Part shown: positions 1 to 64,000 of the stretch, piece after piece | How positions within the stretch are numbered: position 1 is the stretch's first letter | Layout of the letters: the number at the start of each line of letters is the position of its first letter | DNA from: Anaeropeptidivorans aminofermentans | Lineage (GTDB): Bacteria; Bacillota; Clostridia; Lachnospirales; UBA5962 | Direction of reading: 5' to 3' | DNA: 64,000 nucleotides | Assembly: GCF_940670685.1 (NCBI RefSeq) | Contig: NZ_OW711693.1 | Span: 2,790,001 to 2,854,000, forward strand | Made by a program: the position numbers and the translations under genes | The notes under the pieces: generated by a model | The model's database searches: none | Told to the model about the DNA's origin: nothing | The model's input: the letters and a program-made list of their open reading frames with translations, nothing else

Positions 1-172
1 ATTATTAAATAAAGCCCTATGCTATTTACACTTATTTAATTTTAAAACTATTCCTTTTCTTTTAATCTTAAATAAGTTTTCCTTAGTGTTTATAGTAGAT
101 TAAATTGAATTCTTTCACTTTAATCTGCTATATTTGACCAATTCTATTACAAATATTACAGGAGGTATGAAA

Positions 173-913
173 ATGCTGCTTAGTGTTCAATTGTTTTATT
201 TTAACCTGAGGGACTTTTTTAAAAATATAACGAGAAAATTCCGTAAAGATGACGCTCAGTCTATATATTACATAGGCGGAAACGAGGTTCTGCCAACCCC
301 TTTAAATGTTGACGAGGAATCAAAGCTCCTTGCCATGCTTGGCACAGAAGACGATATTGCGGTAAAAGGCATTCTCATAGAGAGAAATTTACGGCTTGTT
401 GTGTACATAGCAAGAAAGTTTGAAAATACCGGCATAAACGTAGAGGACCTTATCTCCATAGGAACCATCGGGTTAATAAAGGCAATCAATACCTTTAAAA
501 CAGATAAAAATATTAAGCTTGCCACTTATGCCTCAAGATGTATAGAAAACGAGATACTCATGTATTTAAGAAGAAACTCCCGGGTCAAAAACGAGGTATC
601 CATAGATGAACCTTTAAACGTGGACTGGGAAGGAAATGAGCTTTTGCTTTCAGATATTTTAGGAACGGATATTGACGTAATATATAGAAATATTGAAGAA
701 GAAATTGATAAAGAACTTCTCCAAAGAGCAATGGAAAAGCTCTCAAGCCGTGAAAAAAGAATTGTAGAGCTAAGGTTCGGCCTGATTGCAAACGGAGAAG
801 AAATGACTCAAAAGGAGGTAGCCGATCTTTTAGGCATATCCCAATCTTACATATCAAGGCTTGAGAAAAAAATTATCAGCCGGTTAAAAAAAGAAATAAG
901 TAAAATGCTTTAA
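173..913 (+). CDS. sigE: RNA polymerase sporulation sigma factor SigE (pro-sigma-E)
   Basis: Sigma-70 family factor that directs early mother-cell transcription during sporulation. The core regions are almost textbook SigE: YYIGGNE after a hydrophobic N-terminal stretch, then the region 2 signature [19 protein letters not shown], the ENLIS-like segment [31 protein letters not shown], and a region 4 helix-turn-helix near the C-terminus ([13 protein letters not shown]). The hydrophobic N-terminal 25 or so residues match the pro-sequence that SpoIIGA removes at the membrane. An upstream in-frame TTG at 134 exists, but GGAGG at 161-165 sits 7 bases before ATG 173, so I place the start there, giving 246 residues. 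In Bacillus spoIIGA precedes and sigG follows; sigG is absent downstream and only 172 bases lie upstream, so spoIIGA cannot be judged. Very confident of the family. Confidence 0.95.
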
Positions 914-931
914 AGCATTAAAAATACCATT

Positions 932-963
932 TAAACCTTTCTGCATATGCAGAAAGGTTTTTG
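932..963 (+). terminator. Rho-independent terminator after sigE
   Basis: The inverted repeat AAACCTTTCTGCATATGCAG / AAAGGTTT forms a long stem immediately followed by a T run. It lies 20 bases after the sigE stop codon. Confidence 0.85.
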
Positions 964-1071
964 CTGAGTTTAATCATTTTCTTTTTACAGCTAATAAATT
1001 TAGATATATTCATAGATATTAAAATTATGATATACTAACTATAAAATATAATTTCTAAAGGAGGGCAATAT

Positions 1072-2058
1072 ATGATAAAGCCTGAGAGGATTAAGCTTGC
1101 AAATCTTCCTACCCCGATATTTGAATTTAATAAAGTGAATCCCGATACTTCTTTTACAAATCTCTATATTAAAAGAGACGATTTCAGCGGTGTGGAAATG
1201 ACAGGAAATAAAGTTCGAAAGCTCGAATTTTCCTTTAAAGAAGGTCTTTCACAAGGCGCCGACGTATTTATAACCTGCGGAGGCCCCCAGTCAAACCATG
1301 CAAGGGCGACGGCTGCCGCTGCGGCTTCCCTTTCAAAAAGATCTCATTTGGTATTGAGGTCTACAGAAGGATACCCCGATGGAAACTTATTTTTAGATAA
1401 ACTTTTCGGAGCTGAAATCACATTTATAACTGCCGAAGAATACAGTGAAAGAATTTTAGAAATAATGGAAGAGATAAAAGAAGACTATGCCCAAAAGGGT
1501 CTTAAAGCCTATATCATGCCTACCGGAGCCTCCAACGGCATCGGCCTTTTCGGATATTACGCTGCCTTTGAAGAAATACTTGAGCAGGAAAAGCAGATGG
1601 GTATAAAGTTTGATACCATCTGCCTTACAGAAGGAAGCGGCGGAACATATGCAGGCCTTTATGCTGCCAATGAAATATATAAATCAGGAAGGAATATATT
1701 AGGCTTTCAAATATCCGATATAAACGGAGACGTTACGGAAGAAATCGTAGGCATTACGGAAGAAGCCTTGAAAATAGGCTGCCATGAAGAAAAAATCTCT
1801 TATGACAATATACATATGATTTATAAATACGCAGGGGAAGGCTATGCTATTGCTTCAAAAGAAATTATCTCTTTTATAAAGGATACGGCAAAATCAACAG
1901 GTGTGGTTTTTGACCCTGTATATACGGGAAAAGCCTTTTTCGGCCTGATAAATGAAATTAAAAACAACAATCCTCTGCTGAAAGGCAATGTACTTTTTAT
2001 CCATACCGGCGGCCTTTACGGCACATTCCCCCAGAAGGAATTATTTGAACTCAGCTAG
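1072..2058 (+). CDS. PLP-dependent D-cysteine desulfhydrase / ACC deaminase family protein
   Basis: Fold type II PLP enzyme of the D-cysteine desulfhydrase/1-aminocyclopropane-1-carboxylate deaminase family, 328 residues, the usual family length. The motif GNKVRKLEF contains the expected Schiff-base lysine (Lys47), followed by the substrate/phosphate loop CGGPQSNHAR and a glycine-rich stretch LTEGSGGTYAG that binds the PLP phosphate. The likely reaction is beta-elimination of D-cysteine to pyruvate, H2S and ammonia; distinction from ACC deaminase or a general D-amino acid deaminase cannot be made by eye. A strong AAAGGAGG precedes ATG 1072 by 9 bases. It is a single-gene unit between two hairpins, unrelated to the sigE gene upstream. 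Confidence 0.82.
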   Translation: MIKPERIKLANLPTPIFEFNKVNPDTSFTNLYIKRDDFSGVEMTGNKVRKLEFSFKEGLSQGADVFITCGGPQSNHARATAAAAASLSKRSHLVLRSTEGYPDGNLFLDKLFGAEITFITAEEYSERILEIMEEIKEDYAQKGLKAYIMPTGASNGIGLFGYYAAFEEILEQEKQMGIKFDTICLTEGSGGTYAGLYAANEIYKSGRNILGFQISDINGDVTEEIVGITEEALKIGCHEEKISYDNIHMIYKYAGEGYAIASKEIISFIKDTAKSTGVVFDPVYTGKAFFGLINEIKNNNPLLKGNVLFIHTGGLYGTFPQKELFELS

Positions 2059-2094
2059 TTTGATTATTTATAGCAATTTAAAATTAAAATAATT

Positions 2095-2127
2095 TAGGTG
2101 CTGCAAAGTTGATTTGCAGCACCCTTT
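2095..2127. terminator. Bidirectional terminator between convergent genes
   Basis: Stem GGTGCTGCAAA / TTTGCAGCACC with a short loop, followed on the plus strand by CTTTTTATA. It ends the desulfhydrase transcript and, on the other strand, probably that of the convergent TSCPD gene. A nearly identical stem is reused at 11683-11719. Confidence 0.85.
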
Positions 2128-2412
2128 TTATACAGCCTTTTTTTCTCTAATGCTCTTTAATACTTCTTCCTTGGCTTCTATCAAAGCCATGGCAAATTGG
2201 TCCGGGCATGATGTAGACTTTGTTTCGCATGTGGTTCCGATTAAAGCGTTTATAAGCTCATCTGCATTTCTTCCGGAAGCAAGCTTTGCTATCCCCTCAG
2301 TATTTCCCGGGCAGCCTCTGCTGAATTTAACGTTTGAAACAGTAAAATCTTCATCTATATCAAAGCTTACCCCTCTTGCGCATACGCCCTTAAAGGAATA
2401 ATCATAAGTCAT
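2128..2412 (-). CDS. TSCPD domain protein (TIGR03905 family), unknown function
   Basis: Small 94-residue protein with the diagnostic motif TSCPDQF near residue 68 and conserved upstream cysteines (VCARG, RGCPGN). These match the TIGR03905 TSCPD family, related to a domain found at the C-terminus of vitamin B12-dependent ribonucleotide reductases. The cysteine pattern suggests metal or thiol chemistry, but no function is known and none is asserted. It sits 14 bases downstream of the EIIA gene on the same strand and may be its second cistron. Confidence 0.8.
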   Translation of the reverse strand: MTYDYSFKGVCARGVSFDIDEDFTVSNVKFSRGCPGNTEGIAKLASGRNADELINALIGTTCETKSTSCPDQFAMALIEAKEEVLKSIREKKAV

Positions 2413-2426
2413 AAAGCACTCTCCTG

Positions 2427-2909
2427 CTACTTTTTTATTAGTTCAAACAAAACATCTGAAATATCAACATTTCCATTATCTTTAAGGATATTTATATAAA
2501 ACTCGGATAAATCTGTGGCGATAACAGGGCATGTAATATCCTTGCCGCTGGATTTTATTGTGTCAATATCCATAAATCCCAGTATATCTCCTCTTTTAAC
2601 GTTCATTCCCGGTTTCACCTTAAGTTCATAGCCTACTCCCTTTAAAGAAATAGTGTCTATTCCCATATGTATGAGAAATTCCGCGCCGCCGGTCGTCTCT
2701 ATGGCAATAATATGCTTCGTGGGAAATATGGAATATATCTTCCCGTCGGCGGGAGAATATATATTTCCATCTACAGGTATAACGCCTACCCCGTCCCCAA
2801 GCATTTTTTTAGAAAACGTAGGGTCATTTATCTTTTCTATTTGAATGACTTCTCCCTTGAAAGGGGAATAAATAGGAGTCACCTTCCCTTTTCCAAATAT
2901 CTTTAACAT
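2427..2909 (-). CDS. PTS glucose-type EIIA domain protein (Crr-like)
   Basis: Free-standing EIIA of the glucose family, 160 residues. IYSPFKGEV, PADGKI and the pair of active-site histidines are visible: His66 in FPTKHIIAIE and the phospho-accepting His81 in FLIHMGIDT. It takes phosphate from HPr-His and passes it to an EIIB domain. No EIIB or EIIC partner, HPr or EI is nearby, so it may serve a distant EIIBC lacking its own IIA, or act as a regulatory IIA. It is followed closely by the TSCPD gene. Confidence 0.9.
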   Translation of the reverse strand: MLKIFGKGKVTPIYSPFKGEVIQIEKINDPTFSKKMLGDGVGVIPVDGNIYSPADGKIYSIFPTKHIIAIETTGGAEFLIHMGIDTISLKGVGYELKVKPGMNVKRGDILGFMDIDTIKSSGKDITCPVIATDLSEFYINILKDNGNVDISDVLFELIKK

Positions 2910-3046
2910 TTTAAGCCTCCGGCTTAGATTGCAGTTTTTTCTGATTAAGATTTTATTGCTTTGGAAATATATATTAAATTAACTTGAAAAAGCACAATTA
3001 ACTCTACGATAAACATGAAGAAAAAATTATCTAAATTAAATAAATA

Positions 3047-3084
3047 TCTCTGTCCTGTTCTCTGAGTGCATGCCTTTTCCTACT
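3047..3084 (-). repeat. Fragment of repeat family R3
   Basis: Read on the minus strand this begins AAAAGGCATGCACTCAG and continues with ACAGGACAG. It resembles the left end of the R3 copy at 40958-41062. Only about 40 bases are recognisable. Confidence 0.4.
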
Positions 3085-3091
3085 CAATAAT

Positions 3092-3135
3092 ATAGTCAAA
3101 CGCCTTTATATTTTATTCAGGCATTTGACTATTTT
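3092..3135 (-). terminator. Likely terminator of the HMA gene
   Basis: Imperfect inverted repeat AGTCAAACGCCT / AGGCATTTGACT, 12 bases beyond the stop of the HMA gene. T runs flank both sides, although the minus-strand T run is short. Confidence 0.5.
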
Positions 3136-3146
3136 TATCAGTTTAA

Positions 3147-3356
3147 TTAAAGAAGCGTAACTCCTTTAAGCTCATATCCCGCATCATCAAGAGCCTCTCT
3201 TAAATCGGCCTCTTTTACACTGTCATCGGTTTCTATTTCAGCAGAACCGATTTCTGCAGAAACACTGTTAACCCCGGAAACGGCAGAAAGCGCATTTTTA
3301 ACGCTGTTTACACAATGGTCACAGCCCATACCGTCAATTTCAAGTTTGAATTTCAT
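3147..3356 (-). CDS. Heavy-metal-associated domain protein (CopZ-like)
   Basis: Single HMA domain of 69 residues with the metal-binding motif GMGCDHCVNSV (two cysteines spaced CxxC) and the beta-alpha-beta-beta-alpha-beta pattern expected for this fold, ending in DDAGYELKG. Such proteins are small cytosolic copper or other soft-metal chaperones. No P1B-type ATPase or CsoR/CopY repressor is next to it, so the partner is unknown. GGAGGTGTTTTA precedes the ATG. It appears monocistronic. Confidence 0.88.
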   Translation of the reverse strand: MKFKLEIDGMGCDHCVNSVKNALSAVSGVNSVSAEIGSAEIETDDSVKEADLREALDDAGYELKGVTLL

Positions 3357-3407
3357 TAAAACACCTCCAAATCTCTGTTTATACTCGAATAAAAGTAAAA
3401 TAGTAGC

Positions 3408-3487
3408 GTTGTAAATTTGCTTTTCCTTGATTTTATGCCCTTCTTAGAGCTCGTTACTTACTGTGGAAGAAAAGTAAATTTACTATA
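3408..3487 (-). repeat. Repeat R2, inverted copy
   Basis: Starts TGTAAATTTGCTTTTCC and ends GAAAAGTAAATTTACTATA, the terminal inverted repeats of family R2. The inner TGATTTTATGCCC matches the reverse complement of the R2 copy at 20123-20336. It lies in the 344-base gap between the HMA and SASP genes, which otherwise holds only the SASP terminator. Confidence 0.6.
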
Positions 3488-3587
3488 TATCACTAGACTA
3501 ACATATAATTTCATTTTCTTCAATAGGGTTTTGTAATACTGCAAGCCTTACGCAAAATGAATTATAATAAGATGATTTTACAAAAGA

Positions 3588-3624
3588 AAAAGAGCATAGA
3601 TAAATAATATCTATACTCTTTTAT
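3588..3624 (-). terminator. Terminator downstream of the SASP gene
   Basis: Stem AAGAGTATAGATA / TATCTATGCTCTT, followed on the minus strand by TTTCTTTTG. It lies about 75 bases after the SASP stop codon. Confidence 0.75.
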
Positions 3625-3700
3625 AGGTTTTAACTCTAGCTAGGCTTATGCCAATTAAATATTAAAGCATAAAATTTATGCTTATTTAATTTTTAAAAGC

Positions 3701-3925
3701 TTATTTGCCTGCCATCTGTCTTTTCTGTGCGTCGATCATTTTCTTAACCATGTAACCGCCTACATAACCATTCTGTGCGGAAGTTAAATCGCCGTTATAA
3801 CCTTGCTTTAAAGGTACGCCGATTTCGTTAGCAACTTCATATTTAAACTGATTTAAAGCCTCACGAGCCTCTGGCACGGAATTTTTTCCTGAAGGCTGAA
3901 AAGAACTGCTTGAATTCATATCCAT
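3701..3925 (-). CDS. Small acid-soluble spore protein, alpha/beta type
   Basis: Spore-core DNA-binding protein that coats DNA and protects it from UV damage. The family signatures are clear: ALNQFKYEVANEIGVPL, which holds the germination protease (GPR) cleavage region, and NGDLTSAQNGYVGGYMVKKMI, the second DNA-binding helix. An upstream TTG at 3928 is possible, but AGGAGG lies 8 bases before ATG 3925, which I prefer (74 residues). Expression is expected in the forespore under sigma-G; I do not see a confident sigma-G promoter. The last residues QMAGK are typical. Confidence 0.95.
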   Translation of the reverse strand: MDMNSSSSFQPSGKNSVPEAREALNQFKYEVANEIGVPLKQGYNGDLTSAQNGYVGGYMVKKMIDAQKRQMAGK

Positions 3926-4018
3926 CAAAACTACCTCCTAAAAATAAATTGTGTTACAGTAGATATTATATCCCTAGGCTTTTTTTTTATTAGAGGTAAT
4001 TTTTTGAAAAATTTTGTA

Positions 4019-5266
4019 CTACTTTCTTATCTGACCATTGCCGTAAATGATGTATTTTGTCGATGTAAGCTCCTTAAGACCCATGGGGCCTCTCGCATGA
4101 AGCTTTTGGGTACTTATGCCTATTTCGGCGCCGAGACCAAATTCAAAGCCGTCGGTAAATCTTGTAGAAGCGTTTACGTATACCGCGGCGGAATCCACTT
4201 CTTCAAGGAATTTTTGAGAATTTTTATAATCATTCGTAAGAATAGCCTCTGAATGGCCCGAAGAATATTTGTATATATGGCTTATGGCTTCATCTACATC
4301 TTTTACTGTTTTTATTCCTATAATAAGGTCAAGGTATTCTTCATGCCAGTCTTCTTCCATCGCGTGTAAAGCATCGGGGCAAATGCGGCAGAGAATTTCA
4401 TCTCCTCTTATTTGAACGTTTTCTTCTTTAAGGGCTTTTGTAAGCTTAGGAAGGAATATTTCAGAAATCTTTTCATGAACAAGGACCTTTTCACAGGCAT
4501 TGCATACGCCCGGCCTTTGAACCTTGGCGTTTATGATGATTTCAACGGCTCTTTCCAAATCCGCCGTTTCATCAACAAAAATATGGCAGTTTCCTGTTCC
4601 TGTTTCGATAACGGGGACCGTGGAATTTTTTACAACGGCCTCAATCAGCCCTTTGCTTCCCCGGGGAATAAGAACGTTAAGATAATCACTCATTTTCATA
4701 AATTCAACTGTTGTTTCTCTTTTATTATCTTCAATAAGCTGAATTAAATTCACAGGATAATTATTTTTTGAAAGGGCATCTCTAAAGGTATCGGTTATGG
4801 CTTTATTGGAATTTATGGCGTCTTTTCCGCCTTTCAGTATGACTGCAGAACCTGCTTTAAGGCAAAGGGAAAAGGAATCTGCTGTAACGTTAGGTCTTGA
4901 TTCGTAAATTATTCCGATTACACCCATGGGAACTCTTTTTTGTCCTATAGTAAGACCATTTTCCAATTTTTTCATTGAAAGCACTTCGCCGATAGGGTCG
5001 TCAAGCTTTGCAATGTCTTCCATGGCGGAAGCAATAGCGTCTAATCTTTTTTCGTTTAGCATAAGCCTGTCAATAAGAGAAGGCTTCATATTATTTTTTT
5101 CAGCTTCTTCTATATCCTTTTTGTTTTCTGAAAGAATGTAGGCAGTATTTTCCAATACAGCCTTACTGCAAATTTTTAAAATATGATTTTTTTCGGAAGA
5201 ATTCATTTTTGCTGCTATTCTCGCAGCTTCCTTTGCATTTCTGCCGATTTCATTTAAGAATTCCAT
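4019..5266 (-). CDS. proA: Gamma-glutamyl phosphate reductase
   Basis: Second enzyme of proline synthesis: NADPH-dependent reduction of gamma-glutamyl phosphate to glutamate-5-semialdehyde. Aldehyde dehydrogenase superfamily, 415 residues, the usual length. The catalytic cysteine is in RPGVCNACEKVLVH. VPMGVIGIIYESRPNVT and the C-terminal LGAEIGISTQKLHARGPMGL are ProA hallmarks. It is the last gene of a four-gene overlapping operon and overlaps the cyclo-ligase gene by 13 bases; GGAGGG precedes its ATG inside that gene. Confidence 0.97.
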   Translation of the reverse strand: MEFLNEIGRNAKEAARIAAKMNSSEKNHILKICSKAVLENTAYILSENKKDIEEAEKNNMKPSLIDRLMLNEKRLDAIASAMEDIAKLDDPIGEVLSMKKLENGLTIGQKRVPMGVIGIIYESRPNVTADSFSLCLKAGSAVILKGGKDAINSNKAITDTFRDALSKNNYPVNLIQLIEDNKRETTVEFMKMSDYLNVLIPRGSKGLIEAVVKNSTVPVIETGTGNCHIFVDETADLERAVEIIINAKVQRPGVCNACEKVLVHEKISEIFLPKLTKALKEENVQIRGDEILCRICPDALHAMEEDWHEEYLDLIIGIKTVKDVDEAISHIYKYSSGHSEAILTNDYKNSQKFLEEVDSAAVYVNASTRFTDGFEFGLGAEIGISTQKLHARGPMGLKELTSTKYIIYGNGQIRK

Positions 5267-5838
5267 TTGAGAACCCTCCTTTCACTTACAAGCATGTCAA
5301 GGCGTCTGTCATGGGCTTCGTGGGGGACTTCTGTTCTTATCTGCTCTTCAAAGCAAATGCCGATATTCACCAGAGACTCATTTTCTCCGGTATAAGTATC
5401 ATAATATCCTCCGCCGTAGCCTATTCTATATCCGTCTAAGGAAAAGGCATTCCCGGGAACGATGATAATCGTATCCTTATCGCATTTTACGATGTTTTCT
5501 TCATTATATTCAGGCTCATAGGCGCCGTATTTGCTTTTTATGAGATTATCGAAATTTTCTATTCTTATAAAATGCATGACTCTTGACTTGGGCACGGCAT
5601 AAGGAACAGCTACAATTTTTCCGTCCGCTATGGCCTTTGTGATAATAGGCCTTGTTTTTACTTCGGAACCCATATCAAGAAAAATAAACATTTTTTTGCA
5701 GGCTTTATAAGCATCAAGAGCTAAAATTTTTTCCATAATAAGCCTTGATTTATCCATAATCGCTTCTGCAGGGATATTGTTTCTGATTGCTATATATTCC
5801 TTTCGGATTAAGCTTTTCTCCTCCAAAATTATCCTCAC
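5254..5838 (-). CDS. 5-formyltetrahydrofolate cyclo-ligase
   Basis: ATP-dependent conversion of 5-formyl-THF to 5,10-methenyl-THF, the only route that recycles this inhibitory folate. About 190 residues, with the ATP-binding basic N-terminus (IRKEYIAIRNNI), the folate motif VPGNAFSLDGYRIGYGGGYYD and a C-terminal HDRRLDMLVSER. The GTG at 5838 overlaps the proB stop; a TTG at 5826 (MEEKSLIRKEY) lies at better spacing from AGGTGAGG and may be the real start. Its position between proB and proA, with overlaps on both sides, is unusual because those two genes are normally adjacent. Confidence 0.92.
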   Translation of the reverse strand: MRIILEEKSLIRKEYIAIRNNIPAEAIMDKSRLIMEKILALDAYKACKKMFIFLDMGSEVKTRPIITKAIADGKIVAVPYAVPKSRVMHFIRIENFDNLIKSKYGAYEPEYNEENIVKCDKDTIIIVPGNAFSLDGYRIGYGGGYYDTYTGENESLVNIGICFEEQIRTEVPHEAHDRRLDMLVSERRVLKWNS

Positions 5839-6641
5839 CTTTCTTTTCCGAATATAAAGGTGCCAACGTCCTTTCCGTCAAGTATATCATAGATAATATG
5901 CGGGTCTTTTCCACTCGTGATAACCGTATGTATGCCTTTTTCAGAAAGGGTTTTTGCGGCCGCAATTTTTGTAGCCATTCCGCCTGTTCCAAGAGAGGAA
6001 GAAGAATCCCCCGCCATACTTTCAATATAGCCGTCTATGGAATATAGGCTTCTTATGAGCTTGGCATCGGGGTTCTTTCTCGGGTCGCTGTCGTAAAGAC
6101 CGTCTATATCGGATAAAATGATCAGCATGTCACTTTCAATAAGCTCCGCAACATAAGCAGAAAGGCTGTCGTTATCGCTGAAGCCCAGCTCTTCAATGGA
6201 TATGGTGTCATTTTCGTTTACGATTGGAATTACGGACCATTCGATTAAGGTAAAGAATGTATTTCTGGCATTTATGATTCTTTCGTTATTGGAAAGCTCG
6301 TCTTTTGTTATCAGTATCTGGGAAACTATCTGGTTATACTGGGTAAACATGCTCTCATAGATTTGCATTAATATTGCCTGGCCAACAGAAGAAGAAGCCT
6401 GCTTTCCCTTTATATCTCTTGGTCTTTCAGGAAGCTTAAGCCGTGCGGCGCCTACTGCGATGGACCCGGAAGACACAAGGATGATTTCATAGCCTTTATT
6501 TCTTAAATCGGAAATAACCCATGCCAACCTGTCAATTTTTCTTAAGTCAAGCTTTCCGTTATCAAGGGTAAGAGAGGTTGTGCCTATTTTTATTACAAGT
6601 CTTTTAACTTTAATATCTTTTCTCGAATACAATAATATCAA
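5835..6641 (-). CDS. proB: Glutamate 5-kinase, short form without PUA domain
   Basis: First enzyme of proline synthesis, phosphorylating glutamate to gamma-glutamyl phosphate. Amino acid kinase fold: KIGTTSLT near the N-terminus, LVSSGSIAVGAARL, the substrate segment NENDTIS, LSDIDGLYDSDPR and GTGGMATKIAAAKTL. At 268 residues it lacks the C-terminal PUA domain that makes E. coli ProB 367 residues. The start is a TTG overlapping the stop of the upstream gene; another TTG three codons in is possible. Proline feedback inhibition resides in the kinase domain and may be retained. Confidence 0.95.
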   Translation of the reverse strand: MILLYSRKDIKVKRLVIKIGTTSLTLDNGKLDLRKIDRLAWVISDLRNKGYEIILVSSGSIAVGAARLKLPERPRDIKGKQASSSVGQAILMQIYESMFTQYNQIVSQILITKDELSNNERIINARNTFFTLIEWSVIPIVNENDTISIEELGFSDNDSLSAYVAELIESDMLIILSDIDGLYDSDPRKNPDAKLIRSLYSIDGYIESMAGDSSSSLGTGGMATKIAAAKTLSEKGIHTVITSGKDPHIIYDILDGKDVGTFIFGKER

Positions 6642-7033
6642 TCCTTGCCTTTTTCTCTTTTATATGTATGCATTTTGCCTATTCTTTTATAGCTAAAATC
6701 CTGATATGCCCCTGACAGATCTGCTTCAAGCCTTACAGTACAGCTTTTACAATATCTTCCGGTAGTTATAGGCTTTCCGCACCGATCACATTTAAGTTCT
6801 ATACCGTCGTTATTTATAAGTTCAAGCTTTCCTTCCCTGAGATATTTATATATCTTTTGGGTAGAAATGCCTAATTCTGTGGATACTTCTAAAATCGTAG
6901 CATTTGGGTGTTCTTTAACATATGCTCTTACTCCTTGAAAAAGGGCCTCTTCTTCTTTTACACATTTTTCGCAAATAGGGCTTGATATATATGGAAACAA
7001 AGCCCCGCATCTCGGACAATTTCTATACTCCAT
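6638..7033 (-). CDS. Zinc-ribbon/HTH protein related to flagellar operon protein YvyF (TIGR03826)
   Basis: 131 residues: an N-terminal zinc ribbon (NCPRCGALFPYI with a second ICEKCV pair), a central helix-turn-helix-like segment (ATILEVSTELGISTQKIYKYLREGKL) and a second zinc ribbon (CDRCGKPITTGRYCKSC). This matches the TIGR03826 family, named for its place in Bacillus flagellar operons, but no flagellar gene is in the window. It is the first gene of the proline operon and overlaps proB by four bases, so here it could be a local regulator. That role is inference only. Confidence 0.78.
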   Translation of the reverse strand: MEYRNCPRCGALFPYISSPICEKCVKEEEALFQGVRAYVKEHPNATILEVSTELGISTQKIYKYLREGKLELINNDGIELKCDRCGKPITTGRYCKSCTVRLEADLSGAYQDFSYKRIGKMHTYKREKGKD

Positions 7034-7111
7034 ACTAAGACCTCCGAAACATATTCTTATTTTGATTATACACTAAACTTCTTATCCCCTCAATGTATAA
7101 TTGAGCTTCAT

Positions 7112-7222
7112 TACAAGGTTAAATATATGTCTAATATATAATATTCTTATGAAAGCCTTCAAAATGTTGAAAAGTTTTAAATGAAATTTGGATTGCTGCG
7201 CAATCCAAACAGTTACCTTGTA
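7112..7222. repeat. Palindromic intergenic element, unclassified
   Basis: Outer inverted repeat TTACAAGGTTAA / GTTACCTTGTAA encloses a perfect palindrome TTGGATTGC / GCAATCCAA at about 7191-7210. It lies in the 285-base gap between the proline operon and queT. No second copy was recognised. Confidence 0.5.
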
Positions 7223-7290
7223 AATTTACAGAGAATTTATAAACCTTTCCTGTCCCCAAGTTTGTGCCCTTTCATCATTAATGTGACAAA

Positions 7291-7316
7291 AAGCCGGCTA
7301 GCGGCTTTTTTACATC
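7291..7316 (-). terminator. Terminator after queT
   Basis: Stem AAAAAGCCG / CGGCTTTTT around CTAG, flanked by A and T runs and placed directly after the queT stop codon. Confidence 0.8.
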
Positions 7317-7318
7317 TT

Positions 7319-7825
7319 TTATAAAATAGTTTTTTCAGGTAGCCTCATACTTAGGAAATTATGCAGCCTTTTGTTTGCGCAAACATATCTAAGCAAAGGA
7401 TAGCCTATAATCGTAACTACGATAAATTCTCCCGCCATTATAGAAAGGCATGTTATTAAATAAGGCGTATTGGTATAATAGCTAACAACTGCCGCAACAA
7501 TGGCACAGCAAAGGGTCGGCCAGAGTGTTGCAATAAACATATTCTTTGTTTTTGTAATAAATACGACTGATAAAAACGTTGCAAAAGTTCCTGCCAAAAC
7601 ATCAACCATGCCAAAAGGTGAAGCGAAGTTTGCAATAAAACAGCCGAGAACGGCACCGTATCCGTATGCCGGATGGATGAAGGCAAGAAGGCATAATACT
7701 TCTGCTATTCTGCACTGAACCATTCCGTAGCCAAAAGGCGCAAGAGTAACAGTTAAGGCTACATAAATAGCCGCAATTACAGCTATTGCTGTTATATTTT
7801 TAGGGTCTTTTAATGAAATTCTCAT
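7319..7825 (-). CDS. queT: QueT-family queuosine precursor ECF transporter S component
   Basis: 168-residue membrane protein with five or six hydrophobic segments. The conserved motif FGYGMVQCRIAEVLCLLAF and the downstream GCFIANF are signatures of QueT, the substrate-binding subunit of an energy-coupling factor transporter for queuine/preQ1-type precursors. It would share EcfA/EcfT modules encoded elsewhere. It starts 37 bases after trpS, with AGGAGGAAAC before its ATG, so the two are probably cotranscribed. There is no room for the preQ1 riboswitch that often precedes queT. Confidence 0.85.
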   Translation of the reverse strand: MRISLKDPKNITAIAVIAAIYVALTVTLAPFGYGMVQCRIAEVLCLLAFIHPAYGYGAVLGCFIANFASPFGMVDVLAGTFATFLSVVFITKTKNMFIATLWPTLCCAIVAAVVSYYTNTPYLITCLSIMAGEFIVVTIIGYPLLRYVCANKRLHNFLSMRLPEKTIL

Positions 7826-7862
7826 GTTTCCTCCTGATATATAGAAGCTTCTATTGCCAATA

Positions 7863-8855
7863 TTAAATCTGAATAAGGCCTATTTTCTTGCATACCTTGT
7901 TGTATGTTCTGAATGCAAGGTTCTGGGCCTTTTCAGCTCCTTCTTTTGCTATAGAATTCAAATAATCCTTATTGGATATAAGCTCATTATATTTTTTCTG
8001 CACAGGCTCAAGCTCGTTTATGATTACCTCTCCTACTGCCTTTTTAAAATCTCCGTAGCCTGCCCCTGCAAATTCCTCTGAACATTCTTCAATACTTTTT
8101 CCCGTAATGGCTGAATATATATTTAACATATTACTTATTCCCGGTTTATTGGAAGGGTCATAATAAACTCTTGCATCGGAATCCGTAACGGCTCTTTTTA
8201 CTTTATTCATTATTACCTTAGGATCATCAAGAATAGATATGGCATCGTCTCCTGATTTGCTCATTTTCTTTTCAGGGTCCTGAAGGCCCATGACTCTTGC
8301 GCCTGCTTTACCGATATAGCTTTCAGGAACCTTAAAGGTTTCGCCGTAGATATTATTGAACCTTATGGCAATATCCCTTGCTATTTCCAGGTGCTGACGC
8401 TGATCTTCTCCTACGGGAACGCAATCCGTCTGATAAAGAAGAATGTCGGAGGCCATCAGCACAGGGTAAGTAAAAAGCCCCGAATTTATATTTTCAGAAT
8501 GCTTAGCGGACTTTTCTTTATACTGGGTCATTCTGTTAAGCTCTCCTACATAAGCATAGCAATTTAATATCCATGAAAGCTGGGTATGCTGAGGCACCTG
8601 GGACTGATAAAAAATAATATTTTCGGAAGGGTCAAGGCCCAAAGCGATATAAAGAGCCATAAGGCTTAAAGACGCCTGCCTTAGTTCCTTCGGTTCCCTG
8701 CGAACAGTCAGAGCATGAAGATCAACAACAGAAAAAAGGCATCTATAGTCTTTCTGCATAATATTCCAGTTTTTAAGGGCCCCAAGATAATTTCCAAGAG
8801 TGGGAGTTCCCGACGGCTGCATTCCACTGAATATGATTTTTTTATTGTTTTCCAA
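7863..8855 (-). CDS. trpS: Tryptophanyl-tRNA synthetase
   Basis: Class I aminoacyl-tRNA synthetase charging tRNA-Trp. The HIGH-equivalent PSGTPTLGNYLGALKNW and the KMSKS loop (DPEKKMSKSGDD) are both present, as is GEDQRQHLEIARDIA. The reading frame is open to a TTG at 8870, but GGAGG at 8868-8864 lies 8 bases before a second TTG at 8855, which I take as the start (MENNKKIIFSG, 330 residues). A sigma-A promoter lies about 40 bases upstream. I see no T-box leader; the conserved T-box sequence TGGNACCGCG is not found. Confidence 0.96.
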   Translation of the reverse strand: MENNKKIIFSGMQPSGTPTLGNYLGALKNWNIMQKDYRCLFSVVDLHALTVRREPKELRQASLSLMALYIALGLDPSENIIFYQSQVPQHTQLSWILNCYAYVGELNRMTQYKEKSAKHSENINSGLFTYPVLMASDILLYQTDCVPVGEDQRQHLEIARDIAIRFNNIYGETFKVPESYIGKAGARVMGLQDPEKKMSKSGDDAISILDDPKVIMNKVKRAVTDSDARVYYDPSNKPGISNMLNIYSAITGKSIEECSEEFAGAGYGDFKKAVGEVIINELEPVQKKYNELISNKDYLNSIAKEGAEKAQNLAFRTYNKVCKKIGLIQI

Positions 8856-8894
8856 GAAAAACGCCTCCAAGCATATTACTGTAATTTCTATATA

Positions 8895-8923
8895 AATATA
8901 TCATAATTATTTGTATAAATCAA
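8895..8923 (-). promoter_or_regulatory. Sigma-A promoter for trpS-queT
   Basis: Minus-strand TTGATT (8918-8923), a 17-base spacer and TATATT (8895-8900), about 40 bases upstream of the trpS start. Confidence 0.7.
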
Positions 8924-9127
8924 CGAAAAACCTAGACACATCAGGACAAATGCATAAAAGCGTTTATCCCGCATGTTCACCAATCAAACAGGCGGGCTTA
9001 ATATAAATCTTTTTATTTTACCTGTCTGTTAAATTGTTATTTCATTTTTGTAATTCTATTGATTTAGTATTGCCTTAAAGGTACAATCATATTAATGTAT
9101 GTACCGATCCGGTCTAAAGTGAGCGGT

Positions 9128-9267
9128 ACAGTAAATTTCAGGTTAGACAGTAACAAAAAGCCGTGTATTTATTTTCCTTCTAAAACGTACCGTTTCCGAA
9201 GGAAGGCCATGTTTTTGAGCTTATAGTGAATAGGCTTTTGTTGCTTCCTTATGAGAAATTTACCATA
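9128..9267 (+). repeat. Repeat R1, full-length copy (R1a)
   Basis: Family R1 is a long nested palindrome of about 135-140 bases. Ends are TATAGTAAATTT and its inverted copy, an inner pair is CAGTAACAAAGCC / GGCTTTTGTTAC, a deeper pair is GGCTCAAAAA / TTTTTGAGCC, and the centre reads CCGTTTCCGAAGGAAAT. This copy follows that plan with a few substitutions and no ORF. The rest of the 490-base gap before the glycosidase gene shows nothing I recognise beyond the trpS promoter. Confidence 0.8.
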
Positions 9268-9363
9268 ACCATAGTAAATGAACTTGAAAAATTTAAATTC
9301 ATTTAAAACACTATGGTGTTTTATTTTTCCATATAAAATATTTTCATATTAAGGAGCATTGTC

Positions 9364-11010
9364 ATGGTCAGAAAAATAAATATCTTTCTTGTATTTGCAG
9401 CGCTTTTAATTGCCCTTTCAGGCCTTTATTCTGCATCGGCTACCAATACCCCGGAGGCGGGCCTTATGAAAAGCGAAAATGTGATATCCCCGGAATACAG
9501 TCTTTCAAGCCAGCCGGTATTTAGTCAAAACACTTTACCCATAGACAGCTCTAAAAGAGAAATGAGAGCTGTATGGATAGCCACAGTAAAAAATATAAAC
9601 TTAACTGCCGGCATGGATGAAGCGGCTTTTAAAAAGTGGGCTTATGAAACCTGCTCTGCCTTAAAGAATGCCAATTACAATACGGTAATATTTCAAATCA
9701 GGCCTTCTGGAGATGCTTTATATAATTCAACTCTTAACCCTTGGTCATCTTATATCACAGGCAAAAATCAAGGCACAAATCCCGGGTATGATCCCCTTGC
9801 CATCATGGTTTCCGCGGCCCATGAAAACAGCCTTGAGCTTCACGGCTGGATAAATCCTTTCAGGGTTACAATGCCAAGCGATAAGCTTTCAGACCTTTCG
9901 GAAAATAATATTGCAAAGAAAAACCCTTCATGGGTTATTCAATACGGCTCTCAGCATTATTTAGACCCGGGCATTCCCCAGGTTCGAGAACATCTTGTAA
10001 AATCCGTAAAGGAAATCGTTGACAATTACGATATAGACGCCATACATATAGACGATTATTTCTATCCCTACCCTGTTGCAGGCGAAACCTATGACGACAG
10101 CAAAAGCTTTGCCCTATACGGCACCGGTTATGCAAATTTAGGAGACTTCAGAAGAGATAATATTACAAAGCTTATAAGAGAACTTAATAAAACCATAAAG
10201 GAAAGCAAATACTTCGTTCAGCTTGGAATATCTCCCTTCGGCGTATGGAGAAATAAAGCCACAGACGCTACAGGAAGTGAAACCAATGCGGGCCACCAAT
10301 GCTACGACAGCCTTTACGCAGATACAAGAAAATGGATTCAAGAGGGCATCATCGACTATATTACGCCCCAGATATACTGGTCAACAGAATTTACTGCCGC
10401 TAATTTCAAAGTACTTACCGGCTGGTGGGAAAAGGAAATAATGACCCAAGCAGCTTCAAGACCTGTAAACCTCTATATCGGAATGGCAGATTACAAAGTA
10501 AATAACAACAGCGACACAAAATGGAATGATCCTTCAGAAATATCCAATCAAATAGAAATCAATAGAGCCTCTAATTTTATTAAAGGCCAAATGCATTATT
10601 CTTTAAGTGCTGTTATGAGTAATCCCATAGGATACAGAGATATTGTATTTAACACAAAATACAATCATATTGCCATTACCCCTTCAACCTATTGGAATAA
10701 TCCTTTAGAGCCTTCCCTTCCTGAAAGCCTTACTTATTCAAAGGCACAGGACGGAATCATATTAAATATAACATCAAAAGACAGCAATATAAGAAAATAC
10801 GCCATTTACAGATATGAAGGAAGCTATGTTCAAGGCTATGACGATAATAAAATTATAGGAATCGTATATAAAAACGGAGATATTACGAATTTTAAAGATA
10901 CATCTTCTGAAAAAGGCAAATTTTATTCCTACGCAGTCCGCTCCATCTCCAACACAGGCGTTATGAGCAATCAGGGCAGCATCATTACATCTGCTTCAAG
11001 GGTGAATTAA
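9364..11010 (+). CDS. Secreted GHL10-type glycosyl hydrolase (YngK-like)
   Basis: 548-residue exported protein. An N-terminal signal peptide (hydrophobic residues about 5-25, ending SASA) precedes a family-10-like hydrolase domain (DUF187/GHL10) starting KREMRAVWIATVKNINL and containing FQIRPSGDALY, HGWINPFRV, the characteristic GIPQVREHLVKSVKEIV, DAIHIDDYFYPYP, LGISPFGVWRN and ITPQIYW. The last 90 residues resemble a fibronectin type III-like beta domain. The family cleaves peptidoglycan- or polysaccharide-type glycosidic bonds, but the substrate here is unknown. It is monocistronic, with AAGGAGC before the ATG and a terminator after the stop. Confidence 0.88.
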   Translation: MVRKINIFLVFAALLIALSGLYSASATNTPEAGLMKSENVISPEYSLSSQPVFSQNTLPIDSSKREMRAVWIATVKNINLTAGMDEAAFKKWAYETCSALKNANYNTVIFQIRPSGDALYNSTLNPWSSYITGKNQGTNPGYDPLAIMVSAAHENSLELHGWINPFRVTMPSDKLSDLSENNIAKKNPSWVIQYGSQHYLDPGIPQVREHLVKSVKEIVDNYDIDAIHIDDYFYPYPVAGETYDDSKSFALYGTGYANLGDFRRDNITKLIRELNKTIKESKYFVQLGISPFGVWRNKATDATGSETNAGHQCYDSLYADTRKWIQEGIIDYITPQIYWSTEFTAANFKVLTGWWEKEIMTQAASRPVNLYIGMADYKVNNNSDTKWNDPSEISNQIEINRASNFIKGQMHYSLSAVMSNPIGYRDIVFNTKYNHIAITPSTYWNNPLEPSLPESLTYSKAQDGIILNITSKDSNIRKYAIYRYEGSYVQGYDDNKIIGIVYKNGDITNFKDTSSEKGKFYSYAVRSISNTGVMSNQGSIITSASRVN

Positions 11011-11030
11011 GAAAATAAATAACACTTACT

Positions 11031-11062
11031 AAAAACAGCCTAAGCCTTAGGCTGTTTTATTG
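11031..11062 (+). terminator. Terminator of the GHL10 gene
   Basis: Stem AAAACAGCCTAAG / CTTAGGCTGTTTT followed by ATTGTATTT, 20 bases after the stop codon. Confidence 0.85.
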
Positions 11063-11177
11063 TATTTCAATATAAGAAAAAAGCCAAGGAATGCTTAGTA
11101 TAAATCTGCAGGTAAAGCTTTGTTTCTATGAGGAGCATATTTGGAGCTTTTCATAGGAAAAGCGATGGAATAACTAT

Positions 11178-11374
11178 ATAGTAAATTTCTTATAAAGAAG
11201 TAATAAAAACCTATTCACTGCGGATTCATCGTTACCAACATAAAAAACAAATTTGATAACCATAAGAAATTGCTCACTTAAAAAAGTTTTGCAGGCTTAT
11301 ACCTGCATCCTTTCCAAGTTCGCGCAGTATAAAAATACGGATTTCCCTCGGAAACATAGTGAAATTGACTTTAT
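11178..11374 (-). repeat. R1 copy carrying an R6 insertion (composite)
   Basis: Begins with the R1 end in reverse orientation (TAGTAAATTTCTTATAAAG), is interrupted at about 11228 by a roughly 100-base R6 segment (GTTACCAACATAAAAAAC through TTCGCGCAGTAT), and then resumes R1 centre-like sequence (ATACGGATTTCCCTCGG). The same composite recurs at 43370-43567. R6 alone occurs near 15313. Confidence 0.65.
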
Positions 11375-11451
11375 ACCGTAATAGATATAAGCCTTTCAAT
11401 ATATAAAATCAAATAAAGGCAGTTTCACAAAGGTGCTTTATTATATTTCTT

Positions 11452-11582
11452 CTATAGTCAAATAGTTTAATTACAGTAATAAAAATCGTATATTTTGAAT
11501 GGCTTAATATAAGCGTTTCTATTATATTAAGCCGTTTATGAAAAATAGATTTTTGTTACTTTCTGAAGGATATTTCACTATA
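11452..11582 (+). repeat. Repeat R5, intact copy
   Basis: About 130 bases. Ends TATAGTCAAATA / TATTTCACTATA; inner pairs CAGTAATAAAAAT / ATTTTTGTTAC and GGCTTAATATAA / TTATATTAAGCC around GCGTTTCTA. Closely similar to 15836-15965 and 43639-43849. Non-coding. Confidence 0.75.
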
Positions 11583-11682
11583 AAACCCATTTTTTGAATT
11601 CGCACAAATATATGGTTTTGTTACTTGTTTAACTTGAAATTTACTATAATTCCTAGTTCAGGACTTTTAGGCCATAAACGAA

Positions 11683-11719
11683 AAATGGGTGCTGCAAATA
11701 ATTTTGCAGCACCCATTTT
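11683..11719 (-). terminator. Terminator of the AbgB-like gene
   Basis: Stem AAATGGGTGCTGCAAA / TTTGCAGCACCCATTT at the stop codon of the amidohydrolase gene. On the minus strand it is followed by TTCG rather than a long T run, so strength on that strand is uncertain. Confidence 0.7.
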
Positions 11720-13102
11720 TTATTCAGGAATTTTTATATCATCAGGAATGGGGCATTTGTAAGGAGCTCCGCCGGTTTTTTCGTCGAACTCGGCTTTTGC
11801 TTCTTTTAAGATTTCAGGCTTTTCAATCATATCGAGGCCGAATTTAGCCATTATTTTGGAAGCGTAAATCATTCCCTTCTGCCCTATAGAAGAACCGCTT
11901 GATGAGGTTATCTGCCAGCTATGGCCTGGGGCTCCAAGGTTATAGCAGGCGGTGGAGAAGAATATGGTGGGGGCAATATAGGCTACATCGCCTACGTCTG
12001 TTGAGCCTGCATTTCCTTCATTTACTATGGGCATAACCCCTGTAAATATTTCAGCATCTGCGGGAAGGTTGGCAGCTTTTCTGATGGCTTCGGCTAATTG
12101 AGGGTCAAATTGATTCATTTCCCGAGCCATTTTAATTTCTTCTGCACTCCAAGGCTCCTGAGGTATTGCATTCATAGCCTCATGAACCACCTTCGCAAGC
12201 ACATGGTTATTTAAGGTCTGATAGCAGCCGCCGAGGAAGTTGATTTCAAGCTTTGTTTCCGTCATATGAGCAGCACCTTCGGCTACCTTTATGAGTCTTT
12301 GATAAACTTCTTCAACTTTCTCTCTTTTGGGCGCCCTTACGTAATACCATACGGTAGCGCTGTCTGGAACGATATTCGGGGCTGTTCCCCCTTCAGTAAT
12401 AACGTAATGAATTCTTACGTCTGTAGTAACATGCTCTCTTAAATAGTTTGCTCCAACACTTGTAATTTCAACTGCGTCAAGGGCGGATCTTCCGTTATGA
12501 GGGTCCCCGCCTGCATGAGCGGTTTTTCCTACAAAGTGGAATTTAACTGAGTTCAAAGCAAGAGAATTTCCCACATCCACAACATTCATTGTTCCCGGGT
12601 GGAATGCGATGGCAGTATCAAGGCCGTCAAAAGCCCCGCCTCTTGCCATAAAGCTTTTGCCTGTTAAAACTTCCTCGGCTGGGCAGCCGTAGTATATAAT
12701 CGTACCTTTAAGGCCTCTTTCGATCATTTCGTCCTTAAGGCCTAAAACCGCTCCCACATGGGCAACCCCTAAAAGATTATGTCCGCAGCCGTGGCCGTAA
12801 ACTTGCCCTTCTATGGGCTTTTGAACCGTGCATTTTTCCTGGCTTAATCCAGGAAGAGCATCATATTCTCCTAAAAATCCGATTACGGGGTGGCCTTCTC
12901 CGAAAGAAGCCTTTATGGCCGTAGGAACGCCCCCTGCACCTATTTCAACATGAAAACCGTGTTTTTCAAGAAGCTCTGCCGTCCATTTGCAGGCGTTATG
13001 CTCTTTATAAGGTCCTTCGGGATTTTCCCAGATTTTAAGGCTTAATTCCTCAAGCTCTCCGCGATACTTTTCAATAGCTTCGTATGCTGTGTTTCCAGAC
13101 AT
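11720..13102 (-). CDS. M20 family amidohydrolase, AbgB-like
   Basis: 460-residue zinc peptidase/amidohydrolase of the M20D type. Metal and catalytic elements are visible: GEYDALPGL, YGHGCGHNLLG, YYGCPAEEVLTGK and AFHPG, with a dimerisation domain in the middle (GKTAHAGGDPHNGRSALDAV) and the late NEGNAGSTDVGDVA. The closest named relative is subunit B of p-aminobenzoyl-glutamate hydrolase, which normally pairs with AbgA; no AbgA or AbgT is next to it, and a dipeptide or acyl-amino acid substrate is equally possible. The gene lies 50 bases downstream of an S9 peptidase on the same strand, suggesting a peptide-degradation pair. Confidence 0.85.
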   Translation of the reverse strand: MSGNTAYEAIEKYRGELEELSLKIWENPEGPYKEHNACKWTAELLEKHGFHVEIGAGGVPTAIKASFGEGHPVIGFLGEYDALPGLSQEKCTVQKPIEGQVYGHGCGHNLLGVAHVGAVLGLKDEMIERGLKGTIIYYGCPAEEVLTGKSFMARGGAFDGLDTAIAFHPGTMNVVDVGNSLALNSVKFHFVGKTAHAGGDPHNGRSALDAVEITSVGANYLREHVTTDVRIHYVITEGGTAPNIVPDSATVWYYVRAPKREKVEEVYQRLIKVAEGAAHMTETKLEINFLGGCYQTLNNHVLAKVVHEAMNAIPQEPWSAEEIKMAREMNQFDPQLAEAIRKAANLPADAEIFTGVMPIVNEGNAGSTDVGDVAYIAPTIFFSTACYNLGAPGHSWQITSSSGSSIGQKGMIYASKIMAKFGLDMIEKPEILKEAKAEFDEKTGGAPYKCPIPDDIKIPE

Positions 13103-13152
13103 TGAAACCCTCCGTTCAGTAAAATAAGTAATATTCTGTCTATAAATATATT

Positions 13153-15162
13153 TTATTTAAGATATTTGTCCATCCAGCTGGTGATTTCTTCAAGCCTTTT
13201 AATCCTGTTTTTAGGTTTACCCGACCTTGAAAGCTCATGGTTTTCTCCGTGGAAAAGACACATTCTTGAATCTACGTCAAACATTTTAAGGGCCGTAAAC
13301 ATCTGGAAGGCATCGGCCATATAGCATCTGTAATCCTCATCGGAATGAAGAAAAAGCAACGGCGTTTTGCATTTATCCGCATATTTAAGAGGGGATTTAT
13401 CCCACATAATGTCTGCACCTTCCCATGGGTCCGTACCCATTTGGTTCAAATTATGATAATATCCGATATCGGTTGTAAGGCATTTACTGATGAAATTAGA
13501 GATAGAGCGCTGAGTAGCAGCGGCTTTAAACCTGTTTGTATGGCCTACCATCCAGTTTACCATAAGACCGCCGTAAGATCCGCCTGTAACACCGATTTTT
13601 TCCGCATCAATCTGAGGATACAGTTCAATAACCTTATCTGTAAAGTCCATAAGGTCATTATAGTCCCAGTTCAGATACCTCTCGCCGTTAATATAGGCAA
13701 ATTCGCTGCCCTTTCCGTCGGAGCCTCTTGGGTTCGTGAAAAATACAAAATATCCCTGGGAAGCCCAATGCTGCATCTCATGGAAAAGCACATCGCCGTA
13801 AGCTGCCTTCGGACCGCCGTGAATATTAAAAATAGCCGGATATTTCTTATCAGGATTATAATTTACAGGTTTTATAACAAATCCGTCAAGCTCTACACCG
13901 TCTCTGTTTTCCATGAGGAAATGCTCAGGATAAGAGATAAAGTGGTTTTTAAGCCATTCTCCGTTAAAGTCTGAAATTTGTTTTTCTTCTCCTGTTTTTA
14001 TATCAAGAGTATAAATTTCTTGAAGGCCCTTATCTCTAACGCCGATAAATACTATTTTTTCTCCTAAAACGTCAAGACAATCCACGCTGCCTGTAACGTC
14101 CTTTGAGATTTTTGTTTCTTTGCCTTCGTTATCGAGGGTAAATATATAAGAGCTGTAACCTCTTAAAGAAGCATAGTAAAGCTGGTCCTTATATATTCTA
14201 AAGGATACGCCGCCGCCGTATTTGCAATCGCTTCCAACGCCGCCGCCAAGGCTGAAATCTCCGTCGTTAAAAAGCTCCGGTGTTCCGCCTTCTAATGAAA
14301 CTTTGTAAAATCTTGAATTAATGCAAGAGTTTCTTTCCTTTGAAGGAATACCGTATAAAATAATGCTTTCGTTTACGATTCTTGCAGTTTGAATGGAAAA
14401 ATCTTCCGAAAGGCTTATTTTTTTACTTTCCTTTGTTTTAATATCATATATGTAAACAAGAGATATAAGCTCCATCTTATTTTCATATTCTACGCCTGAA
14501 TAAATGATTTTCCCGGATTTTTTATCAATGCTGTGGTCCGAAACATTCATAAGAGGGGCGCTTATGGCTGTAAGCTCATTGGTTTTTTTATTGTATCTAT
14601 AGAGCCTGTTTCTCTTTTTATTAACGAAGCCTTTTCCGTTGGCCCAGAAAGGTATTTCGTCCATAATTTTATAGAGGCTGTTTGCTTCTGTTAATTCCTT
14701 AACGGCTTTTTCCGTCTCCTCAGGAGAAAGCTTGGAATAATCAGGTTCGTTATGATCGTAGTTTACACTTACAAGAAAGTTGTCCTCGTCGATTGCTTTG
14801 ATGGAGTTGCATCTTGCCGGAATCGTAAGAAACTTTTCGGCTTCTCCTCCGTGAATGTTTATCTTGTTGTAAAATGTAACGGGCATTCCCTTTTTCAAAA
14901 GCTCTTTGTCTTTATCGCTTCTTGCGCCGGGAAATATAATGTTTTCATTGTCAAGCCAGTATATGCTCTTTTCAGCATCAAAAGCCGTGAGTTTTTTTAT
15001 CTTCTCCTCTTCAAAGGAATAAATATAAATATTTGATTTATATTTATTCTCTTCCGGCAAACCTTTTGAAACAACAAAAGCTGCATTTTTCCCGTCTTGC
15101 GAATAGTTTATATCCGATAAAAAATTAATATCGAATAAATCCTTTATGCCTACCTCCTGCAT
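13153..15162 (-). CDS. S9 family serine peptidase (acylaminoacyl-peptidase-like)
   Basis: 669 residues: an N-terminal beta-propeller region with WD-like repeats (residues about 1-400) followed by an alpha/beta hydrolase domain. The nucleophile elbow is VTGGSYGGLMVNWM, the acidic residue lies in LFLHSDEDYRC and the catalytic histidine in FHGENHELSRSG. FNIHGGPKAAYGD forms the oxyanion region. No signal peptide is seen, so it is probably a cytosolic oligopeptidase. It is the upstream partner of the AbgB-like gene. Start chosen at an ATG preceded by GGAGG. Confidence 0.92.
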   Translation of the reverse strand: MQEVGIKDLFDINFLSDINYSQDGKNAAFVVSKGLPEENKYKSNIYIYSFEEEKIKKLTAFDAEKSIYWLDNENIIFPGARSDKDKELLKKGMPVTFYNKINIHGGEAEKFLTIPARCNSIKAIDEDNFLVSVNYDHNEPDYSKLSPEETEKAVKELTEANSLYKIMDEIPFWANGKGFVNKKRNRLYRYNKKTNELTAISAPLMNVSDHSIDKKSGKIIYSGVEYENKMELISLVYIYDIKTKESKKISLSEDFSIQTARIVNESIILYGIPSKERNSCINSRFYKVSLEGGTPELFNDGDFSLGGGVGSDCKYGGGVSFRIYKDQLYYASLRGYSSYIFTLDNEGKETKISKDVTGSVDCLDVLGEKIVFIGVRDKGLQEIYTLDIKTGEEKQISDFNGEWLKNHFISYPEHFLMENRDGVELDGFVIKPVNYNPDKKYPAIFNIHGGPKAAYGDVLFHEMQHWASQGYFVFFTNPRGSDGKGSEFAYINGERYLNWDYNDLMDFTDKVIELYPQIDAEKIGVTGGSYGGLMVNWMVGHTNRFKAAATQRSISNFISKCLTTDIGYYHNLNQMGTDPWEGADIMWDKSPLKYADKCKTPLLFLHSDEDYRCYMADAFQMFTALKMFDVDSRMCLFHGENHELSRSGKPKNRIKRLEEITSWMDKYLK

Positions 15163-15312
15163 TACATAAGCCCCCTTATTAGAATATTTAAAAAGCTATT
15201 AAGCAAGACCCTTCATAAGGCCTGCCTTATAGCTTTAATAGATAATTTAATTCATTCATCTGGATTTATGTGACTGAAATTCCGAAGCAGCTTCGGTGTG
15301 AAAATAGAACTA

Positions 15313-15422
15313 TGTTTATAGTTAACAAACTTAAAAACTTATTTGTTAACTATAAGAGGACATTACTTAAAAAAATATTTGCAAGTTTATACTCATACAA
15401 TTATTAATTTCGCTTAGTTTAA
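15313..15422 (+). repeat. Repeat R6, solitary diverged copy
   Basis: Starts with a small hairpin TATAGTTAACAAA / TTTGTTAACTATA and continues ACTTAAAAAAATATTTGCAAG and TTTCGCTTAGTTTA, matching in order the R6 segments of the composites at 11178 and 43370. It adjoins the 3' end of rnpB. Confidence 0.5.
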
Positions 15423-15423
15423 G

Positions 15424-15762
15424 TCAAGCAGGCCTATAAGCCGGGTTCTGTCGTGGACAGTCATCTATCTTGGCCCGCTGTTACCAGCAGGCTCACGCGG
15501 CCTTACCTAAAGCGGGACGGGCAGCCCCTTGCGCTTTAACCGGCCTTGCTCCGGATGGGGTTTACAGAGCCCTTTAAGTCGCCTTAAAGGCGGTGAGCTT
15601 TTACCTCGCCTTTCCACCCTTACCTTAATAAATTAAGGCGGTTTATTTCTGTTGCACTTTCCTTAGAGTTGCCTCCACCGGGGATTACCCGGCACCCTTG
15701 CCCTATGGAGCCCGGACTTTCCTCATATTTTTATAAATATGCGACTATCCAGCCTGCTCAAC
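15424..15762 (-). ncRNA. rnpB: RNase P RNA
   Basis: Catalytic RNA of RNase P, which matures tRNA 5' ends. Read on the minus strand it begins GAGCAGGCTGGATAGTCGC, continues GAGGAAAGTCCGGGCTCC and AGGGTGCCGGGTAA, then GGAGGCAACTC, and ends with the conserved GACAGAACCCGGCTTATAGG, whose end pairs with the 5' end. About 340 nucleotides, a normal size. The promoter lies at 15769-15797. Confidence 0.95.
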
Positions 15763-15768
15763 ATTCTT

Positions 15769-15797
15769 ATTTTAACATATTATTTCGATATAGTAAA
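15769..15797 (-). promoter_or_regulatory. Probable rnpB promoter
   Basis: Minus-strand TTTACT (15792-15797), a 17-base spacer and TAAAAT (15769-15774), seven bases before the inferred RNA 5' end. Confidence 0.6.
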
Positions 15798-15835
15798 TCA
15801 ATTTAGATGAAACAAAATTTTCTTGAATTAGCATC

Positions 15836-15965
15836 TATAGTAAAATAATTTAATTACAGTAATAAAACCATGTATTTAAAATGGCTTAATATAAGCGCTT
15901 CTATTATTTTAAGCCGTTTATGAAAAATAGACTTTTGTTACTGCCTAAAAGCTATTTTAGGCTAT
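15836..15965 (+). repeat. Repeat R5, intact copy
   Basis: TATAGTAAAATAATTTAATTACAG at the left is shortened here to its first half TATAGTAAAATAATTTAA; the right end is AGCTATTTTAGGCTATA. The inner GGCTTAATATAAGCGCTTCT hairpin matches 11452-11582. Confidence 0.7.
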
Positions 15966-15986
15966 ATTCAGAGCTTGTAAATACTG

Positions 15987-16943
15987 TTAAACCTCAATTT
16001 CTATAATAGCAATTTCGGGACGGTTAAAAAATCGTATAGGAAATATGGTTGTCCCTATTCCCCTCGATATGTATAGCATATTTTTGCCGGATTCATAAAG
16101 ACCGTCTCCCCATTTGGGAAAAAATCCCTGGTTTGGGGCATAAATCGTTTTCATAAAAGGAAGCCTTATTTGCCCTCCGTGGGTATGCCCCGAAAGGACA
16201 AGAAGATTATCATAATCCGAAAGCATCTCTATAATCTGGGGCTGATGCTCTAAAACGATTCTAAAGCCTTCTTTTTCTTCCTTCTCAAATACTTCATAAA
16301 AAGGCTTAAAGTTTTGAGATTTAAGGGTTGCATAATCTCTTAAACCAATGATTTCAAGCTCGCCGCCGTTCATATCAATTGTAATTTTTTCATTTTCAAG
16401 AACACGGATATTAATTTCTTCAAGGAATTTTCGCGTTTCCTCATAAGAAAACACCTCATGGTTTCCGTCGACGAAAAATACGGGGACCCTTTCAGCAAGT
16501 TCCTCAAGGCTTTCTTTTAAAGGAAGCATCTGCTTAAAATCTGAAACCGTCATATCCCCTGTGATAAAGGCTATATCAAAGGTTTCTTTCTCTATACTCT
16601 TCCAAATATCGAGGGTTATATTTTTTTCAGATGCATTATGTATATCTGAAATATGAAGCATTCTAAGCTTATTAAGCTCTGGAGGGGCGTTTTCCGCATG
16701 GATTTTTACTTTTTTCACTTTAAGGAATCTCATGCTGCACACAAAAGAAACAATGCATAGGACAAAAAGCGCCAAAACAGGATATAGTAAAGGTCTTAAT
16801 TTACCAAGAACATTTTTTATATCACTAAAAAACTTTTTAATTCTTTTATAGCATTTGAAAAATCCCGAGCCAATCTCTTTTATACTGAAAGCAAGGCTTA
16901 TAAAAAGCCTTGCTTCTTCCATATGTTCTGTTATTTTTATCAT
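15987..16943 (-). CDS. Membrane-anchored metallophosphoesterase (YkuE/YaeI-like)
   Basis: 318 residues. One transmembrane segment at about residues 50-72 (LLYPVLALFVLCIVSFVCS) is followed by a calcineurin-like phosphoesterase domain with all metal motifs: LHISDIHN, FITGDMT, FVDGNHE, LVLSGHTHGGQ. The phosphatase domain should face outside the membrane, like YaeI/LpxG-type enzymes or the YkuE family that associates with the cell wall. The substrate is unknown. It overlaps the next upstream gene by four bases, so it is cotranscribed with the nucleoside kinase. Confidence 0.88.
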   Translation of the reverse strand: MIKITEHMEEARLFISLAFSIKEIGSGFFKCYKRIKKFFSDIKNVLGKLRPLLYPVLALFVLCIVSFVCSMRFLKVKKVKIHAENAPPELNKLRMLHISDIHNASEKNITLDIWKSIEKETFDIAFITGDMTVSDFKQMLPLKESLEELAERVPVFFVDGNHEVFSYEETRKFLEEINIRVLENEKITIDMNGGELEIIGLRDYATLKSQNFKPFYEVFEKEEKEGFRIVLEHQPQIIEMLSDYDNLLVLSGHTHGGQIRLPFMKTIYAPNQGFFPKWGDGLYESGKNMLYISRGIGTTIFPIRFFNRPEIAIIEIEV

Positions 16944-18601
16944 TTTTCGAAAGCGCTGCCTCCTACGAACTCTCTTAAAATAGAATTCGGAGGTATATTC
17001 TCACTGCCCACCCCGAGGAAGCTGTCGAGGAATTTTAAAATTCTCCTTGCTTCGGTATACTGGGGCATTTTCTTATCTATTTTAAAAAGCAGAGGCTCGG
17101 CATATTGCTTCAATACACACATTTCATATACAAGGGCTGAATTAAACATGGCATCGGCCTTTTCCTGATATGGGAAAATATGCCTGCCTTCGCCCCGAAC
17201 TACAGAAGGCCACATATCAATGGTCGTAAGGGCACTGAAGCCCCTGTGGAAATGGTCTCTTACAATTCTTCTGATAAGCCTTGTGTCAGATGTAGGGATT
17301 CTGTTATGGTCGTCAATATTAAGCTGGGTAAGAGCCGATATAAAAATACGGAACTTCCATTCTTCCGAAACCGTAGAAGCTATTTTGTCATTAAGGCCGT
17401 GTATCCCTTCGATAACGAGAATATCATTATCCGAAAGCTTAAGATAATTGCCCTTATACTCTCTTAGGCCAGTTGCAAAATTAAATGTCGGAAGGCTTAT
17501 TTCCTTTCCTTCAACAAGGCGCTCTATATCCTCATTAAAGGCATTTACGTCGATGGACTCTAAAGCTTCAAAGTCCGGCTTTCCAAATTCGTCAAGAGGG
17601 GCTTCGTCTCTATTTAAATAATAATCGTCAAGGGAAATTACCCTGGGGTTCAAACCGCTTACTTTCAGCTGAACGGAGAGCCTATTGGCAAAGGTGGTTT
17701 TTCCTGAGGAAGAAGGCCCTGCAATTAATACAATCTTTTTATGGTTTTCATAAATCATATCTGCAAAGCTTGCAATCTTTTTTTCATGAAGGCCTTCGCT
17801 TATTCTGATAATATCTTTCAATCCGTCGTTACAGATAATATCGTTTAAAGCGCCTACCGTATCTACTTTCAGAATCTTCCCCCATTTGGAGGACTCTATA
17901 AATACCTTTGATATTTTTTCCCGGTTAGTAAATTCGTTAAACTCCTCAGGGCATTGGGGGTTGGGAAATACGATTAAAAAGCCGTTTAATTCTTTCACAA
18001 GCTTAAACTTATTAAGGCAGCCTGTATTTACAGTCATCTGCCCGTAGAAATAATCGTAAAACCAGCCGATTCTATAGAAGTTCACATTTGAAGTTCTTCT
18101 GTACTGTAAAATATGGGCTTTATCATGAAGCCCCATTTCCTCTGCTACGGCGGCCCCTTCTTCTATGGAAAGAGAAAGCTTTTCTATCACCATATTTTCT
18201 TCTACGGCCTTTTTCATTCTATCTTCGATTTGTTTAAGAAGCTCGTCTGTAATTTCTTCTTCAAGCTCAGGAAATTCACAGTAATGGTTTTTATTGATAG
18301 AATGCTCCACTACGACTCTTGTCTTTTTACCGAGGATTTCTTTAGCGGCAAAAATCATTAAAAGCGCTACGCTTCTTTGATAAGTTCTATAGCCGTTTGC
18401 ATCTTTAATATCAAGAAATTCGATACTGCTGTCTTCCTTAATCTCCTTGCTAAGCTCAGAAAGCTGATTGTTTACCTTGGAAAGAAGCACGGGGTATTCA
18501 TTATCGGAAGCGTATTTCTCCACAAGCTCCGAAAGCCTTGTTCCTTTTTTGACCTTTATAGCTTGATTCCCCGCTATACTAACATTAACATACTCTATCA
18601 T
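16940..18601 (-). CDS. Nucleoside kinase with N-terminal TGS-like domain (uridine kinase family)
   Basis: 553 residues. An N-terminal ubiquitin-like TGS domain and a threonyl-tRNA synthetase second-additional-domain-like region (VVVEHSINKNHYCEFP) precede a uridine kinase/phosphoribulokinase P-loop domain with Walker A LIAGPSSSGKTTFANRL and SLDDYYLNRDEAP. This architecture is common in Clostridia and in Thermotoga and is annotated as a uridine kinase-like nucleoside kinase; the natural nucleoside is not certain. It is in a run of minus-strand genes and overlaps the phosphoesterase gene. Confidence 0.88.
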   Translation of the reverse strand: MIEYVNVSIAGNQAIKVKKGTRLSELVEKYASDNEYPVLLSKVNNQLSELSKEIKEDSSIEFLDIKDANGYRTYQRSVALLMIFAAKEILGKKTRVVVEHSINKNHYCEFPELEEEITDELLKQIEDRMKKAVEENMVIEKLSLSIEEGAAVAEEMGLHDKAHILQYRRTSNVNFYRIGWFYDYFYGQMTVNTGCLNKFKLVKELNGFLIVFPNPQCPEEFNEFTNREKISKVFIESSKWGKILKVDTVGALNDIICNDGLKDIIRISEGLHEKKIASFADMIYENHKKIVLIAGPSSSGKTTFANRLSVQLKVSGLNPRVISLDDYYLNRDEAPLDEFGKPDFEALESIDVNAFNEDIERLVEGKEISLPTFNFATGLREYKGNYLKLSDNDILVIEGIHGLNDKIASTVSEEWKFRIFISALTQLNIDDHNRIPTSDTRLIRRIVRDHFHRGFSALTTIDMWPSVVRGEGRHIFPYQEKADAMFNSALVYEMCVLKQYAEPLLFKIDKKMPQYTEARRILKFLDSFLGVGSENIPPNSILREFVGGSAFEK

Positions 18602-18604
18602 ATC

Positions 18605-19426
18605 TTAGCCTCCCTGTCTGGATATTTTAAACGGCTGAAGATTTTCTTCAAGCTCATAAATTTTCAAATCAATATTATCTTTTAGAAACATGCCCTCAAG
18701 ATATTTTTTCAAGCTTTTGGATACGATTACTTCTGTTGCATAATGGGTTGCGTCTATTAAAGGAAGACCCATATCAAGGGCATCAAGAGCCTGATGGTAT
18801 TTTATATCAGAGGTAAGATAGGCGTCACAGCCCTTTTCTATTGCTGTATAAAAAAATACATTCCCTGCGCCTGCACCTGTACAGAGGGCAATCTTTCTTA
18901 TAATTTTACTGCCGTCTCCCGTATATCTTATAAGATTTGTTTCGAGCTTCTGGCCTATATAGGCTGAAAAATCTTCAAGGCTCATTTCATAAGGAAGATT
19001 CCCTATTCTTCCCATGGCAATATCGGGATTTTTAGCTGAAGGAACAAAACCTATTTTATTTGTAAGCTCAAGGATTCTGAAGAGCTCATCATTGGTTCCG
19101 CCTTTGGCATAATCAAGATTTGTATGGGCGGAATATACACTTATACCGTTTTCAATTGCCCTGATAATCCTTCTGCCGAGGGCATCGTCTGTGTTTATAG
19201 ACTTTAAAGGCTGTAAAAACACAGGGTGGTGGGTAATAATAAGCTTTGCGCCTACTTTTATAGCCTTTTCTATAGAAGCCTCGTTAAAATCCAAGGAAAG
19301 CACTATGGCGTCTGTAAAGCCATCTCTGTTTCCTATTAAGAAGCCGGAATTATCCCACTCCTCGGCCATGCTTACCGGGGCAAGCTCCTCCATATAACTA
19401 ATAATGTTGTTAACTTTAACTTCCAT
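18605..19426 (-). CDS. Nif3-like dinuclear metal centre protein (YqfO family)
   Basis: 273 residues. The conserved metal-site pieces EEWDNSGFLIG, IITHHPVFLQPLKS, SAHTNLDYAKGGTNDEL, TSDIKYHQALDA and the late DATHYATEV are all present, indicating the dinuclear metal hexamer of the NIF3/GTP cyclohydrolase I type 2 family. The actual reaction is unsettled. It is a short form lacking the inserted PII-like domain that longer YqfO proteins carry between the two metal halves. It overlaps trmK by 11 bases, the standard Firmicutes order after rpoD. Confidence 0.93.
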   Translation of the reverse strand: MEVKVNNIISYMEELAPVSMAEEWDNSGFLIGNRDGFTDAIVLSLDFNEASIEKAIKVGAKLIITHHPVFLQPLKSINTDDALGRRIIRAIENGISVYSAHTNLDYAKGGTNDELFRILELTNKIGFVPSAKNPDIAMGRIGNLPYEMSLEDFSAYIGQKLETNLIRYTGDGSKIIRKIALCTGAGAGNVFFYTAIEKGCDAYLTSDIKYHQALDALDMGLPLIDATHYATEVIVSKSLKKYLEGMFLKDNIDLKIYELEENLQPFKISRQGG

Positions 19427-20108
19427 GATTATCCATCAACTCCTTACAAGCCTTTATATATTCATTGATCTCCTTCACCCTTTCCTGATTCTCAATGGTC
19501 GTATTCTCAGATATTTGAAGGGCAATTTTTTCATATTTTAAAATTTCACGGCTTAAATATGCCATAAAATCTTTATCTTTTTTTTCTATGAGCTTCTTTC
19601 CAAATATATACTCTTTTTCCGTATAATTGTCTTCTTTTCCCGCTCTGCAGTCAATAATATTATAATATTTCCCGGTGTCAAATAAAAGCCTTTCGTCATA
19701 AATTTGAAGACATTTGTCATGGAGAAATTTACGGACTTTGTCAATATCTGACTGGGGCTGTAAAATAATCTGCTGAAAAGAAGGAATCAGCTCTTTTGCC
19801 TTTTCCAGAATTTCGATTATTAAAAGGCCCCCCATACCTGCAATAATAAGGGTTTCTCCGTCGCCCTTATTGATTTTTGAAAGCCCGTCTGAAAGGCGAA
19901 GCTCTATTTTTTCCGAAAGGCCTTCTTTATTCACATTATTTTGCGCCGTTAAAAGAGGGCCCTTATTGATATCGGCCGCAACGGCCTTATCAATCTTTCC
20001 GTTTTTAAATGCCAATATGGGTATGTAGCAATGGTCTGTCCCTATGTCTACAATGGTTCTATATTCTATTAAATCTGCAATTTCTTTTATTCTCTTTGAA
20101 AAATCCAT
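19416..20108 (-). CDS. trmK: tRNA (adenine(22)-N1)-methyltransferase
   Basis: Class I SAM-dependent methyltransferase, 230 residues, modifying A22 of tRNA. Motif I appears as IVDIGTDHCYIPIL, followed by AVAADINKGPL, the EKIELRLSDGL segment and AGMGGLLIIEIL, the arrangement typical of TrmK. It lies downstream of rpoD and dnaG and forms a translation-coupled pair with the Nif3-like gene. Confidence 0.92.
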   Translation of the reverse strand: MDFSKRIKEIADLIEYRTIVDIGTDHCYIPILAFKNGKIDKAVAADINKGPLLTAQNNVNKEGLSEKIELRLSDGLSKINKGDGETLIIAGMGGLLIIEILEKAKELIPSFQQIILQPQSDIDKVRKFLHDKCLQIYDERLLFDTGKYYNIIDCRAGKEDNYTEKEYIFGKKLIEKKDKDFMAYLSREILKYEKIALQISENTTIENQERVKEINEYIKACKELMDNHGS

Positions 20109-20122
20109 AAATTCACCTTATG

Positions 20123-20336
20123 TATAGTCAATTTGCTTTTATAGTAAATTTAAAGTTAAACAGTAGCAAAGCCGTATATTCACACAGGCTTAAAAATATA
20201 CCGTTTCCGAAGGAAATCCGTGTTTTTGAGCCTGATGGGAATAGGCTTTTGCTACTCCTTTATAGGAAATTTACTTTAAACTGCTATCAGTATTTGGATA
20301 TAGAGGGCATAAAATAAGAGAAAAGTAAATTGACAA
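20123..20336 (+). repeat. Repeat R2 split by an R1 insertion
   Basis: R2 left end TATAGTCAATTTGCTTTTA at 20123-20141, then R1b, then the remaining R2 (GAGGGCATAAAATAAGAG, AAAAGTAAATTGACAATG). The two halves line up with intact R2 copies at 46005 and 46387. Confidence 0.75.
20142..20276 (+). repeat. Repeat R1, full-length copy nested in R2 (R1b)
   Basis: Full R1 palindrome of 135 bases from TAGTAAATTTAAAG to GGAAATTTACTT, flanked on each side by the dinucleotide TA (20140-20141 and 20277-20278). It interrupts an R2 element. Confidence 0.8.
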
Positions 20337-20364
20337 TGCTACCTTTTTAATTTAATTCTAGTAT

Positions 20365-20397
20365 AAAAGGACTGTTGCCGGCAACAGTCCTTTTATT
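20365..20397 (-). terminator. Terminator after rpoD
   Basis: Near-perfect stem AAAAGGACTGTTGCC / GGCAACAGTCCTTTT, followed on the minus strand by ATACTAG. An R3 repeat lies between it and the rpoD stop. Confidence 0.75.
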
Positions 20398-20401
20398 AAT
20401 A

Positions 20402-20500
20402 TAAAATGCACGACCTTAGAGAAAAGGGCAGACAGGGTTCAGCTATGCCCTGTGAACTTAGGAAGTGACGGTTTAAATTTATAAAACAAACCTAAACTTT
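20402..20500 (+). repeat. Repeat R3
   Basis: About 100 bases with the landmarks AAATGCACGACCTTAG, GCCCTGTGAACTTAGGAAG and the end GGTTTAAATTTATAAAAC. Similar to 23816-23915 and, inverted, 40958-41062. Confidence 0.55.
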
Positions 20501-20502
20501 AT

Positions 20503-21579
20503 TTATTCCAGATAGTCTTTGAGCTTTTTGCTTCTGCTGGGGTGCCTTAATTTTCTTAAGGCCTTTGCCTCTATCTGCCTGATTCGTTCTCTTGTTACGT
20601 TAAATTCCTTGCCTACTTCTTCAAGCGTTCTTGCCCTTCCGTCGTCAAGGCCAAAGCGAAGCCTTAAAACCTTTTCCTCTCTATCTGTAAGAGTGTCTAG
20701 AACCTCCATAAGCTGTTCCTTTAAAAGGGCAAATGCAGCAGCATCGGAAGGCGCCGGCATATCGTCATCCGGTATAAAGTCTCCAAGGTGGCTGTCTTCT
20801 TCTTCTCCGATAGGTGTTTCAAGAGAAACAGGCTCCTGAGCTATTTTCATGATTTCCCTTACCTTTTCCACAGGCATTTGCATTTCTCTTGCAAGCTCGT
20901 CTGGAAGAGGGTCTCTTCCCAATTCTTGAAGAAGCTGTCTTGATACCCTGATAAGCTTATTTATAGTTTCAACCATATGGACAGGGATTCTTATGGTCCT
21001 TGCCTGATCGGCAATAGCCCTTGTTATGGCCTGGCGAATCCACCATGTGGCGTATGTGCTGAACTTATAGCCTTTGCTGTAGTCGAACTTTTCCACAGCT
21101 TTAATAAGACCTAAGTTTCCTTCCTGAATAAGGTCTAAAAAGAGCATACCTCTGCCTACGTATCTTTTGGCAATGCTTACAACCAAACGAAGATTGGCCT
21201 CAGAAAGACGCTTTTTCGCCTCTTCATCGCCTTCTTCCATGCGCTTTGCAAGCTCGATTTCCTCTTCTGCCGAAAGAAGGGGTACCTTGCCGATTTCCTT
21301 AAGATACATTCTGACATGGTCATCAATATTTATATTTGCCTCAACCGTGGAAAGGTCTAAATCCTTCTCGTTATCATCTTCTATTTCGATGGCACCGAGG
21401 ACATCTATTCCCTGTGTTTCTAAATATTCGTATATTTTATCAATCTGGTCGGGGTCAAGGTCTATATCCCCGAAAAAATCCATTATCTCCTTATATTCAA
21501 GGACACCTTTTTTCTTTTTCCCAAGATTAATCAGTTCCTTGAGCCTATTTAAAAACACACTATCTTCAATGGATTTCAA
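20503..21579 (-). CDS. rpoD: Primary RNA polymerase sigma factor (RpoD/SigA)
   Basis: Housekeeping sigma factor, 358 residues, the typical short Firmicutes SigA length. Region 1.1 remnant at the N-terminus, region 1.2 ([17 protein letters not shown]), region 2 ([34 protein letters not shown] for -10 recognition), region 3 ([12 protein letters not shown]) and region 4 ([20 protein letters not shown] with the [17 protein letters not shown]). It is downstream of dnaG, the conserved macromolecular-synthesis operon order. Confidence 0.98.
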
Positions 21580-21658
21580 GACAAAACTTCCTTTCTTCTT
21601 CTGCCCGTGTAAAAAGCTGCAAACCCTTTTAGAGTGCTATATTCGGGCATATATATGA

Positions 21659-23425
21659 TTAACTATCTTTTAATGTAATATTCAAGCTTTCAATATTTCT
21701 TTTTTCTTCCATCAAAAGCTGCAGCTCTTTTACATCATCTGTAATGTTCATTTTGTTTTCTATGTAATTTCTCTTTATAAGTTTAAGCTGATCGTTAAGG
21801 GCTGTTTCAAGACCCGACAAGTCATTTTGCGCTATTGTCGTCGTAAATATATCGGAAACCATCTTTTGTTCCGAAGGCTCCTGATAAAGGCTTACAAGGT
21901 CCGCCGGATTTATGGGCTTATTTTCCTCATGGAGCATATAAACCTTTCTGAGAATATCCTCATAAACACCGCCTCCCATTTCTTCCGGCCGAAGCCTTAA
22001 TTTAATAATCTCCCACAGCTCTCTTCTTTCAGAAACAATTGCAATAATACCCTTTTTAGCCTCCACTATACCCTTTTCTGAAAGCGTTCCTTTTTTTATA
22101 TAATTATAATTTTCCTTTCGCTGGGTATTTAAGGTTTTAAAGGCAGCATTTTCAATGCCTTCTATTTCTGCTTTTATGGCGGATTCGGAAATGCCTGTAA
22201 GTCTTTCTGCCTCTTTTATATATACGGCCCTTTCCACAGGGGATGAAAGGCCCGAAAGCATTTTTGAAACTTCCTTGGTAAAGCTGATTTTTTCTTCGCT
22301 GATATTTAAATCATATTTCTTTTGAAGAACGCTGATATTAAAAGCAATATGGCTCAATGCCTCCTGAGCCGCTTTGCCGAAGGCTTCCGGCCCATATTTG
22401 TTTATGAATTCGTCCGGGTCTTTTGCTCCTTTAAGCTGTAAAATCTTAACGCCCATACCTGTTTTAAGGATAAATTGAAGCGCTCTTAAAACTGCCGCTT
22501 CACCGGCCTCATCACTATCGAAGAGAACGATGACGCCTTTGGCATATTTATTTAAAATTTTAGCGTGGCTTTCGTTAAAGGCTGTTCCTAAAGCGGCAAC
22601 GGCATTGGTAAAGCCCTTTTGGTAGAGGCTTATAACGTCCATATAGCCTTCCACAAGGATAAGCTCTTTATTTCCTTTGGCGAAATTCAGCGAATAAAGG
22701 TTTCTACTTTTTTCAAAAATTAATGTTTCCGGCGAATTTAAATATTTGGGACCGCCTTCTCCCAAAACCCTTCCGCCAAAGCCAACGACTCTTCCCATGA
22801 TGTCAAGAATAGGGAACATAAGCCTGTTTCTAAATCTGTCGTAATAGCCCCCTTTTTTGTTTCTAAGTATAAGCCCGCTTTTTAAAAGCAGATCTATATC
22901 ATAACCCTGCCCAAGAAGAAATTCGTAAAGGCCGTCCCATTTTTCCGGGGAATAACCCAGGCCGAATTTTATTCTCGTTTTAGGATAAATGCTTCTTTTA
23001 TCGAGATAGCTTCTGGCAGCCTCTCCTAAATCCGATTTAAGGCAGTCATAATAATACCTTGCCGCATGCTTATGTATCTCATAAAGCTCAGATTTAAGCG
23101 CCTCATTTTTAGAGGCCTGATAAACGTCTCCCTGTTCGGGGAGCGTAATATGGGCCCTGTCGGCAAGGAATTTTAAGGCCGTTTGAAAATCGTAATTTTC
23201 TTTTGCCATAATAAAGCTTATGACGTTTCCCGATGCCCCGCAGCCAAAACAGTAATAAAGCTGCTTATCCGGCGAAACACTGAAAGACGGCGTAGATTCA
23301 TTATGAAAGGGGCAAAGGCTGAAATATGAATTTCCCTTTTTATTAAGCGCTAAATACTGGGATACGACATCCACAATATCGTTTTCAAGACGTATTTGTT
23401 CAATTAATTCCTGCGGGTAATACAT
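21659..23425 (-). CDS. dnaG: DNA primase
   Basis: 588 residues, all DnaG domains in order: N-terminal zinc-binding CPFHNESTPSFSVS with CFGCGASGN (residues about 38-65), the RNA polymerase domain (FGLGYSPEKWDGL, FPILDIMGRVVGFGGR), a TOPRIM domain (LILVEGYMDVISLYQKG, VIVLFDSDEAGEAA) and a C-terminal helicase-interaction region. It synthesises RNA primers for replication. It lies 79 bases upstream of rpoD on the same strand. Confidence 0.97.
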   Translation of the reverse strand: MYYPQELIEQIRLENDIVDVVSQYLALNKKGNSYFSLCPFHNESTPSFSVSPDKQLYYCFGCGASGNVISFIMAKENYDFQTALKFLADRAHITLPEQGDVYQASKNEALKSELYEIHKHAARYYYDCLKSDLGEAARSYLDKRSIYPKTRIKFGLGYSPEKWDGLYEFLLGQGYDIDLLLKSGLILRNKKGGYYDRFRNRLMFPILDIMGRVVGFGGRVLGEGGPKYLNSPETLIFEKSRNLYSLNFAKGNKELILVEGYMDVISLYQKGFTNAVAALGTAFNESHAKILNKYAKGVIVLFDSDEAGEAAVLRALQFILKTGMGVKILQLKGAKDPDEFINKYGPEAFGKAAQEALSHIAFNISVLQKKYDLNISEEKISFTKEVSKMLSGLSSPVERAVYIKEAERLTGISESAIKAEIEGIENAAFKTLNTQRKENYNYIKKGTLSEKGIVEAKKGIIAIVSERRELWEIIKLRLRPEEMGGGVYEDILRKVYMLHEENKPINPADLVSLYQEPSEQKMVSDIFTTTIAQNDLSGLETALNDQLKLIKRNYIENKMNITDDVKELQLLMEEKRNIESLNITLKDS

Positions 23426-23576
23426 AAAAATGACCCCAATTCAAAATCTCTTATTCCCGAAAAAGTATAGTAAGTTTAAAGTTAAACCGTAACAAAGCCC
23501 AATATTCCCATAGACTCAAAAATATGTTTTAGAAGAGCTATATTTACCATGTTTCCTTTAAAAATCCATATTTTTA

Positions 23577-23815
23577 GTAGGCAGTGTCTGAAAACAGTCA
23601 AACCGACAAGAATGATAAATAAACTAAAGTTTATTTATCATTTTACAGCAGAAATACATTTTTCAGCTTGTAAACTGAAAAAATATTGTTTGCAAGAAAA
23701 TGTGAATTCGAAGAGAAAAACGCAGAAATAGCGGTGCTATTTCGAGTATTTTCGATGAGGAAGTCACGTTTTTATGGCAAAATAGCCTAGAGTTTGGTGT
23801 TTTCAGGCACGCCCT
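23577..23815 (+). repeat. Repeat R4
   Basis: About 240 bases with ends GCAGTGTCTGAAAAC / GTTTTCAGGCACGCC, an internal hairpin GATAAATAAACT / AGTTTATTTATC with a two-base loop at 23615-23640, and a second hairpin AAATAGC / GCTATTT. A short open frame on the plus strand is accidental. Confidence 0.55.
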
Positions 23816-23915
23816 AGTATAAAGGCACAAACTTAGCAGACAGGCGTATGATTCAACGATACCCTGTAAGCTTAGAAAGCGTCGGAGCAGGATTTATATA
23901 AACAAATCCATGTTT
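23816..23915 (+). repeat. Repeat R3
   Basis: Landmarks GGCACAAACTTAGCAG, ATACCCTGTAAGCTTAG and GGATTTATATAAACAAATCC in the same order as at 20402-20500. It abuts R4 directly. Confidence 0.5.
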
Positions 23916-24047
23916 TATTCTTTAGCAAATAGGCTTTGTTATTTCTTTATGAGAAATTTATTACAACTTTATAGAATAAACCCTTCTTTTATCTGACAAA
24001 TATTCTTTTAAAAAAGTTTGCAGAATTTTAGATATATATTTATAAAA

Positions 24048-25055
24048 TCAATAAACATTCCAGGAGGACGGCATAAATATATTCGTATACTGCTTTATTG
24101 CATATCGGTCTGTCATACAGGCAACATAATCAAGGGCTGCTCTTTCTAAAGTTTCCCCCTTAACAATAATGTTTTTAAATTCCTCTGTAAGACGGTTCTC
24201 GTCCTCTTTGAAATAATTATAAAGCTCGTTTAAAATCCTTGCTATTTTTCGCCTTTCTTTCATTTGAAGCTGAGAAGTATATACGGTTTCAAACATATAG
24301 TCTCTTAAGCCATACATGGCTTTTCTTGCTTCCGGGCTTATTATAATATCATTTTTACCGGTGCTTTCTCTTATAATGTTACGTATAAGATAGTTTATTC
24401 TTTCGGAGCTTCCTTTGCCCAATATTTTGACGCTTTCTTCCGGAAGGTCCTCTTCTCTCAGCTGACCTGCCCTTATGGCATCATCAATATCATGGTTTAT
24501 GTACCCAATTTTATCAGAAAGCTGTACTACTTTTCCTTCTAATGTAGAAGGCGAGCAGCACCCTCTGTGGTTCAGTATGCCGTCAAGAACTTCCCAAGTG
24601 AGATTCAGGCCCTCCCCATTTTTTTCGATTTTTTCACAGACCCGTATACTCTGCTCATTATGCCTGAATCCTTCCGGCCAAAGCTTGTCCAGAGCCTCTT
24701 CTCCTGTGTGTCCGAAGGGGGTATGGCCTAAATCATGGCCTAAGGCAATGGCTTCTGTTAAATCTTCGTTCAGGTTTAATGCCCTTGAAATGGTCCTTGC
24801 AATTTGAGAAACCTCAAGGGTATGGGTGAGCCTTGTTCTATAATGATCACCCTCTGGGGATATGAACACTTGGGTTTTATGCATAAGCCTTCTAAAGGCC
24901 TTGCTATGGGTAATACGGTCCCGATCCCTTTGGAACTCCGTGCGGATATCGCACTTTTCCTGAGGCTTTGCCCGTCCTTTGGTCCCGGAGCTTTTTGCGG
25001 CAAATTCACTTAAATGGGTATTTTCATATTCTTCCCTTAATTCTCTTAAATTCAT
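24048..25055 (-). CDS. dgt: Deoxyguanosinetriphosphate triphosphohydrolase-like protein
   Basis: HD-superfamily dNTP triphosphohydrolase cleaving dGTP/dNTPs to nucleoside plus triphosphate. About 335 residues. FQRDRDRITHSKAFRRLMHKTQV and TRLTHTLEVSQI precede the HD pair ALGHDLGHTPFGHTGEEAL, then FRHNEQSIR and LNHRGCC. The frame extends to a TTG at 25064, but AGGAG 9 bases before ATG 25055 favours that start. In many Firmicutes dgt lies immediately upstream of dnaG-rpoD, as here. Confidence 0.92.
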   Translation of the reverse strand: MNLRELREEYENTHLSEFAAKSSGTKGRAKPQEKCDIRTEFQRDRDRITHSKAFRRLMHKTQVFISPEGDHYRTRLTHTLEVSQIARTISRALNLNEDLTEAIALGHDLGHTPFGHTGEEALDKLWPEGFRHNEQSIRVCEKIEKNGEGLNLTWEVLDGILNHRGCCSPSTLEGKVVQLSDKIGYINHDIDDAIRAGQLREEDLPEESVKILGKGSSERINYLIRNIIRESTGKNDIIISPEARKAMYGLRDYMFETVYTSQLQMKERRKIARILNELYNYFKEDENRLTEEFKNIIVKGETLERAALDYVACMTDRYAIKQYTNIFMPSSWNVY

Positions 25056-25283
25056 AAGCCTCAACTCCTGAGAAGAAATTTATAGTTAAAAGCCCTATAT
25101 TAAATAAATACCGTATTGATTTCAAAAACCCTTTTTATTTATAAAAATAAATTAAATTTGACTATTTCAATCGATTATCCTCTTAAAGCCTGTTATTTTT
25201 ACGCATATTTCCCTAATGGGAGAATAAATATGCGCCATCTGTCATTATTTTTAATAAAATATCTTTCATATTTTTTTAATTGA

Positions 25284-26018
25284 TTATATATTCTCCAAAA
25301 GTTCTAAGCTTTTTAAGTTTAAATCAAGGTTCTCTAAAAAAATATCGGCCATTTTCCGAAGATTGTCGACGGTATTTTTATCTGCCTTAAAATTGTACAT
25401 ATTTTTAATATCGGAATCTATTATGTAATTTAAAGCATATACTGCCGCATAATTTACAGCTGTGGAATGGCTTGAATTATTTCTGCAATTTTTGCATAAA
25501 AGGCCCTCTATTCCGAAATATAAATTGTTTAAATCTATTTCTTCGCCGCATTCTACGCATGATGTAAGCTCCGGCGTATACCCGCTTATTTGGAGATATT
25601 TAAAAATAAATGCTGAGAAAATAAGCCTTCCCTCTGAATCCTTTTTATTTAAATTCTGTAATGTTCTGAGAATCAGGCGAAGTATCTCCTGATTTTCACT
25701 TTCTTCATAAGTGGATTTATCCACGATTTCAAGCACGGCGCTTCCGTAGGCAAGCTTTTCATAGTCGGTTCTGATATCATAAAAGCCTTCTATAATATCT
25801 GCCTGGGTTAGGGATTTAAAATTATTTCCCGTAAATACAACAAAGTCCCCATAAGAAAAAATTTGGGAACTTGCCATATATTTGCTTTTCGCTTTTCTTG
25901 CGCCTTTTGCTCTGACGTGGAGCTTGCCGTATTCCTTGGTAAAAAATGTAAGGATTTTATCGGCTTCCCCCACATCAGATTCTTTTATAATGATTCCTCT
26001 GAACTTGGAAACTCCCAT
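25284..26018 (-). CDS. recO: DNA repair protein RecO
   Basis: RecF-pathway mediator that helps load RecA onto SSB-coated single-stranded DNA. 244 residues: N-terminal OB fold (GVSKFRGIIIKESDVGEADKILTFFT), a helical region, and a zinc finger with two CxxC pairs (SCVECGEEIDL and LLCKNCR). The ATG overlaps the stop of a tiny yqzL-like gene (TAATG), so translation is coupled. Confidence 0.95.
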   Translation of the reverse strand: MGVSKFRGIIIKESDVGEADKILTFFTKEYGKLHVRAKGARKAKSKYMASSQIFSYGDFVVFTGNNFKSLTQADIIEGFYDIRTDYEKLAYGSAVLEIVDKSTYEESENQEILRLILRTLQNLNKKDSEGRLIFSAFIFKYLQISGYTPELTSCVECGEEIDLNNLYFGIEGLLCKNCRNNSSHSTAVNYAAVYALNYIIDSDIKNMYNFKADKNTVDNLRKMADIFLENLDLNLKSLELLENI

Positions 26019-26149
26019 TAGCTTTTTGCCTCATTTATTTTATCCGTTTCACCGTCGTTATAAGTTGTATTTCTATTTCCTTTATATAAAAGATAAGCCT
26101 CTATGCTTCCAGATTTTTTAAACATATTCCATAAAGCATTTCTATCCAT
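26018..26149 (-). CDS. yqzL: YqzL-like small protein
   Basis: 43 codons, reading MDRNALWNMFKKSGSIEAYL, then LYKGNRNTTYNDGETD, then KINEAKS. The pattern of a tryptophan followed by Phe-Lys-x-(S/T)-G-x-(I/V)-x-x-Tyr-Leu matches the YqzL family, which sits just upstream of recO in Bacillus and Clostridia. GGAGG lies 7 bases before the ATG, and the stop overlaps the recO start. Function unknown. Confidence 0.85.
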   Translation of the reverse strand: MDRNALWNMFKKSGSIEAYLLYKGNRNTTYNDGETDKINEAKS

Positions 26150-26253
26150 TTATGTACCTCCAAAAGAGATTTTTGAACATACATATTTTCTGTATAAGAC
26201 TCAATTCTATACTAATGAAATTTTGGAAATTAAAAAACCGATATAATATTCTT

Positions 26254-27153
26254 TTACATCCTGTCGGTATATCCGAAGTTTTTTAAAAGAAAATCGCTGT
26301 CTCTCCAGTCTTTTTTCACTTTAATCCAAAGCTGCAAATTCACCGGGGAGCCGAGAAGCCTTTCTATATCCTGTCTAGCCTGAGTACCTATTTTTTTAAG
26401 CATAGCGCCCTTTTTGCCTATGATGATGCCTTTATGGCTATCCTTTTCACAGTAAATGGTAGCTTCTATATCCACAAGGGACTTGCCTTCTCTTTTTTTC
26501 ATGCTCATGATTTCTACGGCTATTCCATGGGGAATTTCCTCATCGAGAAGCCTGAGCATTTTTTCCCTTATGATTTCAGAGCAAATTTGCCTTTCCGGCT
26601 GGTCTGTAATCATATCCTCGGGAAAGTATTTCGGCCCTTCGGGAAGATATTTTTTTATGCTTTCAAGCAGATTATTGGTATTTTCTCCGTTTAAAGCACT
26701 GATGGGAATGATTTCATTAAAATCGTAAAGGCTCCTGTAATGGTCAATGATCCCTAAAAGGTCTCCCTTTTCCACCGTATCTATTTTATTTATAATTAAA
26801 AAAACAGGGGTATCTATTCTTTGAAGCTTTTCAATAATATATTTATCCCCCAAACCTGCTCTTTCGTCTGGCTCTATGAGAAAAAGAACGACGTCTACCT
26901 CGTTAAGGGCATTTTCGGCAGATTTTACCATAAAATCTCCCAGCTTGCTTTTGGGCTTATGAATGCCCGGGGTATCAATAAATATAATCTGAAAATCATC
27001 TTTTGTTATAATGGTCTGTATTTTATTGCGGGTAGTCTGGGGCTTGTCCGAAACGATGGCTACCTTTTCTCCTGTAAGATGGTTCAAAAGGGTAGACTTT
27101 CCCACATTGGGTCTTCCTACAATAGATACGAATCCTGAATAAAATTTACTCAA
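26254..27153 (-). CDS. era: GTPase Era
   Basis: Essential GTPase that binds the 3' end of 16S rRNA during 30S assembly. 299 residues: G1 GRPNVGKSTLLNH, G3 FIDTPGIHKPKS, G4 INKID, and a C-terminal KH domain with SHKGIIIGKKGAMLKKIG. The start is TTG 27153, preceded by GAGG at 6-base spacing. It lies upstream of yqzL-recO and downstream of the dgkA-ybeY block, the conserved order. Confidence 0.97.
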   Translation of the reverse strand: MSKFYSGFVSIVGRPNVGKSTLLNHLTGEKVAIVSDKPQTTRNKIQTIITKDDFQIIFIDTPGIHKPKSKLGDFMVKSAENALNEVDVVLFLIEPDERAGLGDKYIIEKLQRIDTPVFLIINKIDTVEKGDLLGIIDHYRSLYDFNEIIPISALNGENTNNLLESIKKYLPEGPKYFPEDMITDQPERQICSEIIREKMLRLLDEEIPHGIAVEIMSMKKREGKSLVDIEATIYCEKDSHKGIIIGKKGAMLKKIGTQARQDIERLLGSPVNLQLWIKVKKDWRDSDFLLKNFGYTDRM

Positions 27154-27195
27154 TTTTTTCCTCTTTTCTGATTTTTATAAGTAGCTGTACTCATT

Positions 27196-27332
27196 TATAG
27201 TAAATTTAAAATTAAACAGTAACAAAACCGTATATTCATGTAAGCTCAAGATATACTGTCTCTGAAGGAAATCCGTGCTTTTGAGTCTTTAATGAATAGG
27301 TTTTTGTTATTTCTTTATAAGAAATTTACTAG
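27196..27332 (+). repeat. Repeat R1, full-length copy (R1d)
   Basis: TATAGTAAATTTAAAATTAA at the left, GAAATTTACTAGA at the right, with the inner AGTAACAAAACC / GGTTTTTGTTA arms and CTCTGAAGGAAATCCG centre. Located between era and the uracil-DNA glycosylase gene. Confidence 0.8.
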
Positions 27333-27393
27333 AACCTTAAAAACTTTTTAAAATTTTAAGTTCCTTATATTTAAATCGATAATATAAAGCCAA

Positions 27394-27957
27394 CTACACG
27401 CCTTTTTTAAGGCTCTCATATTTTAATTTTATATGTTTGAAATCCTCCCATGCCGGCCGCTTTTTATCTTCATCACGTAAAAGGGCCGAAGGGTGGTAAG
27501 TAGCGATGAAATAAATGCCTTTTTTTTCAAACCACTGTCCTCTTTGCTGTGTTATTTTAAAATCCGGGCTTATGATGGCCTGAGCAGCTACTCTGCCTAA
27601 AAGAACAATTATTTTGGGCCGCACCAGCTGAAGCTGATACCTTAAATAGGGTATACAAGCTTCTCTTTCGGATTTTTCCGGGTCCCTGTTATTAGGAGGA
27701 CGGCATTTGACGATATTGGCTATGTACACATCTTCTCTTGTAAGGCCTATGGCGGAAAGCATTTTATCCAGAAGATGCCCTGCGTTTCCTACAAAAGGGA
27801 TTCCCTGCTGATCCTCGTTATATCCCGGGCCTTCTCCTATTAACATAATGTCGGCGGATTTATTTCCGTCTCCTATGACTACGTTTGTCCTTGTTTTCGC
27901 CAGCCCGCATCTTCCGCAGGTATTGCATGCTTTGTATAAGGTATCCCAATCAGCCAT
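27394..27957 (-). CDS. Family 4 uracil-DNA glycosylase (Fe-S type)
   Basis: 187 residues. The iron-sulfur cysteines begin in CNTCGRCGLAKTR, with a further one in VKCRPPNNRDP and another in EREACIPYL. Motif 1 is LIGEGPGYNEDQQGIPFVG and motif 2 ATYHPSALLRDE. The family removes uracil from DNA. It is inserted between dgkA and era, the place where cytidine deaminase is often found in relatives. AGGAGG precedes the ATG. Confidence 0.92.
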   Translation of the reverse strand: MADWDTLYKACNTCGRCGLAKTRTNVVIGDGNKSADIMLIGEGPGYNEDQQGIPFVGNAGHLLDKMLSAIGLTREDVYIANIVKCRPPNNRDPEKSEREACIPYLRYQLQLVRPKIIVLLGRVAAQAIISPDFKITQQRGQWFEKKGIYFIATYHPSALLRDEDKKRPAWEDFKHIKLKYESLKKGV

Positions 27958-27968
27958 GGCAAATCCTC

Positions 27969-28340
27969 CTAAAGGCCTAAAAAGGCTAAAAGCTTATGAA
28001 AAAATATCATATATCCTACAATAACTGAATTAACTGCTGCTATTAAAACGGCCCCCGCGGCACAGTCCTTGGCTATTTTAGCTAATCTGTGTTTTTTGTT
28101 TTGGCAGAGAAGATCTACGGCAGCCTCTATCGCCGTGTTAAAAAGCTCTGCCATAAGCACAAGAGCAATGGTTATGCTTAAGATAAGGGCTTCTTCAGTA
28201 CTTACTTTAAGTATAACAGAAAAAATAACAACAGTTAAAGCAGCACATAAATGAATTTTAAAATTTCGTTCCTTTTTTATAGCATATACTATGCCTTCAA
28301 AGGCATGTTTGAAGCTTTCCGAGAGATTTTTATTTTTCAT
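27969..28340 (-). CDS. dgkA: Undecaprenol/diacylglycerol kinase family membrane protein
   Basis: 123 residues with three transmembrane helices and the DgkA signature: SFKHAFEGIVYAIKKERNFKIH at the N-terminus gives way to LFNTAIEAAVDLL, which carries the catalytic glutamate and the ENTAIE-like motif, and HRLAKIAKDCAAGAVL. Gram-positive members phosphorylate undecaprenol. The start overlaps the ybeY stop by four bases. Confidence 0.92.
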   Translation of the reverse strand: MKNKNLSESFKHAFEGIVYAIKKERNFKIHLCAALTVVIFSVILKVSTEEALILSITIALVLMAELFNTAIEAAVDLLCQNKKHRLAKIAKDCAAGAVLIAAVNSVIVGYMIFFHKLLAFLGL

Positions 28341-28798
28341 CTGAACAGCCCCGCACTATTTAATATTTCTTCTTGCTTTTTAAACATTTCTCTTTCCTCA
28401 GAAGGCTCCATATGATCATATCCCATTAGATGAAGCATACTGTGGGCTGTTAAAAAGCCTATTTCCCGCTCAATCGAATGACCGTATTCCTCCGCCTGTT
28501 TTATTGCGGTTTCAATAGAAATAATAATATCCCCAAGAATATAAAGGCCCTTTTCCGGCGGCTTTTCGCCTTTTTCAAAATCTATCATAGGAAAGGAAAG
28601 AACATCTGTAGCGCTGTCTATATTCCTGTGGGCATTGTTTATCTTTCTTATATCAGAATCATTTACTATGGTAACGGAAATTTCCGCTTCTTCCGAAATC
28701 CCCTCATATTTAAGGGAAGCTTCTATAATTTCCATTATGATTTCTTCAAGGCCTTCTTTTAATTGAAGGCCGCTTATATTTGTAAAATCCGCAGTCAT
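28337..28798 (-). CDS. ybeY: Endoribonuclease YbeY
   Basis: Metal-dependent RNase for 16S rRNA 3'-end maturation and ribosome quality control. 153 residues with the zinc motif TAHSMLHLMGYDH (three histidines spaced HxxxHxxxxxH) and ATDVLSFPM. The gene abuts pgpH and overlaps dgkA. Confidence 0.96.
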   Translation of the reverse strand: MTADFTNISGLQLKEGLEEIIMEIIEASLKYEGISEEAEISVTIVNDSDIRKINNAHRNIDSATDVLSFPMIDFEKGEKPPEKGLYILGDIIISIETAIKQAEEYGHSIEREIGFLTAHSMLHLMGYDHMEPSEEREMFKKQEEILNSAGLFR

Positions 28799-31006
28799 TT
28801 AGCTTACCTCTTCTTTAGGCACTGCTTTCTTTGGTGTTTCCATTTTAGGGTAAGGGATTCTTTCATGGTACATACCCTTAAAAACCCTCATAAATGAATT
28901 TGAAACCGTGTCTATATCTTTCATAGTTAATTGGCTGTCAATAAGCTGATTATCGTCAATCTTATCCTTTATGAGGTTTCTGACCATTTCTTCAACTTCT
29001 TCCATCTTCTTGGACTTGCTGATCATAGAGCGTACAGCCGCCTCTACCGTATCTGCAAGCATTATGATGGCTGACTCTCTGGTCTGAGGCCTTCTGTGCT
29101 TATAGCGGAAATCCGCTTCGTTTATTTCCTCATCGGCATCTTCTTTTTTTGCTTTATGATAAAAATACTTAACTAAAGTATTTCCATGATGCTCTTCAAT
29201 TATATCCTTTATTGCCTTAGGAAGCTTTCTTTCGTCAGCCATTTCAAGACCTATGGATACATGGCTTGTTATAATCTGAACACTGCTATAGGGGTCAAGG
29301 TCGTCATGGGGATTTTCTCCCAGCTGGTTTTCACTGAAATATTGGGGATATTTTAGTTTCCCTATATCATGGTAATAGCCTCCGACCCTTGCAATATTCG
29401 TATCGGCCTTTATGTCATAGGCCGCGGTTTCCGCAAGGTTTGCCACAATAAGGCTATGATGGTAGGTTCCCGGGGCCTCTATGGTAAGGCGCCTTAAAAG
29501 CTCATTATTCGGGTTCGTAAGGTCAAGAAGCTTAATAGGCGTTACTACGCCGAACATTGTTTCCCAGAATGGAAGGCTTCCCATGCAGACGATAACCGTC
29601 ATAAATCCGTTTAAAAACGCATAGCTTGTATTGATAATAATGGTGCTGTCCAGCTTTCTTTCCGTAAGAAGGCCTATGGAAAGAAAGACCATAACACTTG
29701 CAAAGGATATGATGAGGCCTATAAAATAAATAATATTCCGCTGATTTGCATGCCTTGCAAGAATCGCCATGAAGGTTCCTGATATTATAAAATAAAGGGC
29801 TATTTCAAGGCTTCCGTTGGCAATTAAAACAGTAAGTATTGTAACACCTATATTAAGCACAATTGCAAGCCTTGAATCAAGAAGCATTGAAACAAGCATG
29901 GAAAAGGCTATAACAGGCAAAAACACATGGGGAATGGTGCTATAAGAAAGCCTTACAAGAAGTATGATAATCGTATAAATAACGAATAAAAGAAGGGCTT
30001 CACTGGGGCTTTTATATAGCTTTTCATTATAATAGAAAATATATAGGCAAGAAAAGCCAAAGATGCAAATCACTAGCAGAACTGCACCTATAATGGGAAC
30101 GATATTTTCCTTATAGCCTTTCGAAATAAGCCCCAGAGAATCAAGGGCCGCATAAGCTTCTTCCGAAACAATTTCTCCGTCGTCTATGATGGTTTGGCCT
30201 TTTCTATAATAAACAGGCTCTATTTCCTTCATTTTTTCCTGTCTTAATTTTTCCGTCGCTTCTAAGTCTTCTGAAAGATTAGGCGCAATAAAAGACGAAG
30301 CAATGTCATAGCCAAGCTCTGAAATATCGGCTTCGGTATAGGTCTTTGAAAACTCTGCCTTTAAATCCACAAGGGCCTTTGTTAAGGCTTCTTCTTTTAT
30401 CCCGGCTTCAAGGGCTTCATTTACAAGCTTTGTTGCGTTTTCTTTAAAGGGCTTGTACTGATCATCGGCCATATTAATTAAAAACTCTATTTGGGATACG
30501 GTAAGGTATTCCAATAAGAAAGAGTTTTCATATACAGGCGGCTCTTTTGTGTCGGCAGGTTTCTTCGTATCTAAGCCGGCAGTGTTTGCTTGTGGCATTT
30601 CTTCGTCCGGCGCAGCCTCTGCAGAAGGAACCTCTTCCGGCAAAGTATCCCCAGTCTCTCCATTGCTTCTTTCAGGAATAAAGATCTCGGCGCTTTTCTT
30701 GCGAAGCAAATCGCTTTCTTGAAAAAATTCCGAAAGCCCCTCTATTATTTTTTCATTTGTTTCAGCGTCAACTTTATATCTTGTAGTTACGCTTTCATAA
30801 GCATGTTGTCTGAGTTTTTCAGTAGCTACGGTATTTTCAACCTGTTTAGGGGCTTTTATTCTCTTATCGGAAACATCATTTATTTTAAGAGCGTAGCCTT
30901 CCGTAATATACCCCCCTGTTATAAGGGAAGCTATTGTAATCACTGAAGCCGCTATTAAAAGCAGCGCATTAAATCTAAAGTAATTTCCTATCTTTGGTTT
31001 CTTCAT
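28799..31006 (-). CDS. pgpH: PgpH-type 7TM-HD phosphodiesterase (c-di-AMP)
   Basis: 735 residues. An N-terminal transmembrane helix, a large extracellular 7TMR-HDED domain (residues about 45-290), seven transmembrane segments (about 300-490) and a cytosolic HD domain with TYHHSLIVANLAETAA, GGYYHDIGKLKYPQYF and ITSHVSIGLEMA. Family members degrade cyclic di-AMP. The C-terminal segment ends in charged residues. It lies between phoH and ybeY in the conserved order. An acidic, Pro/Glu-rich low-complexity stretch (residues about 110-155) in the extracellular domain looks like an insertion. Confidence 0.93.
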   Translation of the reverse strand: MKKPKIGNYFRFNALLLIAASVITIASLITGGYITEGYALKINDVSDKRIKAPKQVENTVATEKLRQHAYESVTTRYKVDAETNEKIIEGLSEFFQESDLLRKKSAEIFIPERSNGETGDTLPEEVPSAEAAPDEEMPQANTAGLDTKKPADTKEPPVYENSFLLEYLTVSQIEFLINMADDQYKPFKENATKLVNEALEAGIKEEALTKALVDLKAEFSKTYTEADISELGYDIASSFIAPNLSEDLEATEKLRQEKMKEIEPVYYRKGQTIIDDGEIVSEEAYAALDSLGLISKGYKENIVPIIGAVLLVICIFGFSCLYIFYYNEKLYKSPSEALLLFVIYTIIILLVRLSYSTIPHVFLPVIAFSMLVSMLLDSRLAIVLNIGVTILTVLIANGSLEIALYFIISGTFMAILARHANQRNIIYFIGLIISFASVMVFLSIGLLTERKLDSTIIINTSYAFLNGFMTVIVCMGSLPFWETMFGVVTPIKLLDLTNPNNELLRRLTIEAPGTYHHSLIVANLAETAAYDIKADTNIARVGGYYHDIGKLKYPQYFSENQLGENPHDDLDPYSSVQIITSHVSIGLEMADERKLPKAIKDIIEEHHGNTLVKYFYHKAKKEDADEEINEADFRYKHRRPQTRESAIIMLADTVEAAVRSMISKSKKMEEVEEMVRNLIKDKIDDNQLIDSQLTMKDIDTVSNSFMRVFKGMYHERIPYPKMETPKKAVPKEEVS

Positions 31007-31015
31007 TTATACACC

Positions 31016-32053
31016 TCATTCCCGCCTGCTTCTCATACCTCTTCCTATTTTTTTATAGGTTGTAGCCTTCTTCATTTCCAAGGCTTCACGTTTTTTTGCT
31101 TTTTCTTCATGCTTTTCATAGGCTTCTATTATTTTTTGAACAAGAGGGTGACGGACAACGTCTTTATTGGTTAAATGGGAGATGCCGATTCCCTCTATAT
31201 CCGTAAGAATTTTTATGGCTTCTACGATACCGCTTTTTTTACCGTCTGGAAGGTCTATCTGAGTCAAGTCTCCTGTTATAATAGCCTTAGAACCAAAGCC
31301 AATTCTGGTTAAAAACATTTTCATCTGCTCAGGGGTGGTATTTTGGGCTTCATCCAATACAATATAGGCATTGTCTAATGTCCTGCCCCTCATATATGCC
31401 AAAGGTGCAACTTCGATTGCCCCTTTTTCAAGATTTTTCTGAAAGGTCTCGGTTCCCATTATTTCATGGAGGGCATCGTAAAGGGGTCTTAAATAAGGGT
31501 CTACCTTTTGCTGCAAATCTCCGGGAAGAAAGCCGAGCTTCTCTCCTGCTTCAATGGCAGGGCGGGTTAATATAATCCTTGACACCTCATTATTTTTAAA
31601 GGCGGTGATTGCCATCGCCATGGCTAAATAAGTCTTTCCTGTACCGGCAGGACCTACCCCGAAAACAACATTGTTTTTTCTTATAAGGTCGACGTATTTC
31701 TTCTGCCCAAGGGTTTTAGGCTTTATCGGCCTTCCCGTAACGGTCATACAGATATAATCCTTATTTATTTTTTCTACCTCTTCAAAGCCCTCATCAGCGT
31801 TTAAAGCAATAAGGTAATTAACGCTTTGTTCTGTTATTTCTTCCCCGCTTTCCGCAATACGCATAAGCTTTTCTATTACTCTTTGGGCCTGATTAACGCT
31901 TGAATTCTGGCCTACAATGGTCATATGGTCCCCTCTGTTTACAATATTAACAGAAAAGGCCTTTTCTATCTTTCTCATGTTATCGTCAAGTCTTCCAAAC
32001 ACATTGCCAATGATTTTATTGCTTATTTCTATATTTCTTTTTTCTTGCTCCAC
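31016..32053 (-). CDS. phoH: PhoH family ATPase
   Basis: 345 residues: N-terminal KH-like domain followed by the PhoH P-loop domain, with Walker A GVGPAGTGKTYLAMAMA, Walker B YIVLDEAQNTTPEQMKMFLTR and the sensor SKAIITGDLTQIDLP. The family is a predicted RNA helicase/ATPase often genetically linked to YbeY, which lies two genes downstream. GTG start with AGGAGG at good spacing. Confidence 0.95.
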   Translation of the reverse strand: MEQEKRNIEISNKIIGNVFGRLDDNMRKIEKAFSVNIVNRGDHMTIVGQNSSVNQAQRVIEKLMRIAESGEEITEQSVNYLIALNADEGFEEVEKINKDYICMTVTGRPIKPKTLGQKKYVDLIRKNNVVFGVGPAGTGKTYLAMAMAITAFKNNEVSRIILTRPAIEAGEKLGFLPGDLQQKVDPYLRPLYDALHEIMGTETFQKNLEKGAIEVAPLAYMRGRTLDNAYIVLDEAQNTTPEQMKMFLTRIGFGSKAIITGDLTQIDLPDGKKSGIVEAIKILTDIEGIGISHLTNKDVVRHPLVQKIIEAYEKHEEKAKKREALEMKKATTYKKIGRGMRSRRE

Positions 32054-32173
32054 TAAGACAATCCTCCTGTAATATGCTTTTTATCCTGTTTATAGTATGT
32101 CTTTTTTATACTAAGTAAGTACCCCTTTATGGTTAAGAAACAGGTTTCAAGTTTATTAACCATAAAACTTTCG

Positions 32174-33385
32174 TTATAATGCCGGCTCGCTTATAGAATC
32201 AAAATACGGAACGGCTTTTCCTATTTCCTCAAGGCATGTAATAACCGCCTTGATTCTTAAACCGTCCGCCGTTTCTTCATATTGAATATTTTTATCTATA
32301 ACGTCCGCCTCAAAAGCAAACTCTCTTATAATCCGGTTGCTTATGATAATCTGGCTTAATTCAAGCATCTGGTTTAAATCCCTCTGCTTTTCTACACTTA
32401 TGAATTCCTTATATTCATCTGTTATGATTATGGCAGGCAAAGGCAATATTTCACCGATGCCGATTTGCTTTCTGCTTATAATTTTATCATAATTATCATA
32501 TGGAATGGAAGGCTTTAATATATTAATATCTTTGTTTAATACATTAAACCTGTAAAATTTCTTTATTTCGCCCGTATATTGCTTTTGATAATAGGTTTTA
32601 GGCACAGTAAAATTCATTTCGTAAAACGTTCGTGCTCTTACGCTTCCGCCTGCATGAACGTACTCTTTAATTGTTCCCGTTTCGTCTTCTTTTACTACAA
32701 CCTCTCCGCTTATAAGAATATCTCCTTGGGAAACTACATCCTTTGCCTTTACAAGAGGTGTTCCGCCGCTTGCGACAATGCTGTCTATAAGGCCGTCTTT
32801 TACGGCTATTATATTTGTGGGAATGCTTCTATCCACTATTTCTTTGGCTGGCAGCGTCTCTGTCAAGGTTATTACTGCTTTTGTTCCCTTGATTCCGATA
32901 TTTAAAAAGGAAATATCCTTAAAATTTATAATAAGCTCCTGTTCGAGCGCTTTTTTATCAATATTACGTTTCAAGGCTCCTGATTTAAGCCCTCTTTCTT
33001 CACAAAAAAGAAGGATTTTACTGGCTTCTATCCGTTCGTTTCCTTCTACTTGAACCACCCACACAAAGGAGGACAAAACATAGAGAAATGCTACGAAAAA
33101 TAAGGTTCCATACATAAAGAGCTTCCGCTTTCTATACTTATAAGTAACAAAGGGATAGCCTTTTTTCTCTACGATTTTGTATTTGCATTTTGTTTTCCTG
33201 GCACATTCCCTAAGGGTTTTGAAGCCATTTATAGAAACCTTCATTTTAACGGAGGAGCCGTCATTTTTAACGTCCCATATGTAAACCCCTCTGTGAACGG
33301 CTAAATTAACAAACCGTTCTACAGAAAAGCCCGTAACCTCTATCACAACATAGCCTTTAAAATAATTCCATAAATCAAGAATCAT
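32174..33385 (-). CDS. yqfD: Sporulation protein YqfD
   Basis: 403 residues. Mother-cell sporulation protein with an N-terminal cytosolic region (GFSVERFVNLAVHRGVYIWDV), one transmembrane helix near residues 92-113 (LFFVAFLYVLSSFVWVV) and a large external region starting VEGNERIEAS. Members are usually controlled by sigma-E, whose gene is in this window. Encoded 17 bases after yqfC. Confidence 0.95.
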   Translation of the reverse strand: MILDLWNYFKGYVVIEVTGFSVERFVNLAVHRGVYIWDVKNDGSSVKMKVSINGFKTLRECARKTKCKYKIVEKKGYPFVTYKYRKRKLFMYGTLFFVAFLYVLSSFVWVVQVEGNERIEASKILLFCEERGLKSGALKRNIDKKALEQELIINFKDISFLNIGIKGTKAVITLTETLPAKEIVDRSIPTNIIAVKDGLIDSIVASGGTPLVKAKDVVSQGDILISGEVVVKEDETGTIKEYVHAGGSVRARTFYEMNFTVPKTYYQKQYTGEIKKFYRFNVLNKDINILKPSIPYDNYDKIISRKQIGIGEILPLPAIIITDEYKEFISVEKQRDLNQMLELSQIIISNRIIREFAFEADVIDKNIQYEETADGLRIKAVITCLEEIGKAVPYFDSISEPAL

Positions 33386-33402
33386 TCTGAACCTCCTTGG
33401 TA

Positions 33403-33699
33403 TTAATTAATAAATTCCACAGATTTAAGGGTTCCCGTTATTTCAATATTCTCCGTAGTTATTTGATCAAGGTTCAGGTTTTTTCCTTCTATTTTAATGA
33501 TGCCTGAGCTTGTTTTTATCCTGATTTTTGATGCCGAATACTCTATGATTCCTTTATAATTTTCTATATTTATTTCATCAGCCCCAACGATTGTCGTAAG
33601 GGGCAGATTCATTACTACCTCCCGGGGAAGCTCAAACATAGAACCTATTTTATTTTTGGCGCTGCCTCTTTTAGGCTTATCCTCGTTCCTTGCGGCCAT
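33403..33699 (-). CDS. yqfC: Sporulation protein YqfC (YabP/YqfC family)
   Basis: 98-residue YabP-like protein with the family pattern LPLTTIVGADEINIENYKGI and repeated short beta strands. First gene of the yqfC-yqfD-phoH-pgpH-ybeY block. AGGAGGGG precedes its ATG. A degraded R1 repeat lies immediately upstream, where the promoter should be. Confidence 0.93.
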   Translation of the reverse strand: MAARNEDKPKRGSAKNKIGSMFELPREVVMNLPLTTIVGADEINIENYKGIIEYSASKIRIKTSSGIIKIEGKNLNLDQITTENIEITGTLKSVEFIN

Positions 33700-33718
33700 T
33701 TTACCCCTCCTCGTTAAT

Positions 33719-33793
33719 TATAGTAAATGTTATATATATCATAAATTTTAAGCGCATCGGTTTCTTATTCCTTCTTTATGAGAAATTCATCAG
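33719..33793 (+). repeat. Degraded R1 remnant
   Basis: Retains the R1 ends (ATAGTAAATG at left, TCTTTATGAGAAATTCATC at right) but lacks the middle. It begins the 785-base gap between yqfC and the PTS EIIC gene. Confidence 0.45.
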
Positions 33794-33794
33794 G

Positions 33795-33990
33795 GCGTAT
33801 TCACATTAGATAAACATATAGATAAAAAGGCGGTATTTAGCCAGACAAGGAGCATCAAGGATACATGTATCACTTATTCATACTATGTATAAATAAATGA
33901 TATATCTTCCGTGAGACCGCTGGCGAAGTATAGTGCAATAACGCTCTTTTAAATCCTTGCTTAGTTTTTAGTGTGAATACGGCCTATACT
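33795..33990. repeat. Palindromic element with CGTATTCACA ends
   Basis: Outer inverted repeat GGGCGTATTCACA / TGTGAATACGGCC, about 195 bases apart, enclosing further short inverted repeats such as GATACATGTATC. No ORF. Single copy here, so its repeat status is untested. The stretch from 33990 to 34165 shows nothing I recognise. Confidence 0.45.
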
Positions 33991-34165
33991 TATTTTTTGC
34001 AATTTTCTTTATTTGACTTTATATCCTATGCCATTATATGATTTTTAACCTTGCGGTATCCTTAATTTTTAACAAAGATTATAATATTGAATCTCTTTTG
34101 TCTGTTCATCTCTAAAAAAGCCTCAGATAAATAAAAAGATTCATTATTATAAAATAAAAGCAAGA

Positions 34166-34302
34166 TACCGTATTTCTCATAAAGAAGTAACAAAAACCTA
34201 TTTACCATAGACTCAAAAACATGTATTGTCTTTAGAAACGGTACATTTTTGAATCCACATGAATATACGGCTTTATTGCCGTTTCACTTTAAATTTGTAA
34301 TT
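34166..34302 (-). repeat. Repeat R1, inverted copy (R1e)
   Basis: Reverse-orientation R1: TTTCTCATAAAGAAGTAAC, then AGACTCAAAAACATG, the centre TTTAGAAACGGTACA and the end GTTTCACTTTAAATTTG. Confidence 0.75.
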
Positions 34303-34345
34303 AAAAACTATTGAAGCTATCTTTCCATATCGGGGCTATACAATA

Positions 34346-34374
34346 AAAAATGCCCCTTTCGGGACATTTTTTAA
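34346..34374 (-). terminator. Terminator of the sugar cluster
   Basis: Stem AAAAAATGTCCCG / CGGGGCATTTTTT (minus strand) with a T run, about 110 bases beyond the EIIC stop codon. Confidence 0.8.
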
Positions 34375-34484
34375 TTGGAGAGTTGAGTTTTCTATGTACT
34401 TTAGAAGAAAAATATATAAGTGATTAAAATGAATTTTATTTTCATTATAAGCAAAATTAATATCTAACGGTAAGCATTATGCTG

Positions 34485-35522
34485 CTATTCTTCTCCGCCG
34501 ATAGCAAGCTCATCTTCGGAAGGCGCCTTTTTAAGTAAAAGTATCAGCGCACAGCTTACTGCAGAACCAATGAGGAGCGCGAGGGTAAGCATAATCGGTT
34601 TATTGCATAATGCAACCACGAAATATCCGCCGTGGGGAGCCGCCATTGTACAGCCAAATAAGTAAGAGCTGATAGCGCCTACTGCACCGCCTGCCATAAA
34701 GCACGGTATGTAGAGCAAAGGATTTCCTGTCGCAAAAGGAATGGCAAATTCGGAAATCATTGCAAGGCCGCCTACAAAGCAGCCGCCTGTTGCGTCACGC
34801 TCTGTCTGGGTAAACTTATTTTTTGATATTACCATAGCCATGGCTATAGATAACGGCGGTACCATAGAAGCTACAAAGTTTGCAGCCATAGGGGCATTAT
34901 TTCCGGCTGCCTGGGTTGCAAGAGCAAATGCATAGGCCGCTTTATTTACAGGGCCGCCCAAGTCAAAAGCAAGCATTGCCCCTTGTACAAGGCCTAAAAC
35001 AATAAGGGCGCTTCCCTGTAATCCGCTTAGGAAATTAAGCATTCCCTGATTTATTGCCGCAATAGGGCCTCCCAGCACTATTTCCATAATGAAGCCTATG
35101 GCAAGGGTACCTACAACGGGTATAATTAAAGTTGGAAGCAATGACCTTAAGGCACGGGGCAAGGGTATTTTCTTTAACCACTGCACCATGTATCCTGCGA
35201 TGATACCGCCTATTAAGGCCGCAATAAAGCCTCCGCCGATTTGATCTGCACTGATACCTGCAATCATACCGGGAAGTATAGCAGGTTTATCGCCTATGGA
35301 AAACGCAACATAGGCTGCCATAATGGGAACCATCATGCCAAAGGCATCTTTGCCCCACCAGAAGATTCTGGACCAAAATCCTGTTTGGCTTTGAGTTACT
35401 TCAACCGCTCCGCCTCCTGCGAAACCAATTGCAACTAAAATTCCACCGGCAACAACGAACGGAAGCATATAGGAAACACCTGTCAATAAAGATTGCTTAA
35501 TATCTTTTAAAACTTGGTTCAT
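34485..35522 (-). CDS. PTS fructose-family EIIC permease
   Basis: 345-residue membrane protein of about nine transmembrane helices, the stand-alone IIC of the fructose/mannitol superfamily (QSLLTGVSYMLPFVVAGGILVAIGF, DKPAILPGMIAG, FDLGGPVNKAAYAF, MAAPHGGYFV). It forms the sugar channel and hands phosphate from EIIB to the incoming sugar. Last gene of the cluster, after separate EIIA and EIIB genes. The sugar is not fructose with any certainty; the neighbouring enzymes suggest a different ketose or polyol-derived substrate. Confidence 0.92.
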   Translation of the reverse strand: MNQVLKDIKQSLLTGVSYMLPFVVAGGILVAIGFAGGGAVEVTQSQTGFWSRIFWWGKDAFGMMVPIMAAYVAFSIGDKPAILPGMIAGISADQIGGGFIAALIGGIIAGYMVQWLKKIPLPRALRSLLPTLIIPVVGTLAIGFIMEIVLGGPIAAINQGMLNFLSGLQGSALIVLGLVQGAMLAFDLGGPVNKAAYAFALATQAAGNNAPMAANFVASMVPPLSIAMAMVISKNKFTQTERDATGGCFVGGLAMISEFAIPFATGNPLLYIPCFMAGGAVGAISSYLFGCTMAAPHGGYFVVALCNKPIMLTLALLIGSAVSCALILLLKKAPSEDELAIGGEE

Positions 35523-35620
35523 AAGAAATACCTCCCCTTATACCTCGTAAAATGATGTAAAAAATCTAGACCTTATTATTCTATAAATCAACTCTGAAAA
35601 GTTCCAAAACCTTCGGAATA

Positions 35621-35917
35621 TTACTTTAAAATTGCTTCTGGATTTTTTATAACGTCATGAGGTGAAAACTGCCTGATCTTATCTTTAGGAAAGTCCTTAA
35701 AGCGTTCAGCCTTTGTAATCCCTACATCGTTTGCAAAAACAAGCAAATCTGCCTTTTCTATATCGCTTTTTGAAAGCTGGTCTTCAATCCCTAAGGCTCC
35801 CTGAATTTCCACCTTGCAGGTATGACCATTCTTCTTGCATATCTTTTTTATCGCCTCTGCGGACATATAGGAATGCGCGATACCCGTCGCACATGATGTT
35901 ACGGCAATTACAAACAT
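35621..35917 (-). CDS. PTS fructose-family EIIB
   Basis: 98 residues, single EIIB domain. The phospho-cysteine is in the P-loop MFVIAVTSCATGIAHSYMSAE (Cys9), the standard fructose-EIIB signature; ADLLVFANDVGI follows. It shuttles phosphate from the EIIA gene product upstream to EIIC downstream. AGGAGG precedes the ATG. Confidence 0.94.
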   Translation of the reverse strand: MFVIAVTSCATGIAHSYMSAEAIKKICKKNGHTCKVEIQGALGIEDQLSKSDIEKADLLVFANDVGITKAERFKDFPKDKIRQFSPHDVIKNPEAILK

Positions 35918-36070
35918 TTGTTACTCCTCCTCATACTGGATATTTTTTGTCATTTTCCAAAAGCCGGTTTATGATTATAGCAGATAAAGCTTAAAAAGGC
36001 TCTGCTTTTACTTTATTTCTTGCTGTTGTAAGCCTCTTTTGCATAGGCAGCATAAAAGTAAATGACTGTA

Positions 36071-36550
36071 TTACAGAGACCCTATTTTATTTATTCCGCT
36101 TATTAGCTCGTCATAGCTTTGTACGCCGGCAATCAGTTCTTTAAATTCATCTTTCATCAGATAACCGGCTATGGTAGCCAGAATCCTTAAATGAGAATTA
36201 TCCTCCTGATCATCTTCAACGGCTAAAACAAAAACATACTTTACAGGTCCTTCTTCGTCACCGGAGCGGTATGTAAATTCCTTGCATCTGATAAACGACA
36301 CGCCTGCCTTTATAACCTCCCTGCATTTTCCATGGGGAATAGCAATAAAATCACCCATATAAGTCGGCCCTAATTCTTCTCTGTCTTCTAAGGATTTTCT
36401 AAAAGCCTCTTTGTCTGATACGACTCCGCTTTCCTCAAATTTATCGGAAATGTACAAAAAAAGCTCTTCCTTATTCTGAAAAGAAGGTTCGTTAAGTAGT
36501 GTAAGCTCTTTTAATAATACATCTCCGATTTGGACCCCCTGATTTTCCAA
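36071..36550 (-). CDS. PTS fructose/mannitol-family EIIA
   Basis: 159 residues. The active histidine is in TYMGDFIAIPHGKCREV. N-terminal DVLLKELTLLNEPSFQNKEE and the mid-protein VSDKEAFRKSLEDREELGPT are typical of PTS EIIA type 2. TTG start at 36550 with AAGGA six bases upstream. The 307-base gap between it and dhaL contains no gene or clear repeat. Confidence 0.93.
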   Translation of the reverse strand: MENQGVQIGDVLLKELTLLNEPSFQNKEELFLYISDKFEESGVVSDKEAFRKSLEDREELGPTYMGDFIAIPHGKCREVIKAGVSFIRCKEFTYRSGDEEGPVKYVFVLAVEDDQEDNSHLRILATIAGYLMKDEFKELIAGVQSYDELISGINKIGSL

Positions 36551-36857
36551 AAAAATCCTTCCCTTCTATTTCGTAAATAATCCCTTGAGCAGGCCTTCAA
36601 ATTAAAATAATTTAAACCTTAAAAGCTGCTCTAAAGTATGCGCATTCTTTTTTGGAATTACCCTGTTTATATTGTATCAAAGCTTATAATATATAGATAC
36701 CCTCCAAAAAGCCCGTTTTTGCATCTTATTTGTTATAATCGTATATTTTTAGTGTTTATAAGGATAGGGAACCGTAACTTATCATAATTAATTTTATATC
36801 TTTGTTCATATTATCTGATTATTATATAATTTTAATCTTTAAATTAGAGCTTATATG

Positions 36858-37496
36858 TTAATTTTGCTCATGATTCAGTTTTTGCAAGGAGTCTGCGATA
36901 GAAGTTATAATTAAATAGCTGCTGGTGGCCCCTGCATCAAGTACCCCTCTGGAGCGTTCTCCGAGCCTGCTTGCTCTGCCTATTTTAGCAATCATATTTT
37001 CTGTAGACTTCCAGCCTTCTTCCGCACCTTTTTTTAATTCCTCAAGCGCCTGGTTAAAACCTTTTCCTTCTTTTAAGGCCTTTCTGTATGCATCTTTGGC
37101 AGGAAAGAGCGTATCCAGCAATGTTTTATCCCCCTGCTTTGCATTTCCTATCTCCTGAACGCCTGCAATGGCACTTTCAAGCATTTCAGCAAATGCTTCT
37201 CCATCTATTTCTTCAGGAGCCGCAATGGAAAGCTCTTCAAAAAACACGCCGTACAAAGGGCCCATAGAGCCTCCGATATCCTCCTGTAAAGTTTCAGAAA
37301 GAATATCAAATCCTTCGGATAAGGAAAAGCTTTTGCCTTCAAGTCTATTTTGGCACATTGTAAAGCCTTTATTCATGTTTATCCCATGGTCTCCGTCACC
37401 TATTTTTCCGTCAATTTCGCTGAGAAAATCTTTATTATCCTGAATAATCTTTATTAAATTAAGAACCACCGTACCAGCAGCTTCATTTTTCACCAT
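36858..37496 (-). CDS. dhaL: DhaL-type kinase subunit (ADP/ATP-binding)
   Basis: 212 residues. The Mg-nucleotide motif is IGDGDHGINMNKGF, followed by GGSMGPLYGVFFEEL and LDAGATSSYLI. DhaL carries the nucleotide used to phosphorylate the substrate held by DhaK. In PTS-linked systems DhaM re-phosphorylates it; no dhaM is present, so it may use ATP directly. Given the surrounding isomerases and aldolase, the substrate may be a longer ketose than dihydroxyacetone, for example a tetrulose. Confidence 0.9.
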   Translation of the reverse strand: MVKNEAAGTVVLNLIKIIQDNKDFLSEIDGKIGDGDHGINMNKGFTMCQNRLEGKSFSLSEGFDILSETLQEDIGGSMGPLYGVFFEELSIAAPEEIDGEAFAEMLESAIAGVQEIGNAKQGDKTLLDTLFPAKDAYRKALKEGKGFNQALEELKKGAEEGWKSTENMIAKIGRASRLGERSRGVLDAGATSSYLIITSIADSLQKLNHEQN

Positions 37497-37734
37497 ATTG
37501 TCATCTCTCCTATAACAGAATTATTTATATATGAACTATTTTAAAACAGACGAAAGCACAGCTATCCTTATGAAACTTTAAAGCTTAATAAGGTATCCCA
37601 GCTGAAGCTTAAGTCTGTTTTATATATTGTGGGTTTGAAAATCGTTTTTCTATTATATTGTAATGTTCCTTAAAAAGCTTAATATCTCTGTGGATTTCAG
37701 CTCAAAGTTTTTAAGGGTACTCAAAGCTTATTTG

Positions 37735-38733
37735 CTATAGCTGCTTTAAGCCTACGCTGTCTGCAGGCATATCAATACATTCCTTTAATTCATCATCAAG
37801 CTTCATCATGGTAAGGGTAACGCCTTTCATCTCAAGAGAGGTAAAGTAATTTCCCACATAAGCCTTATATACGGAAATGCCTTTCTCTTTAAGGATATCC
37901 GCTACCTTGCTGTAAACGATATACTGTTCTAAAACAGGGGTCGCTCCCAAGCCTGACAGCAAAACCACCACTTCATCATTTTTTTCAAAAGGAAGGTCGG
38001 GAATAATAATATTCAGCATTTCCTTTGCTATTTCATCGGCATTTTTAAGCTTCTCAACTTTTACCCCCGGTTCTCCGTGGTGGCCTATACCAATTTCCAT
38101 GGTGCCGTCTTCTATGGTAAAATTCGGATGGCCTACGGCAGGGATAGTACAAGGTGCAACCCCTACGCCAACAGACCTTGTATTATCGATAGCCTTTTGC
38201 GCAGCGGCAATGACTTCATCAAGGTTAGCGCCCATGGAAGCCTTGGCTCCGCCTACCTTCCACATAAGGACCTCTCCTGCAACCCCTCTTCTTTTTTCTA
38301 TTTCAGTTTTTGGGGCGGAAGCACAGTCATCATTTGCGACTACGGTTTTTACGGTAATGCCTAATTTTTCCGCTCTGCGTATAGCCATTTTTACATTCAT
38401 ATTGTCTCCGGCGTAGTTACCGTAAAGACAGGCCACGCCTTTTCCTGAATTGGCTTCTACCATGGCGTTTAAAAAGGATTTTGCCGTAGGAGAAGAAAAT
38501 ATCTGGCCTACAGCCACAGCATCACACATATTTTTCCCTATGTATCCGATAAAGGCAGGCTTGTGGCCGGAGCCGCCCCCCGTTACGATACCTACCTTTT
38601 CAGGAACCGGCGCATTAACATATTTAAGCACTTTATCATCTTCCGCAGCCTGAACGATATCTTTATTCGCCTTAACAAAACCTTTCAGCATATCCTCAAC
38701 TACATAATCCGGATCGTTTATAATCTGATTCAT
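37735..38733 (-). CDS. dhaK: DhaK-type kinase subunit (substrate-binding)
   Basis: 332 residues from ATG 38733, which has AAGGAG at good spacing; the frame opens at a TTG at 38751. GGGSGHKPAFIGYIGKNMCD is the DhaK signature, but with Lys where E. coli DhaK has Glu in GGGSGHEP. The histidine that forms the hemiaminal with the ketose is in GIGHHGEPGVKVEK. The pair DhaK-DhaL with sugar isomerases resembles the erythrulose kinase systems, but sequence alone does not settle the substrate. 238 bases separate it from dhaL. Confidence 0.9.
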   Translation of the reverse strand: MNQIINDPDYVVEDMLKGFVKANKDIVQAAEDDKVLKYVNAPVPEKVGIVTGGGSGHKPAFIGYIGKNMCDAVAVGQIFSSPTAKSFLNAMVEANSGKGVACLYGNYAGDNMNVKMAIRRAEKLGITVKTVVANDDCASAPKTEIEKRRGVAGEVLMWKVGGAKASMGANLDEVIAAAQKAIDNTRSVGVGVAPCTIPAVGHPNFTIEDGTMEIGIGHHGEPGVKVEKLKNADEIAKEMLNIIIPDLPFEKNDEVVVLLSGLGATPVLEQYIVYSKVADILKEKGISVYKAYVGNYFTSLEMKGVTLTMMKLDDELKECIDMPADSVGLKQL

Positions 38734-38928
38734 TTTTATCTCCTTCCCCAAATACAGTGAACTTAAGCCGTCGATTTATAGCAACTGAATAAAATATACG
38801 GTAAAATTTTTATAAAAAAGTAATAAAAACCTATCTATAGTAAAATATTTTTTTATATTAATGAAATAACGTAAGAACTTGTTCTAAGGATTATTTCACT
38901 CAGTCTATTGCTGTAAAATGCTCTGCCT

Positions 38929-39384
38929 TTAGGATTTGTGATACTCTCTGTCAATTTCTTTGATTCTTTCCACCTTAGGTCCGGAGCCGCCGCCTTCGAA
39001 ATTACAGGAAAGCCAAATGTCCACAAGATACTTGGCAAGCTCTACCCCTATTACTCTTTCGCCCATACACATAATCTGGGCGTCATTGCTTTTACGGGAG
39101 CGCTCTGTAGAAAAGGGGTCGTGGCATACAGCCGCCCTTATGCCGGGAACCTTATTAGCCGTCATGGACATACCGATGCCCGTTCCGCACATAAGAATCC
39201 CTCTTTCAAATTCTCCCCTGGATATGGCTTCTGCAACTTCCTTTGCAACATTTGGATAGAGAACGGCTTCGCCTTGGTTGGCGCCGAAATCGATAATTTC
39301 AATGTCTTCTCTTTTTTCTAAATGCTTCATTATTTCTATTTTAAGCTTGTATGCCGCTTCGTCGCAGCCTATCGCTATTTTCAT
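38929..39384 (-). CDS. RpiB/LacAB-family sugar-phosphate isomerase
   Basis: 151 residues. The catalytic cysteine lies in ILMCGTGIGMSMTANKVPGIRAAVCHD. The N-terminal motif is GCDEAAYKLK where ribose-5-phosphate isomerase B normally has GCDHAGYELK, so the histidine and glycine of that loop are replaced. Family members act on ribose-5-P, allose-6-P, galactose-6-P or tetrulose phosphates. AGGAGG before the ATG; 17 bases after the epimerase gene. Confidence 0.88.
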   Translation of the reverse strand: MKIAIGCDEAAYKLKIEIMKHLEKREDIEIIDFGANQGEAVLYPNVAKEVAEAISRGEFERGILMCGTGIGMSMTANKVPGIRAAVCHDPFSTERSRKSNDAQIMCMGERVIGVELAKYLVDIWLSCNFEGGGSGPKVERIKEIDREYHKS

Positions 39385-39400
39385 AATTGTACCTCCTAAG

Positions 39401-40258
39401 CTACAGGGCTTCCGCTATGGCCTTTAAATTCTTTAAGCCCTCTATTGCAAGCTCTTCGCCTGTATCTGCAAACTTTCTCCAAATTGCGCAGTTTCCTGCA
39501 AGTTCTTCAAAGCTTGGGTCAAAGGATTCGATTACCAAGGGGCCGTCGTATCCTACTTCCTTCACTGCAAGGAAAAATTCTTCAAAGGGCACAAGGCCTG
39601 TACCGGGAATGCCTCTGTCGTTTTCATTTACATGAATATAGCCCAAATATTCTTTTCCGCAGGTTAATACGGCACCCCGGAAGCTTTTTTCTTCCCTTAT
39701 CATATGGAAGCAGTCAAGATGCACCTTTATATTGCCCGTTCCTACATCTTTACAGAATTTCACGGCATCTTCCGCTATATTTAAAAAGAAGGTTTCAAAG
39801 CGGTTTACACATTCTACGCAGATGGTAACATTTCCCGTTTCCTTAGCATAATTACCCACTTCACGCATGCTTTCTATACCCCACTGCCACTCCTCTGCTG
39901 TCCGGGGCTTTTTGGTAATATAGCCCCATGCGGCATAGTTTACACCCCCAAGAATAGGAGAGCCTAAGTAATTGCAGATATCCACGCATTTTTTTATAGC
40001 GGCTACAGCGGTCCTCCTGATTTCAGGGTCGGGTGAAATGGGGTTTGTGCTTTCCGTAAGGGTCGTAGTACATACACATTCAATCCCTACTCTTTCTAAT
40101 TCTTCCTTTACAAGTTCCGCAGGAAATGTGTATGGATTGGATATGGCAAAATCAACGACTTCAAAGCCTAATTCCTTTGCCTTAGCGATAATCCATAAAT
40201 CCTTTTGGCTGAAACTTTCCGTCCAAATAAAGCTATCTACTCCAAATTTAAAATTCAT
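39401..40258 (-). CDS. Ketose 3-epimerase-like TIM-barrel protein
   Basis: 285 residues of the AP endonuclease 2-like/xylose isomerase-like TIM barrel superfamily, closest by pattern to D-tagatose/D-psicose 3-epimerases. Metal ligands are visible: Glu in VECVNRFETFFLN, Asp in KVHLDCFHM, His in YLGYIHVNENDRGIPGTG and Glu in PLVIESFDPSF. The segment AAWGY (residues about 108-112) lines the substrate pocket in relatives. It may epimerise or isomerise a free ketose or its phosphate. It sits between the RpiB and HAD genes, 17-20 bases from each. Confidence 0.85.
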   Translation of the reverse strand: MNFKFGVDSFIWTESFSQKDLWIIAKAKELGFEVVDFAISNPYTFPAELVKEELERVGIECVCTTTLTESTNPISPDPEIRRTAVAAIKKCVDICNYLGSPILGGVNYAAWGYITKKPRTAEEWQWGIESMREVGNYAKETGNVTICVECVNRFETFFLNIAEDAVKFCKDVGTGNIKVHLDCFHMIREEKSFRGAVLTCGKEYLGYIHVNENDRGIPGTGLVPFEEFFLAVKEVGYDGPLVIESFDPSFEELAGNCAIWRKFADTGEELAIEGLKNLKAIAEAL

Positions 40259-40278
40259 AGCGCTCCGCCTTTCTTATA

Positions 40279-40932
40279 TTAAAATAAATCCAAAATATCT
40301 TCTGCTTTTTCAACAATATAGACAGCACCCTTTTCAGAAAGCTCTGTACGGCCCCTAAAGCCCCATAAAACCCCTGCCGTATCCATATTTGCGTTTTTTC
40401 CCGTTTGAATATCTGTTCCCGAATCGCCTATGTAAATGATTTCAGAAACAGGCAAATCCATTTTCTCTGCGATTTCAAGGGCGGAGACAGGGTTAGGCTT
40501 TTTGGGGATATTCTCCCGCTCTCCGATAATATCTACAAAGGGGATTTCAGGAAAGTTAAGCCTTATCAGATGATTGGTATAGTCTGTTCTCTTATTGGAA
40601 TTCACCCCGATTTTAATGCCCTTTTCCTTAAGTCTTAAAAGTAATTCTGAAATCCCTTCATAAGGCCTTGTTTTATCGGTATATTTTCTGTCATAGGTAT
40701 TTAAGAATAGCCGCAATGCTTCATCAAGGAGCTTTTCACTTTGCACTCCTTCGGGAAGACTCTGTTCCAGAAGATTACGGAAGCCTCTGCCTATTTTAAG
40801 CTTGTAGGCTTCATAAGAATGGATAGGATACCCGTAGTAGGTCAAAACCTCGTTTACGCTGTCTGAAAGGTCTTCGATGGTGTTAAGAAGCGTACCGTCA
40901 AGGTCAAATATGACCCCTTTATACTTTCCCAT
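40279..40932 (-). CDS. HAD-family phosphatase (phosphoglycolate phosphatase-like)
   Basis: 217 residues. Motif I is FDLDGTLLNTIEDL, motif II VNSNKRTDY, motif III KKPNPVSALE with GDSGTDIQTGKNA. The cap domain is of the C1 type. Typical activities are removal of phosphate from phosphoglycolate or sugar phosphates. In this cluster it could recycle a dead-end phosphate. First gene after the cluster-internal terminator at 41069. Confidence 0.88.
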   Translation of the reverse strand: MGKYKGVIFDLDGTLLNTIEDLSDSVNEVLTYYGYPIHSYEAYKLKIGRGFRNLLEQSLPEGVQSEKLLDEALRLFLNTYDRKYTDKTRPYEGISELLLRLKEKGIKIGVNSNKRTDYTNHLIRLNFPEIPFVDIIGERENIPKKPNPVSALEIAEKMDLPVSEIIYIGDSGTDIQTGKNANMDTAGVLWGFRGRTELSEKGAVYIVEKAEDILDLF

Positions 40933-40957
40933 ATATTCCTCCTTCTTATCTTAATTG

Positions 40958-41062
40958 AGAATGAAATCGGGATTTGCTTTACAAATCCAAACCGCCGCTC
41001 ACTAGGCTCAGGAAGTATCTTTTTACATAGCTGCCCTGTGAGCTAAGTACATGCCTTTTCAT
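40958..41062 (-). repeat. Repeat R3, inverted copy
   Basis: On the minus strand: GGCATGTACTTAGCTCACAG, ACTTCCTGAGCCTAG and GGTTTGGATTTGTAAAGC, the R3 landmarks in order. Confidence 0.5.
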
Positions 41063-41068
41063 AATGGC

Positions 41069-41101
41069 AAAAGAGCCTTCGCTAATTAGCGAAGGCTCTT
41101 C
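41069..41101 (-). terminator. Terminator after the cupin gene
   Basis: Perfect stem AAGAGCCTTCGCTAA / TTAGCGAAGGCTCTT with a T-rich tail on the minus strand, 28 bases after the cupin stop codon. It separates the aldolase-cupin part of the cluster from the HAD-to-EIIC part. Confidence 0.85.
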
Positions 41102-41128
41102 GTTTCTCTTAGCATTACATCATCTTTT

Positions 41129-42046
41129 TTATAATTCTGTAATTGCAAAGACTACTTTAATAGGTTTGTTTTCAAAATTCACAAGCTGATATTTTGTTCC
41201 CGCAGGTAAAAAGAAGGAATCTTCCGGATTTAGGATGAAGCTTTCCTGCAAGTCAACAAGGTTTACTGTTACGGGACCGTCAATACAATATAATGCGCCG
41301 TCTCCTGCATGTACATCCGGATCCGAACAGCGTGGGCCATATCCGCCTGCCGGAAGTATAAACTCACCAAAATGTCCGTAGTCATTGCTTGAAATAAATC
41401 TCATTAACATGGGGTGTTTTGTTCCATGGATATTGTTAAGCTTTTCAAAGTCTCTGATGCCGTATACTGCGCCGTCTCTTCTGGCTTCTTGATGGTCTAC
41501 AGGGGGCCAGCAGCCAATATCGTCTGTGCATCCCTGCCTTGAAATATCATGGATTTTACCTCTCATATCAGGCAAAGTGCTGTTGTTGGCGCCTTTGTAG
41601 TATTTCGTCTCTTCATCTGAAGGGATAACCGCAGGGGGAATTGCTTCGCTCCATGCTTTCGGCGTGATAAAGTATAAAATTCTCGCCTTCTCATTGGAGA
41701 AATTATGGCAGCAATGCCATGCGCCTTCCGGCATCCATAAGCCTTCGCCGCTTTCAAGATATGCAAACTGGCCGTTTCCGCTTCTCTGTAAAACAGGACC
41801 GTTTAAGATATAATAAGTTTCATCTCCCGGGTGTATATCAAGAGGAAGGAAAACACCCCCCGGGCATAATTCATAAATACCAAGCATAAAGGTATCCGTC
41901 GTAACAATCGTAAAAGTATTATCCGATGTAAAGGCATCGTTTGGCGGATATAAAGCCGTTGGATAATCTTGCTTGCGAATAAGCATAGGCCTCTTCTCAT
42001 TGGGAAGGCAGGGGAATTTTTCTAAAATATCTAATAATTTAGGCAT
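41129..42046 (-). CDS. Bicupin protein of unknown function
   Basis: 305 residues with two cupin barrels. The first (residues about 45-150) keeps plausible metal ligands: DIHPGDETYYIL gives His and Glu, and MPEGAWHCCHN the distal His. The second (about 205-305) has HAGDGALYCIDG and LPAGTKYQLVN, lacking the glutamate and distal histidine, so it is probably metal-free. Could be a sugar-phosphate isomerase or lyase, or a lyxose-isomerase-like enzyme; no named family could be assigned. Lies between the aldolase and the HAD gene. Confidence 0.7.
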   Translation of the reverse strand: MPKLLDILEKFPCLPNEKRPMLIRKQDYPTALYPPNDAFTSDNTFTIVTTDTFMLGIYELCPGGVFLPLDIHPGDETYYILNGPVLQRSGNGQFAYLESGEGLWMPEGAWHCCHNFSNEKARILYFITPKAWSEAIPPAVIPSDEETKYYKGANNSTLPDMRGKIHDISRQGCTDDIGCWPPVDHQEARRDGAVYGIRDFEKLNNIHGTKHPMLMRFISSNDYGHFGEFILPAGGYGPRCSDPDVHAGDGALYCIDGPVTVNLVDLQESFILNPEDSFFLPAGTKYQLVNFENKPIKVVFAITEL

Positions 42047-42092
42047 ATAAAATCTCCTTTATACTAATAAATTTAAAAGCGGAACTTACGCT

Positions 42093-42192
42093 TATAGTAA
42101 ATTTCTTATAAAAAAGGGACAAAACCCGATTCACTAAAGAACAAAATTAAGCTTAAATGGTTTTGTTACGGTTTCACTTTAAACTTACTATA
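42093..42192 (-). repeat. Repeat R1, shortened copy (R1f)
   Basis: About 100 bases with good R1 ends (TATAGTAAATTTCTTATAAA and TTTAAACTTACTATA) but most of the central hairpin missing. It fills the gap between aldolase and cupin genes. Confidence 0.7.
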
Positions 42193-42246
42193 GCCCTCAA
42201 TTTTATGTTTACAGTAAAGCTAAGAAAAAAGGATCTGCTTTAGGCT

Positions 42247-43125
42247 TTACTTTCCGTTTTTAAATGCAAGAATTACTTCTTTGGCATAGCTCTTCATGAA
42301 TTTATAAGCTTCTTCCTGTACTTCATGGTAAGCGATTTTGCCTTCTTTTTCTGCAATAAGCTCTCCTACAAATTTCGTCGTTGCTTTTGCCATATAAGAA
42401 TAGTAGTTTATTTTTGAGCATCCTGCGTCAATCGCATTCTGAACCTGTGAGAACTCTACCCCGGAGGCTCCGTGCATAACCACACGGCAATCCTTCGGTA
42501 AAGCCGCTCTAATTTCTTTTACTCTGTCTATATCAAGCACCGGGGGTTCTGCGTATATGCCATGCATCGTGCCGAAGCAAACCGCTAAAGCATCACAGCC
42601 TGTTTCCTCGGCAAATATTTTTGCTTCTTCCGGCTCCGTAAAAAACTTCTTAATATCTTCGTTGGTTAATACTTGAGTTTCAGCGTCAGCGTGGGTATCT
42701 TCTTCTGTTGAAGCCATAACCCCAAGCTCCGCTTCAACTGTTATGCCGGCTGCATGAGCGATTTGAACAAATTTTTTAACCTTTGCGATATTTTCCTCAA
42801 AAGGCAGCGCACTGCAATCATACATAATAGAAGGGAAGCCTGCTTTTATTGCACGAAGCACAAAATTATAATCTGTGCCGTGGTCTAAATGAACACAAAC
42901 AGGTACAGATGCTTCTTTCGCATATTTAATCATTTCAGGGCCGATTCTCTCAATAGGTATCAGGGAGTCATGCACCTCAGCATGGTCAATGATTATAGGG
43001 GTGTTTAACTCCTCAGCTGCCCCTATCACCGCGCGGATTGTCTCTACATTCGGTGTATTGATACAAGGTATGGCGTATCTTTCCCTTTCCGCTATTTCCA
43101 AAATTTCCTTCATGTTTACTAACAT
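42247..43125 (-). CDS. Class II ketose-bisphosphate aldolase family protein
   Basis: 292 residues, zinc-dependent aldolase of the fructose/tagatose-bisphosphate type. VCVHLDHGTD carries the catalytic Asp and zinc His, VEAELGVMAS the second region, ALAVCFGTMHGIY the next zinc His, and CRVVMHGASGVE the third. NYYSYMAKAT follows instead of the usual KINVATD. Expected to cleave a ketose mono- or bisphosphate into DHAP and an aldehyde. First enzyme gene downstream of the regulator; GGAGG seven bases before its ATG. Confidence 0.9.
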   Translation of the reverse strand: MLVNMKEILEIAERERYAIPCINTPNVETIRAVIGAAEELNTPIIIDHAEVHDSLIPIERIGPEMIKYAKEASVPVCVHLDHGTDYNFVLRAIKAGFPSIMYDCSALPFEENIAKVKKFVQIAHAAGITVEAELGVMASTEEDTHADAETQVLTNEDIKKFFTEPEEAKIFAEETGCDALAVCFGTMHGIYAEPPVLDIDRVKEIRAALPKDCRVVMHGASGVEFSQVQNAIDAGCSKINYYSYMAKATTKFVGELIAEKEGKIAYHEVQEEAYKFMKSYAKEVILAFKNGK

Positions 43126-43261
43126 TTCACGTCCTCCTTTTGTTGAAAATGTATGTTAACTTAGAATAATCTATTGTTCATATCCATCATAACGGATTTA
43201 AAACATCAAGTATATAGACCATAATTTCATGTTTTGCACAGTATTTTTTTATTTCGGACAA

Positions 43262-43369
43262 TTAATGAATTTATAGCATATCGTAGGTTTCTCATAAAGA
43301 AGGAACGGAAACTGATTCCCTATGGATTCAAAAATACGGATTTTCTTTTGAAGATAAATCCCTATTTGT
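43262..43369 (-). repeat. Partial R1 copy
   Basis: Contains reverse-orientation R1 pieces (TTTCTCATAAAGAAGGAAC, ATGGATTCAAAAATACGGAT) ending directly against the next R1/R6 composite. Confidence 0.5.
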
Positions 43370-43567
43370 TATAGTAAATTTCTTATAAAGAAGGAACAAA
43401 AACCGATTCACTACGGATTCAGCGTTACCAAACAAAAAACATGTGTGATAACCATAAGAAATCCTCACTTAAAAAAGATTTGCAGGCTTACGCCTGCATC
43501 CTTTTCCAAGTTCGCGCAGTATAAAAATACGGATTTCTTCCGGAAACATAGTGAAATTGCCTTCTTT
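43370..43567 (-). repeat. R1 carrying an R6 insertion, second copy
   Basis: Very close to 11178-11374 along its full length: same R1 end, same R6 core (ACCATAAGAAATCCTCACTT, TTGCAGGCTTACGCCTGCAT, AAGTTCGCGCAGTATAAAAA) and the same resumption of R1 (ACGGATTTCTTCCGGAAAC). Confidence 0.7.
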
Positions 43568-43638
43568 GTATAAATAAACTTAAAAAATGAGATGCTTCAT
43601 TATAAATACAGAAAAAGCTCATGGCTTTTAAGGTTTAA

Positions 43639-43849
43639 AAATAGTTTAATTACAGTAACAAAAATCGTATATTTTATACTTAGTGAACCCGAAAACACTT
43701 ACAGGGAAGCTAGATGAACGTTCCCTTATAGTCAACAAAGCTCTTTTTATTTTTGTTGACTTTGAATGGTTTAATATAGGCGTTTCTACTATATTAAGCT
43801 GTTTATGAAAATAGGTTTTTGTTCCTGCCTTAAAGCTGTTTCACTATAT
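43639..43849 (+). repeat. Repeat R5 interrupted by an 89-base insertion
   Basis: R5 runs from AATAGTTTAATTACAGTAAC to CGTATATTTT, is broken at about 43675-43763 by foreign sequence that ends in a hairpin (TATAGTCAACAAA / TTTGTTGACT), then resumes GAATGGTTTAATATAGGCG and ends GTTTCACTATATA. Confidence 0.65.
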
Positions 43850-43867
43850 ATGCCTTTTCTCAGGACA

Positions 43868-43908
43868 GCAAAAAAGCACCAGGCAGATTAAACCGCCTGA
43901 TGCTTTTA
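43868..43908 (-). terminator. Terminator of the regulator gene
   Basis: Stem AAGCATCAGGCGG / CTGCCTGGTGCTT (minus strand) with a T run, immediately after the stop codon of the PRD regulator. Confidence 0.8.
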
Positions 43909-43913
43909 ATAAT

Positions 43914-45881
43914 CTATGCTTTTCCTTTTGTTATATAGTCATATATCTGTGTACTGGTGTCTGCATTCTTTATCTTTTTCAGAAGTTCCTGATTTTCAAT
44001 AAGCTCATAAAGGTAATGGAAGAGCACTTTTATTTTAAGAGGCTCTTTATACTTAATGGCAATCAGGAATATAAGCTTTACCTTTTCGTCCTGATTCCAG
44101 CGAACCCTATGGCGTACACGGGCAACAGCTATGGCATTTTTCAATATATTGTCATAATAACCATGGGGGATTGCAATTTCATTTCCTATTGACGTCGGGC
44201 AGAACCTTTCACGCTCTAAAACATCTTCAAGAAACCCCTCCTCTACACAGCCGTTTTTTAAAAGAAGCTCCGTCATCTGGCTTATGGCTTCTTCCTTATG
44301 GGGAACGGATAAATCAGGCATAATCAGCTGCGTTTCAAAAACCTCGTGGATAAGCTCTTGAATAAGCTTCGTCTGATAACGCCACTCCATATTGTCCAAA
44401 CCGTTTTTAATGCATTCCAAGTCATTTTTATTAATATGCTTTGTAATCTCTATAACGTTATCTGCGTAGTCTTTAAAGGGCACTGTAGAAATAACAAGAC
44501 AGTTCTCTGCCATAGCAGGCTCAAAGTTTTTAAAATATAAGCTTTTTTTAATAATTAGTTTCGGTATTTCCTCTTCTATCTTTTCTTTCTGATAAAAAGC
44601 CGTATGATAGTTTGTTCCGTGAACAAGTATGGCAGGAATGCGATTTTTTATATCATGGATACAATTTCGTATTAATAAGGTAATCCAAGCCACATCGTCT
44701 TGTCTGAAACGGCAGCCGATGCACTCTTCAACGCTGTGGATATTTGTCATGCAGATACCGTAAAGGCCTGTAAGCTGCTTTTGAATATCTCTGTAAAGCT
44801 CGCTCCAATCAAGGATTTGGTAAGCTTCTCTTATTTTTATCCGTACAAACGCAATACTTAGTTCCTTAATAAGCTCAGCATTAACACTTAACAGCTTAGT
44901 GCCTATAATTTCTTCTATTCTAAGGAGAAAGTCTATTACAATATCTTTATATTCGTCATCTGCCTCTATATTGGCATCATCGCAGGTAGATGCAACAAAA
45001 AGTCTTGCAGCTAAATACTGTGCCTCGGGTAAATAGCCCTTTTTCATTTCCGGCAGGACATGCTTCAGTATATGAAGCGCAGCCTCCAGATATTTGTCGG
45101 GAATCTTTACCGGCTGGCCTTTCTGCTCCTCTTTATTTATTTTCTTCCCCAGCCGTACCCTCTCCATAGTAATGGCAAGGTATTCCAAAAGCCTTCCGAA
45201 GGAAATATCAATAAACTGAATACCGAGTTTTATTTCTCCTGCTTGGAGCTCTTCCTGTGCGGCAATTAAATCTTCCTTTGAATAGGTATTGGAAAGGTAA
45301 GTATAGGCCTTTTTACTTATTCTTCTATCCATCGGCCCCGTATCTTCCAAAATGGTATCCCTGTTCCAATTCCAATATTTCGAATTATTGCAGTCTATCA
45401 TGGACTGGCGGATATTAAACTCATTTCCTTCTAAGATAATCCCCTGATTTCGTACTCGCCTTATTTCTACGTGGAATTTTTTAAGCTCTTTATCTATCTG
45501 TTCTAAATCCTTCTGTATTGTATTTCTGCTGACAGACAATTCATCTGAAAAAAGCTGAATCGTATAATTGGCAGGGTAAAGGAATAAAGTTTCCAGTATG
45601 TATTCCTTTCTGTAAGTGTAGAATTCCGAGGTTCTGCTTACGGCTTCATTTAAGGCATGGATAATTTCCTGCCTTTGCTCCGGCGTAGCAACCAGCAAAA
45701 AGCCCTTTTTCGGAATACTCTGGAGGGAAGCATGAAACTTTTCAAGCTCTTTTTTTATCTGGGAGAGATTATGTTTAATATTACTGGCGGATATACCGGT
45801 TAAATCTGCCAGTGAATTTGCAGTAATATACCCGTCAACGTCAACAATGCTTCTTATAACCTTTTCACTGATAAGATCCAT
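43914..45881 (-). CDS. PRD-domain transcriptional regulator with PTS EIIA domain (MtlR/LicR-like)
   Basis: 655 residues: N-terminal winged-helix/HTH modules (ADLTGISASNIKHNL; LSVSRNTIQKDLEQI), two PTS regulation domains (about 190-400), an EIIB-like domain (about 405-490) and a C-terminal EIIA type 2 domain with CPTSIGNEIAIPHGYYD. It is the likely activator of the cluster, encoded upstream on the same strand. By eye the PRD histidines are replaced (LLEYLAITMER, QYLAARLF, LIKELSIAFVR, ITLLIRNCI) and the EIIB loop reads VHGTNYHTAFY without the phospho-cysteine, while the EIIA histidine is kept. Signal transfer may therefore differ from MtlR. Confidence 0.85.
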   Translation of the reverse strand: MDLISEKVIRSIVDVDGYITANSLADLTGISASNIKHNLSQIKKELEKFHASLQSIPKKGFLLVATPEQRQEIIHALNEAVSRTSEFYTYRKEYILETLFLYPANYTIQLFSDELSVSRNTIQKDLEQIDKELKKFHVEIRRVRNQGIILEGNEFNIRQSMIDCNNSKYWNWNRDTILEDTGPMDRRISKKAYTYLSNTYSKEDLIAAQEELQAGEIKLGIQFIDISFGRLLEYLAITMERVRLGKKINKEEQKGQPVKIPDKYLEAALHILKHVLPEMKKGYLPEAQYLAARLFVASTCDDANIEADDEYKDIVIDFLLRIEEIIGTKLLSVNAELIKELSIAFVRIKIREAYQILDWSELYRDIQKQLTGLYGICMTNIHSVEECIGCRFRQDDVAWITLLIRNCIHDIKNRIPAILVHGTNYHTAFYQKEKIEEEIPKLIIKKSLYFKNFEPAMAENCLVISTVPFKDYADNVIEITKHINKNDLECIKNGLDNMEWRYQTKLIQELIHEVFETQLIMPDLSVPHKEEAISQMTELLLKNGCVEEGFLEDVLERERFCPTSIGNEIAIPHGYYDNILKNAIAVARVRHRVRWNQDEKVKLIFLIAIKYKEPLKIKVLFHYLYELIENQELLKKIKNADTSTQIYDYITKGKA

Positions 45882-46004
45882 GTAACACCGTCCCCTTCTT
45901 TTAACAGCTTCACGATAAAACTTCCTTTTCAGTTTAAATCATTTAAGAAACTATCCCATGCATATAATAAAACATTTTAAGGAAGAAAGAAAAGCCTGCT
46001 GAAA

Positions 46005-46108
46005 TATAGTCAGTCAATTTGCTTTTATTCCCAAGTGAGTATTCTGATTGAGGGAGCTTAAAATAAGAGAAAAGCAAATGGATTATGGCATTATTTCATA
46101 TTTTATTA
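46005..46108 (+). repeat. Repeat R2
   Basis: TATAGTCAGTCAATTTGCTT at the left, then GAGGGAGCTTAAAATAAGAG and AAAAGCAAATGGATTATGG. Same order as the copy at 46387-46479. Confidence 0.7.
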
Positions 46109-46164
46109 AACTTAAGCTCAGCATTTTTAAGTTCGCTTATTATAGGCAGTGAATAAAAAAAATA

Positions 46165-46270
46165 CGGGATATTTTACAAGAAAATATGAATTCAAGTATT
46201 TGTGACAATGAAGTTATGTTTCTATGGCAAAACAGACTAAGTTTTGAACCTTTCAGAAATATCCTAAGAC
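46165..46270 (+). repeat. Fragment of repeat R4
   Basis: Matches the right half of R4 at 23690-23815: ACAAGAAAATATGAATTC, GAAGTTATGTTTCTATGGC, AAAACAGACTAAGTTTTG. Confidence 0.5.
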
Positions 46271-46386
46271 AAATCAATTAATTTGTTTCATCATAAGATA
46301 TTATTTATGTTCTGTCAAAATTTTTAAATCAGAAAGGGAAATGATAAGCCAATTTTATTTAGGGTATACTTAGAAATTTATAAGAA

Positions 46387-46479
46387 ATATAGTCAATTTG
46401 CTTTTATGCCGAAATGAATATTTAGATTGAAACGGCTTAAAATAAAAGAAAAGCAAATGGACTATGATATTATTTCATT
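46387..46479 (+). repeat. Repeat R2
   Basis: TATAGTCAATTTGCTTTTAT left end and AAAAGCAAATGGACTATG right end, near-perfect inverted repeats, followed by ATATTATTTCATT as in other copies. With its neighbour at 46005 it fills most of the gap between the regulator and the tRNA operon. Confidence 0.75.
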
Positions 46480-46489
46480 CATCAAGTAT

Positions 46490-46528
46490 AAAAAAACACC
46501 CGCCACGAATTTAATTCGCAACGGGTAT
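46490..46528 (-). terminator. Terminator of the tRNA-5S operon
   Basis: Minus-strand stem ACCCGTTGCGAATT / AATTCGTGGCGGGT followed by GTTTTTTTATA, just beyond tRNA-Asp. Confidence 0.85.
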
Positions 46529-46538
46529 TTTTATTTAA

Positions 46539-46612
<74 letters not shown>

Positions 46613-46712
46613 AAATTTTCCAAAAAATAAAAACCCTCTAAGAGAAAGGATTTTCTTAAAGCCTAAAGAAAGCGCTTCCCCTCTTTAAGAGGGGGGAGTT
46701 TTCTTTAATAAG

Positions 46713-46786
46713 TGGGCCTTCGGGGACTCGAACCCAGGACCGTCCGGTTATGAGCCGGATGCTCTAACCAACTGAGCTAAAGGCCC
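46713..46786 (-). tRNA. tRNA-Met (anticodon CAT)
   Basis: Acceptor GGGCCTT / AAGGCCC, D arm AGCTCAGTTGG, anticodon loop CTCATAA, T arm GGTTCGAGTCC. An elongator-type tRNA; distinguishing Met from the lysidine-modified Ile-CAT form needs identity-element analysis. Confidence 0.9.
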
Positions 46787-46792
46787 AAAAAA

Positions 46793-46865
46793 AGCCGATG
46801 ATCGGACTCGAACCGATAACCTGCTGATTACAAGTCAGCTGCTCTGCCAATTGAGCCACATCGGC
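46793..46865 (-). tRNA. tRNA-Thr (anticodon TGT)
   Basis: Acceptor GCCGATG / CATCGGC, D arm GGCTCAATTGGC, anticodon loop CTTGTAA, T arm GGTTCGAGTCC. CCA not encoded. Six bases separate it from tRNA-Met. Confidence 0.95.
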
Positions 46866-46869
46866 ATTG

Positions 46870-46989
46870 TTCCGGCAGCCATCTACTCTCCCGGGCAGTC
46901 TCCCGCCAAGTACCATCGACCGTCTATGGCTTAATCGTCGTGTTCGGTATGGGAACGGATGTTTCCCATAGACGCATCACCACCGGAAA
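46870..46989 (-). rRNA. rrf: 5S ribosomal RNA, not linked to 16S/23S
   Basis: About 120 nucleotides on the minus strand. Terminal helix TTTCCGGTGG / CTGCCGGAA, the conserved loop CCATACCGAACACG and GTACTTGGCGGGAGAC. It lies between tRNA-Glu and tRNA-Thr with no 16S or 23S gene on either side, so it is a solitary 5S gene in a tRNA operon. Confidence 0.95.
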
Positions 46990-47006
46990 TATTTACCTTA
47001 AAGGTA

Positions 47007-47078
47007 TGACCCGTAGGGGAATCGAACCCCTGTTACAGCCGTGAAAGGGCCGTGTCTTAACCGCTTGACCAACGGGCC
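47007..47078 (-). tRNA. tRNA-Glu (anticodon TTC)
   Basis: Acceptor GGCCCGT / ACGGGTC, D arm GGTCAAGCGGTT, anticodon loop CTTTCAC, T arm GGTTCGATTCC. First gene of the operon. Confidence 0.95.
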
Positions 47079-47130
47079 ATGTAAGTGTTTCTGCGTGCTT
47101 TTGTTTTGCTCGCTCGCGTCAACGTTATTT

Positions 47131-47159
47131 ATAATACACCATCACAGACTATTTGTCAA
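47131..47159 (-). promoter_or_regulatory. Strong sigma-A promoter of the tRNA-5S operon
   Basis: Minus-strand TTGACA (47154-47159), a 17-base spacer and TATTAT (47131-47136), about 50 bases before tRNA-Glu. The -35 is consensus, as expected for stable RNA. Confidence 0.9.
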
Positions 47160-47423
47160 CTCTTTTTTCATTATAATTTTCCAGATGTTTTTCAAATTAT
47201 GAAATGGCGAAAAACGTCGTAAATTCAAGGTTTATTAAATGTAAAAATGCCCTGTTGAATTTTCAGAATTTTACGTCTTTTGTTTTTTTATAATTAATTT
47301 TATGATTTTGGAACATTATAATTTTATATCCGTCTTAAAAGTATGATTTAAAAAATAAAAAATATAAATAAAGCGGTAAATAGATTTTGCTATTTACTGC
47401 AACAGAAGAAAGGAATAGATATT

Positions 47424-48461
47424 ATGATTAAGAAAAACATTACGGCAATAGGTACAGCATTTATTATTGCAGCATCTGCATTTTCCCCGGTATATGCAAT
47501 GAACACAAATGTAGCTTTAGATCCTTCGGTTTCTTACGAAAATACACAAATCAATAAAGCCTTCACTGAATTCACAGGCAAAATAACCGAATTCAGAGAC
47601 ATTAACGGCAAAACTTTAGTAAGAGTAGAAGAAAATAAAGATAGCATGATTGATTTTGTTGTTGATGAAAATACGGTTATTGTGGATAAAGACGGGCTTA
47701 TCAGCATAAAAGACCTTAAAATCGGAGACGAACTTAAATCCGTATATATTATGCCTCAGATGACAATTATGATTTATCCGGCGCAGCTTGTTTCAAACGT
47801 ATTAATTAAAGTAGACAATGAAGGCCCCAGCTCTATAAAAGTAGACCTTTTTGATGAAAATTTGCTTTCTTCCACCAAGGATTTAAGATTAAATATAAAC
47901 CCTGAAAATCCGGTGCTTGACCAAAAAGGAAACCCTTATGAGGGAAGCCTTGAAAACAAATCTCTCCTGATTTATTATACTATCGTTGCCGAGAGCATGC
48001 CCGCCCAGACTACTCCGGAAAAGATAATCGTTATGGATATAGATAAAACCCAGCTTGATATTGAGCTTCCGGAAGAACCTGGTGTTCCTGAAGAACCACA
48101 GGATAAAATCGACCATGAACTTGTGGAAAGCATGCAGTTTTTCGTAAACAAAACCCACGTTCCTACCAGCGGCGCCTATATGAAAGGGGATGTCGTAATG
48201 GTTCCTTTAAGAGCTATTGCAGAAGCCTTCGGCCAGTCAGTTGAATGGAACGGAGAAAACAAAAGCGTTAAAATAAGCGACTCTACAACAATTACCATAG
48301 GAAACAAAGAATACAGTGTAAACGGCGCTTCCTTATCTTTTGAAGAAGCCCCAGAGCTTAAAAACGAGCTCACCTATGTTCCCATGAATCTTATTTTAGA
48401 AGCCTTTAACGCTCAATTAAGACTTGATGAAGGTATATTCGACCTTTCTGTAAACCAATAA
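47424..48461 (+). CDS. Secreted stalk-domain (copper amine oxidase N-terminal-like) protein
   Basis: 345 residues. A signal peptide (IGTAFIIAASAFSPVYAM, cleavage near residue 25) is followed by an unassigned central domain of about 200 residues, a proline/glutamate-rich linker (LPEEPGVPEEPQD) and a C-terminal stalk domain with VVMVPLRAIAEAFGQSVEW and YVPMNLILEAFNAQL. Stalk domains are common on Clostridia surface proteins. Despite the family name it has no amine oxidase activity. Single gene with AAAGGA before the ATG. Confidence 0.88.
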   Translation: MIKKNITAIGTAFIIAASAFSPVYAMNTNVALDPSVSYENTQINKAFTEFTGKITEFRDINGKTLVRVEENKDSMIDFVVDENTVIVDKDGLISIKDLKIGDELKSVYIMPQMTIMIYPAQLVSNVLIKVDNEGPSSIKVDLFDENLLSSTKDLRLNINPENPVLDQKGNPYEGSLENKSLLIYYTIVAESMPAQTTPEKIIVMDIDKTQLDIELPEEPGVPEEPQDKIDHELVESMQFFVNKTHVPTSGAYMKGDVVMVPLRAIAEAFGQSVEWNGENKSVKISDSTTITIGNKEYSVNGASLSFEEAPELKNELTYVPMNLILEAFNAQLRLDEGIFDLSVNQ

Positions 48462-48469
48462 TACCATAT

Positions 48470-48507
48470 AAAAAAGCAGGCAGGGCCCATGGGCCGCCTG
48501 CTTTTTA
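48470..48507. terminator. Bidirectional terminator
   Basis: Stem AAAAAGCAGGCGG or AAAAAAGCAGGCAGGGCCC / GGGCCGCCTGCTTTTT between the convergent stalk-protein and yeiH genes, with T runs on both strands. Confidence 0.9.
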
Positions 48508-48509
48508 TT

Positions 48510-49490
48510 TTAGAAAAATAAATTTTGAAAGAAAAGCGATGAAATGCTTAAAACAATCCAGCATATAAGCCCAAGCATGAGGGGCTTTCCTGCTGTTTTT
48601 ACAAGTTTTGCAATATTCGTATTAAGGCCGATTGCAGTCATTGCCATTATTATCATAAATTTCCCTGCTCCGTAAAGAGCGTTATATATATTAGGGTCTA
48701 TATTTATAAAAGTATTCATAATAGCGGCGGCAACAAAGCCTAAAATAAACCAGGGAAATATCTTTTTAATGGAAAAGCCTTCTGCCTTCCCTCTCCTTCT
48801 TCCCTCATAGATAGATAAAATAAGCGTAATGGGGATAATTGCAAGGGTTCTGGTAAGCTTTACGATTACGGCCTGGTCTCCGGCAGCTTCGCTGAAGGAA
48901 TATCCGGCGGCAACTACAGATGAGGTATCATTTATGGCAGTTCCTGCCCAAAGACCGAAATTAAAATCGCTCATATTTAAAATATGGCCCAGTGCCGGAA
49001 AGATAAATGCCGCCAAAACATTAAATAAAAATATAGTGCTTATGGAAAAAGCAATTTCCTCATCGTCTGCATTGATAACAGGGGCTGTTGCGGCTATGGC
49101 GGAGCCTCCGCATATAGATGTTCCCACCCCGATTAAAACAGCAGTTTTTCTCTCCACCTTCAAAAGCTTGCTGAAAAAATATGCCGTAATAAAGGTGATG
49201 CTTAAAGTAAATATCATAAGAACTACAGTTTGGGAGCCTGTTTTAAAAATACTGAACAGATTCATATTAAAGCCTATGAAAATAATAGCATATTGCAGTA
49301 TTTTTTTAGACGTAAACTGTATTCCTTTTGAAAAGCAGTCGGGTCTTTTTATAAATGCAAGAATCATACCTATTAAAATACCGAATACAGGTCCTCCTGC
49401 TATTTTAAATTTTTGTCCTAAAAAATGGGCCGGAATTGCAAGAAAAAATGTCAGGGCTATTCCCGGCGCCATTTGTTTCAGTTTTTCCAT
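48510..49490 (-). CDS. YeiH family (UPF0324) membrane protein, putative sulfate exporter
   Basis: 326-residue protein with about ten hydrophobic segments. GGPVFGILIGMILA, the motif VGTSICGGSAIAATAPVI and WAGTAINDTSSVVAAGYSFS are hallmarks of the UPF0324/YeiH family. Annotated as a putative sulfate exporter on the basis of genetic context in other bacteria; transport has not been generally shown. It stands alone, with an R1 element upstream. Confidence 0.9.
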   Translation of the reverse strand: MEKLKQMAPGIALTFFLAIPAHFLGQKFKIAGGPVFGILIGMILAFIKRPDCFSKGIQFTSKKILQYAIIFIGFNMNLFSIFKTGSQTVVLMIFTLSITFITAYFFSKLLKVERKTAVLIGVGTSICGGSAIAATAPVINADDEEIAFSISTIFLFNVLAAFIFPALGHILNMSDFNFGLWAGTAINDTSSVVAAGYSFSEAAGDQAVIVKLTRTLAIIPITLILSIYEGRRRGKAEGFSIKKIFPWFILGFVAAAIMNTFINIDPNIYNALYGAGKFMIIMAMTAIGLNTNIAKLVKTAGKPLMLGLICWIVLSISSLFFQNLFF

Positions 49491-49533
49491 TTGTATAAAT
49501 CCTCCGGTTATTCTAGGAGTGTCTTAAAAGCTT

Positions 49534-49673
49534 TATAGTAAATTTAAAGTTGAACAGCAGCAAAGCCGTATATTCACGAAGGCTCAAAAATGTACCGTTT
49601 CCGAAGGAAATCCGTGTTTTTGAGCCTTAAGGGAATAGGCTTTTGCTACTTCTTTATGATAAATTTACTTTAG
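49534..49673 (+). repeat. Repeat R1, full-length copy (R1g)
   Basis: One of the cleanest copies: TATAGTAAATTTAAAG left end, inner GCAGCAAAGCCG / GGCTTTTGCTAC, then AAGGCTCAAAAAT / TTTTTGAGCCTT around CCGTTTCCGAAGGAAAT, right end ATAAATTTACTTTA. Confidence 0.85.
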
Positions 49674-49709
49674 CTTTTCGGACGCTCTTCATTTAATTTC
49701 TGTCTGTTT

Positions 49710-50570
49710 CTATCCTCTGTAATATTTTATAAGGGCCTGAGTGCCTTCGTCCCCATGGCCTTTTTCCATAAGCGCTTCATAAAGACTGCATACAGAATTA
49801 AGCATAGTAAGCTCTTTTCCCTTTTCAGCCATAACAGATTTTATGATGTTCATATCTTTAATAAAATGCTTTATGAAAAATCCCGGGTCGAAATCTCCGT
49901 TCAAAACCCTCGGGGCCGTATTCATAAGCTGCCAGCTTCCGGCGGCTCCATTTTTTATGGCATTCAGCATGAATTCTATATCCAGGCCGTTTTCCTCGGC
50001 GTAATATATGGCTTCTGTCATTGCGGCAACGGCCCCTGCTATTGCTATCTGGTTTGCCGCCTTTGTGTGCTGGCCGCAGCCGGGTCCGCCCATATATATG
50101 ATGTTTTTACCCATAAGCTCAAATAAAGGCAGGGCTTTTTCAAATCCTTCCTTGTCGCCCCCGGCCATGATGGATAAAGTTCCGGCCTTTGCGCCTGAAT
50201 CTCCGCCGGAAACCGGTGCGTCTATCGTATGTATATTCTTCTTCTTCCCTTCTTCATATATACGCTTTGCAAGCTCCGGTGAGGACGTGGTCATATCAAT
50301 TGCCACAGCCCCCTCTTTAGCAAACGCAAGGATTCCTTCCGGTGAAAAGTATACCTCTTCAACGTCTTTCGGAAAACCGACGATGGTAAATATAAACTCG
50401 GCGTCTTTAACGCACTCTTCTATGGTTTTACAAGGGGTAATGCCAAATTCCTCAAGGGCATCGGCTTTTTCGGAGCTTCTGTTATAGGCTTTTATTTCAT
50501 GTCCCCCATTTTTCAGATGCAAAGCCATTGGCTTTCCCATAACGCCTGTGCCTATCCATGCTATTTTCAT
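49710..50570 (-). CDS. 2-hydroxy-3-oxopropionate reductase-like (GarR/HIBADH family)
   Basis: 286 residues, NAD(P)-dependent beta-hydroxyacid dehydrogenase. The Rossmann loop is IAWIGTGVMGKPMALHL; the substrate segment is DAPVSGGDSGAKAGTLSIM and the catalytic lysine lies in HTKAANQIAIAGA. Likely a tartronate semialdehyde reductase or a related dehydrogenase such as one for 3-hydroxyisobutyrate; it cannot be assigned further. Same strand as the M20 gene upstream but separated by a terminator. Confidence 0.88.
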   Translation of the reverse strand: MKIAWIGTGVMGKPMALHLKNGGHEIKAYNRSSEKADALEEFGITPCKTIEECVKDAEFIFTIVGFPKDVEEVYFSPEGILAFAKEGAVAIDMTTSSPELAKRIYEEGKKKNIHTIDAPVSGGDSGAKAGTLSIMAGGDKEGFEKALPLFELMGKNIIYMGGPGCGQHTKAANQIAIAGAVAAMTEAIYYAEENGLDIEFMLNAIKNGAAGSWQLMNTAPRVLNGDFDPGFFIKHFIKDMNIIKSVMAEKGKELTMLNSVCSLYEALMEKGHGDEGTQALIKYYRG

Positions 50571-50761
50571 GCCTTATCTCCTCCGTATAGTTAAATATAC
50601 TTATTAAACTCGAAACTATCTTTTTTCTTTAAGTTTAATAAACTTTCCTTCAATTGATAATATTAAATCAAGTAGAATTAAGAAAATCTATTTAATATAA
50701 GGTTATAGCAAATCCTTCTTCGGGTCAATCCCTTTGAAATAAAATTCCAGCTGGAAAAGCC

Positions 50762-50790
50762 GAAAAAGTGGTCTAAAAGACCACTTTTTC
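50762..50790 (-). terminator. Terminator of the M20 gene
   Basis: Perfect stem GAAAAAGTGGTCT / AGACCACTTTTTC, followed by a T-poor tail on the minus strand, about 35 bases beyond the stop. Confidence 0.8.
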
Positions 50791-50826
50791 AAAACCTTAA
50801 GGCATTATTTTACTAAACTTTACATC

Positions 50827-52146
50827 TTATACGTCAAGCTTTCCCCATGTTCTTAAATATTCTTCTTTTGTCATCTGAGGCTTGAAGTTTTTCTTTATTT
50901 CAAGGGCTTTTTCTGCTCCGTTTGCAAGAAGGTCGATAGCCGTCATTACAAGGCCCTTTGCCGTATTGATATAGGCTGTTTCCTTGTCGGTTATTTCAAA
51001 ATCTTTGGAGTGGAAATCACCTGTTACGGCACAGAAATTAGACTGCATCGTAGGCATAATTACAGAAACGTCGCCGACGTCTGTAGAGCCTGCTCCTGCC
51101 TCCGCTTCGTAAAGAACTTCGTCTTCCTTGTAAAGCGTTTTAAGGTTTTCATACATAACATCCATAAGGCCGTATTCAAGAACCGTAGGAAGGTATCCGG
51201 GAAGGTCTGTTATAATAGTTTCTGCTCCGACAGCGTCTCCGCCGGCCTTAAATGCCCTTGTAACCTTCTTATCGGCGTCAAGAATCGCTTCAACATTTGC
51301 TCCCCTGATGTAAGTTTCTATTCTTACATCGGCAGGCACAACGTTAACAAGGTCTCCGCCCTTTGTAATAATCGGGTGAACCCTGATATGGTCTTTATCC
51401 TGGAATGTTTCTCTTTGCATATGTACTGCTGTAAGGCCTAATGTAGCGGCATTAAGAGCGTTTATGCCAAGGTGCGGGGCGCCGCCGGAATGGGCTTCCT
51501 TGCCTTTATATTGAATAAGCTTTCCTAAGAAGCCGTTGCTTCCGCTGTTGGCAATTACCTTTATGCCCTTGTCGTTCACATTGGCAAGATGCTGCATAAT
51601 CATCATGTCAATATCGTCCATTTTTCCAATGCGGATAAATTCCTGCTTGCCGCCAAGAAAATGGATTTTGCCTTCTTTTCTTAAATTATTTCTATATTCT
51701 ATTTCAACATATTCTTCTGCAGGAACAGCCATAAGAACGATATCACCTGAAAGCTCTTCCATAATTCCTGTTCCGTGAAGGGCATAAGCAACGCCCATAA
51801 GGCCCGCTATCATGGCATTATGTCCGCAGGCATGAGCAGCTCCCGTAGTCTTATCGGCACATCTATGCGCAGGGGAAACTACTGCGTCAAGCTCTCCCAT
51901 TACGGCAACTCTTGCTTTTGTTTCCTTGCCTTTAAGGGGAGCTATAACTCCTGTTATTGCAACTTCGTCTTCATATTCGTATCCAAGCTCATCAAATATC
52001 TTTTTAACCTTAGCAGCGGTTTTTACCTCTTTGTAGCCAAGCTCCGGCTCTGAAAATATAGACTCACCGATTTCTATGATTTTGTCTCGGTTTTTGTCAA
52101 TAGCTTCACAGGCTCTTCTTTTAAGTTCCTCAACAGATACGGACAT
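50827..52146 (-). CDS. M20 family amidohydrolase
   Basis: 439 residues, zinc amidohydrolase of the AbgA/AbgB-like M20D type. Metal and catalytic pieces: GELDAVV, GAAHACGHNAMIAGLMG, MAVPAEEYVE, HSGGAPHLG and AGSTDVGDVSV near the end. Substrate is not evident: acyl-amino acid, dipeptide or carbamoyl derivative are possible. It is transcribed alone from a promoter roughly 200 bases upstream. RBS AAAGGAGGG before the ATG. Confidence 0.85.
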   Translation of the reverse strand: MSVSVEELKRRACEAIDKNRDKIIEIGESIFSEPELGYKEVKTAAKVKKIFDELGYEYEDEVAITGVIAPLKGKETKARVAVMGELDAVVSPAHRCADKTTGAAHACGHNAMIAGLMGVAYALHGTGIMEELSGDIVLMAVPAEEYVEIEYRNNLRKEGKIHFLGGKQEFIRIGKMDDIDMMIMQHLANVNDKGIKVIANSGSNGFLGKLIQYKGKEAHSGGAPHLGINALNAATLGLTAVHMQRETFQDKDHIRVHPIITKGGDLVNVVPADVRIETYIRGANVEAILDADKKVTRAFKAGGDAVGAETIITDLPGYLPTVLEYGLMDVMYENLKTLYKEDEVLYEAEAGAGSTDVGDVSVIMPTMQSNFCAVTGDFHSKDFEITDKETAYINTAKGLVMTAIDLLANGAEKALEIKKNFKPQMTKEEYLRTWGKLDV

Positions 52147-52349
52147 AAGTATACCCTCCTTTTTTTAGGCAATATTGAAAACAGAAAATATCCGGACATA
52201 ATCCAATAAAAATGCGCCTATAGGATTTTAAAGAAGCATATTAATGGCAAACAGAGGGGAATTCAGGGTTTTCCATATTACCTGATTAAGATTTGTAATA
52301 AATATAAGTGATTTAAAACCTGCTTTAAGTTTTAAATAGCTTACTATAA

Positions 52350-52378
52350 ATGGTAGCACTTATGATTTTAAGTGTCAA
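52350..52378 (-). promoter_or_regulatory. Probable promoter of the M20 gene with long leader
   Basis: Minus-strand TTGACA (52373-52378), a 17-base spacer and TACCAT (52350-52355). This would give a leader of nearly 200 bases before the ATG at 52146. I recognise no riboswitch class in the leader. Confidence 0.55.
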
Positions 52379-52419
52379 TTAGCATTACAAACAAAAAGAA
52401 TTTCTGTAAGGGGTTGTAT

Positions 52420-52461
52420 AAATATAAAAGCTTATCCTATAAAGATAAGCTTTTATATTTA
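52420..52461 (-). terminator. Terminator of the zinc operon
   Basis: Stem AAATATAAAAGCTTATC / GATAAGCTTTTATATTT with a five- to seven-base loop, placed 18 bases after the znuB stop codon. Confidence 0.75.
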
Positions 52462-52478
52462 ATAAGCGTAAGATTCAT

Positions 52479-53297
52479 TTATATTTTTCTTATTCTTCCA
52501 AAGAAGTAAAAGAGAATAAAGCAGCATAAATTTACAATAACAATGCTTGCTCCTGTAGGCAGGGAATATAGAAAGGATATGCATAAGCCTATAAAAAAAC
52601 ATAGGACGGATATTAAAGCCGATGAAATAATAACTTTTTTAAAGCTTCTGAAAACCCTCATGGAAGTAAGGGCCGGAAATATAATCAGGCTTGAAATAAG
52701 TACAGCGCCCATCATTCTCATACCCACTACGATGGTTAAAGCCGTGAGCATGGATATGAGCATATTATAGGCCCCTACATTGGTTCCGGTGGCTTTTGCA
52801 AAATCCTCATCAAAGGTTACGGCAAATATTTTGTTATAAAACAGGATATAAAGCACAATAACACATAATGCCACAAATACGCTTAAATATAAATCATTTT
52901 TACTCATGGCAAGAATGCTTCCGAACATAAAATTATGAATATCCACATTAAGCCCCGTTGTCATAGCAACGGCTATAATGCCTATGGATACGGAGCTGCT
53001 TGCGATAACAGCTATTGCGGCGTCGCCTTTGATGGTGCTGTTTTGGCTTATTCTTAAAAGCAGAAATGCCGCAAGCATAACAACGGGAACTGCTACCTGC
53101 AAGGGGGCAAGATTTAATGCCATAGCAACGGCAAGCGCCCCAAAGCCAACGTGGGAAAGGCCGTCGCCTATCATGGAAAATCTTTTAAGTACAAGGCTTA
53201 CGCCTAAAAGGGCAGAGCAGAGAGCAACCAAAATGCCTACAATAGCAGCCCTTATAATGAAATTATATGAAAAAAGCGCTCCTATAAGCTCAAGCAT
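52479..53297 (-). CDS. znuB: Zinc/manganese ABC transporter permease
   Basis: 272 residues, eight or nine transmembrane helices, ABC-3 family permease. FSMIGDGLSHVGFGALAVA and the later AYNMLISMLTALTIVVGMRMMGA (given here in two parts, AYNMLISMLTAL and VGMRMMGAVLI) are typical. It overlaps znuC by eight bases and is the last gene of the zinc operon. Confidence 0.92.
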   Translation of the reverse strand: MLELIGALFSYNFIIRAAIVGILVALCSALLGVSLVLKRFSMIGDGLSHVGFGALAVAMALNLAPLQVAVPVVMLAAFLLLRISQNSTIKGDAAIAVIASSSVSIGIIAVAMTTGLNVDIHNFMFGSILAMSKNDLYLSVFVALCVIVLYILFYNKIFAVTFDEDFAKATGTNVGAYNMLISMLTALTIVVGMRMMGAVLISSLIIFPALTSMRVFRSFKKVIISSALISVLCFFIGLCISFLYSLPTGASIVIVNLCCFILFYFFGRIRKI

Positions 53298-53994
53298 CGG
53301 CTTCCCCTCTTTGCATTTTTTTAGCCATCTCCGTTTGAAGATATTCTTCTTTCGTGCCGTAAAATATTTTAGAATGCCCTAAATGAAGTATTTTTTTGCA
53401 ATAGTCCATTGCTCCTTGAATATCATGTGAAATCATAATAATGGTAATGCCCTCTTTTTTATTCAGCTTATCTAAAAGATTATAAAAATCAGCGGAAGCT
53501 ATAGGGTCAAGGCCTGCCATAGGCTCGTCAAGAAGCAACAGCTTCTTTGTAGCACACAATGCTCTTGCGAGAAAAACTCTTTGCTGCTGCCCTCCCGAAA
53601 GGTCTCTGTAGGGCTTATTTTTTAAATCCCATATGCCGAGTCTTTTCATATTTTCTTCCGCTATATTTTTTTCTCTTCTGGAATAAAAGGGCAGCAGCCT
53701 TCCGTGGTTTAATGTCCCTGAAATCACTACCTCATAAACGCTTGCGGGAAAGTCCTTTTGTATATCGCTTTGCTGGGGAAGATAGCCTATTTGATTTTTA
53801 TTAATGCCAAAGCTTATCTTTCCTTTCATGGGCTTTATAAGACTTAAAATACCCTTCATAAGCGTACTTTTTCCTGCACCGTTTTCTCCCAGAATGCAGA
53901 TAAAATCCCCTTCTTCCGCCGAAAAGGAAATATCCTTTATAACAGGGCGCCTTTCATAGCCTAAAGTCAGGCTTTCACATGATATTACATTCAT
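53290..53994 (-). CDS. znuC: Zinc/manganese ABC transporter ATPase
   Basis: 234 residues: Walker A LGENGAGKSTLMKG, Q-loop GYLPQQSDIQ, signature DLSGGQQQRVFLARAL, Walker B LLLLDEPMAGLD and the switch histidine in MISHDIQG. The gene starts two bases after the znuA stop. Confidence 0.95.
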   Translation of the reverse strand: MNVISCESLTLGYERRPVIKDISFSAEEGDFICILGENGAGKSTLMKGILSLIKPMKGKISFGINKNQIGYLPQQSDIQKDFPASVYEVVISGTLNHGRLLPFYSRREKNIAEENMKRLGIWDLKNKPYRDLSGGQQQRVFLARALCATKKLLLLDEPMAGLDPIASADFYNLLDKLNKKEGITIIMISHDIQGAMDYCKKILHLGHSKIFYGTKEEYLQTEMAKKMQRGEADA

Positions 53995-53996
53995 TT

Positions 53997-55076
53997 CTAG
54001 TTCAGTCCCTTTCTAAGGCTCTCCACATTGTTTTTCATTATTGAAACATATGTCTCGCCCTTTTCAAAATTGTCCTTTGTAAGATTATGGGCCGAATGCA
54101 GCAGAAGCATACCTGCCCCTGTTTCTTCACTTATGGCATTTGCTATGCTTTTTGAACTAAGTTCTATATAATAAACATAGGGTATTTTTTCGTTCTTTAC
54201 CTTATCCACAAGAAAAGCGATGGTTCCTGCGCTTGCCTCGCTTTGGGTGCTGCAGCCGGAAAAAGCAGCGCTATAGTTTAAACCATACTCATCTACAAAA
54301 TACCGAAAAGGAAACCTGTCTGCAAATACCAAAGATTTCCTCTCTGCATTATCTACAACAGCTTTTATTTCGGAATCTACTTTTTCTATTTCAGAAATAT
54401 AAGAATTTGCATTTTCTTTATAATAATCTGAATTCTCCTCATCAATGGCTACGATTTCTTTTTCTATTGCATCTACAAGGGTTATGGCATTTTTAGGAGA
54501 GGTCCATATATGTTCATCTTCATGGGTATGATCGTGGTCTTCTTCATGATCGTGGTCCTCTTCATGCTCGTGGTCTTCTTCATGCTCATGGTCTTCCTCA
54601 TGTTCGTGGTCTTCTTCGTGCTCATGGTCTTCCTCATGCTCGTGATTCTCCTCGTGCTCATGGTCGTGATCATGTTCCTCTTCTTCCATGCCCTCTACAA
54701 GCTCTTCTTCCACAACATTTACATAATCCATAAGGCGTAAAACCTTCTTTTCACCAAGCTCTATGGATTCAAGCACAGTATTGACCCATTCGTCGTTTTC
54801 TCCGCCGATATAGATAAACATATCGGCATCGTTTATTTTTATAATATCCGCCGGCGACGGGTCGAAGGTATGGCTTTCTGCTCCCGGTTTTAAAAGCATT
54901 GTTATGTCTGCCTTATCCTTAGCGACAGCCCTTGCGAAATCATAAGCCGGAAAATTCGTTGTAACTATATTTAATTTTTTATCTTCATTTTTATTATTAA
55001 GCTCCTGGGGCGTTCCTTTGGCACCGCACCCTGCGAGCATGACCGCAGAAATTAAAAAAGCGATAATTTTTTTCAT
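53997..55076 (-). CDS. znuA: Zinc-binding lipoprotein ZnuA-like, with expanded His/Glu-rich loop
   Basis: 359 residues, cluster A-I metal-binding component. Lipobox MLAGC at residues 13-17 anchors it to the membrane. His69 (GAESHTFDPSP), His195 (DEHIWTSPKNA) and the C-terminal region supply the metal site. Residues 135-195 form an unusually long charged loop made of six-residue HEEDHE units repeated about five to six times, flanked by DHDHEHEE and HDHTHEDEH. ZnuA proteins have a His-rich loop thought to concentrate zinc; this one is long and internally repetitive at the DNA level. Confidence 0.92.
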   Translation of the reverse strand: MKKIIAFLISAVMLAGCGAKGTPQELNNKNEDKKLNIVTTNFPAYDFARAVAKDKADITMLLKPGAESHTFDPSPADIIKINDADMFIYIGGENDEWVNTVLESIELGEKKVLRLMDYVNVVEEELVEGMEEEEHDHDHEHEENHEHEEDHEHEEDHEHEEDHEHEEDHEHEEDHDHEEDHDHTHEDEHIWTSPKNAITLVDAIEKEIVAIDEENSDYYKENANSYISEIEKVDSEIKAVVDNAERKSLVFADRFPFRYFVDEYGLNYSAAFSGCSTQSEASAGTIAFLVDKVKNEKIPYVYYIELSSKSIANAISEETGAGMLLLHSAHNLTKDNFEKGETYVSIMKNNVESLRKGLN

Positions 55077-55228
55077 CTATATCCTCCTATAACTGTTCTA
55101 AAGCATTAAACTACAAAGAGAAAACATAGTAAATAAACTTAAAAACGGACAAGCTCATTTACTATAGGCGAAAGAAAAACTTATTAAACTAAAACTTAAA
55201 AACTTTTTAAGTTTAATAAGTATAGCCC

Positions 55229-55537
55229 TCAATTGTTCAGCCTAACCTTCAGCTCTGTAAGGGTTTTTTCTTTGACTCTTTCTTTGATAGATAAAATTAA
55301 GAGATTAAAGCTTTTTAAACCATAGAATAAAAAATATGCAGCCGAGGCTGCCGTAAAAACAATTTTTCTGAAATTATTCTTTGTATATTCATTAAAGGTA
55401 CAGAAAGCGCAATGATCGCCGTCACATTGATGGCTATGTTCCTGAACTTCATAAAAAATCCGTACGCCAAAGGATATTAAAATCAAAAAAAGTAAAAATA
55501 CAGCAATTACAGGTTTTGCTAAAGAATGAATTTTCAT
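55229..55537 (-). CDS. Small two-TM protein with a His/Cys metal-site-like loop
   Basis: 102 residues with two predicted transmembrane helices (about 8-28 and 57-80). Between them, in a likely extracellular loop, is EVQEHSHQCDGDHCAFCTFN, rich in His and Cys. It lies between zur and znuA, seven bases after the zur stop, so it is probably part of the zinc operon. I do not recognise the family; a role as an accessory zinc-handling protein is inference from context and composition. Confidence 0.7.
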   Translation of the reverse strand: MKIHSLAKPVIAVFLLFLILISFGVRIFYEVQEHSHQCDGDHCAFCTFNEYTKNNFRKIVFTAASAAYFLFYGLKSFNLLILSIKERVKEKTLTELKVRLNN

Positions 55538-55544
55538 AAATTAT

Positions 55545-55961
55545 CTATTCCTTCTTCATACAGCTTTTGCATTTTCCGTAAATCACGCTTTTGCTGCTAT
55601 CCATATTGAAATTATGCTCGTTTTTAATATGCTCCGAAAGCTTGTCCAGAAATCCGCAGCTCAAATGTTCCACCTTGCCGCAGCCGCTGCATATCATGTG
55701 ATAAATACATTCATTTTCATTGTTTTCACCTATATATTGGTAGCAGGAGCTTAGGCCGTCCATAAAGGAATATTTTATCACTACGCCTTCTTCCACAAGA
55801 TTCTTTATGCATCGATATACTGTAGCCTGCCCTACATTAAGCCCCGAGGATTTAAGATGGTATACTATATCATCAGCAGTTACATGGTGATTGGCATTCT
55901 CTTTAAAGTACGATAAAATCATATCTTTTTGTTTTGTTTTATATTTTTTGGGACTACTCAT
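55545..55961 (-). CDS. zur: Fur-family metalloregulator, probably Zur
   Basis: 138 residues: N-terminal winged helix (MILSYFKENANHHVTADDIVYHL, cut here to ILSYFKENANHHVTADD), DNA-recognition GLNVGQATVYRCIKNLVEEG and the structural zinc site formed by ICSGCGKVEHL and YGKCKSCMKK. Position as first gene of a zinc uptake operon makes Zur more likely than Fur or PerR. It should repress its own operon when zinc is plentiful through the box at 55980-55994. Confidence 0.88.
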   Translation of the reverse strand: MSSPKKYKTKQKDMILSYFKENANHHVTADDIVYHLKSSGLNVGQATVYRCIKNLVEEGVVIKYSFMDGLSSCYQYIGENNENECIYHMICSGCGKVEHLSCGFLDKLSEHIKNEHNFNMDSSKSVIYGKCKSCMKKE

Positions 55962-55979
55962 TTCACGCCTCCATTAAAT

Positions 55980-55994
55980 TGAAAACAATTATCA
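55980..55994 (-). promoter_or_regulatory. Fur-type operator (probable Zur box)
   Basis: TGAAAACAATTATCA on the plus strand matches the Fur-family palindrome TGATAATNATTATCA, with one perfect half and one partly matched half. It covers the expected transcription start of the zur-znu operon. Confidence 0.65.
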
Positions 55995-55999
55995 TTTTT

Positions 56000-56028
56000 A
56001 TTTTAAGATAATTTCTAGATATTGTCAA
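56000..56028 (-). promoter_or_regulatory. Promoter of the zur-znu operon
   Basis: Minus-strand TTGACA (56023-56028), a 17-base spacer and TAAAAT (56000-56005). The operator lies just downstream of the -10, the right place for repression. Confidence 0.75.
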
Positions 56029-56032
56029 CAGA

Positions 56033-56213
56033 TACAGTAAATTTAAAGTTATAGTAAAATAGCTTTAAGGCAGTAACAAATTATTTTACTATAACCGGTA
56101 ATAAAGCCGTATATTTCCGGCAGACTCAAAATGTACTGTTTCCAAAGGAAACCCGTGTTTTCAGCTTGTCTGGGATAGGCATTTATTACTTCTTTGTACT
56201 AAATTTACTCTAT
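56033..56213 (+). repeat. R1 copy with a nested mini-R5 (R1h)
   Basis: R1 from ACAGTAAATTTAAAGT to TACTAAATTTACTC, somewhat diverged, interrupted near its left end by a 40-base palindrome at 56052-56091. It begins only five bases upstream of the zur promoter -35. Confidence 0.7.
56052..56091. repeat. Mini-R5 deletion derivative flanked by TA duplication
   Basis: Ends TAGTAAAATA / TATTTTACTA, inner sequence GCTTTAAGGCAGTAAC equals the reverse complement of the R5 right end. TA occurs directly on both sides (56050-56051 and 56092-56093); removing the element and one TA restores R1 sequence. Confidence 0.75.
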
Positions 56214-56224
56214 CGAAAGACACA

Positions 56225-56254
56225 AAAAAGCCAGAGAATATTCTCTGGCTTTTA
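56225..56254 (-). terminator. Terminator of tRNA-Trp
   Basis: Stem AAAAGCCAGAGAATA / TATTCTCTGGCTTTT (minus strand) followed by TTGTG, just after the tRNA. Confidence 0.85.
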
Positions 56255-56262
56255 ATATTATA

Positions 56263-56333
56263 CAGGGGTAGAAGGACTCGAACCCTCAAGAACGGTTTTG
56301 GAGACCGGCATGTTACCATTACATCATACCCCT
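56263..56333 (-). tRNA. tRNA-Trp (anticodon CCA)
   Basis: Acceptor AGGGGTA / TACCCCT, D arm ATGTAATGGTAA, anticodon loop CTCCAAA, T arm GGTTCGAGTCC, discriminator G. The 3' CCA is not encoded. Single-gene unit with its own promoter and terminator. Confidence 0.95.
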
Positions 56334-56357
56334 AAAGAATGGTACTGACAAATACAT

Positions 56358-56386
56358 ATTATAGTAAGAATTATCTCTTTTGTCAA
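56358..56386 (-). promoter_or_regulatory. Consensus sigma-A promoter of tRNA-Trp
   Basis: Minus-strand TTGACA (56381-56386), a 17-base spacer and TATAAT (56358-56363), both hexamers perfect consensus. Confidence 0.92.
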
Positions 56387-56608
56387 GAAAAATAAATAAA
56401 CTTATCACAGCCAAGCCATGAAAAATACGGAACAAGATTTTGATTTTAGAAGCTCAGCCTTTAATCAATCTGATGGAAAAGCATTTTGCTCTGCAAAAAC
56501 CCAAGCATAATGCCAAAGGCATTATCTTTACGGCCAATTTTTTCGGTATCAATCTATTTCTGTCAAATTGCAAAGATTTACAAAGTTTTATTTTAGTGAC
56601 AGGAGAAC

Positions 56609-57100
56609 CTATATATTTATTTCAACGGCACGGTTAAGGCGCATGCTTTCTTTCGGGTCTATTGCCCTTTGGTTTTTAGAGCCTCTGAAACGAAGGTCGA
56701 GACTTCTTTCCGCCAGAATAAATTTACCGTCTATTATAATATCTGCATAAAGGGCAAGGTGAAGCATATTTTCATTTTTTATTATTTCTTCCCATAGGTA
56801 TCCCGTATATATAATTAAATTAAGCCCGCTTTTCTTAACATGCGCTGCAACAATAGAAAGGGCCTCCGTATGCAAAAAAGGCTCTCCGCCGGAAAATGTA
56901 ACACCGTCAAGGAGAGGATTTTGATTAATCAGCTGTATGATTTCTTCTGTATCTATTTCTTTCCCGCCGGAATAGGAATGGGTATCCGGATTGTGGCAGC
57001 CGAGGCATTTATGGGGGCATCCCTGGGTAAATACTGTAAGGCGTATCCCCGGCCCGTCAACTACAGAGTCATTTGCTATTCCTGATATTCTGATTTTCAT
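56609..57100 (-). CDS. nrdG: Anaerobic ribonucleotide reductase activating protein NrdG
   Basis: Radical SAM activase that installs the glycyl radical in NrdD. About 163 residues from ATG 57100, which has AGAGG upstream; the frame opens farther upstream at 57133. DGPGIRLTVFTQGCPHKC includes the start of the [4Fe-4S] motif, whose third cysteine is in LGCHN. VTFSGGEPFLH follows as the SAM-binding GGE motif. Placed directly downstream of nrdD. Confidence 0.95.
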   Translation of the reverse strand: MKIRISGIANDSVVDGPGIRLTVFTQGCPHKCLGCHNPDTHSYSGGKEIDTEEIIQLINQNPLLDGVTFSGGEPFLHTEALSIVAAHVKKSGLNLIIYTGYLWEEIIKNENMLHLALYADIIIDGKFILAERSLDLRFRGSKNQRAIDPKESMRLNRAVEINI

Positions 57101-57118
57101 TATTCCCTCTTTAAAGCT

Positions 57119-57156
57119 ACGGCCTGCCGCCAAAGGTATCTTTGGCAGCGGCCGTA
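57119..57156 (-). other. Intercistronic hairpin between nrdD and nrdG
   Basis: GC-rich inverted repeat ACGGCC...GCCAAAG / CTTTGGC...GGCCGT. No T run follows on the minus strand, so it looks more like an mRNA-stability or processing hairpin than a terminator. Confidence 0.6.
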
Positions 57157-57165
57157 AATATATTT

Positions 57166-59508
57166 TTAAAGTGTGTTATGCTTTACTCTGTCTCTTACTT
57201 CCGCAAGCTTCGCATTGTTGAACCTGTCTAAAGTTCCTACAAGGTATCCTGTGATTCTTCTGATTCTTTCAAAGGGAAACTCACTTTCGTCTCTTCCGCA
57301 TTTAGGGCATTTGTCTCCTATAATGCCTGTATATCCGCATACCGGATCCCTGTCTACAGGGTGGTTTATGGAGCCGTAGCCTATGCCGGACTCTTTCATA
57401 AAGCGTATTACTTTTTCAAAGGCCGGAAGGTTTTGGGTAAGGTCTCCGTCCATTTCAACATAAGTAATATGACCTGCGTTTGTAAGCTCATGATAAGGAG
57501 CTTCTTTTTTTATTTTTTCAAAGGCTGAAATATTATAATAAACAGGGATATGGAAGCTATTGGTGTAATATTCTCTATCTGTAACCCCTTCAATTTCTCC
57601 GAAAAGCTTTTTATCTATTTTTATAAACCGGCCTGAAAGGCCTTCGGCAGGAGTCGCTATAAGAGAAAAATTAAGCTTCATCTCCTGAGCCTTGTCGTCC
57701 ATTCTCTTTCTCATATGAGAAACAATTTTTAATCCTAATTCCTGGGCCTTATCGGACTCGCCGTGATGCTTTCCTATGAGGGCTTTTAAGCACTCCGCAA
57801 GGCCTATAAAACCTACGGTAAGGGTTCCATGTTTTAAAACCTCTTCAACTGTATCGTCTATGGAAAGCTTTTCAGAATCCATCCAAACGCCTTCCCCCAT
57901 TAAGAATGGGAAATTCCTTACCTTTTTGGAACACTGTATTTTAAAGCGTTCAAGAAGCTGGTCTATGCAAATATCAACCACTTTATCAAGCTCTGTAAAG
58001 AACAAGTCTAAATTACCCTTTGCCTTTATGCCAAGCCTTGGAAGGTTGATGGAAGTAAAGCTTAAATTGCCTCTGCCGTAGGTAATTTCTTTTTCAGGGT
58101 CATAGACATTGCTTACAACTCTTGTTCTGCACCCCATATAGGCGATTTCTGTTTCAGGTTTTCCTTCCTTATAGTATTTTAAATTAAAAGGAGCATCCTG
58201 AAATGAGAAATTAGGGAAAAGCCTTTTTGCGCTTACTCTGCAGGCAAGCTTGAATAAATCATAATTCGGCTCGCCTTCGTTATAATTTATGCCTTCCTTC
58301 ACTCTAAATATGTGTATGGGAAATATAGGGGTTTCGCCGTTTCCAAGGCCCGCTTCCAGGGCAAGAAGAACGTTTTTTATAATCATTCTTCCTTCTGCGG
58401 AAGTATCCATTCCGTAATTGATAGAGGAAAATGGCGTCTGCGCCCCGGCCCTTGAATGCATGGTGTTTAAATTATGCACAAGAGCTTCCATGGCCTGGAA
58501 GGTTTCTCTATCGGTAGCCTTTATGCTCTTATCTATGGCAAATTCCTGGCATTTTTCTATGACGGAAGCATCTACGCCAATGCCTTCCAATGCCTCTTTT
58601 TCTTTCTTTAAATAGGCTTCATTTTCCGTCATTCTAAGGTCTGTCCCTGAAGATAAAATATCCTTTTGTATAGCCGAAACCTTTTCATCTGCCTCTTCCA
58701 TGCCGGCTAAAAGCTCTAAAGCCTTTGCCATGTTCTGCCTATATTGCTTTCGGAAAGTCTTTTTAACCCCGTCGGCAAGGCCGTAATCAAAGTTTACAAT
58801 GCTCTGGCCGCCGTGCTGATCGTTCTGGTTGGACTGAATGGCGATACAGGCAAGGGCGGAATAGCTGCCGATGCCCCTTGGCTCTCTTAAGGTTCCGTGG
58901 CCTGTTGAAAAGCCGCCGGAAAAAAGCTTTATCAGGTCTATCTGGCAGCAGGTGGTAGTCATCGTAAGAAAATCAAGGTCATGAATATGAATATCCCCGT
59001 CTTTATGAGCTCTTGAATGCTCCGGCTTTAATATATACATTTCGTAAAACTGCTTTGCACCCTCGGAACCGTATTTAAGCATAGTTCCCATAGCAGTATC
59101 GCCGTTTACATTGGCGTTTTCTCTTTTTATATCGCTATCTTTGGAGTCTTTAAATGTAATATCTTCATATATTCTCATAAGCCTTGTATTCATTTCCCTG
59201 ATACGGCTTCTTTCGGCTCTGTAGAGAATATATGCCTTCGCAACCTGACTGTGATTTTTTATCATGAGGGATTCTTCTACGATGTCCTGTATCTGTTCAA
59301 CAGTGGGGGTAAAAAGGCCCCTTTCGTAAAGGCTCTTGATGGCCTCTCCGCAAATCATCTTATAATAAGGATAAGACCTGTAGTCGCCTACGGCCTGAAA
59401 AGACTTCCTTATAGCGTCTATTATTTTTTCCTCATCAAATACGGCTGTTCGCCCGTCTCTTTTTATGACGTTCACAATCTGGTTTTCATCTTGCTTTAAT
59501 ATTATCAT
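57166..59508 (-). CDS. nrdD: Anaerobic ribonucleoside-triphosphate reductase NrdD
   Basis: Class III ribonucleotide reductase, 780 residues, converting NTPs to dNTPs without oxygen. N-terminal ATP-cone (VIKRDGRTAVFDEEKI), catalytic barrel with TTTCCQIDL and NRDD-type SINLPRLGI, and the C-terminal zinc site CGYTGIIGDKCPKCGRDE followed by the glycyl radical region RRITGYLVGTLDRFNNAK, in which the glycine of RRITGYLVG is the likely radical residue. Its presence without an aerobic class Ia pair in the window fits anaerobic life. Transcribed from an NrdR-box promoter at 59835-59862. Confidence 0.96.
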   Translation of the reverse strand: MIILKQDENQIVNVIKRDGRTAVFDEEKIIDAIRKSFQAVGDYRSYPYYKMICGEAIKSLYERGLFTPTVEQIQDIVEESLMIKNHSQVAKAYILYRAERSRIREMNTRLMRIYEDITFKDSKDSDIKRENANVNGDTAMGTMLKYGSEGAKQFYEMYILKPEHSRAHKDGDIHIHDLDFLTMTTTCCQIDLIKLFSGGFSTGHGTLREPRGIGSYSALACIAIQSNQNDQHGGQSIVNFDYGLADGVKKTFRKQYRQNMAKALELLAGMEEADEKVSAIQKDILSSGTDLRMTENEAYLKKEKEALEGIGVDASVIEKCQEFAIDKSIKATDRETFQAMEALVHNLNTMHSRAGAQTPFSSINYGMDTSAEGRMIIKNVLLALEAGLGNGETPIFPIHIFRVKEGINYNEGEPNYDLFKLACRVSAKRLFPNFSFQDAPFNLKYYKEGKPETEIAYMGCRTRVVSNVYDPEKEITYGRGNLSFTSINLPRLGIKAKGNLDLFFTELDKVVDICIDQLLERFKIQCSKKVRNFPFLMGEGVWMDSEKLSIDDTVEEVLKHGTLTVGFIGLAECLKALIGKHHGESDKAQELGLKIVSHMRKRMDDKAQEMKLNFSLIATPAEGLSGRFIKIDKKLFGEIEGVTDREYYTNSFHIPVYYNISAFEKIKKEAPYHELTNAGHITYVEMDGDLTQNLPAFEKVIRFMKESGIGYGSINHPVDRDPVCGYTGIIGDKCPKCGRDESEFPFERIRRITGYLVGTLDRFNNAKLAEVRDRVKHNTL

Positions 59509-59572
59509 TTTTTAATCCCCTTAATAGTATAATTAGCTCCTTAAGGCTCCATGGCCTAAAAAACAAACACTA

Positions 59573-59643
59573 TTAATTTGCTTTTGCCTGATTATCTTTT
59601 TGCAAAAGCAAATTGATTCTATATTGATTCAAATCACTATAGT
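59573..59643 (+). repeat. Partial repeat R2
   Basis: TTAATTTGCTTTTGCC / GCAAAAGCAAATTGATT inverted pair, similar to R2 ends but shorter and without the usual middle. Located in the nrdD leader. Confidence 0.45.
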
Positions 59644-59727
59644 TTTGCCTTAGAGAATTATTTTAAAAAACATTTAAGCCTGCTAATGGTTTTCATAAAA
59701 GGCTTATGAACTGATAGAAAGCCTTAT

Positions 59728-59769
59728 CCTCAGCATAAATAAGCTTTATAAAGCTTATTTATGCTGAGG
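59728..59769. repeat. Perfect 42-base palindrome in the nrdD leader
   Basis: Two 21-base arms, CCTCAGCATAAATAAGCTTT(A) and its exact inverse, with no loop. Short flanking pairs (GCCTT / AAGGC) extend it. No T run on the minus strand, so it does not look like an ordinary terminator. Confidence 0.85.
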
Positions 59770-59806
59770 AAAGGCAGCAAGTCAATTGTTCATTTTCTCT
59801 GGCAAA

Positions 59807-59853
59807 ATACTATATTTAGTGCCTAACATATACTAGTATACTATATATAGAGG
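59807..59853 (-). promoter_or_regulatory. Two NrdR boxes upstream of nrdDG
   Basis: Cores CTATATTTAG (59810-59819) and CTATATATAG (59841-59850) match the NrdR consensus CWATATWTWG-type palindrome, nine and ten of ten. Their centres are 31 bases apart, three helical turns, the standard NrdR arrangement. The upstream box overlaps the promoter spacer. NrdR would repress nrdDG when dATP is abundant. Confidence 0.85.
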
Positions 59854-59862
59854 GTTTTTCAA
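59835..59862 (-). promoter_or_regulatory. Promoter of nrdDG
   Basis: Minus-strand TTGAAA (59857-59862), a 16-base spacer and TATACT (59835-59840). It would give a leader of about 320 bases before the nrdD ATG, holding the 42-base palindrome and an R2 fragment. Confidence 0.7.
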
Positions 59863-59911
59863 TATTTTTCCTTGAAATATTTTTAATTTTTTTCTTGACA
59901 GGTCCCAGCCC

Positions 59912-62581
59912 TTATTTTAAAAGGCTTTTTGTATTTGCTGTAAAGGTTCTCGGTTTTGTTAAAAACTTTTCCATTTCAACGATGAAAATAGGCATGAAGC
60001 AGAGTAAGGCCACGATAAGCCATTGTTTAAAATCAAGAGCGGAAACTCTGAATATTCTGCTTACGGAAGGAATCATGATAACAGCCGCTTCCAGTATAAC
60101 CCCTATGAAAAATGCTCCTATTAAATACAGATTGCCTTTTATACCCACTTCAAATATGCTTTTTTCGCTTCTCATGTTAAATGCATGAACCAGCTGGCTT
60201 ATGCTTAAAGTGGCAAAGCACATGGTGCGGCCTATGAGGCAGGAGCCTTCCGGGTCGAAATAAACGACGCCTGTACCGAAGGCAATAAGGGCAAGAAGGC
60301 CGATCATAACGCCTTCTATGGCAATGCGCTTCCAAAGCCCGTCGGAGAAAAAGCTTCTGTGGTTTGAATAAGGTTTTCTTTCCATGGCCGTATCTTCTGC
60401 CGGGTCAAGGCCCAGAGCCACCGCCGGAAGAGAGTCTGTAATAAGGTTTACCCATAAAAGATGGATTGCCAGTAAGGGCATGTCCCATCCAAGCAAAATA
60501 GAAACGAATATTGTAAGGATTTCTCCGATATTACTGGAAAGAAGGAAGTGTATAGCCTTTCTGATGTTTTCGTAAATTCCTCTGCCTTCTCTTACGGCTT
60601 CAACGATGGTAGCAAAATTATCGTCCATTAAAACCATATCCGCTGCTCCCTTGGCAACATCTGTTCCCGTTATGCCCATGGCACAGCCGATATCCGCCGC
60701 TTTAAGAGCAGGAGCGTCGTTTACGCCGTCCCCCGTCATGGCAACTACATTCCCCTGAGACTGAAAGGCCTTTACTATTTTCACCTTATGCTCCGGTGTA
60801 ACCCTTGCAAATACCGTATAATCGTCTATGATTTCATTAAGCTCTTCCTGAGAGATTTTATTAAGCTCCTCTCCCGTAATAGCTTTATCCCCCGCTTTCA
60901 TAATGCCTATTTTTTCAGCTATGGCCTTTGCTGTAATCACATGGTCTCCCGTAACCATAACAGGCTTTATACCAGCCTTTTTACATACTCTTACGGCATG
61001 GAGAACCTCCGGTCTCGGCGGGTCTATGATGCCGAAAAATCCCATAAACACAAGATCGTTTTCTATGGTTTCTGCCTTAATATTTTTGGGAAGCTCCTTG
61101 ACTATTTTATAAGATATTCCGATTACTCTTAAGGCTCTTCCAGCCATTTCTGAATTAAGCCTTTTTGCCCTTTGACTGTCGGAAGGACCTAACGGAATCT
61201 CTGCACCTCTTGAACAATAGGCTCTGCATTTATTTATCAGGATATCCGGGGCACCCTTTGTTATGCAAAGGTATCCCTCATCGGTTTTATGTATTGTGGT
61301 CATAAGCTTTCTTGAGGAATCAAAGGGAACCTCTCCCACTCTCGGAAATTTATCATCAAGGTCATTTTTAGCAATCATATCCTCATAAGCCGCAAGAACA
61401 AGAGCAGATTCTGTAGGGTCGCCGAAAACATTTCTTTCCTCTCCCCGCACTTCTAAAACACTGTCGTTGCATAAAGCGCCGTATTGTAAAATATTGCCGT
61501 ACTCTCTTGATTTTTTATCAAGCTCGCCGTTAAGGCCGGATATTTCAACAACGCGCATTTTATTCTGGGTCAATGTGCCTGTTTTGTCAGAGCATATGAC
61601 GTTTGCGCTTCCTAATGTTTCAACGGCAGGAAGCCTTCTTATGATGGCTCTTCTTCCAGCCATTCTCTGAACGCCTATGGCAAGCATAATTGTAACGATA
61701 GCAGGCAGGCCCTCAGGAATTGCCGCAACTGCAAGGCTAACGGAGGTCATAAACATAAAAAACGGCGGAAATGACCTTAAAAGGCCTATAATAAATATAA
61801 TTAAACAGATGATAAGGGCGCCCATACCTAAAATTTTACTTGTTTCTGCAAGCTTCAGCTGCAAAGGCGTATCAGGAGCCTCATCTTTTGAAATTAAATC
61901 TGCAATTTTACCCATCTCCGTATACATTCCCGTTGCTGTAACGATGGCCTTTCCCCTTCCGTAGGTTATGCTGGAGCCTGCAAATATCATATTCTTTCTG
62001 TCGCCCACCAAAGAGCCTGCTTTTACCTTTAAAGAAGCATCCTTATCTACCGGGGCCGATTCCCCCGTAAGCGCCGCTTCTTCGGCCTTTAAATTTATGC
62101 TTTCAATAAGCCTTGCATCTGCCGGAACCATGTCTCCGGAATGCACTATAATGATATCCCCAGGGACTAAAAGCTTGGTGCTTAGCTTAACCAGTTTTCC
62201 TCCCCTTATTACTGTAGCTTCGGGGGCGGAAAGCTTCTTGAGGGCCTCAAGAGATTTCTCTGCTTTAAGCTCTTGAAAAAGCCCCAGAAAAGCATTGAGT
62301 ATTACAATCATTAATATAATGATAGGGTCGATAAAATCTCTTTCTCCGTTTAGCAGGCTGATTCCCATGGAAACCCCTGCCGCAATAAGCAAGATAAAAA
62401 TCATAAAGTCATTAAACTGCATAAAAAATCGAGTAATCGGGCTAACTCTTTTTTTCTCTGTAATTTCATTGGAACCATACTGCTCTCGTTTTTCCTCTGC
62501 CTGCCGGTTTGATAAGCCGAAGCTTATATCGCTATCAAGTTCCTTTATTGTTTCTTCAAAAGACATATTATGCCAGTACAT
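59912..62581 (-). CDS. Calcium-type P-type ATPase (P2A/P2B family)
   Basis: 889 residues, complete P-ATPase: actuator motif LTGESAPVDKDA, phosphorylation site VICSDKTGTLTQNKM, nucleotide-binding KGAPDILI, hinge VAMTGDGVNDAPALKAADIG, and ten transmembrane helices including the PEGLPAIV motif in TM4. The N-terminal cation_ATPase_N segment (MSFEETIKELDSDISFGLS) and the C-terminal four TMs place it among Ca2+-transporting ATPases (SERCA/PMCA-like). The exact ion is not proven. Single gene. Confidence 0.92.
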   Translation of the reverse strand: MYWHNMSFEETIKELDSDISFGLSNRQAEEKREQYGSNEITEKKRVSPITRFFMQFNDFMIFILLIAAGVSMGISLLNGERDFIDPIIILMIVILNAFLGLFQELKAEKSLEALKKLSAPEATVIRGGKLVKLSTKLLVPGDIIIVHSGDMVPADARLIESINLKAEEAALTGESAPVDKDASLKVKAGSLVGDRKNMIFAGSSITYGRGKAIVTATGMYTEMGKIADLISKDEAPDTPLQLKLAETSKILGMGALIICLIIFIIGLLRSFPPFFMFMTSVSLAVAAIPEGLPAIVTIMLAIGVQRMAGRRAIIRRLPAVETLGSANVICSDKTGTLTQNKMRVVEISGLNGELDKKSREYGNILQYGALCNDSVLEVRGEERNVFGDPTESALVLAAYEDMIAKNDLDDKFPRVGEVPFDSSRKLMTTIHKTDEGYLCITKGAPDILINKCRAYCSRGAEIPLGPSDSQRAKRLNSEMAGRALRVIGISYKIVKELPKNIKAETIENDLVFMGFFGIIDPPRPEVLHAVRVCKKAGIKPVMVTGDHVITAKAIAEKIGIMKAGDKAITGEELNKISQEELNEIIDDYTVFARVTPEHKVKIVKAFQSQGNVVAMTGDGVNDAPALKAADIGCAMGITGTDVAKGAADMVLMDDNFATIVEAVREGRGIYENIRKAIHFLLSSNIGEILTIFVSILLGWDMPLLAIHLLWVNLITDSLPAVALGLDPAEDTAMERKPYSNHRSFFSDGLWKRIAIEGVMIGLLALIAFGTGVVYFDPEGSCLIGRTMCFATLSISQLVHAFNMRSEKSIFEVGIKGNLYLIGAFFIGVILEAAVIMIPSVSRIFRVSALDFKQWLIVALLCFMPIFIVEMEKFLTKPRTFTANTKSLLK

Positions 62582-62724
62582 TTTACATCTCTCCTTAGCT
62601 AATGTAAGAGCCTTTCCATAACCTGTTCATTTGGAAAGAAGCTCTGATATTTTTATATAATATATTTAGCTTGTCCGAAATATATGCAAATTCTTTAAGG
62701 CTAAAAAAACACTTATTTTGCCCA

Positions 62725-62803
62725 TACAGTAAATTTACTTTTATTCTGAAGTGAATATTAAATTAAGATGAGTTAAATAAGAGAACAGCAAATTCACGGC
62801 GCT
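62725..62803 (+). repeat. Repeat R2, diverged copy
   Basis: ACAGTAAATTTACTTTTATT left end, TAAATAAGAGAACAGCAAAT right end, middle GAAGTGAATATTAAATTAAG as in other copies. Confidence 0.55.
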
Positions 62804-62924
62804 GCAATTTCGTATTGATTTAATCATAAAATTATTTTCTTAAGAATAAAAAATTCATAATTAACTTATATTGAAATTAGTACCTAATAATGATAGACTT
62901 AAACAGTATGACCGCTGAGCTTTA

Positions 62925-63006
62925 TATAGTAAATTTAAAGTTAAACAGTGGCAAAGCCGTATATTCACAAAGGCTTTCACTGCTTCTTTATAATAAATTC
63001 ACTATA
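62925..63006 (+). repeat. Repeat R1 with central deletion (R1i)
   Basis: TATAGTAAATTTAAAGTTAA at the left, AATAAATTCACTATA at the right, inner AGTGGCAAAGCC / GGCTTTCACTGC retained. The middle hairpin is missing, leaving 82 bases. Located directly upstream of the TPR gene. Confidence 0.75.
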
Positions 63007-63069
63007 AAAGAGGGATAAGATTCTATCCATTGATTTAAGGCTTACCGGCTTATAAGAAAGGTGATTGTA

Positions 63070-63897
63070 TTGCAGATTAAAAGCGGAAAATCCTTGCGTT
63101 TCATAATTATTTTTTTATATCTTATTGCATTTATATATATGAGGATCATTCAAAAATATCCCATAACATGGCTTCTTTTAATATACATTATAATAGCGGT
63201 AATTTTATTGGGCCTGTTTTATACAAATATCCTCGGCCTCTTGGGAAATTATTTCTATGCAGTGGGAGATTATCAAAGGGCTGAAAAATATCTTAAAAAA
63301 GCAATAAAAAAAGAGACAATCCAGCCCACAGTTTATCTCAATTACGGCATTATTCTATTATTCAGAGAAAATTATGACGAAGCGCTGAAATATTTTGAAG
63401 AAGCAAGAAATCACAATAAAAGCGCCGCCATTGATAAAAATTTAAGCCTTACTATGGGCAGCTGCTATATCGCAATGGGTAAAAATGAAGAAGCCATCAA
63501 AGAGCTTGAAGCCCTTAAAAACGGCTATTCCGAAGGGCGGGAAAGAGTTTTAAACGTTCTGGCCTATGCCTATTTAAAAGAAGGCAATATTAAAAATGCC
63601 CTCTCTAATATCAATCTTTCCCTTGAAAAAAATCCTTCTGCCGCAGCAGCTTATGAAATTAAAGGCCTTATATATTATAAGCTGAATGATTTTGAAACGG
63701 CAAAAGCGGCCCTTCTGAAAGCGTTGGAGGCCGACAAATCTCTTCTCGACAGCAATTTTTATTTAGGGCTTATCTATGAGCATGAAGATAATACTGCTCT
63801 TGCCAAAAAATACTTTATGGCGGCTTCTTTATGCAATGCCACAAAGCTCAACAGCACCACAAAAGAAGAAATCGAAATGAAGCTTTCTAAGTATTAA
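63070..63897 (+). CDS. Membrane-anchored TPR protein
   Basis: About 275 residues from TTG 63070, which follows AAAGGTGA at good spacing; an earlier GTG at 63061 overlaps that ribosome-binding site. Two hydrophobic segments near the N-terminus (FIIIFLYLIAFIYM; ITWLLLIYIIIAVILL) are followed by about six tetratricopeptide repeats (e.g. YQRAEKYLKKAIKK; NYDEALKYFEEARNH; FETAKAALLKALEAD). TPRs bind partner proteins; no function is assigned. Single gene ended by a strong terminator. Confidence 0.85.
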   Translation: MQIKSGKSLRFIIIFLYLIAFIYMRIIQKYPITWLLLIYIIIAVILLGLFYTNILGLLGNYFYAVGDYQRAEKYLKKAIKKETIQPTVYLNYGIILLFRENYDEALKYFEEARNHNKSAAIDKNLSLTMGSCYIAMGKNEEAIKELEALKNGYSEGRERVLNVLAYAYLKEGNIKNALSNINLSLEKNPSAAAAYEIKGLIYYKLNDFETAKAALLKALEADKSLLDSNFYLGLIYEHEDNTALAKKYFMAASLCNATKLNSTTKEEIEMKLSKY

Positions 63898-63898
63898 A

Positions 63899-63930
63899 AA
63901 ACCCCGGCATTTAAGCCGGGGTTTTTAGCA
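63899..63930 (+). terminator. Terminator of the TPR gene
   Basis: Stem AAACCCCGGC / GCCGGGGTTTTT with a T run, directly after the stop codon; also usable by the gene entering from the right. Confidence 0.9.
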
Positions 63931-63936
63931 TGAATA

Positions 63937-64000
63937 TTATAAGCCTGTATCAACCTTTACGGCCTTTATGCCATATACTTCAAGAAACTGAAGGCCGTTT
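63937..64000 (-). CDS. 3' end of an unidentified gene running out of the window
   Basis: On the minus strand the last 20 codons read NGLQFLEVYGIKAVKVDTGL and then a TAA at 63939-63937. Open to the window edge. Its placement before the shared terminator supports a real gene, but the family cannot be told from 20 residues. Confidence 0.5.
   Translation of the reverse strand, partial: NGLQFLEVYGIKAVKVDTGL

Follow-up and report, generated by a model that had tools for sequence, protein, structure and literature searches.

A PTS-linked gene cluster of Anaeropeptidivorans aminofermentans as a candidate route for an uncommon ketose with aldol cleavage and erythrulose salvage

The gene cluster at positions 34485-45881 of the analysed window (the whole 64,000-nucleotide stretch of the Anaeropeptidivorans aminofermentans contig) may encode a PTS-linked route for an uncommon ketose, in which aldol cleavage would be followed by salvage of a four-carbon unit via erythrulose to erythrose-4-phosphate; we regard the chances of this reading as about evenly balanced. 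More tentatively, a PTS heptulose pathway (sedoheptulose, mannoheptulose or perseulose type) is proposed that would consist of a ketose-1-phosphate aldolase, a new bicupin tetrose isomerase and erythrulose salvage, since DHAP and a tetrose as aldolase products would imply a heptulose substrate. The identity of the sugar was conjecture in the original prediction and has the same standing here. Computation established the gene content, its conservation, the subfamily signatures and that DhaM is missing, whereas every reaction step is a prediction.

According to the ORF list of the window, all eleven ORFs are located on the minus strand, with the MtlR-like regulator at the head as originally described (Table 1). 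The earlier family calls were matched by Pfam (PTS_EIIC, PTS_IIB, PTS_EIIA_2, Dak2, Dak1, LacAB_rpiB, AP_endonuc_2, HAD_2, Cupin_2, F_bP_aldolase), and the mixed character of the cluster, an erythrulose/tetritol-type module together with a PTS/class II aldolase module, was likewise borne out. One operon cannot be assumed for the eleven genes because a gap of 788 nt lies between regulator and aldolase and several other intergenic gaps measure 98-307 nt; at the start of the 788-nt gap lies an inverted repeat that runs into a stretch of T, and this repeat gave no match in the terminator scan.

Table 1. Genes of the cluster, with positions in the window and the supporting family or motif evidence.
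Gene product	Position	Strand	Evidence
PTS-controlled activator, MtlR/LicR type	43914..45881	-	Pfam Mga HTH, HTH_11, PRD, EIIA_2
Class II aldolase, distinct subfamily	42247..43125	-	PF01116 270 bits
Bicupin	41129..42046	-	Cupin_2 in two stretches
HAD phosphatase, phosphoglycolate-phosphatase-like, accessory	40279..40932	-	HAD_2
TIM barrel, D-psicose/D-tagatose 3-epimerase type	39401..40258	-	AP_endonuc_2; NF051856 175.3 bits (cut-off 300)
RpiB-family isomerase	38929..39384	-	LacAB_rpiB
DhaK, DerK-like	37735..38751	-	Dak1; motifs GIGHHGEPG, GGGSGHKP
DhaL, nucleotide-binding kinase subunit	36858..37496	-	Dak2; TIGR02365 173.4 bits (cut-off 138.3)
PTS EIIA, fructose/mannitol class	36071..36550	-	PTS_EIIA_2; His in IPHGK
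PTS EIIB, fructose type	35621..35917	-	TIGR00829 87.3 bits (cut-off 76.85); Cys in SCATG
PTS EIIC, fructose type	34485..35522	-	TIGR01427 299.2 bits (cut-off 157.55)

In the alignment with GatY and YdjI of E. coli, the aldolase was distinguished by a KxNxYSYMAK motif and an extended loop after EAELG. The catalytic and DHAP-site residues are kept; position +6 after the Asn of KxN is Ala (Lys in GatY), and the C-terminal basic position is occupied by Tyr or Ser. Basic residues at these two positions are presumably the holders of a distal phosphate. The protein scored below the equivalog cut-offs (TIGR01859: 230.9 versus 343.05 bits; TIGR01858: 194.2 versus 443.55 bits) and above that of the broad subfamily TIGR00167 (223.3 versus 215.6 bits), and its best plasmid relative is found in a kinase-less PTS-aldolase operon. 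Judged by the PTS class and the aldolase, the fructose-class EIIABC would import the uncommon ketose as ketose-1-phosphate, which the aldolase, to judge from its residues, would split into DHAP and an unphosphorylated aldotetrose.

The aldotetrose would then be turned into erythrulose by the bicupin, a predicted aldose-ketose isomerase that is 74-84% identical across seven other genomes. Comparison with the lyxose/ribose isomerase, KduI and IolB families yielded the generic Cupin_2 plus sub-threshold matches; the predicted structure was poor (pLDDT 42.9) and too weak for a fold search, and rhizobial relatives (about 42%) are located beside ribulokinase and L-ribulose-5-P 4-epimerase. The TIM barrel, although below the NF051856 cut-off, is a predicted C3-epimerase, possibly of L-/D-erythrulose, that would bring the latter to the D form: In the alignment with 3vni the Glu, Asp, His, Arg and Glu positions are kept, among which we take Glu/Asp/His/Glu to be the metal and catalytic sites. 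Close homologues of the TIM barrel (68-70%) in three MAGs stand apart from cluster-type genes, and relatives of the HAD protein (59-63% identical) lie within two of the other clusters (L013 and L010).

The window genome encodes a single DhaK copy, the true start of which is probably the ATG at 38733 (with an upstream GGAG) and not the alternative TTG at 38751; DhaM was found nowhere in this genome, and the GGGSGHKP variant of DhaK noted originally was also seen. DhaK scored below the TIGR02363 cut-off (346.6 versus 406.25 bits) and is 64-67% identical to the best plasmid (proteobacterial) DhaKs, while DhaL carries the metal motif GDGDHG. Among eight loci of close DhaK relatives, a GolD/DthD SDR is present in four (L016, L019, L021, L099), RpiB in three (L016, L017, L020), Tal in L016 and L017, Tkt in L017 and a Zn-ADH in L098; L018 contains neither GolD/DthD SDR nor RpiB, Tal or Tkt. 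All four SDRs tested exceeded the cut-off of NF005309, a model that spans GolD as well as DthD and hence does not separate the two enzymes, so that glycerol/DHA is a possible substrate for the DhaKs beside them. By subfamily and neighbourhood, DhaK is the predicted carbonyl-binding subunit of a DerK-like D-erythrulose kinase; with the absence of DhaM also considered, the DhaKL pair, presumably using ATP, would form D-erythrulose-4-phosphate. The HKP variant, to which the original prediction had attached meaning for the substrate, stands as a feature of this DhaK but not as a pathway marker, as two further HKP DhaKs of Faecalicatena are encoded in ABC-transporter plus dehydrogenase (threitol-type) loci.

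Furanose ring formation is impossible for tetrulose-4-phosphate. In passages of PMC3755991, His99 of E. coli RpiB is described as the furanose ring-opening residue, and its replacement by Ser in the Coccidioides enzyme is taken, in passages of PMC3212906, to indicate a shorter substrate. The RpiB homologue of the window has Ser at positions 99 and 134 and Glu at position 10 (E. coli numbering), keeps the catalytic Cys66 and contains the altered N-terminal loop noted earlier (CDEAA; CDHVG in E. coli); with Ser in place of the ring-opening His99, it is unlikely to act as a ribose-phosphate isomerase. All 12 homologues from loci of the erythrulose/tetrose type (loci with DhaKL, TPI, OiaX or erythritol-type genes) carry the Ser99/Ser134 signature, which was derived in the present analysis and is not a published definition, whereas none of eight from other loci does; the single RpiB outside the tetrose-type loci with Ser99 lacks Ser134. 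All 29 classified RpiBs from other genomes of the class sample possess His99, as does the second RpiB of the window genome, and a Ser99/Ser134 RpiB was found in seven of the eight genomes that bear the cluster core defined below. The window protein remained under the DerI model NF051858 (170.8 versus 240 bits), likewise three plasmid RpiBs accompanied by DhaKL (173.7, 164.9 and 169.1 bits). It exceeded the rpiB equivalog cut-off of TIGR01120 (165.7 versus 138.65 bits); since the RpiB of a Salmonella plasmid DhaKL locus also passes (150.5 bits), this model separates the isomerase types imperfectly. As a DerI/EryI-like enzyme, the RpiB homologue would provide D-erythrose-4-phosphate for the pentose phosphate pathway. 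DerI and EryC (erythrulose-1-phosphate 3-epimerase) appear as established steps in passages of PMC10733421.

Co-occurrence elsewhere had been named as a test of the original prediction; indeed, relatives of the cluster genes are grouped in seven other genomes in varied gene order, which argues for a grouping beyond chance. The core, consisting of a fructose-type PTS (EIIA, EIIB, EIIC), the class II aldolase and the bicupin, is common to all eight genomes, with TIM barrel, DhaKL, RpiB and HAD as accessory genes; among 391 genomes of the class, close relatives of the aldolase occur in the same two as those of the bicupin. The core and the TIM/DhaKL/RpiB genes are interleaved in the window as well as in Alkalibaculum and Absicoccus, in three differing orders. 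The tetrulose module is not universal, as accessory genes are missing from several core clusters: The TIM barrel is present in four of eight, Hydrogenispora has the core without a TIM barrel in the cluster and without a DhaK match in the genome search (E <= 1e-10), the incomplete Erysipelothrix MAG gave no DhaK match in the same search, and the 20-kb loci of Faecalicatena and a Ruminococcus MAG lack TIM barrel and RpiB and contain a DhaK of just 41-43% identity. In the Lachnospiraceae cluster, DhaKL, TPI (narrowly over the ordinary TPI model, 131.6 versus 130.6) and a Ser99 RpiB occupy the place of the TIM barrel and DerK-type DhaKL elsewhere. The Ser99 RpiBs of Alkalibaculum and Hydrogenispora are encoded distant from the cluster within other gene groups and may have another role.

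Phosphorylation by DhaKL before aldol cleavage, as originally proposed, is disfavoured: The aldolase without the residues presumed to bind a distal phosphate, the tetrose-type RpiB signature and the Hydrogenispora core in a genome without a DhaK match make aldol cleavage more likely ahead of DhaKL. The same observations render improbable the tagatose-6-phosphate-like scheme behind that order, in which a PTS-derived hexose-6-P is converted to the ketose-6-P by the isomerases and the epimerase, DhaKL in the place of LacC phosphorylates C1 and the 1,6-bisphosphate is cleaved. PTS, RpiB/LacAB isomerase, ketose epimerase, kinase and class II aldolase are fitting fold families for such a scheme, and HKP puts a positive charge beside the conserved DhaK His that, speculatively, could hold a phosphate; however, HKP is also found in DhaKs from threitol-type loci, and LacA retains His96 where the window RpiB has lost the ring-opening His. 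A hexulose-1-phosphate route is suited equally by the fructose-type PTS and the aldolase residues: Cleavage would give DHAP and glyceraldehyde, the bicupin or the TIM barrel would isomerise the latter to dihydroxyacetone, and DhaKL, formally of the DHA-kinase family and adjoining TPI in the Lachnospiraceae cluster, would act as DHA kinase to yield a second DHAP. GolD, the other name in the SDR family beside the DhaK relatives, is presumably a glycerol/DHA enzyme. This route is nevertheless considered unlikely, as it leaves the Ser99/Ser134 RpiB, frequent in core genomes and absent from the classified RpiBs of the class sample, without a role, and the window DhaK clusters with DhaKs from RpiB/Tal/Tkt loci.

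Two adjacent systems, i.e. the core for one sugar and TIM/DhaKL/RpiB as a separate, co-located or co-regulated tetritol/erythrulose module, would agree with the core clusters devoid of the accessory module, with free-standing DerK-type DhaKL loci in Faecalicatena and with the two distant Ser99 RpiBs; the interleaving of both sets, in a different order each time, and the lack of a tetritol dehydrogenase or second transporter in the window cluster (ORF list, Pfam) make this rather unlikely. A branched-chain sugar (apiose/hamamelose type) route with DhaKL as apulose-type kinase is suggested by the TPI plus Ser99 RpiB pair in a rhizobial plasmid apionate-type locus (OiaX annotated), but is hardly credible: Pfam revealed no apionate enzymes in the cluster, BLAST (1e-3) of the window TIM barrel matched none of the TIM barrels from DhaKL loci in Erwinia, R. 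etli and Pasteurella, and on chemical grounds the retro-aldol reaction of a DHAP aldolase would be ill-suited to apulose.

In Mycolicibacterium smegmatis, D-threitol/erythrulose catabolism reportedly proceeds by DthD-DerK-DerI and LerK-LerI-DerI (Huang et al. 2015; see also PMC10733421). At the level of gene families and neighbourhoods, the window cluster resembles it in a DhaKL-type kinase similar to DhaKs encoded beside GolD/DthD SDRs and in the tetrose-type RpiB signature; it differs in having no tetritol dehydrogenase and in that PTS, aldolase and bicupin provide the entry in place of a tetritol transporter. With the erythritol system EryABCDHI of Brucella and rhizobia it shares the Ser99/Ser134 RpiB homologue, which occurs in two ery-looking loci (L052, L053), whereas FGGY erythritol kinase and EryB are absent from the window cluster and the TIM barrel has the character of a psicose 3-epimerase. 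PTS import, RpiB/LacAB isomerase and a DHAP-releasing class II aldolase recall lacABCD (tagatose-6-phosphate) and galactitol PTS/GatYZ, but a LacC-type kinase, the distal-phosphate aldolase residues and the RpiB ring-opening His are missing. In E. coli ydjEFGHIJ, YdjI is annotated as L-glycero-L-galacto-octuluronate-1-phosphate aldolase, with a ketose-1-P substrate unphosphorylated at the far end, and has a non-basic +6 residue (Cys); in contrast to the window aldolase it keeps Arg at the C-terminal position, the 1-phosphate is annotated to the kinase YdjH and not to a PTS, and the tetrulose module is absent. Inositol catabolism, in which the bicupin isomerase IolB is combined with the class II aldolase IolJ, looks similar, but the cluster has no other iol genes and the bicupin gave no IolB match in family HMM searches.

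If the ketose route with four-carbon salvage is correct, tetritol/erythrulose enzymes would be joined to PTS sugar uptake, functions would follow for the bicupin family and the co-occurring aldolase subfamily, and the core carriers Faecalicatena, Absicoccus and a Lachnospiraceae species would possess candidate heptulose-use genes. Ser99/Ser134 may mark tetrose-phosphate isomerases apart from RpiB, given that the standard TIGR01120 model passes the window protein. The PRD/EIIA activator would couple expression of the cluster to PTS flux; regulators adjoining four other clusters (L009, L011, L014, L015) are 31-49% identical to it, the Hydrogenispora locus (L139) has a DeoR-type regulator in place of the PRD type according to Pfam, and the regulator of the Alkalibaculum locus (L008, 8167-9009) looks, by eye, to be DeoR-type.

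The eleven open reading frames of the cluster were found co-oriented on the minus strand at 34485-45881, in agreement with the original prediction, and Pfam searches returned the expected families for all ten enzyme and transport genes; the regulator, foreseen as MtlR-like, possesses the domains Mga HTH, HTH_11, PRD and EIIA_2, a set that we take to be of the MtlR/LicR type. The cluster is real and conserved, and it matched no described pathway in the literature searched. The bicupin (E <= 1e-20) and the class II aldolase (E <= 1e-75) had close relatives in the same two of 391 class genomes, the window genome and one taken as Alkalibaculum; among 398 phylum genomes, the bicupin profile (E <= 1e-20) retrieved the window genome and one taken as Hydrogenispora. 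A scan of genome contigs yielded seven further loci and hence, counting the window, eight genomes: Faecalicatena contorta (L009), Alkalibaculum sporogenes (L013, class Clostridia), Absicoccus porci (L015, class Erysipelotrichia), and the MAGs of Hydrogenispora (L010), Lachnospiraceae (L011), Erysipelothrix (L012) and Ruminococcus (L014); no relative was found in viral contigs.

Aldolase, bicupin and the fructose-type PTS EIIABC, here termed the core, occur in all eight genomes (the EIIABC set of Hydrogenispora lies on a contig terminating inside the aldolase gene). The TIM barrel is present in four (window, Alkalibaculum, Absicoccus and Erysipelothrix, the contig of the last terminating inside the bicupin), and window-type DhaKL in three (window, Alkalibaculum, Absicoccus), each time together with the TIM barrel. 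Distant DhaK proteins (39-43% identical to that of the window) with DhaL adjoin the core in Faecalicatena and Ruminococcus, which are near relatives and not independent (DhaK 98% identical), and occur as a DhaK-DhaL fusion with TPI in Lachnospiraceae. RpiB is encoded within the clusters of the window, Absicoccus and Lachnospiraceae, the window-type HAD in those of the window, Alkalibaculum and Hydrogenispora (L010). The genes interleave in three different orders (window: regulator-ALD-BICUPIN-HAD-TIM-RpiB-DhaK-DhaL-EIIABC; Alkalibaculum: DeoR-like-EIIABC-TIM-ALD-BICUPIN-DhaK-DhaL-HAD; Absicoccus: regulator-TIM-ALD-EIIABC-BICUPIN-RpiB-DhaK-DhaL), which argues for one functional unit, and the in-cluster PTS enzyme I of Faecalicatena and Hydrogenispora suggests a dedicated phospho-relay for the PTS. 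Just upstream of its regulator, the Faecalicatena locus also encodes a Gfo/Idh/MocA-type oxidoreductase and a tandem glyoxalase-fold protein (Pfam Glyoxalase_4).

Positions of repeats, hairpin and genes discussed in the text
Feature	Sequence	Position (nt)
Dispersed repeat, core GTTCCTTCTTTATRAGAAA	window	9240, 11186, 23938, 27306, 33767, 34173, 42102, 43288, 43379, 49645
Second hairpin	window	43498-43481
88-nt direct repeat	window	46012-46099, 46391-46478
PTS enzyme I, with HPr (by eye)	Faecalicatena L009	13376-15295
PTS enzyme I (by eye)	Hydrogenispora L139	912-2630
Oxidoreductase and glyoxalase-fold protein	Faecalicatena L009	4692-6688
Aldolase operon	Pantoea L045	4582-8861
Bicupin relatives	rhizobial L005	10001-10872
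Bicupin relatives	rhizobial L006	10001-10872
Bicupin relatives	rhizobial L048	
TIM homologue	MAG L040	6812-7699
TIM homologue	MAG L038	2572-3522
TIM homologue	MAG L039	8156-9004
RpiB/LacAB-family protein	Klebsiella L056	5992-8675
DhaKL/RpiB locus	Pasteurella multocida L044	4726-16414

Compared with GatY and YdjI, the aldolase retains HLDH, the two later metal-site His, the GAS/GGS loop and the KxN Asn, and has Ser in place of Thr three residues past this Asn; a longer loop after EAELG/EGELG is common to the six cluster aldolases aligned. Position +6 past the Asn is Ala in the cluster aldolase (Lys in GatY, Cys in YdjI), and the C-terminal basic position is occupied by Tyr or Ser in the cluster aldolases (Lys in GatY, Arg in YdjI). 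In FBP aldolases these two positions hold the C6 phosphate; from the missing distal basic residues, the probable substrate is a ketose-1-phosphate whose tail carries no phosphate. Fructose-type EIIs put the phosphate on C1 of fructose. Among plasmid sequences the best aldolase relative (Pantoea, 42%) belongs to a four-gene operon, antiterminator-EIIA-EIIC-aldolase, which has no kinase and resembles a minimal form of the same PTS-aldolase logic.

The bicupin gave generic cupin matches only in family profiles and weak matches to other cupin-type proteins only in sequence and profile searches of the PDB; its AlphaFold model, built from eight closely related sequences, was of low quality (mean pLDDT 42.9). 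Its rhizobial relatives (~42%), encoded by two adjacent genes, lie next to genes for ribulokinase and L-ribulose-5-phosphate 4-epimerase and for a sugar ABC transporter, a neighbourhood that suggests an aldose-ketose isomerase. On the plasmids of R. etli IE4771 and Rhizobium C104 an RpiB-family gene lies ~23 kb from the bicupin relative, the C104 copy having Ser99 (E. coli numbering throughout). The TIM barrel belongs to the psicose/tagatose 3-epimerase type, and its catalytic positions are conserved; an OiaC-like decarboxylase role was rejected, as its sequence showed no resemblance to the presumably OiaC-like TIM barrel encoded at an Erwinia DhaKL/TPI locus. Three MAGs from a single family encode homologues 68-70% identical to it, none of the cluster genes lying nearby; one of these homologues (L040) is flanked by apparent PGDH/aminotransferase genes and FolD. 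As precedents, D-erythrose has been isomerised in vitro with an enzyme from a different isomerase family (PMC10547157), and EryC is known to epimerise an erythrulose phosphate at C3 (PMC10733421). LerI/DerI have also served to meet the E4P requirement of an E. coli transketolase (tktAB) double mutant on tetritols (PMC10733421). In the Lachnospiraceae cluster, DhaKL, TPI and a Ser99 RpiB replace the TIM barrel and DerK-type DhaKL of the others, a set resembling the LerK/LerI/DerI route, which serves L-erythrulose; its TPI, which narrowly passes the ordinary TPI model, is at most a candidate for the LerI type. Because this set stands in for TIM barrel and DerK-type DhaKL, L-erythrulose is proposed, with moderate confidence, as a meeting point.

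The window genome (3.76 Mb, one contig) contains a single DhaK and, extending the predicted absence of dhaM to the whole genome, no DhaM, so that the kinase is presumably ATP-dependent. The DhaK shares 67-69% identity with those of Absicoccus and Alkalibaculum and 64-67% with the best-matching plasmid DhaKs (six compared, from the best 30 of 659 records). The latter neighbour RpiB, transaldolase, SDR and ADH in Salmonella, RpiB, transaldolase, transketolase and ADH in Klebsiella, an SDR and a second DhaKL set in rhizobia, RpiB in Sphaerotilus, and an unrelated TIM barrel, with no RpiB, in R. etli. All four SDRs tested passed the GolD/DthD model (365.9, 409.2, 351.3 and 397.7; cut-off 286), which does not tell the glycerol enzyme GolD from the D-threitol dehydrogenase DthD, and the close-relative loci differ in gene content. 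Judged from the SDR alone, glycerol/DHA is a possible substrate context of these DhaKs; transaldolase, transketolase and the Ser99 RpiB speak for a product with four carbons. A rival precedent may be the Listeria golD locus, reportedly a DhaKLM/RpiB cluster described for DHA; the Listeria stretch compared gave no match to any protein of the cluster. The DhaK motif ending HKP had been read as consistent with a substrate other than dihydroxyacetone or ribose-5-P. It occurs in three cluster DhaKs and also in two further Faecalicatena DhaKs at ABC-transporter loci (one adjoined by a GolD/DthD SDR), and the six close plasmid DhaKs have HEP; it was therefore rejected as a mark of this pathway and regarded as a lineage variant.

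His99 opens the furanose ring in E. coli RpiB, with His96 as the LacA counterpart (PMC3755991), and the Coccidioides enzyme has Ser at this position, its authors suspecting shorter substrates (PMC3212906). The window RpiB has Ser99, Ser134 and Glu10 and retains Cys66. In an alignment of 20 sequences (window, Absicoccus, Lachnospiraceae and E. coli K-12, together with 16 taken from records of a plasmid collection), Ser99 and Ser134 occurred together in 12/12 RpiBs whose loci contain DhaKL, TPI, OiaX or erythritol-type genes and in none of the eight from other loci, the sorting by annotation being our own and the plasmid loci having been retrieved before the residues were inspected. One of these eight, a Klebsiella RpiB/LacAB-family protein adjoining PTS EIIABC and 6-phospho-3-hexuloisomerase (hxlB), has Ser99 without Ser134 and possibly another specificity. 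His99 was present in all 29 RpiBs classified from 40 other class genomes (29 of 42 matches, the best-scoring per genome, with 13 weaker ones left out and six genomes without match). A Ser99/Ser134 RpiB occurs somewhere in seven of the eight core-bearing genomes (window, Absicoccus, where only the cluster was covered, Lachnospiraceae, Alkalibaculum, Hydrogenispora, Faecalicatena and Ruminococcus); none was seen in the Erysipelothrix MAG (1.2 Mb). Comparing the other core genomes examined (positive in five of six) with the controls (0/29) by Fisher test gave p = 2e-5, a value that is indicative only, since related genomes are not independent observations and more than one RpiB was classified in each core genome but a single one in each control genome. 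In Alkalibaculum and Hydrogenispora this RpiB lies outside the cluster beside a transaldolase-like gene, and in the latter it additionally adjoins split transketolase and aldolase genes (names assigned by eye). The second RpiB of the window genome has His99, its match listing one stop. NCBIfam models fail to separate the two types: the window RpiB scores above the rpiB cut-off (165.7 vs 138.65) and below that of DerI (170.8 vs 240), as do three plasmid RpiBs of DhaKL loci with the latter model. Taken together, the residue signature supports the tetrose tail predicted for the pathway. A locus of Pasteurella multocida encoding DhaK, DhaL, a TIM barrel, a sugar-binding regulator, a TRAP transporter, TPI, transaldolase, transketolase and a Ser99 RpiB 68% identical to that of the window is a probable tetrulose locus with a different transporter.

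As the simplest scheme giving a role to every gene except HAD, we propose that the PTS would deliver a ketose-1-phosphate, which the aldolase would cleave to DHAP and an aldotetrose; the bicupin would convert the latter to erythrulose, on which the epimerase might optionally act ahead of DhaKL, DhaKL would form D-erythrulose-4-phosphate and RpiB would yield E4P. The HAD may, speculatively, clear a side product. Since DHAP and a C4 product add up to a C7 ketose, the imported sugar would be a heptulose; the aldolase residues, taken alone, may also be compatible with a hexulose. None of the titles and abstract openings returned by a literature search with little subscription-journal coverage concerned the uptake of heptuloses through a PTS. 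Against the heptulose/erythrulose scheme stand the Hydrogenispora genome, in which no DhaK was found, the close TIM homologues existing apart from the cluster, and the several clusters without a tetrulose module.

A ribosome-binding-like purine-rich stretch was observed at 10 of the 11 listed starts of the window cluster; for DhaK, the ATG at 38733, preceded by such a stretch, appears the more likely start. HAD, TIM barrel and RpiB genes are tightly spaced (20 and 16 nt), the remaining gaps within the enzyme block measure 98-307 nt, and 788 nt separate regulator and aldolase. At the start of this last gap stands an inverted repeat with a T run behind it, absent from the terminator scan output, and the gap also contains a second hairpin, which that scan did list; no exact match to the CcpA-type cre pattern was found within the cluster. 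Repeats upstream of the aldolase were rejected as a separate feature, as they belong to a dispersed repeat with 10 window copies at <=3 mismatches (0.12 expected from shuffles), three of which fall in intergenic gaps of the cluster. An 88-nt direct repeat, its copies 84% identical and 379 nt apart, lies on the upstream side of the regulator gene, close to a tRNA/5S rRNA group.
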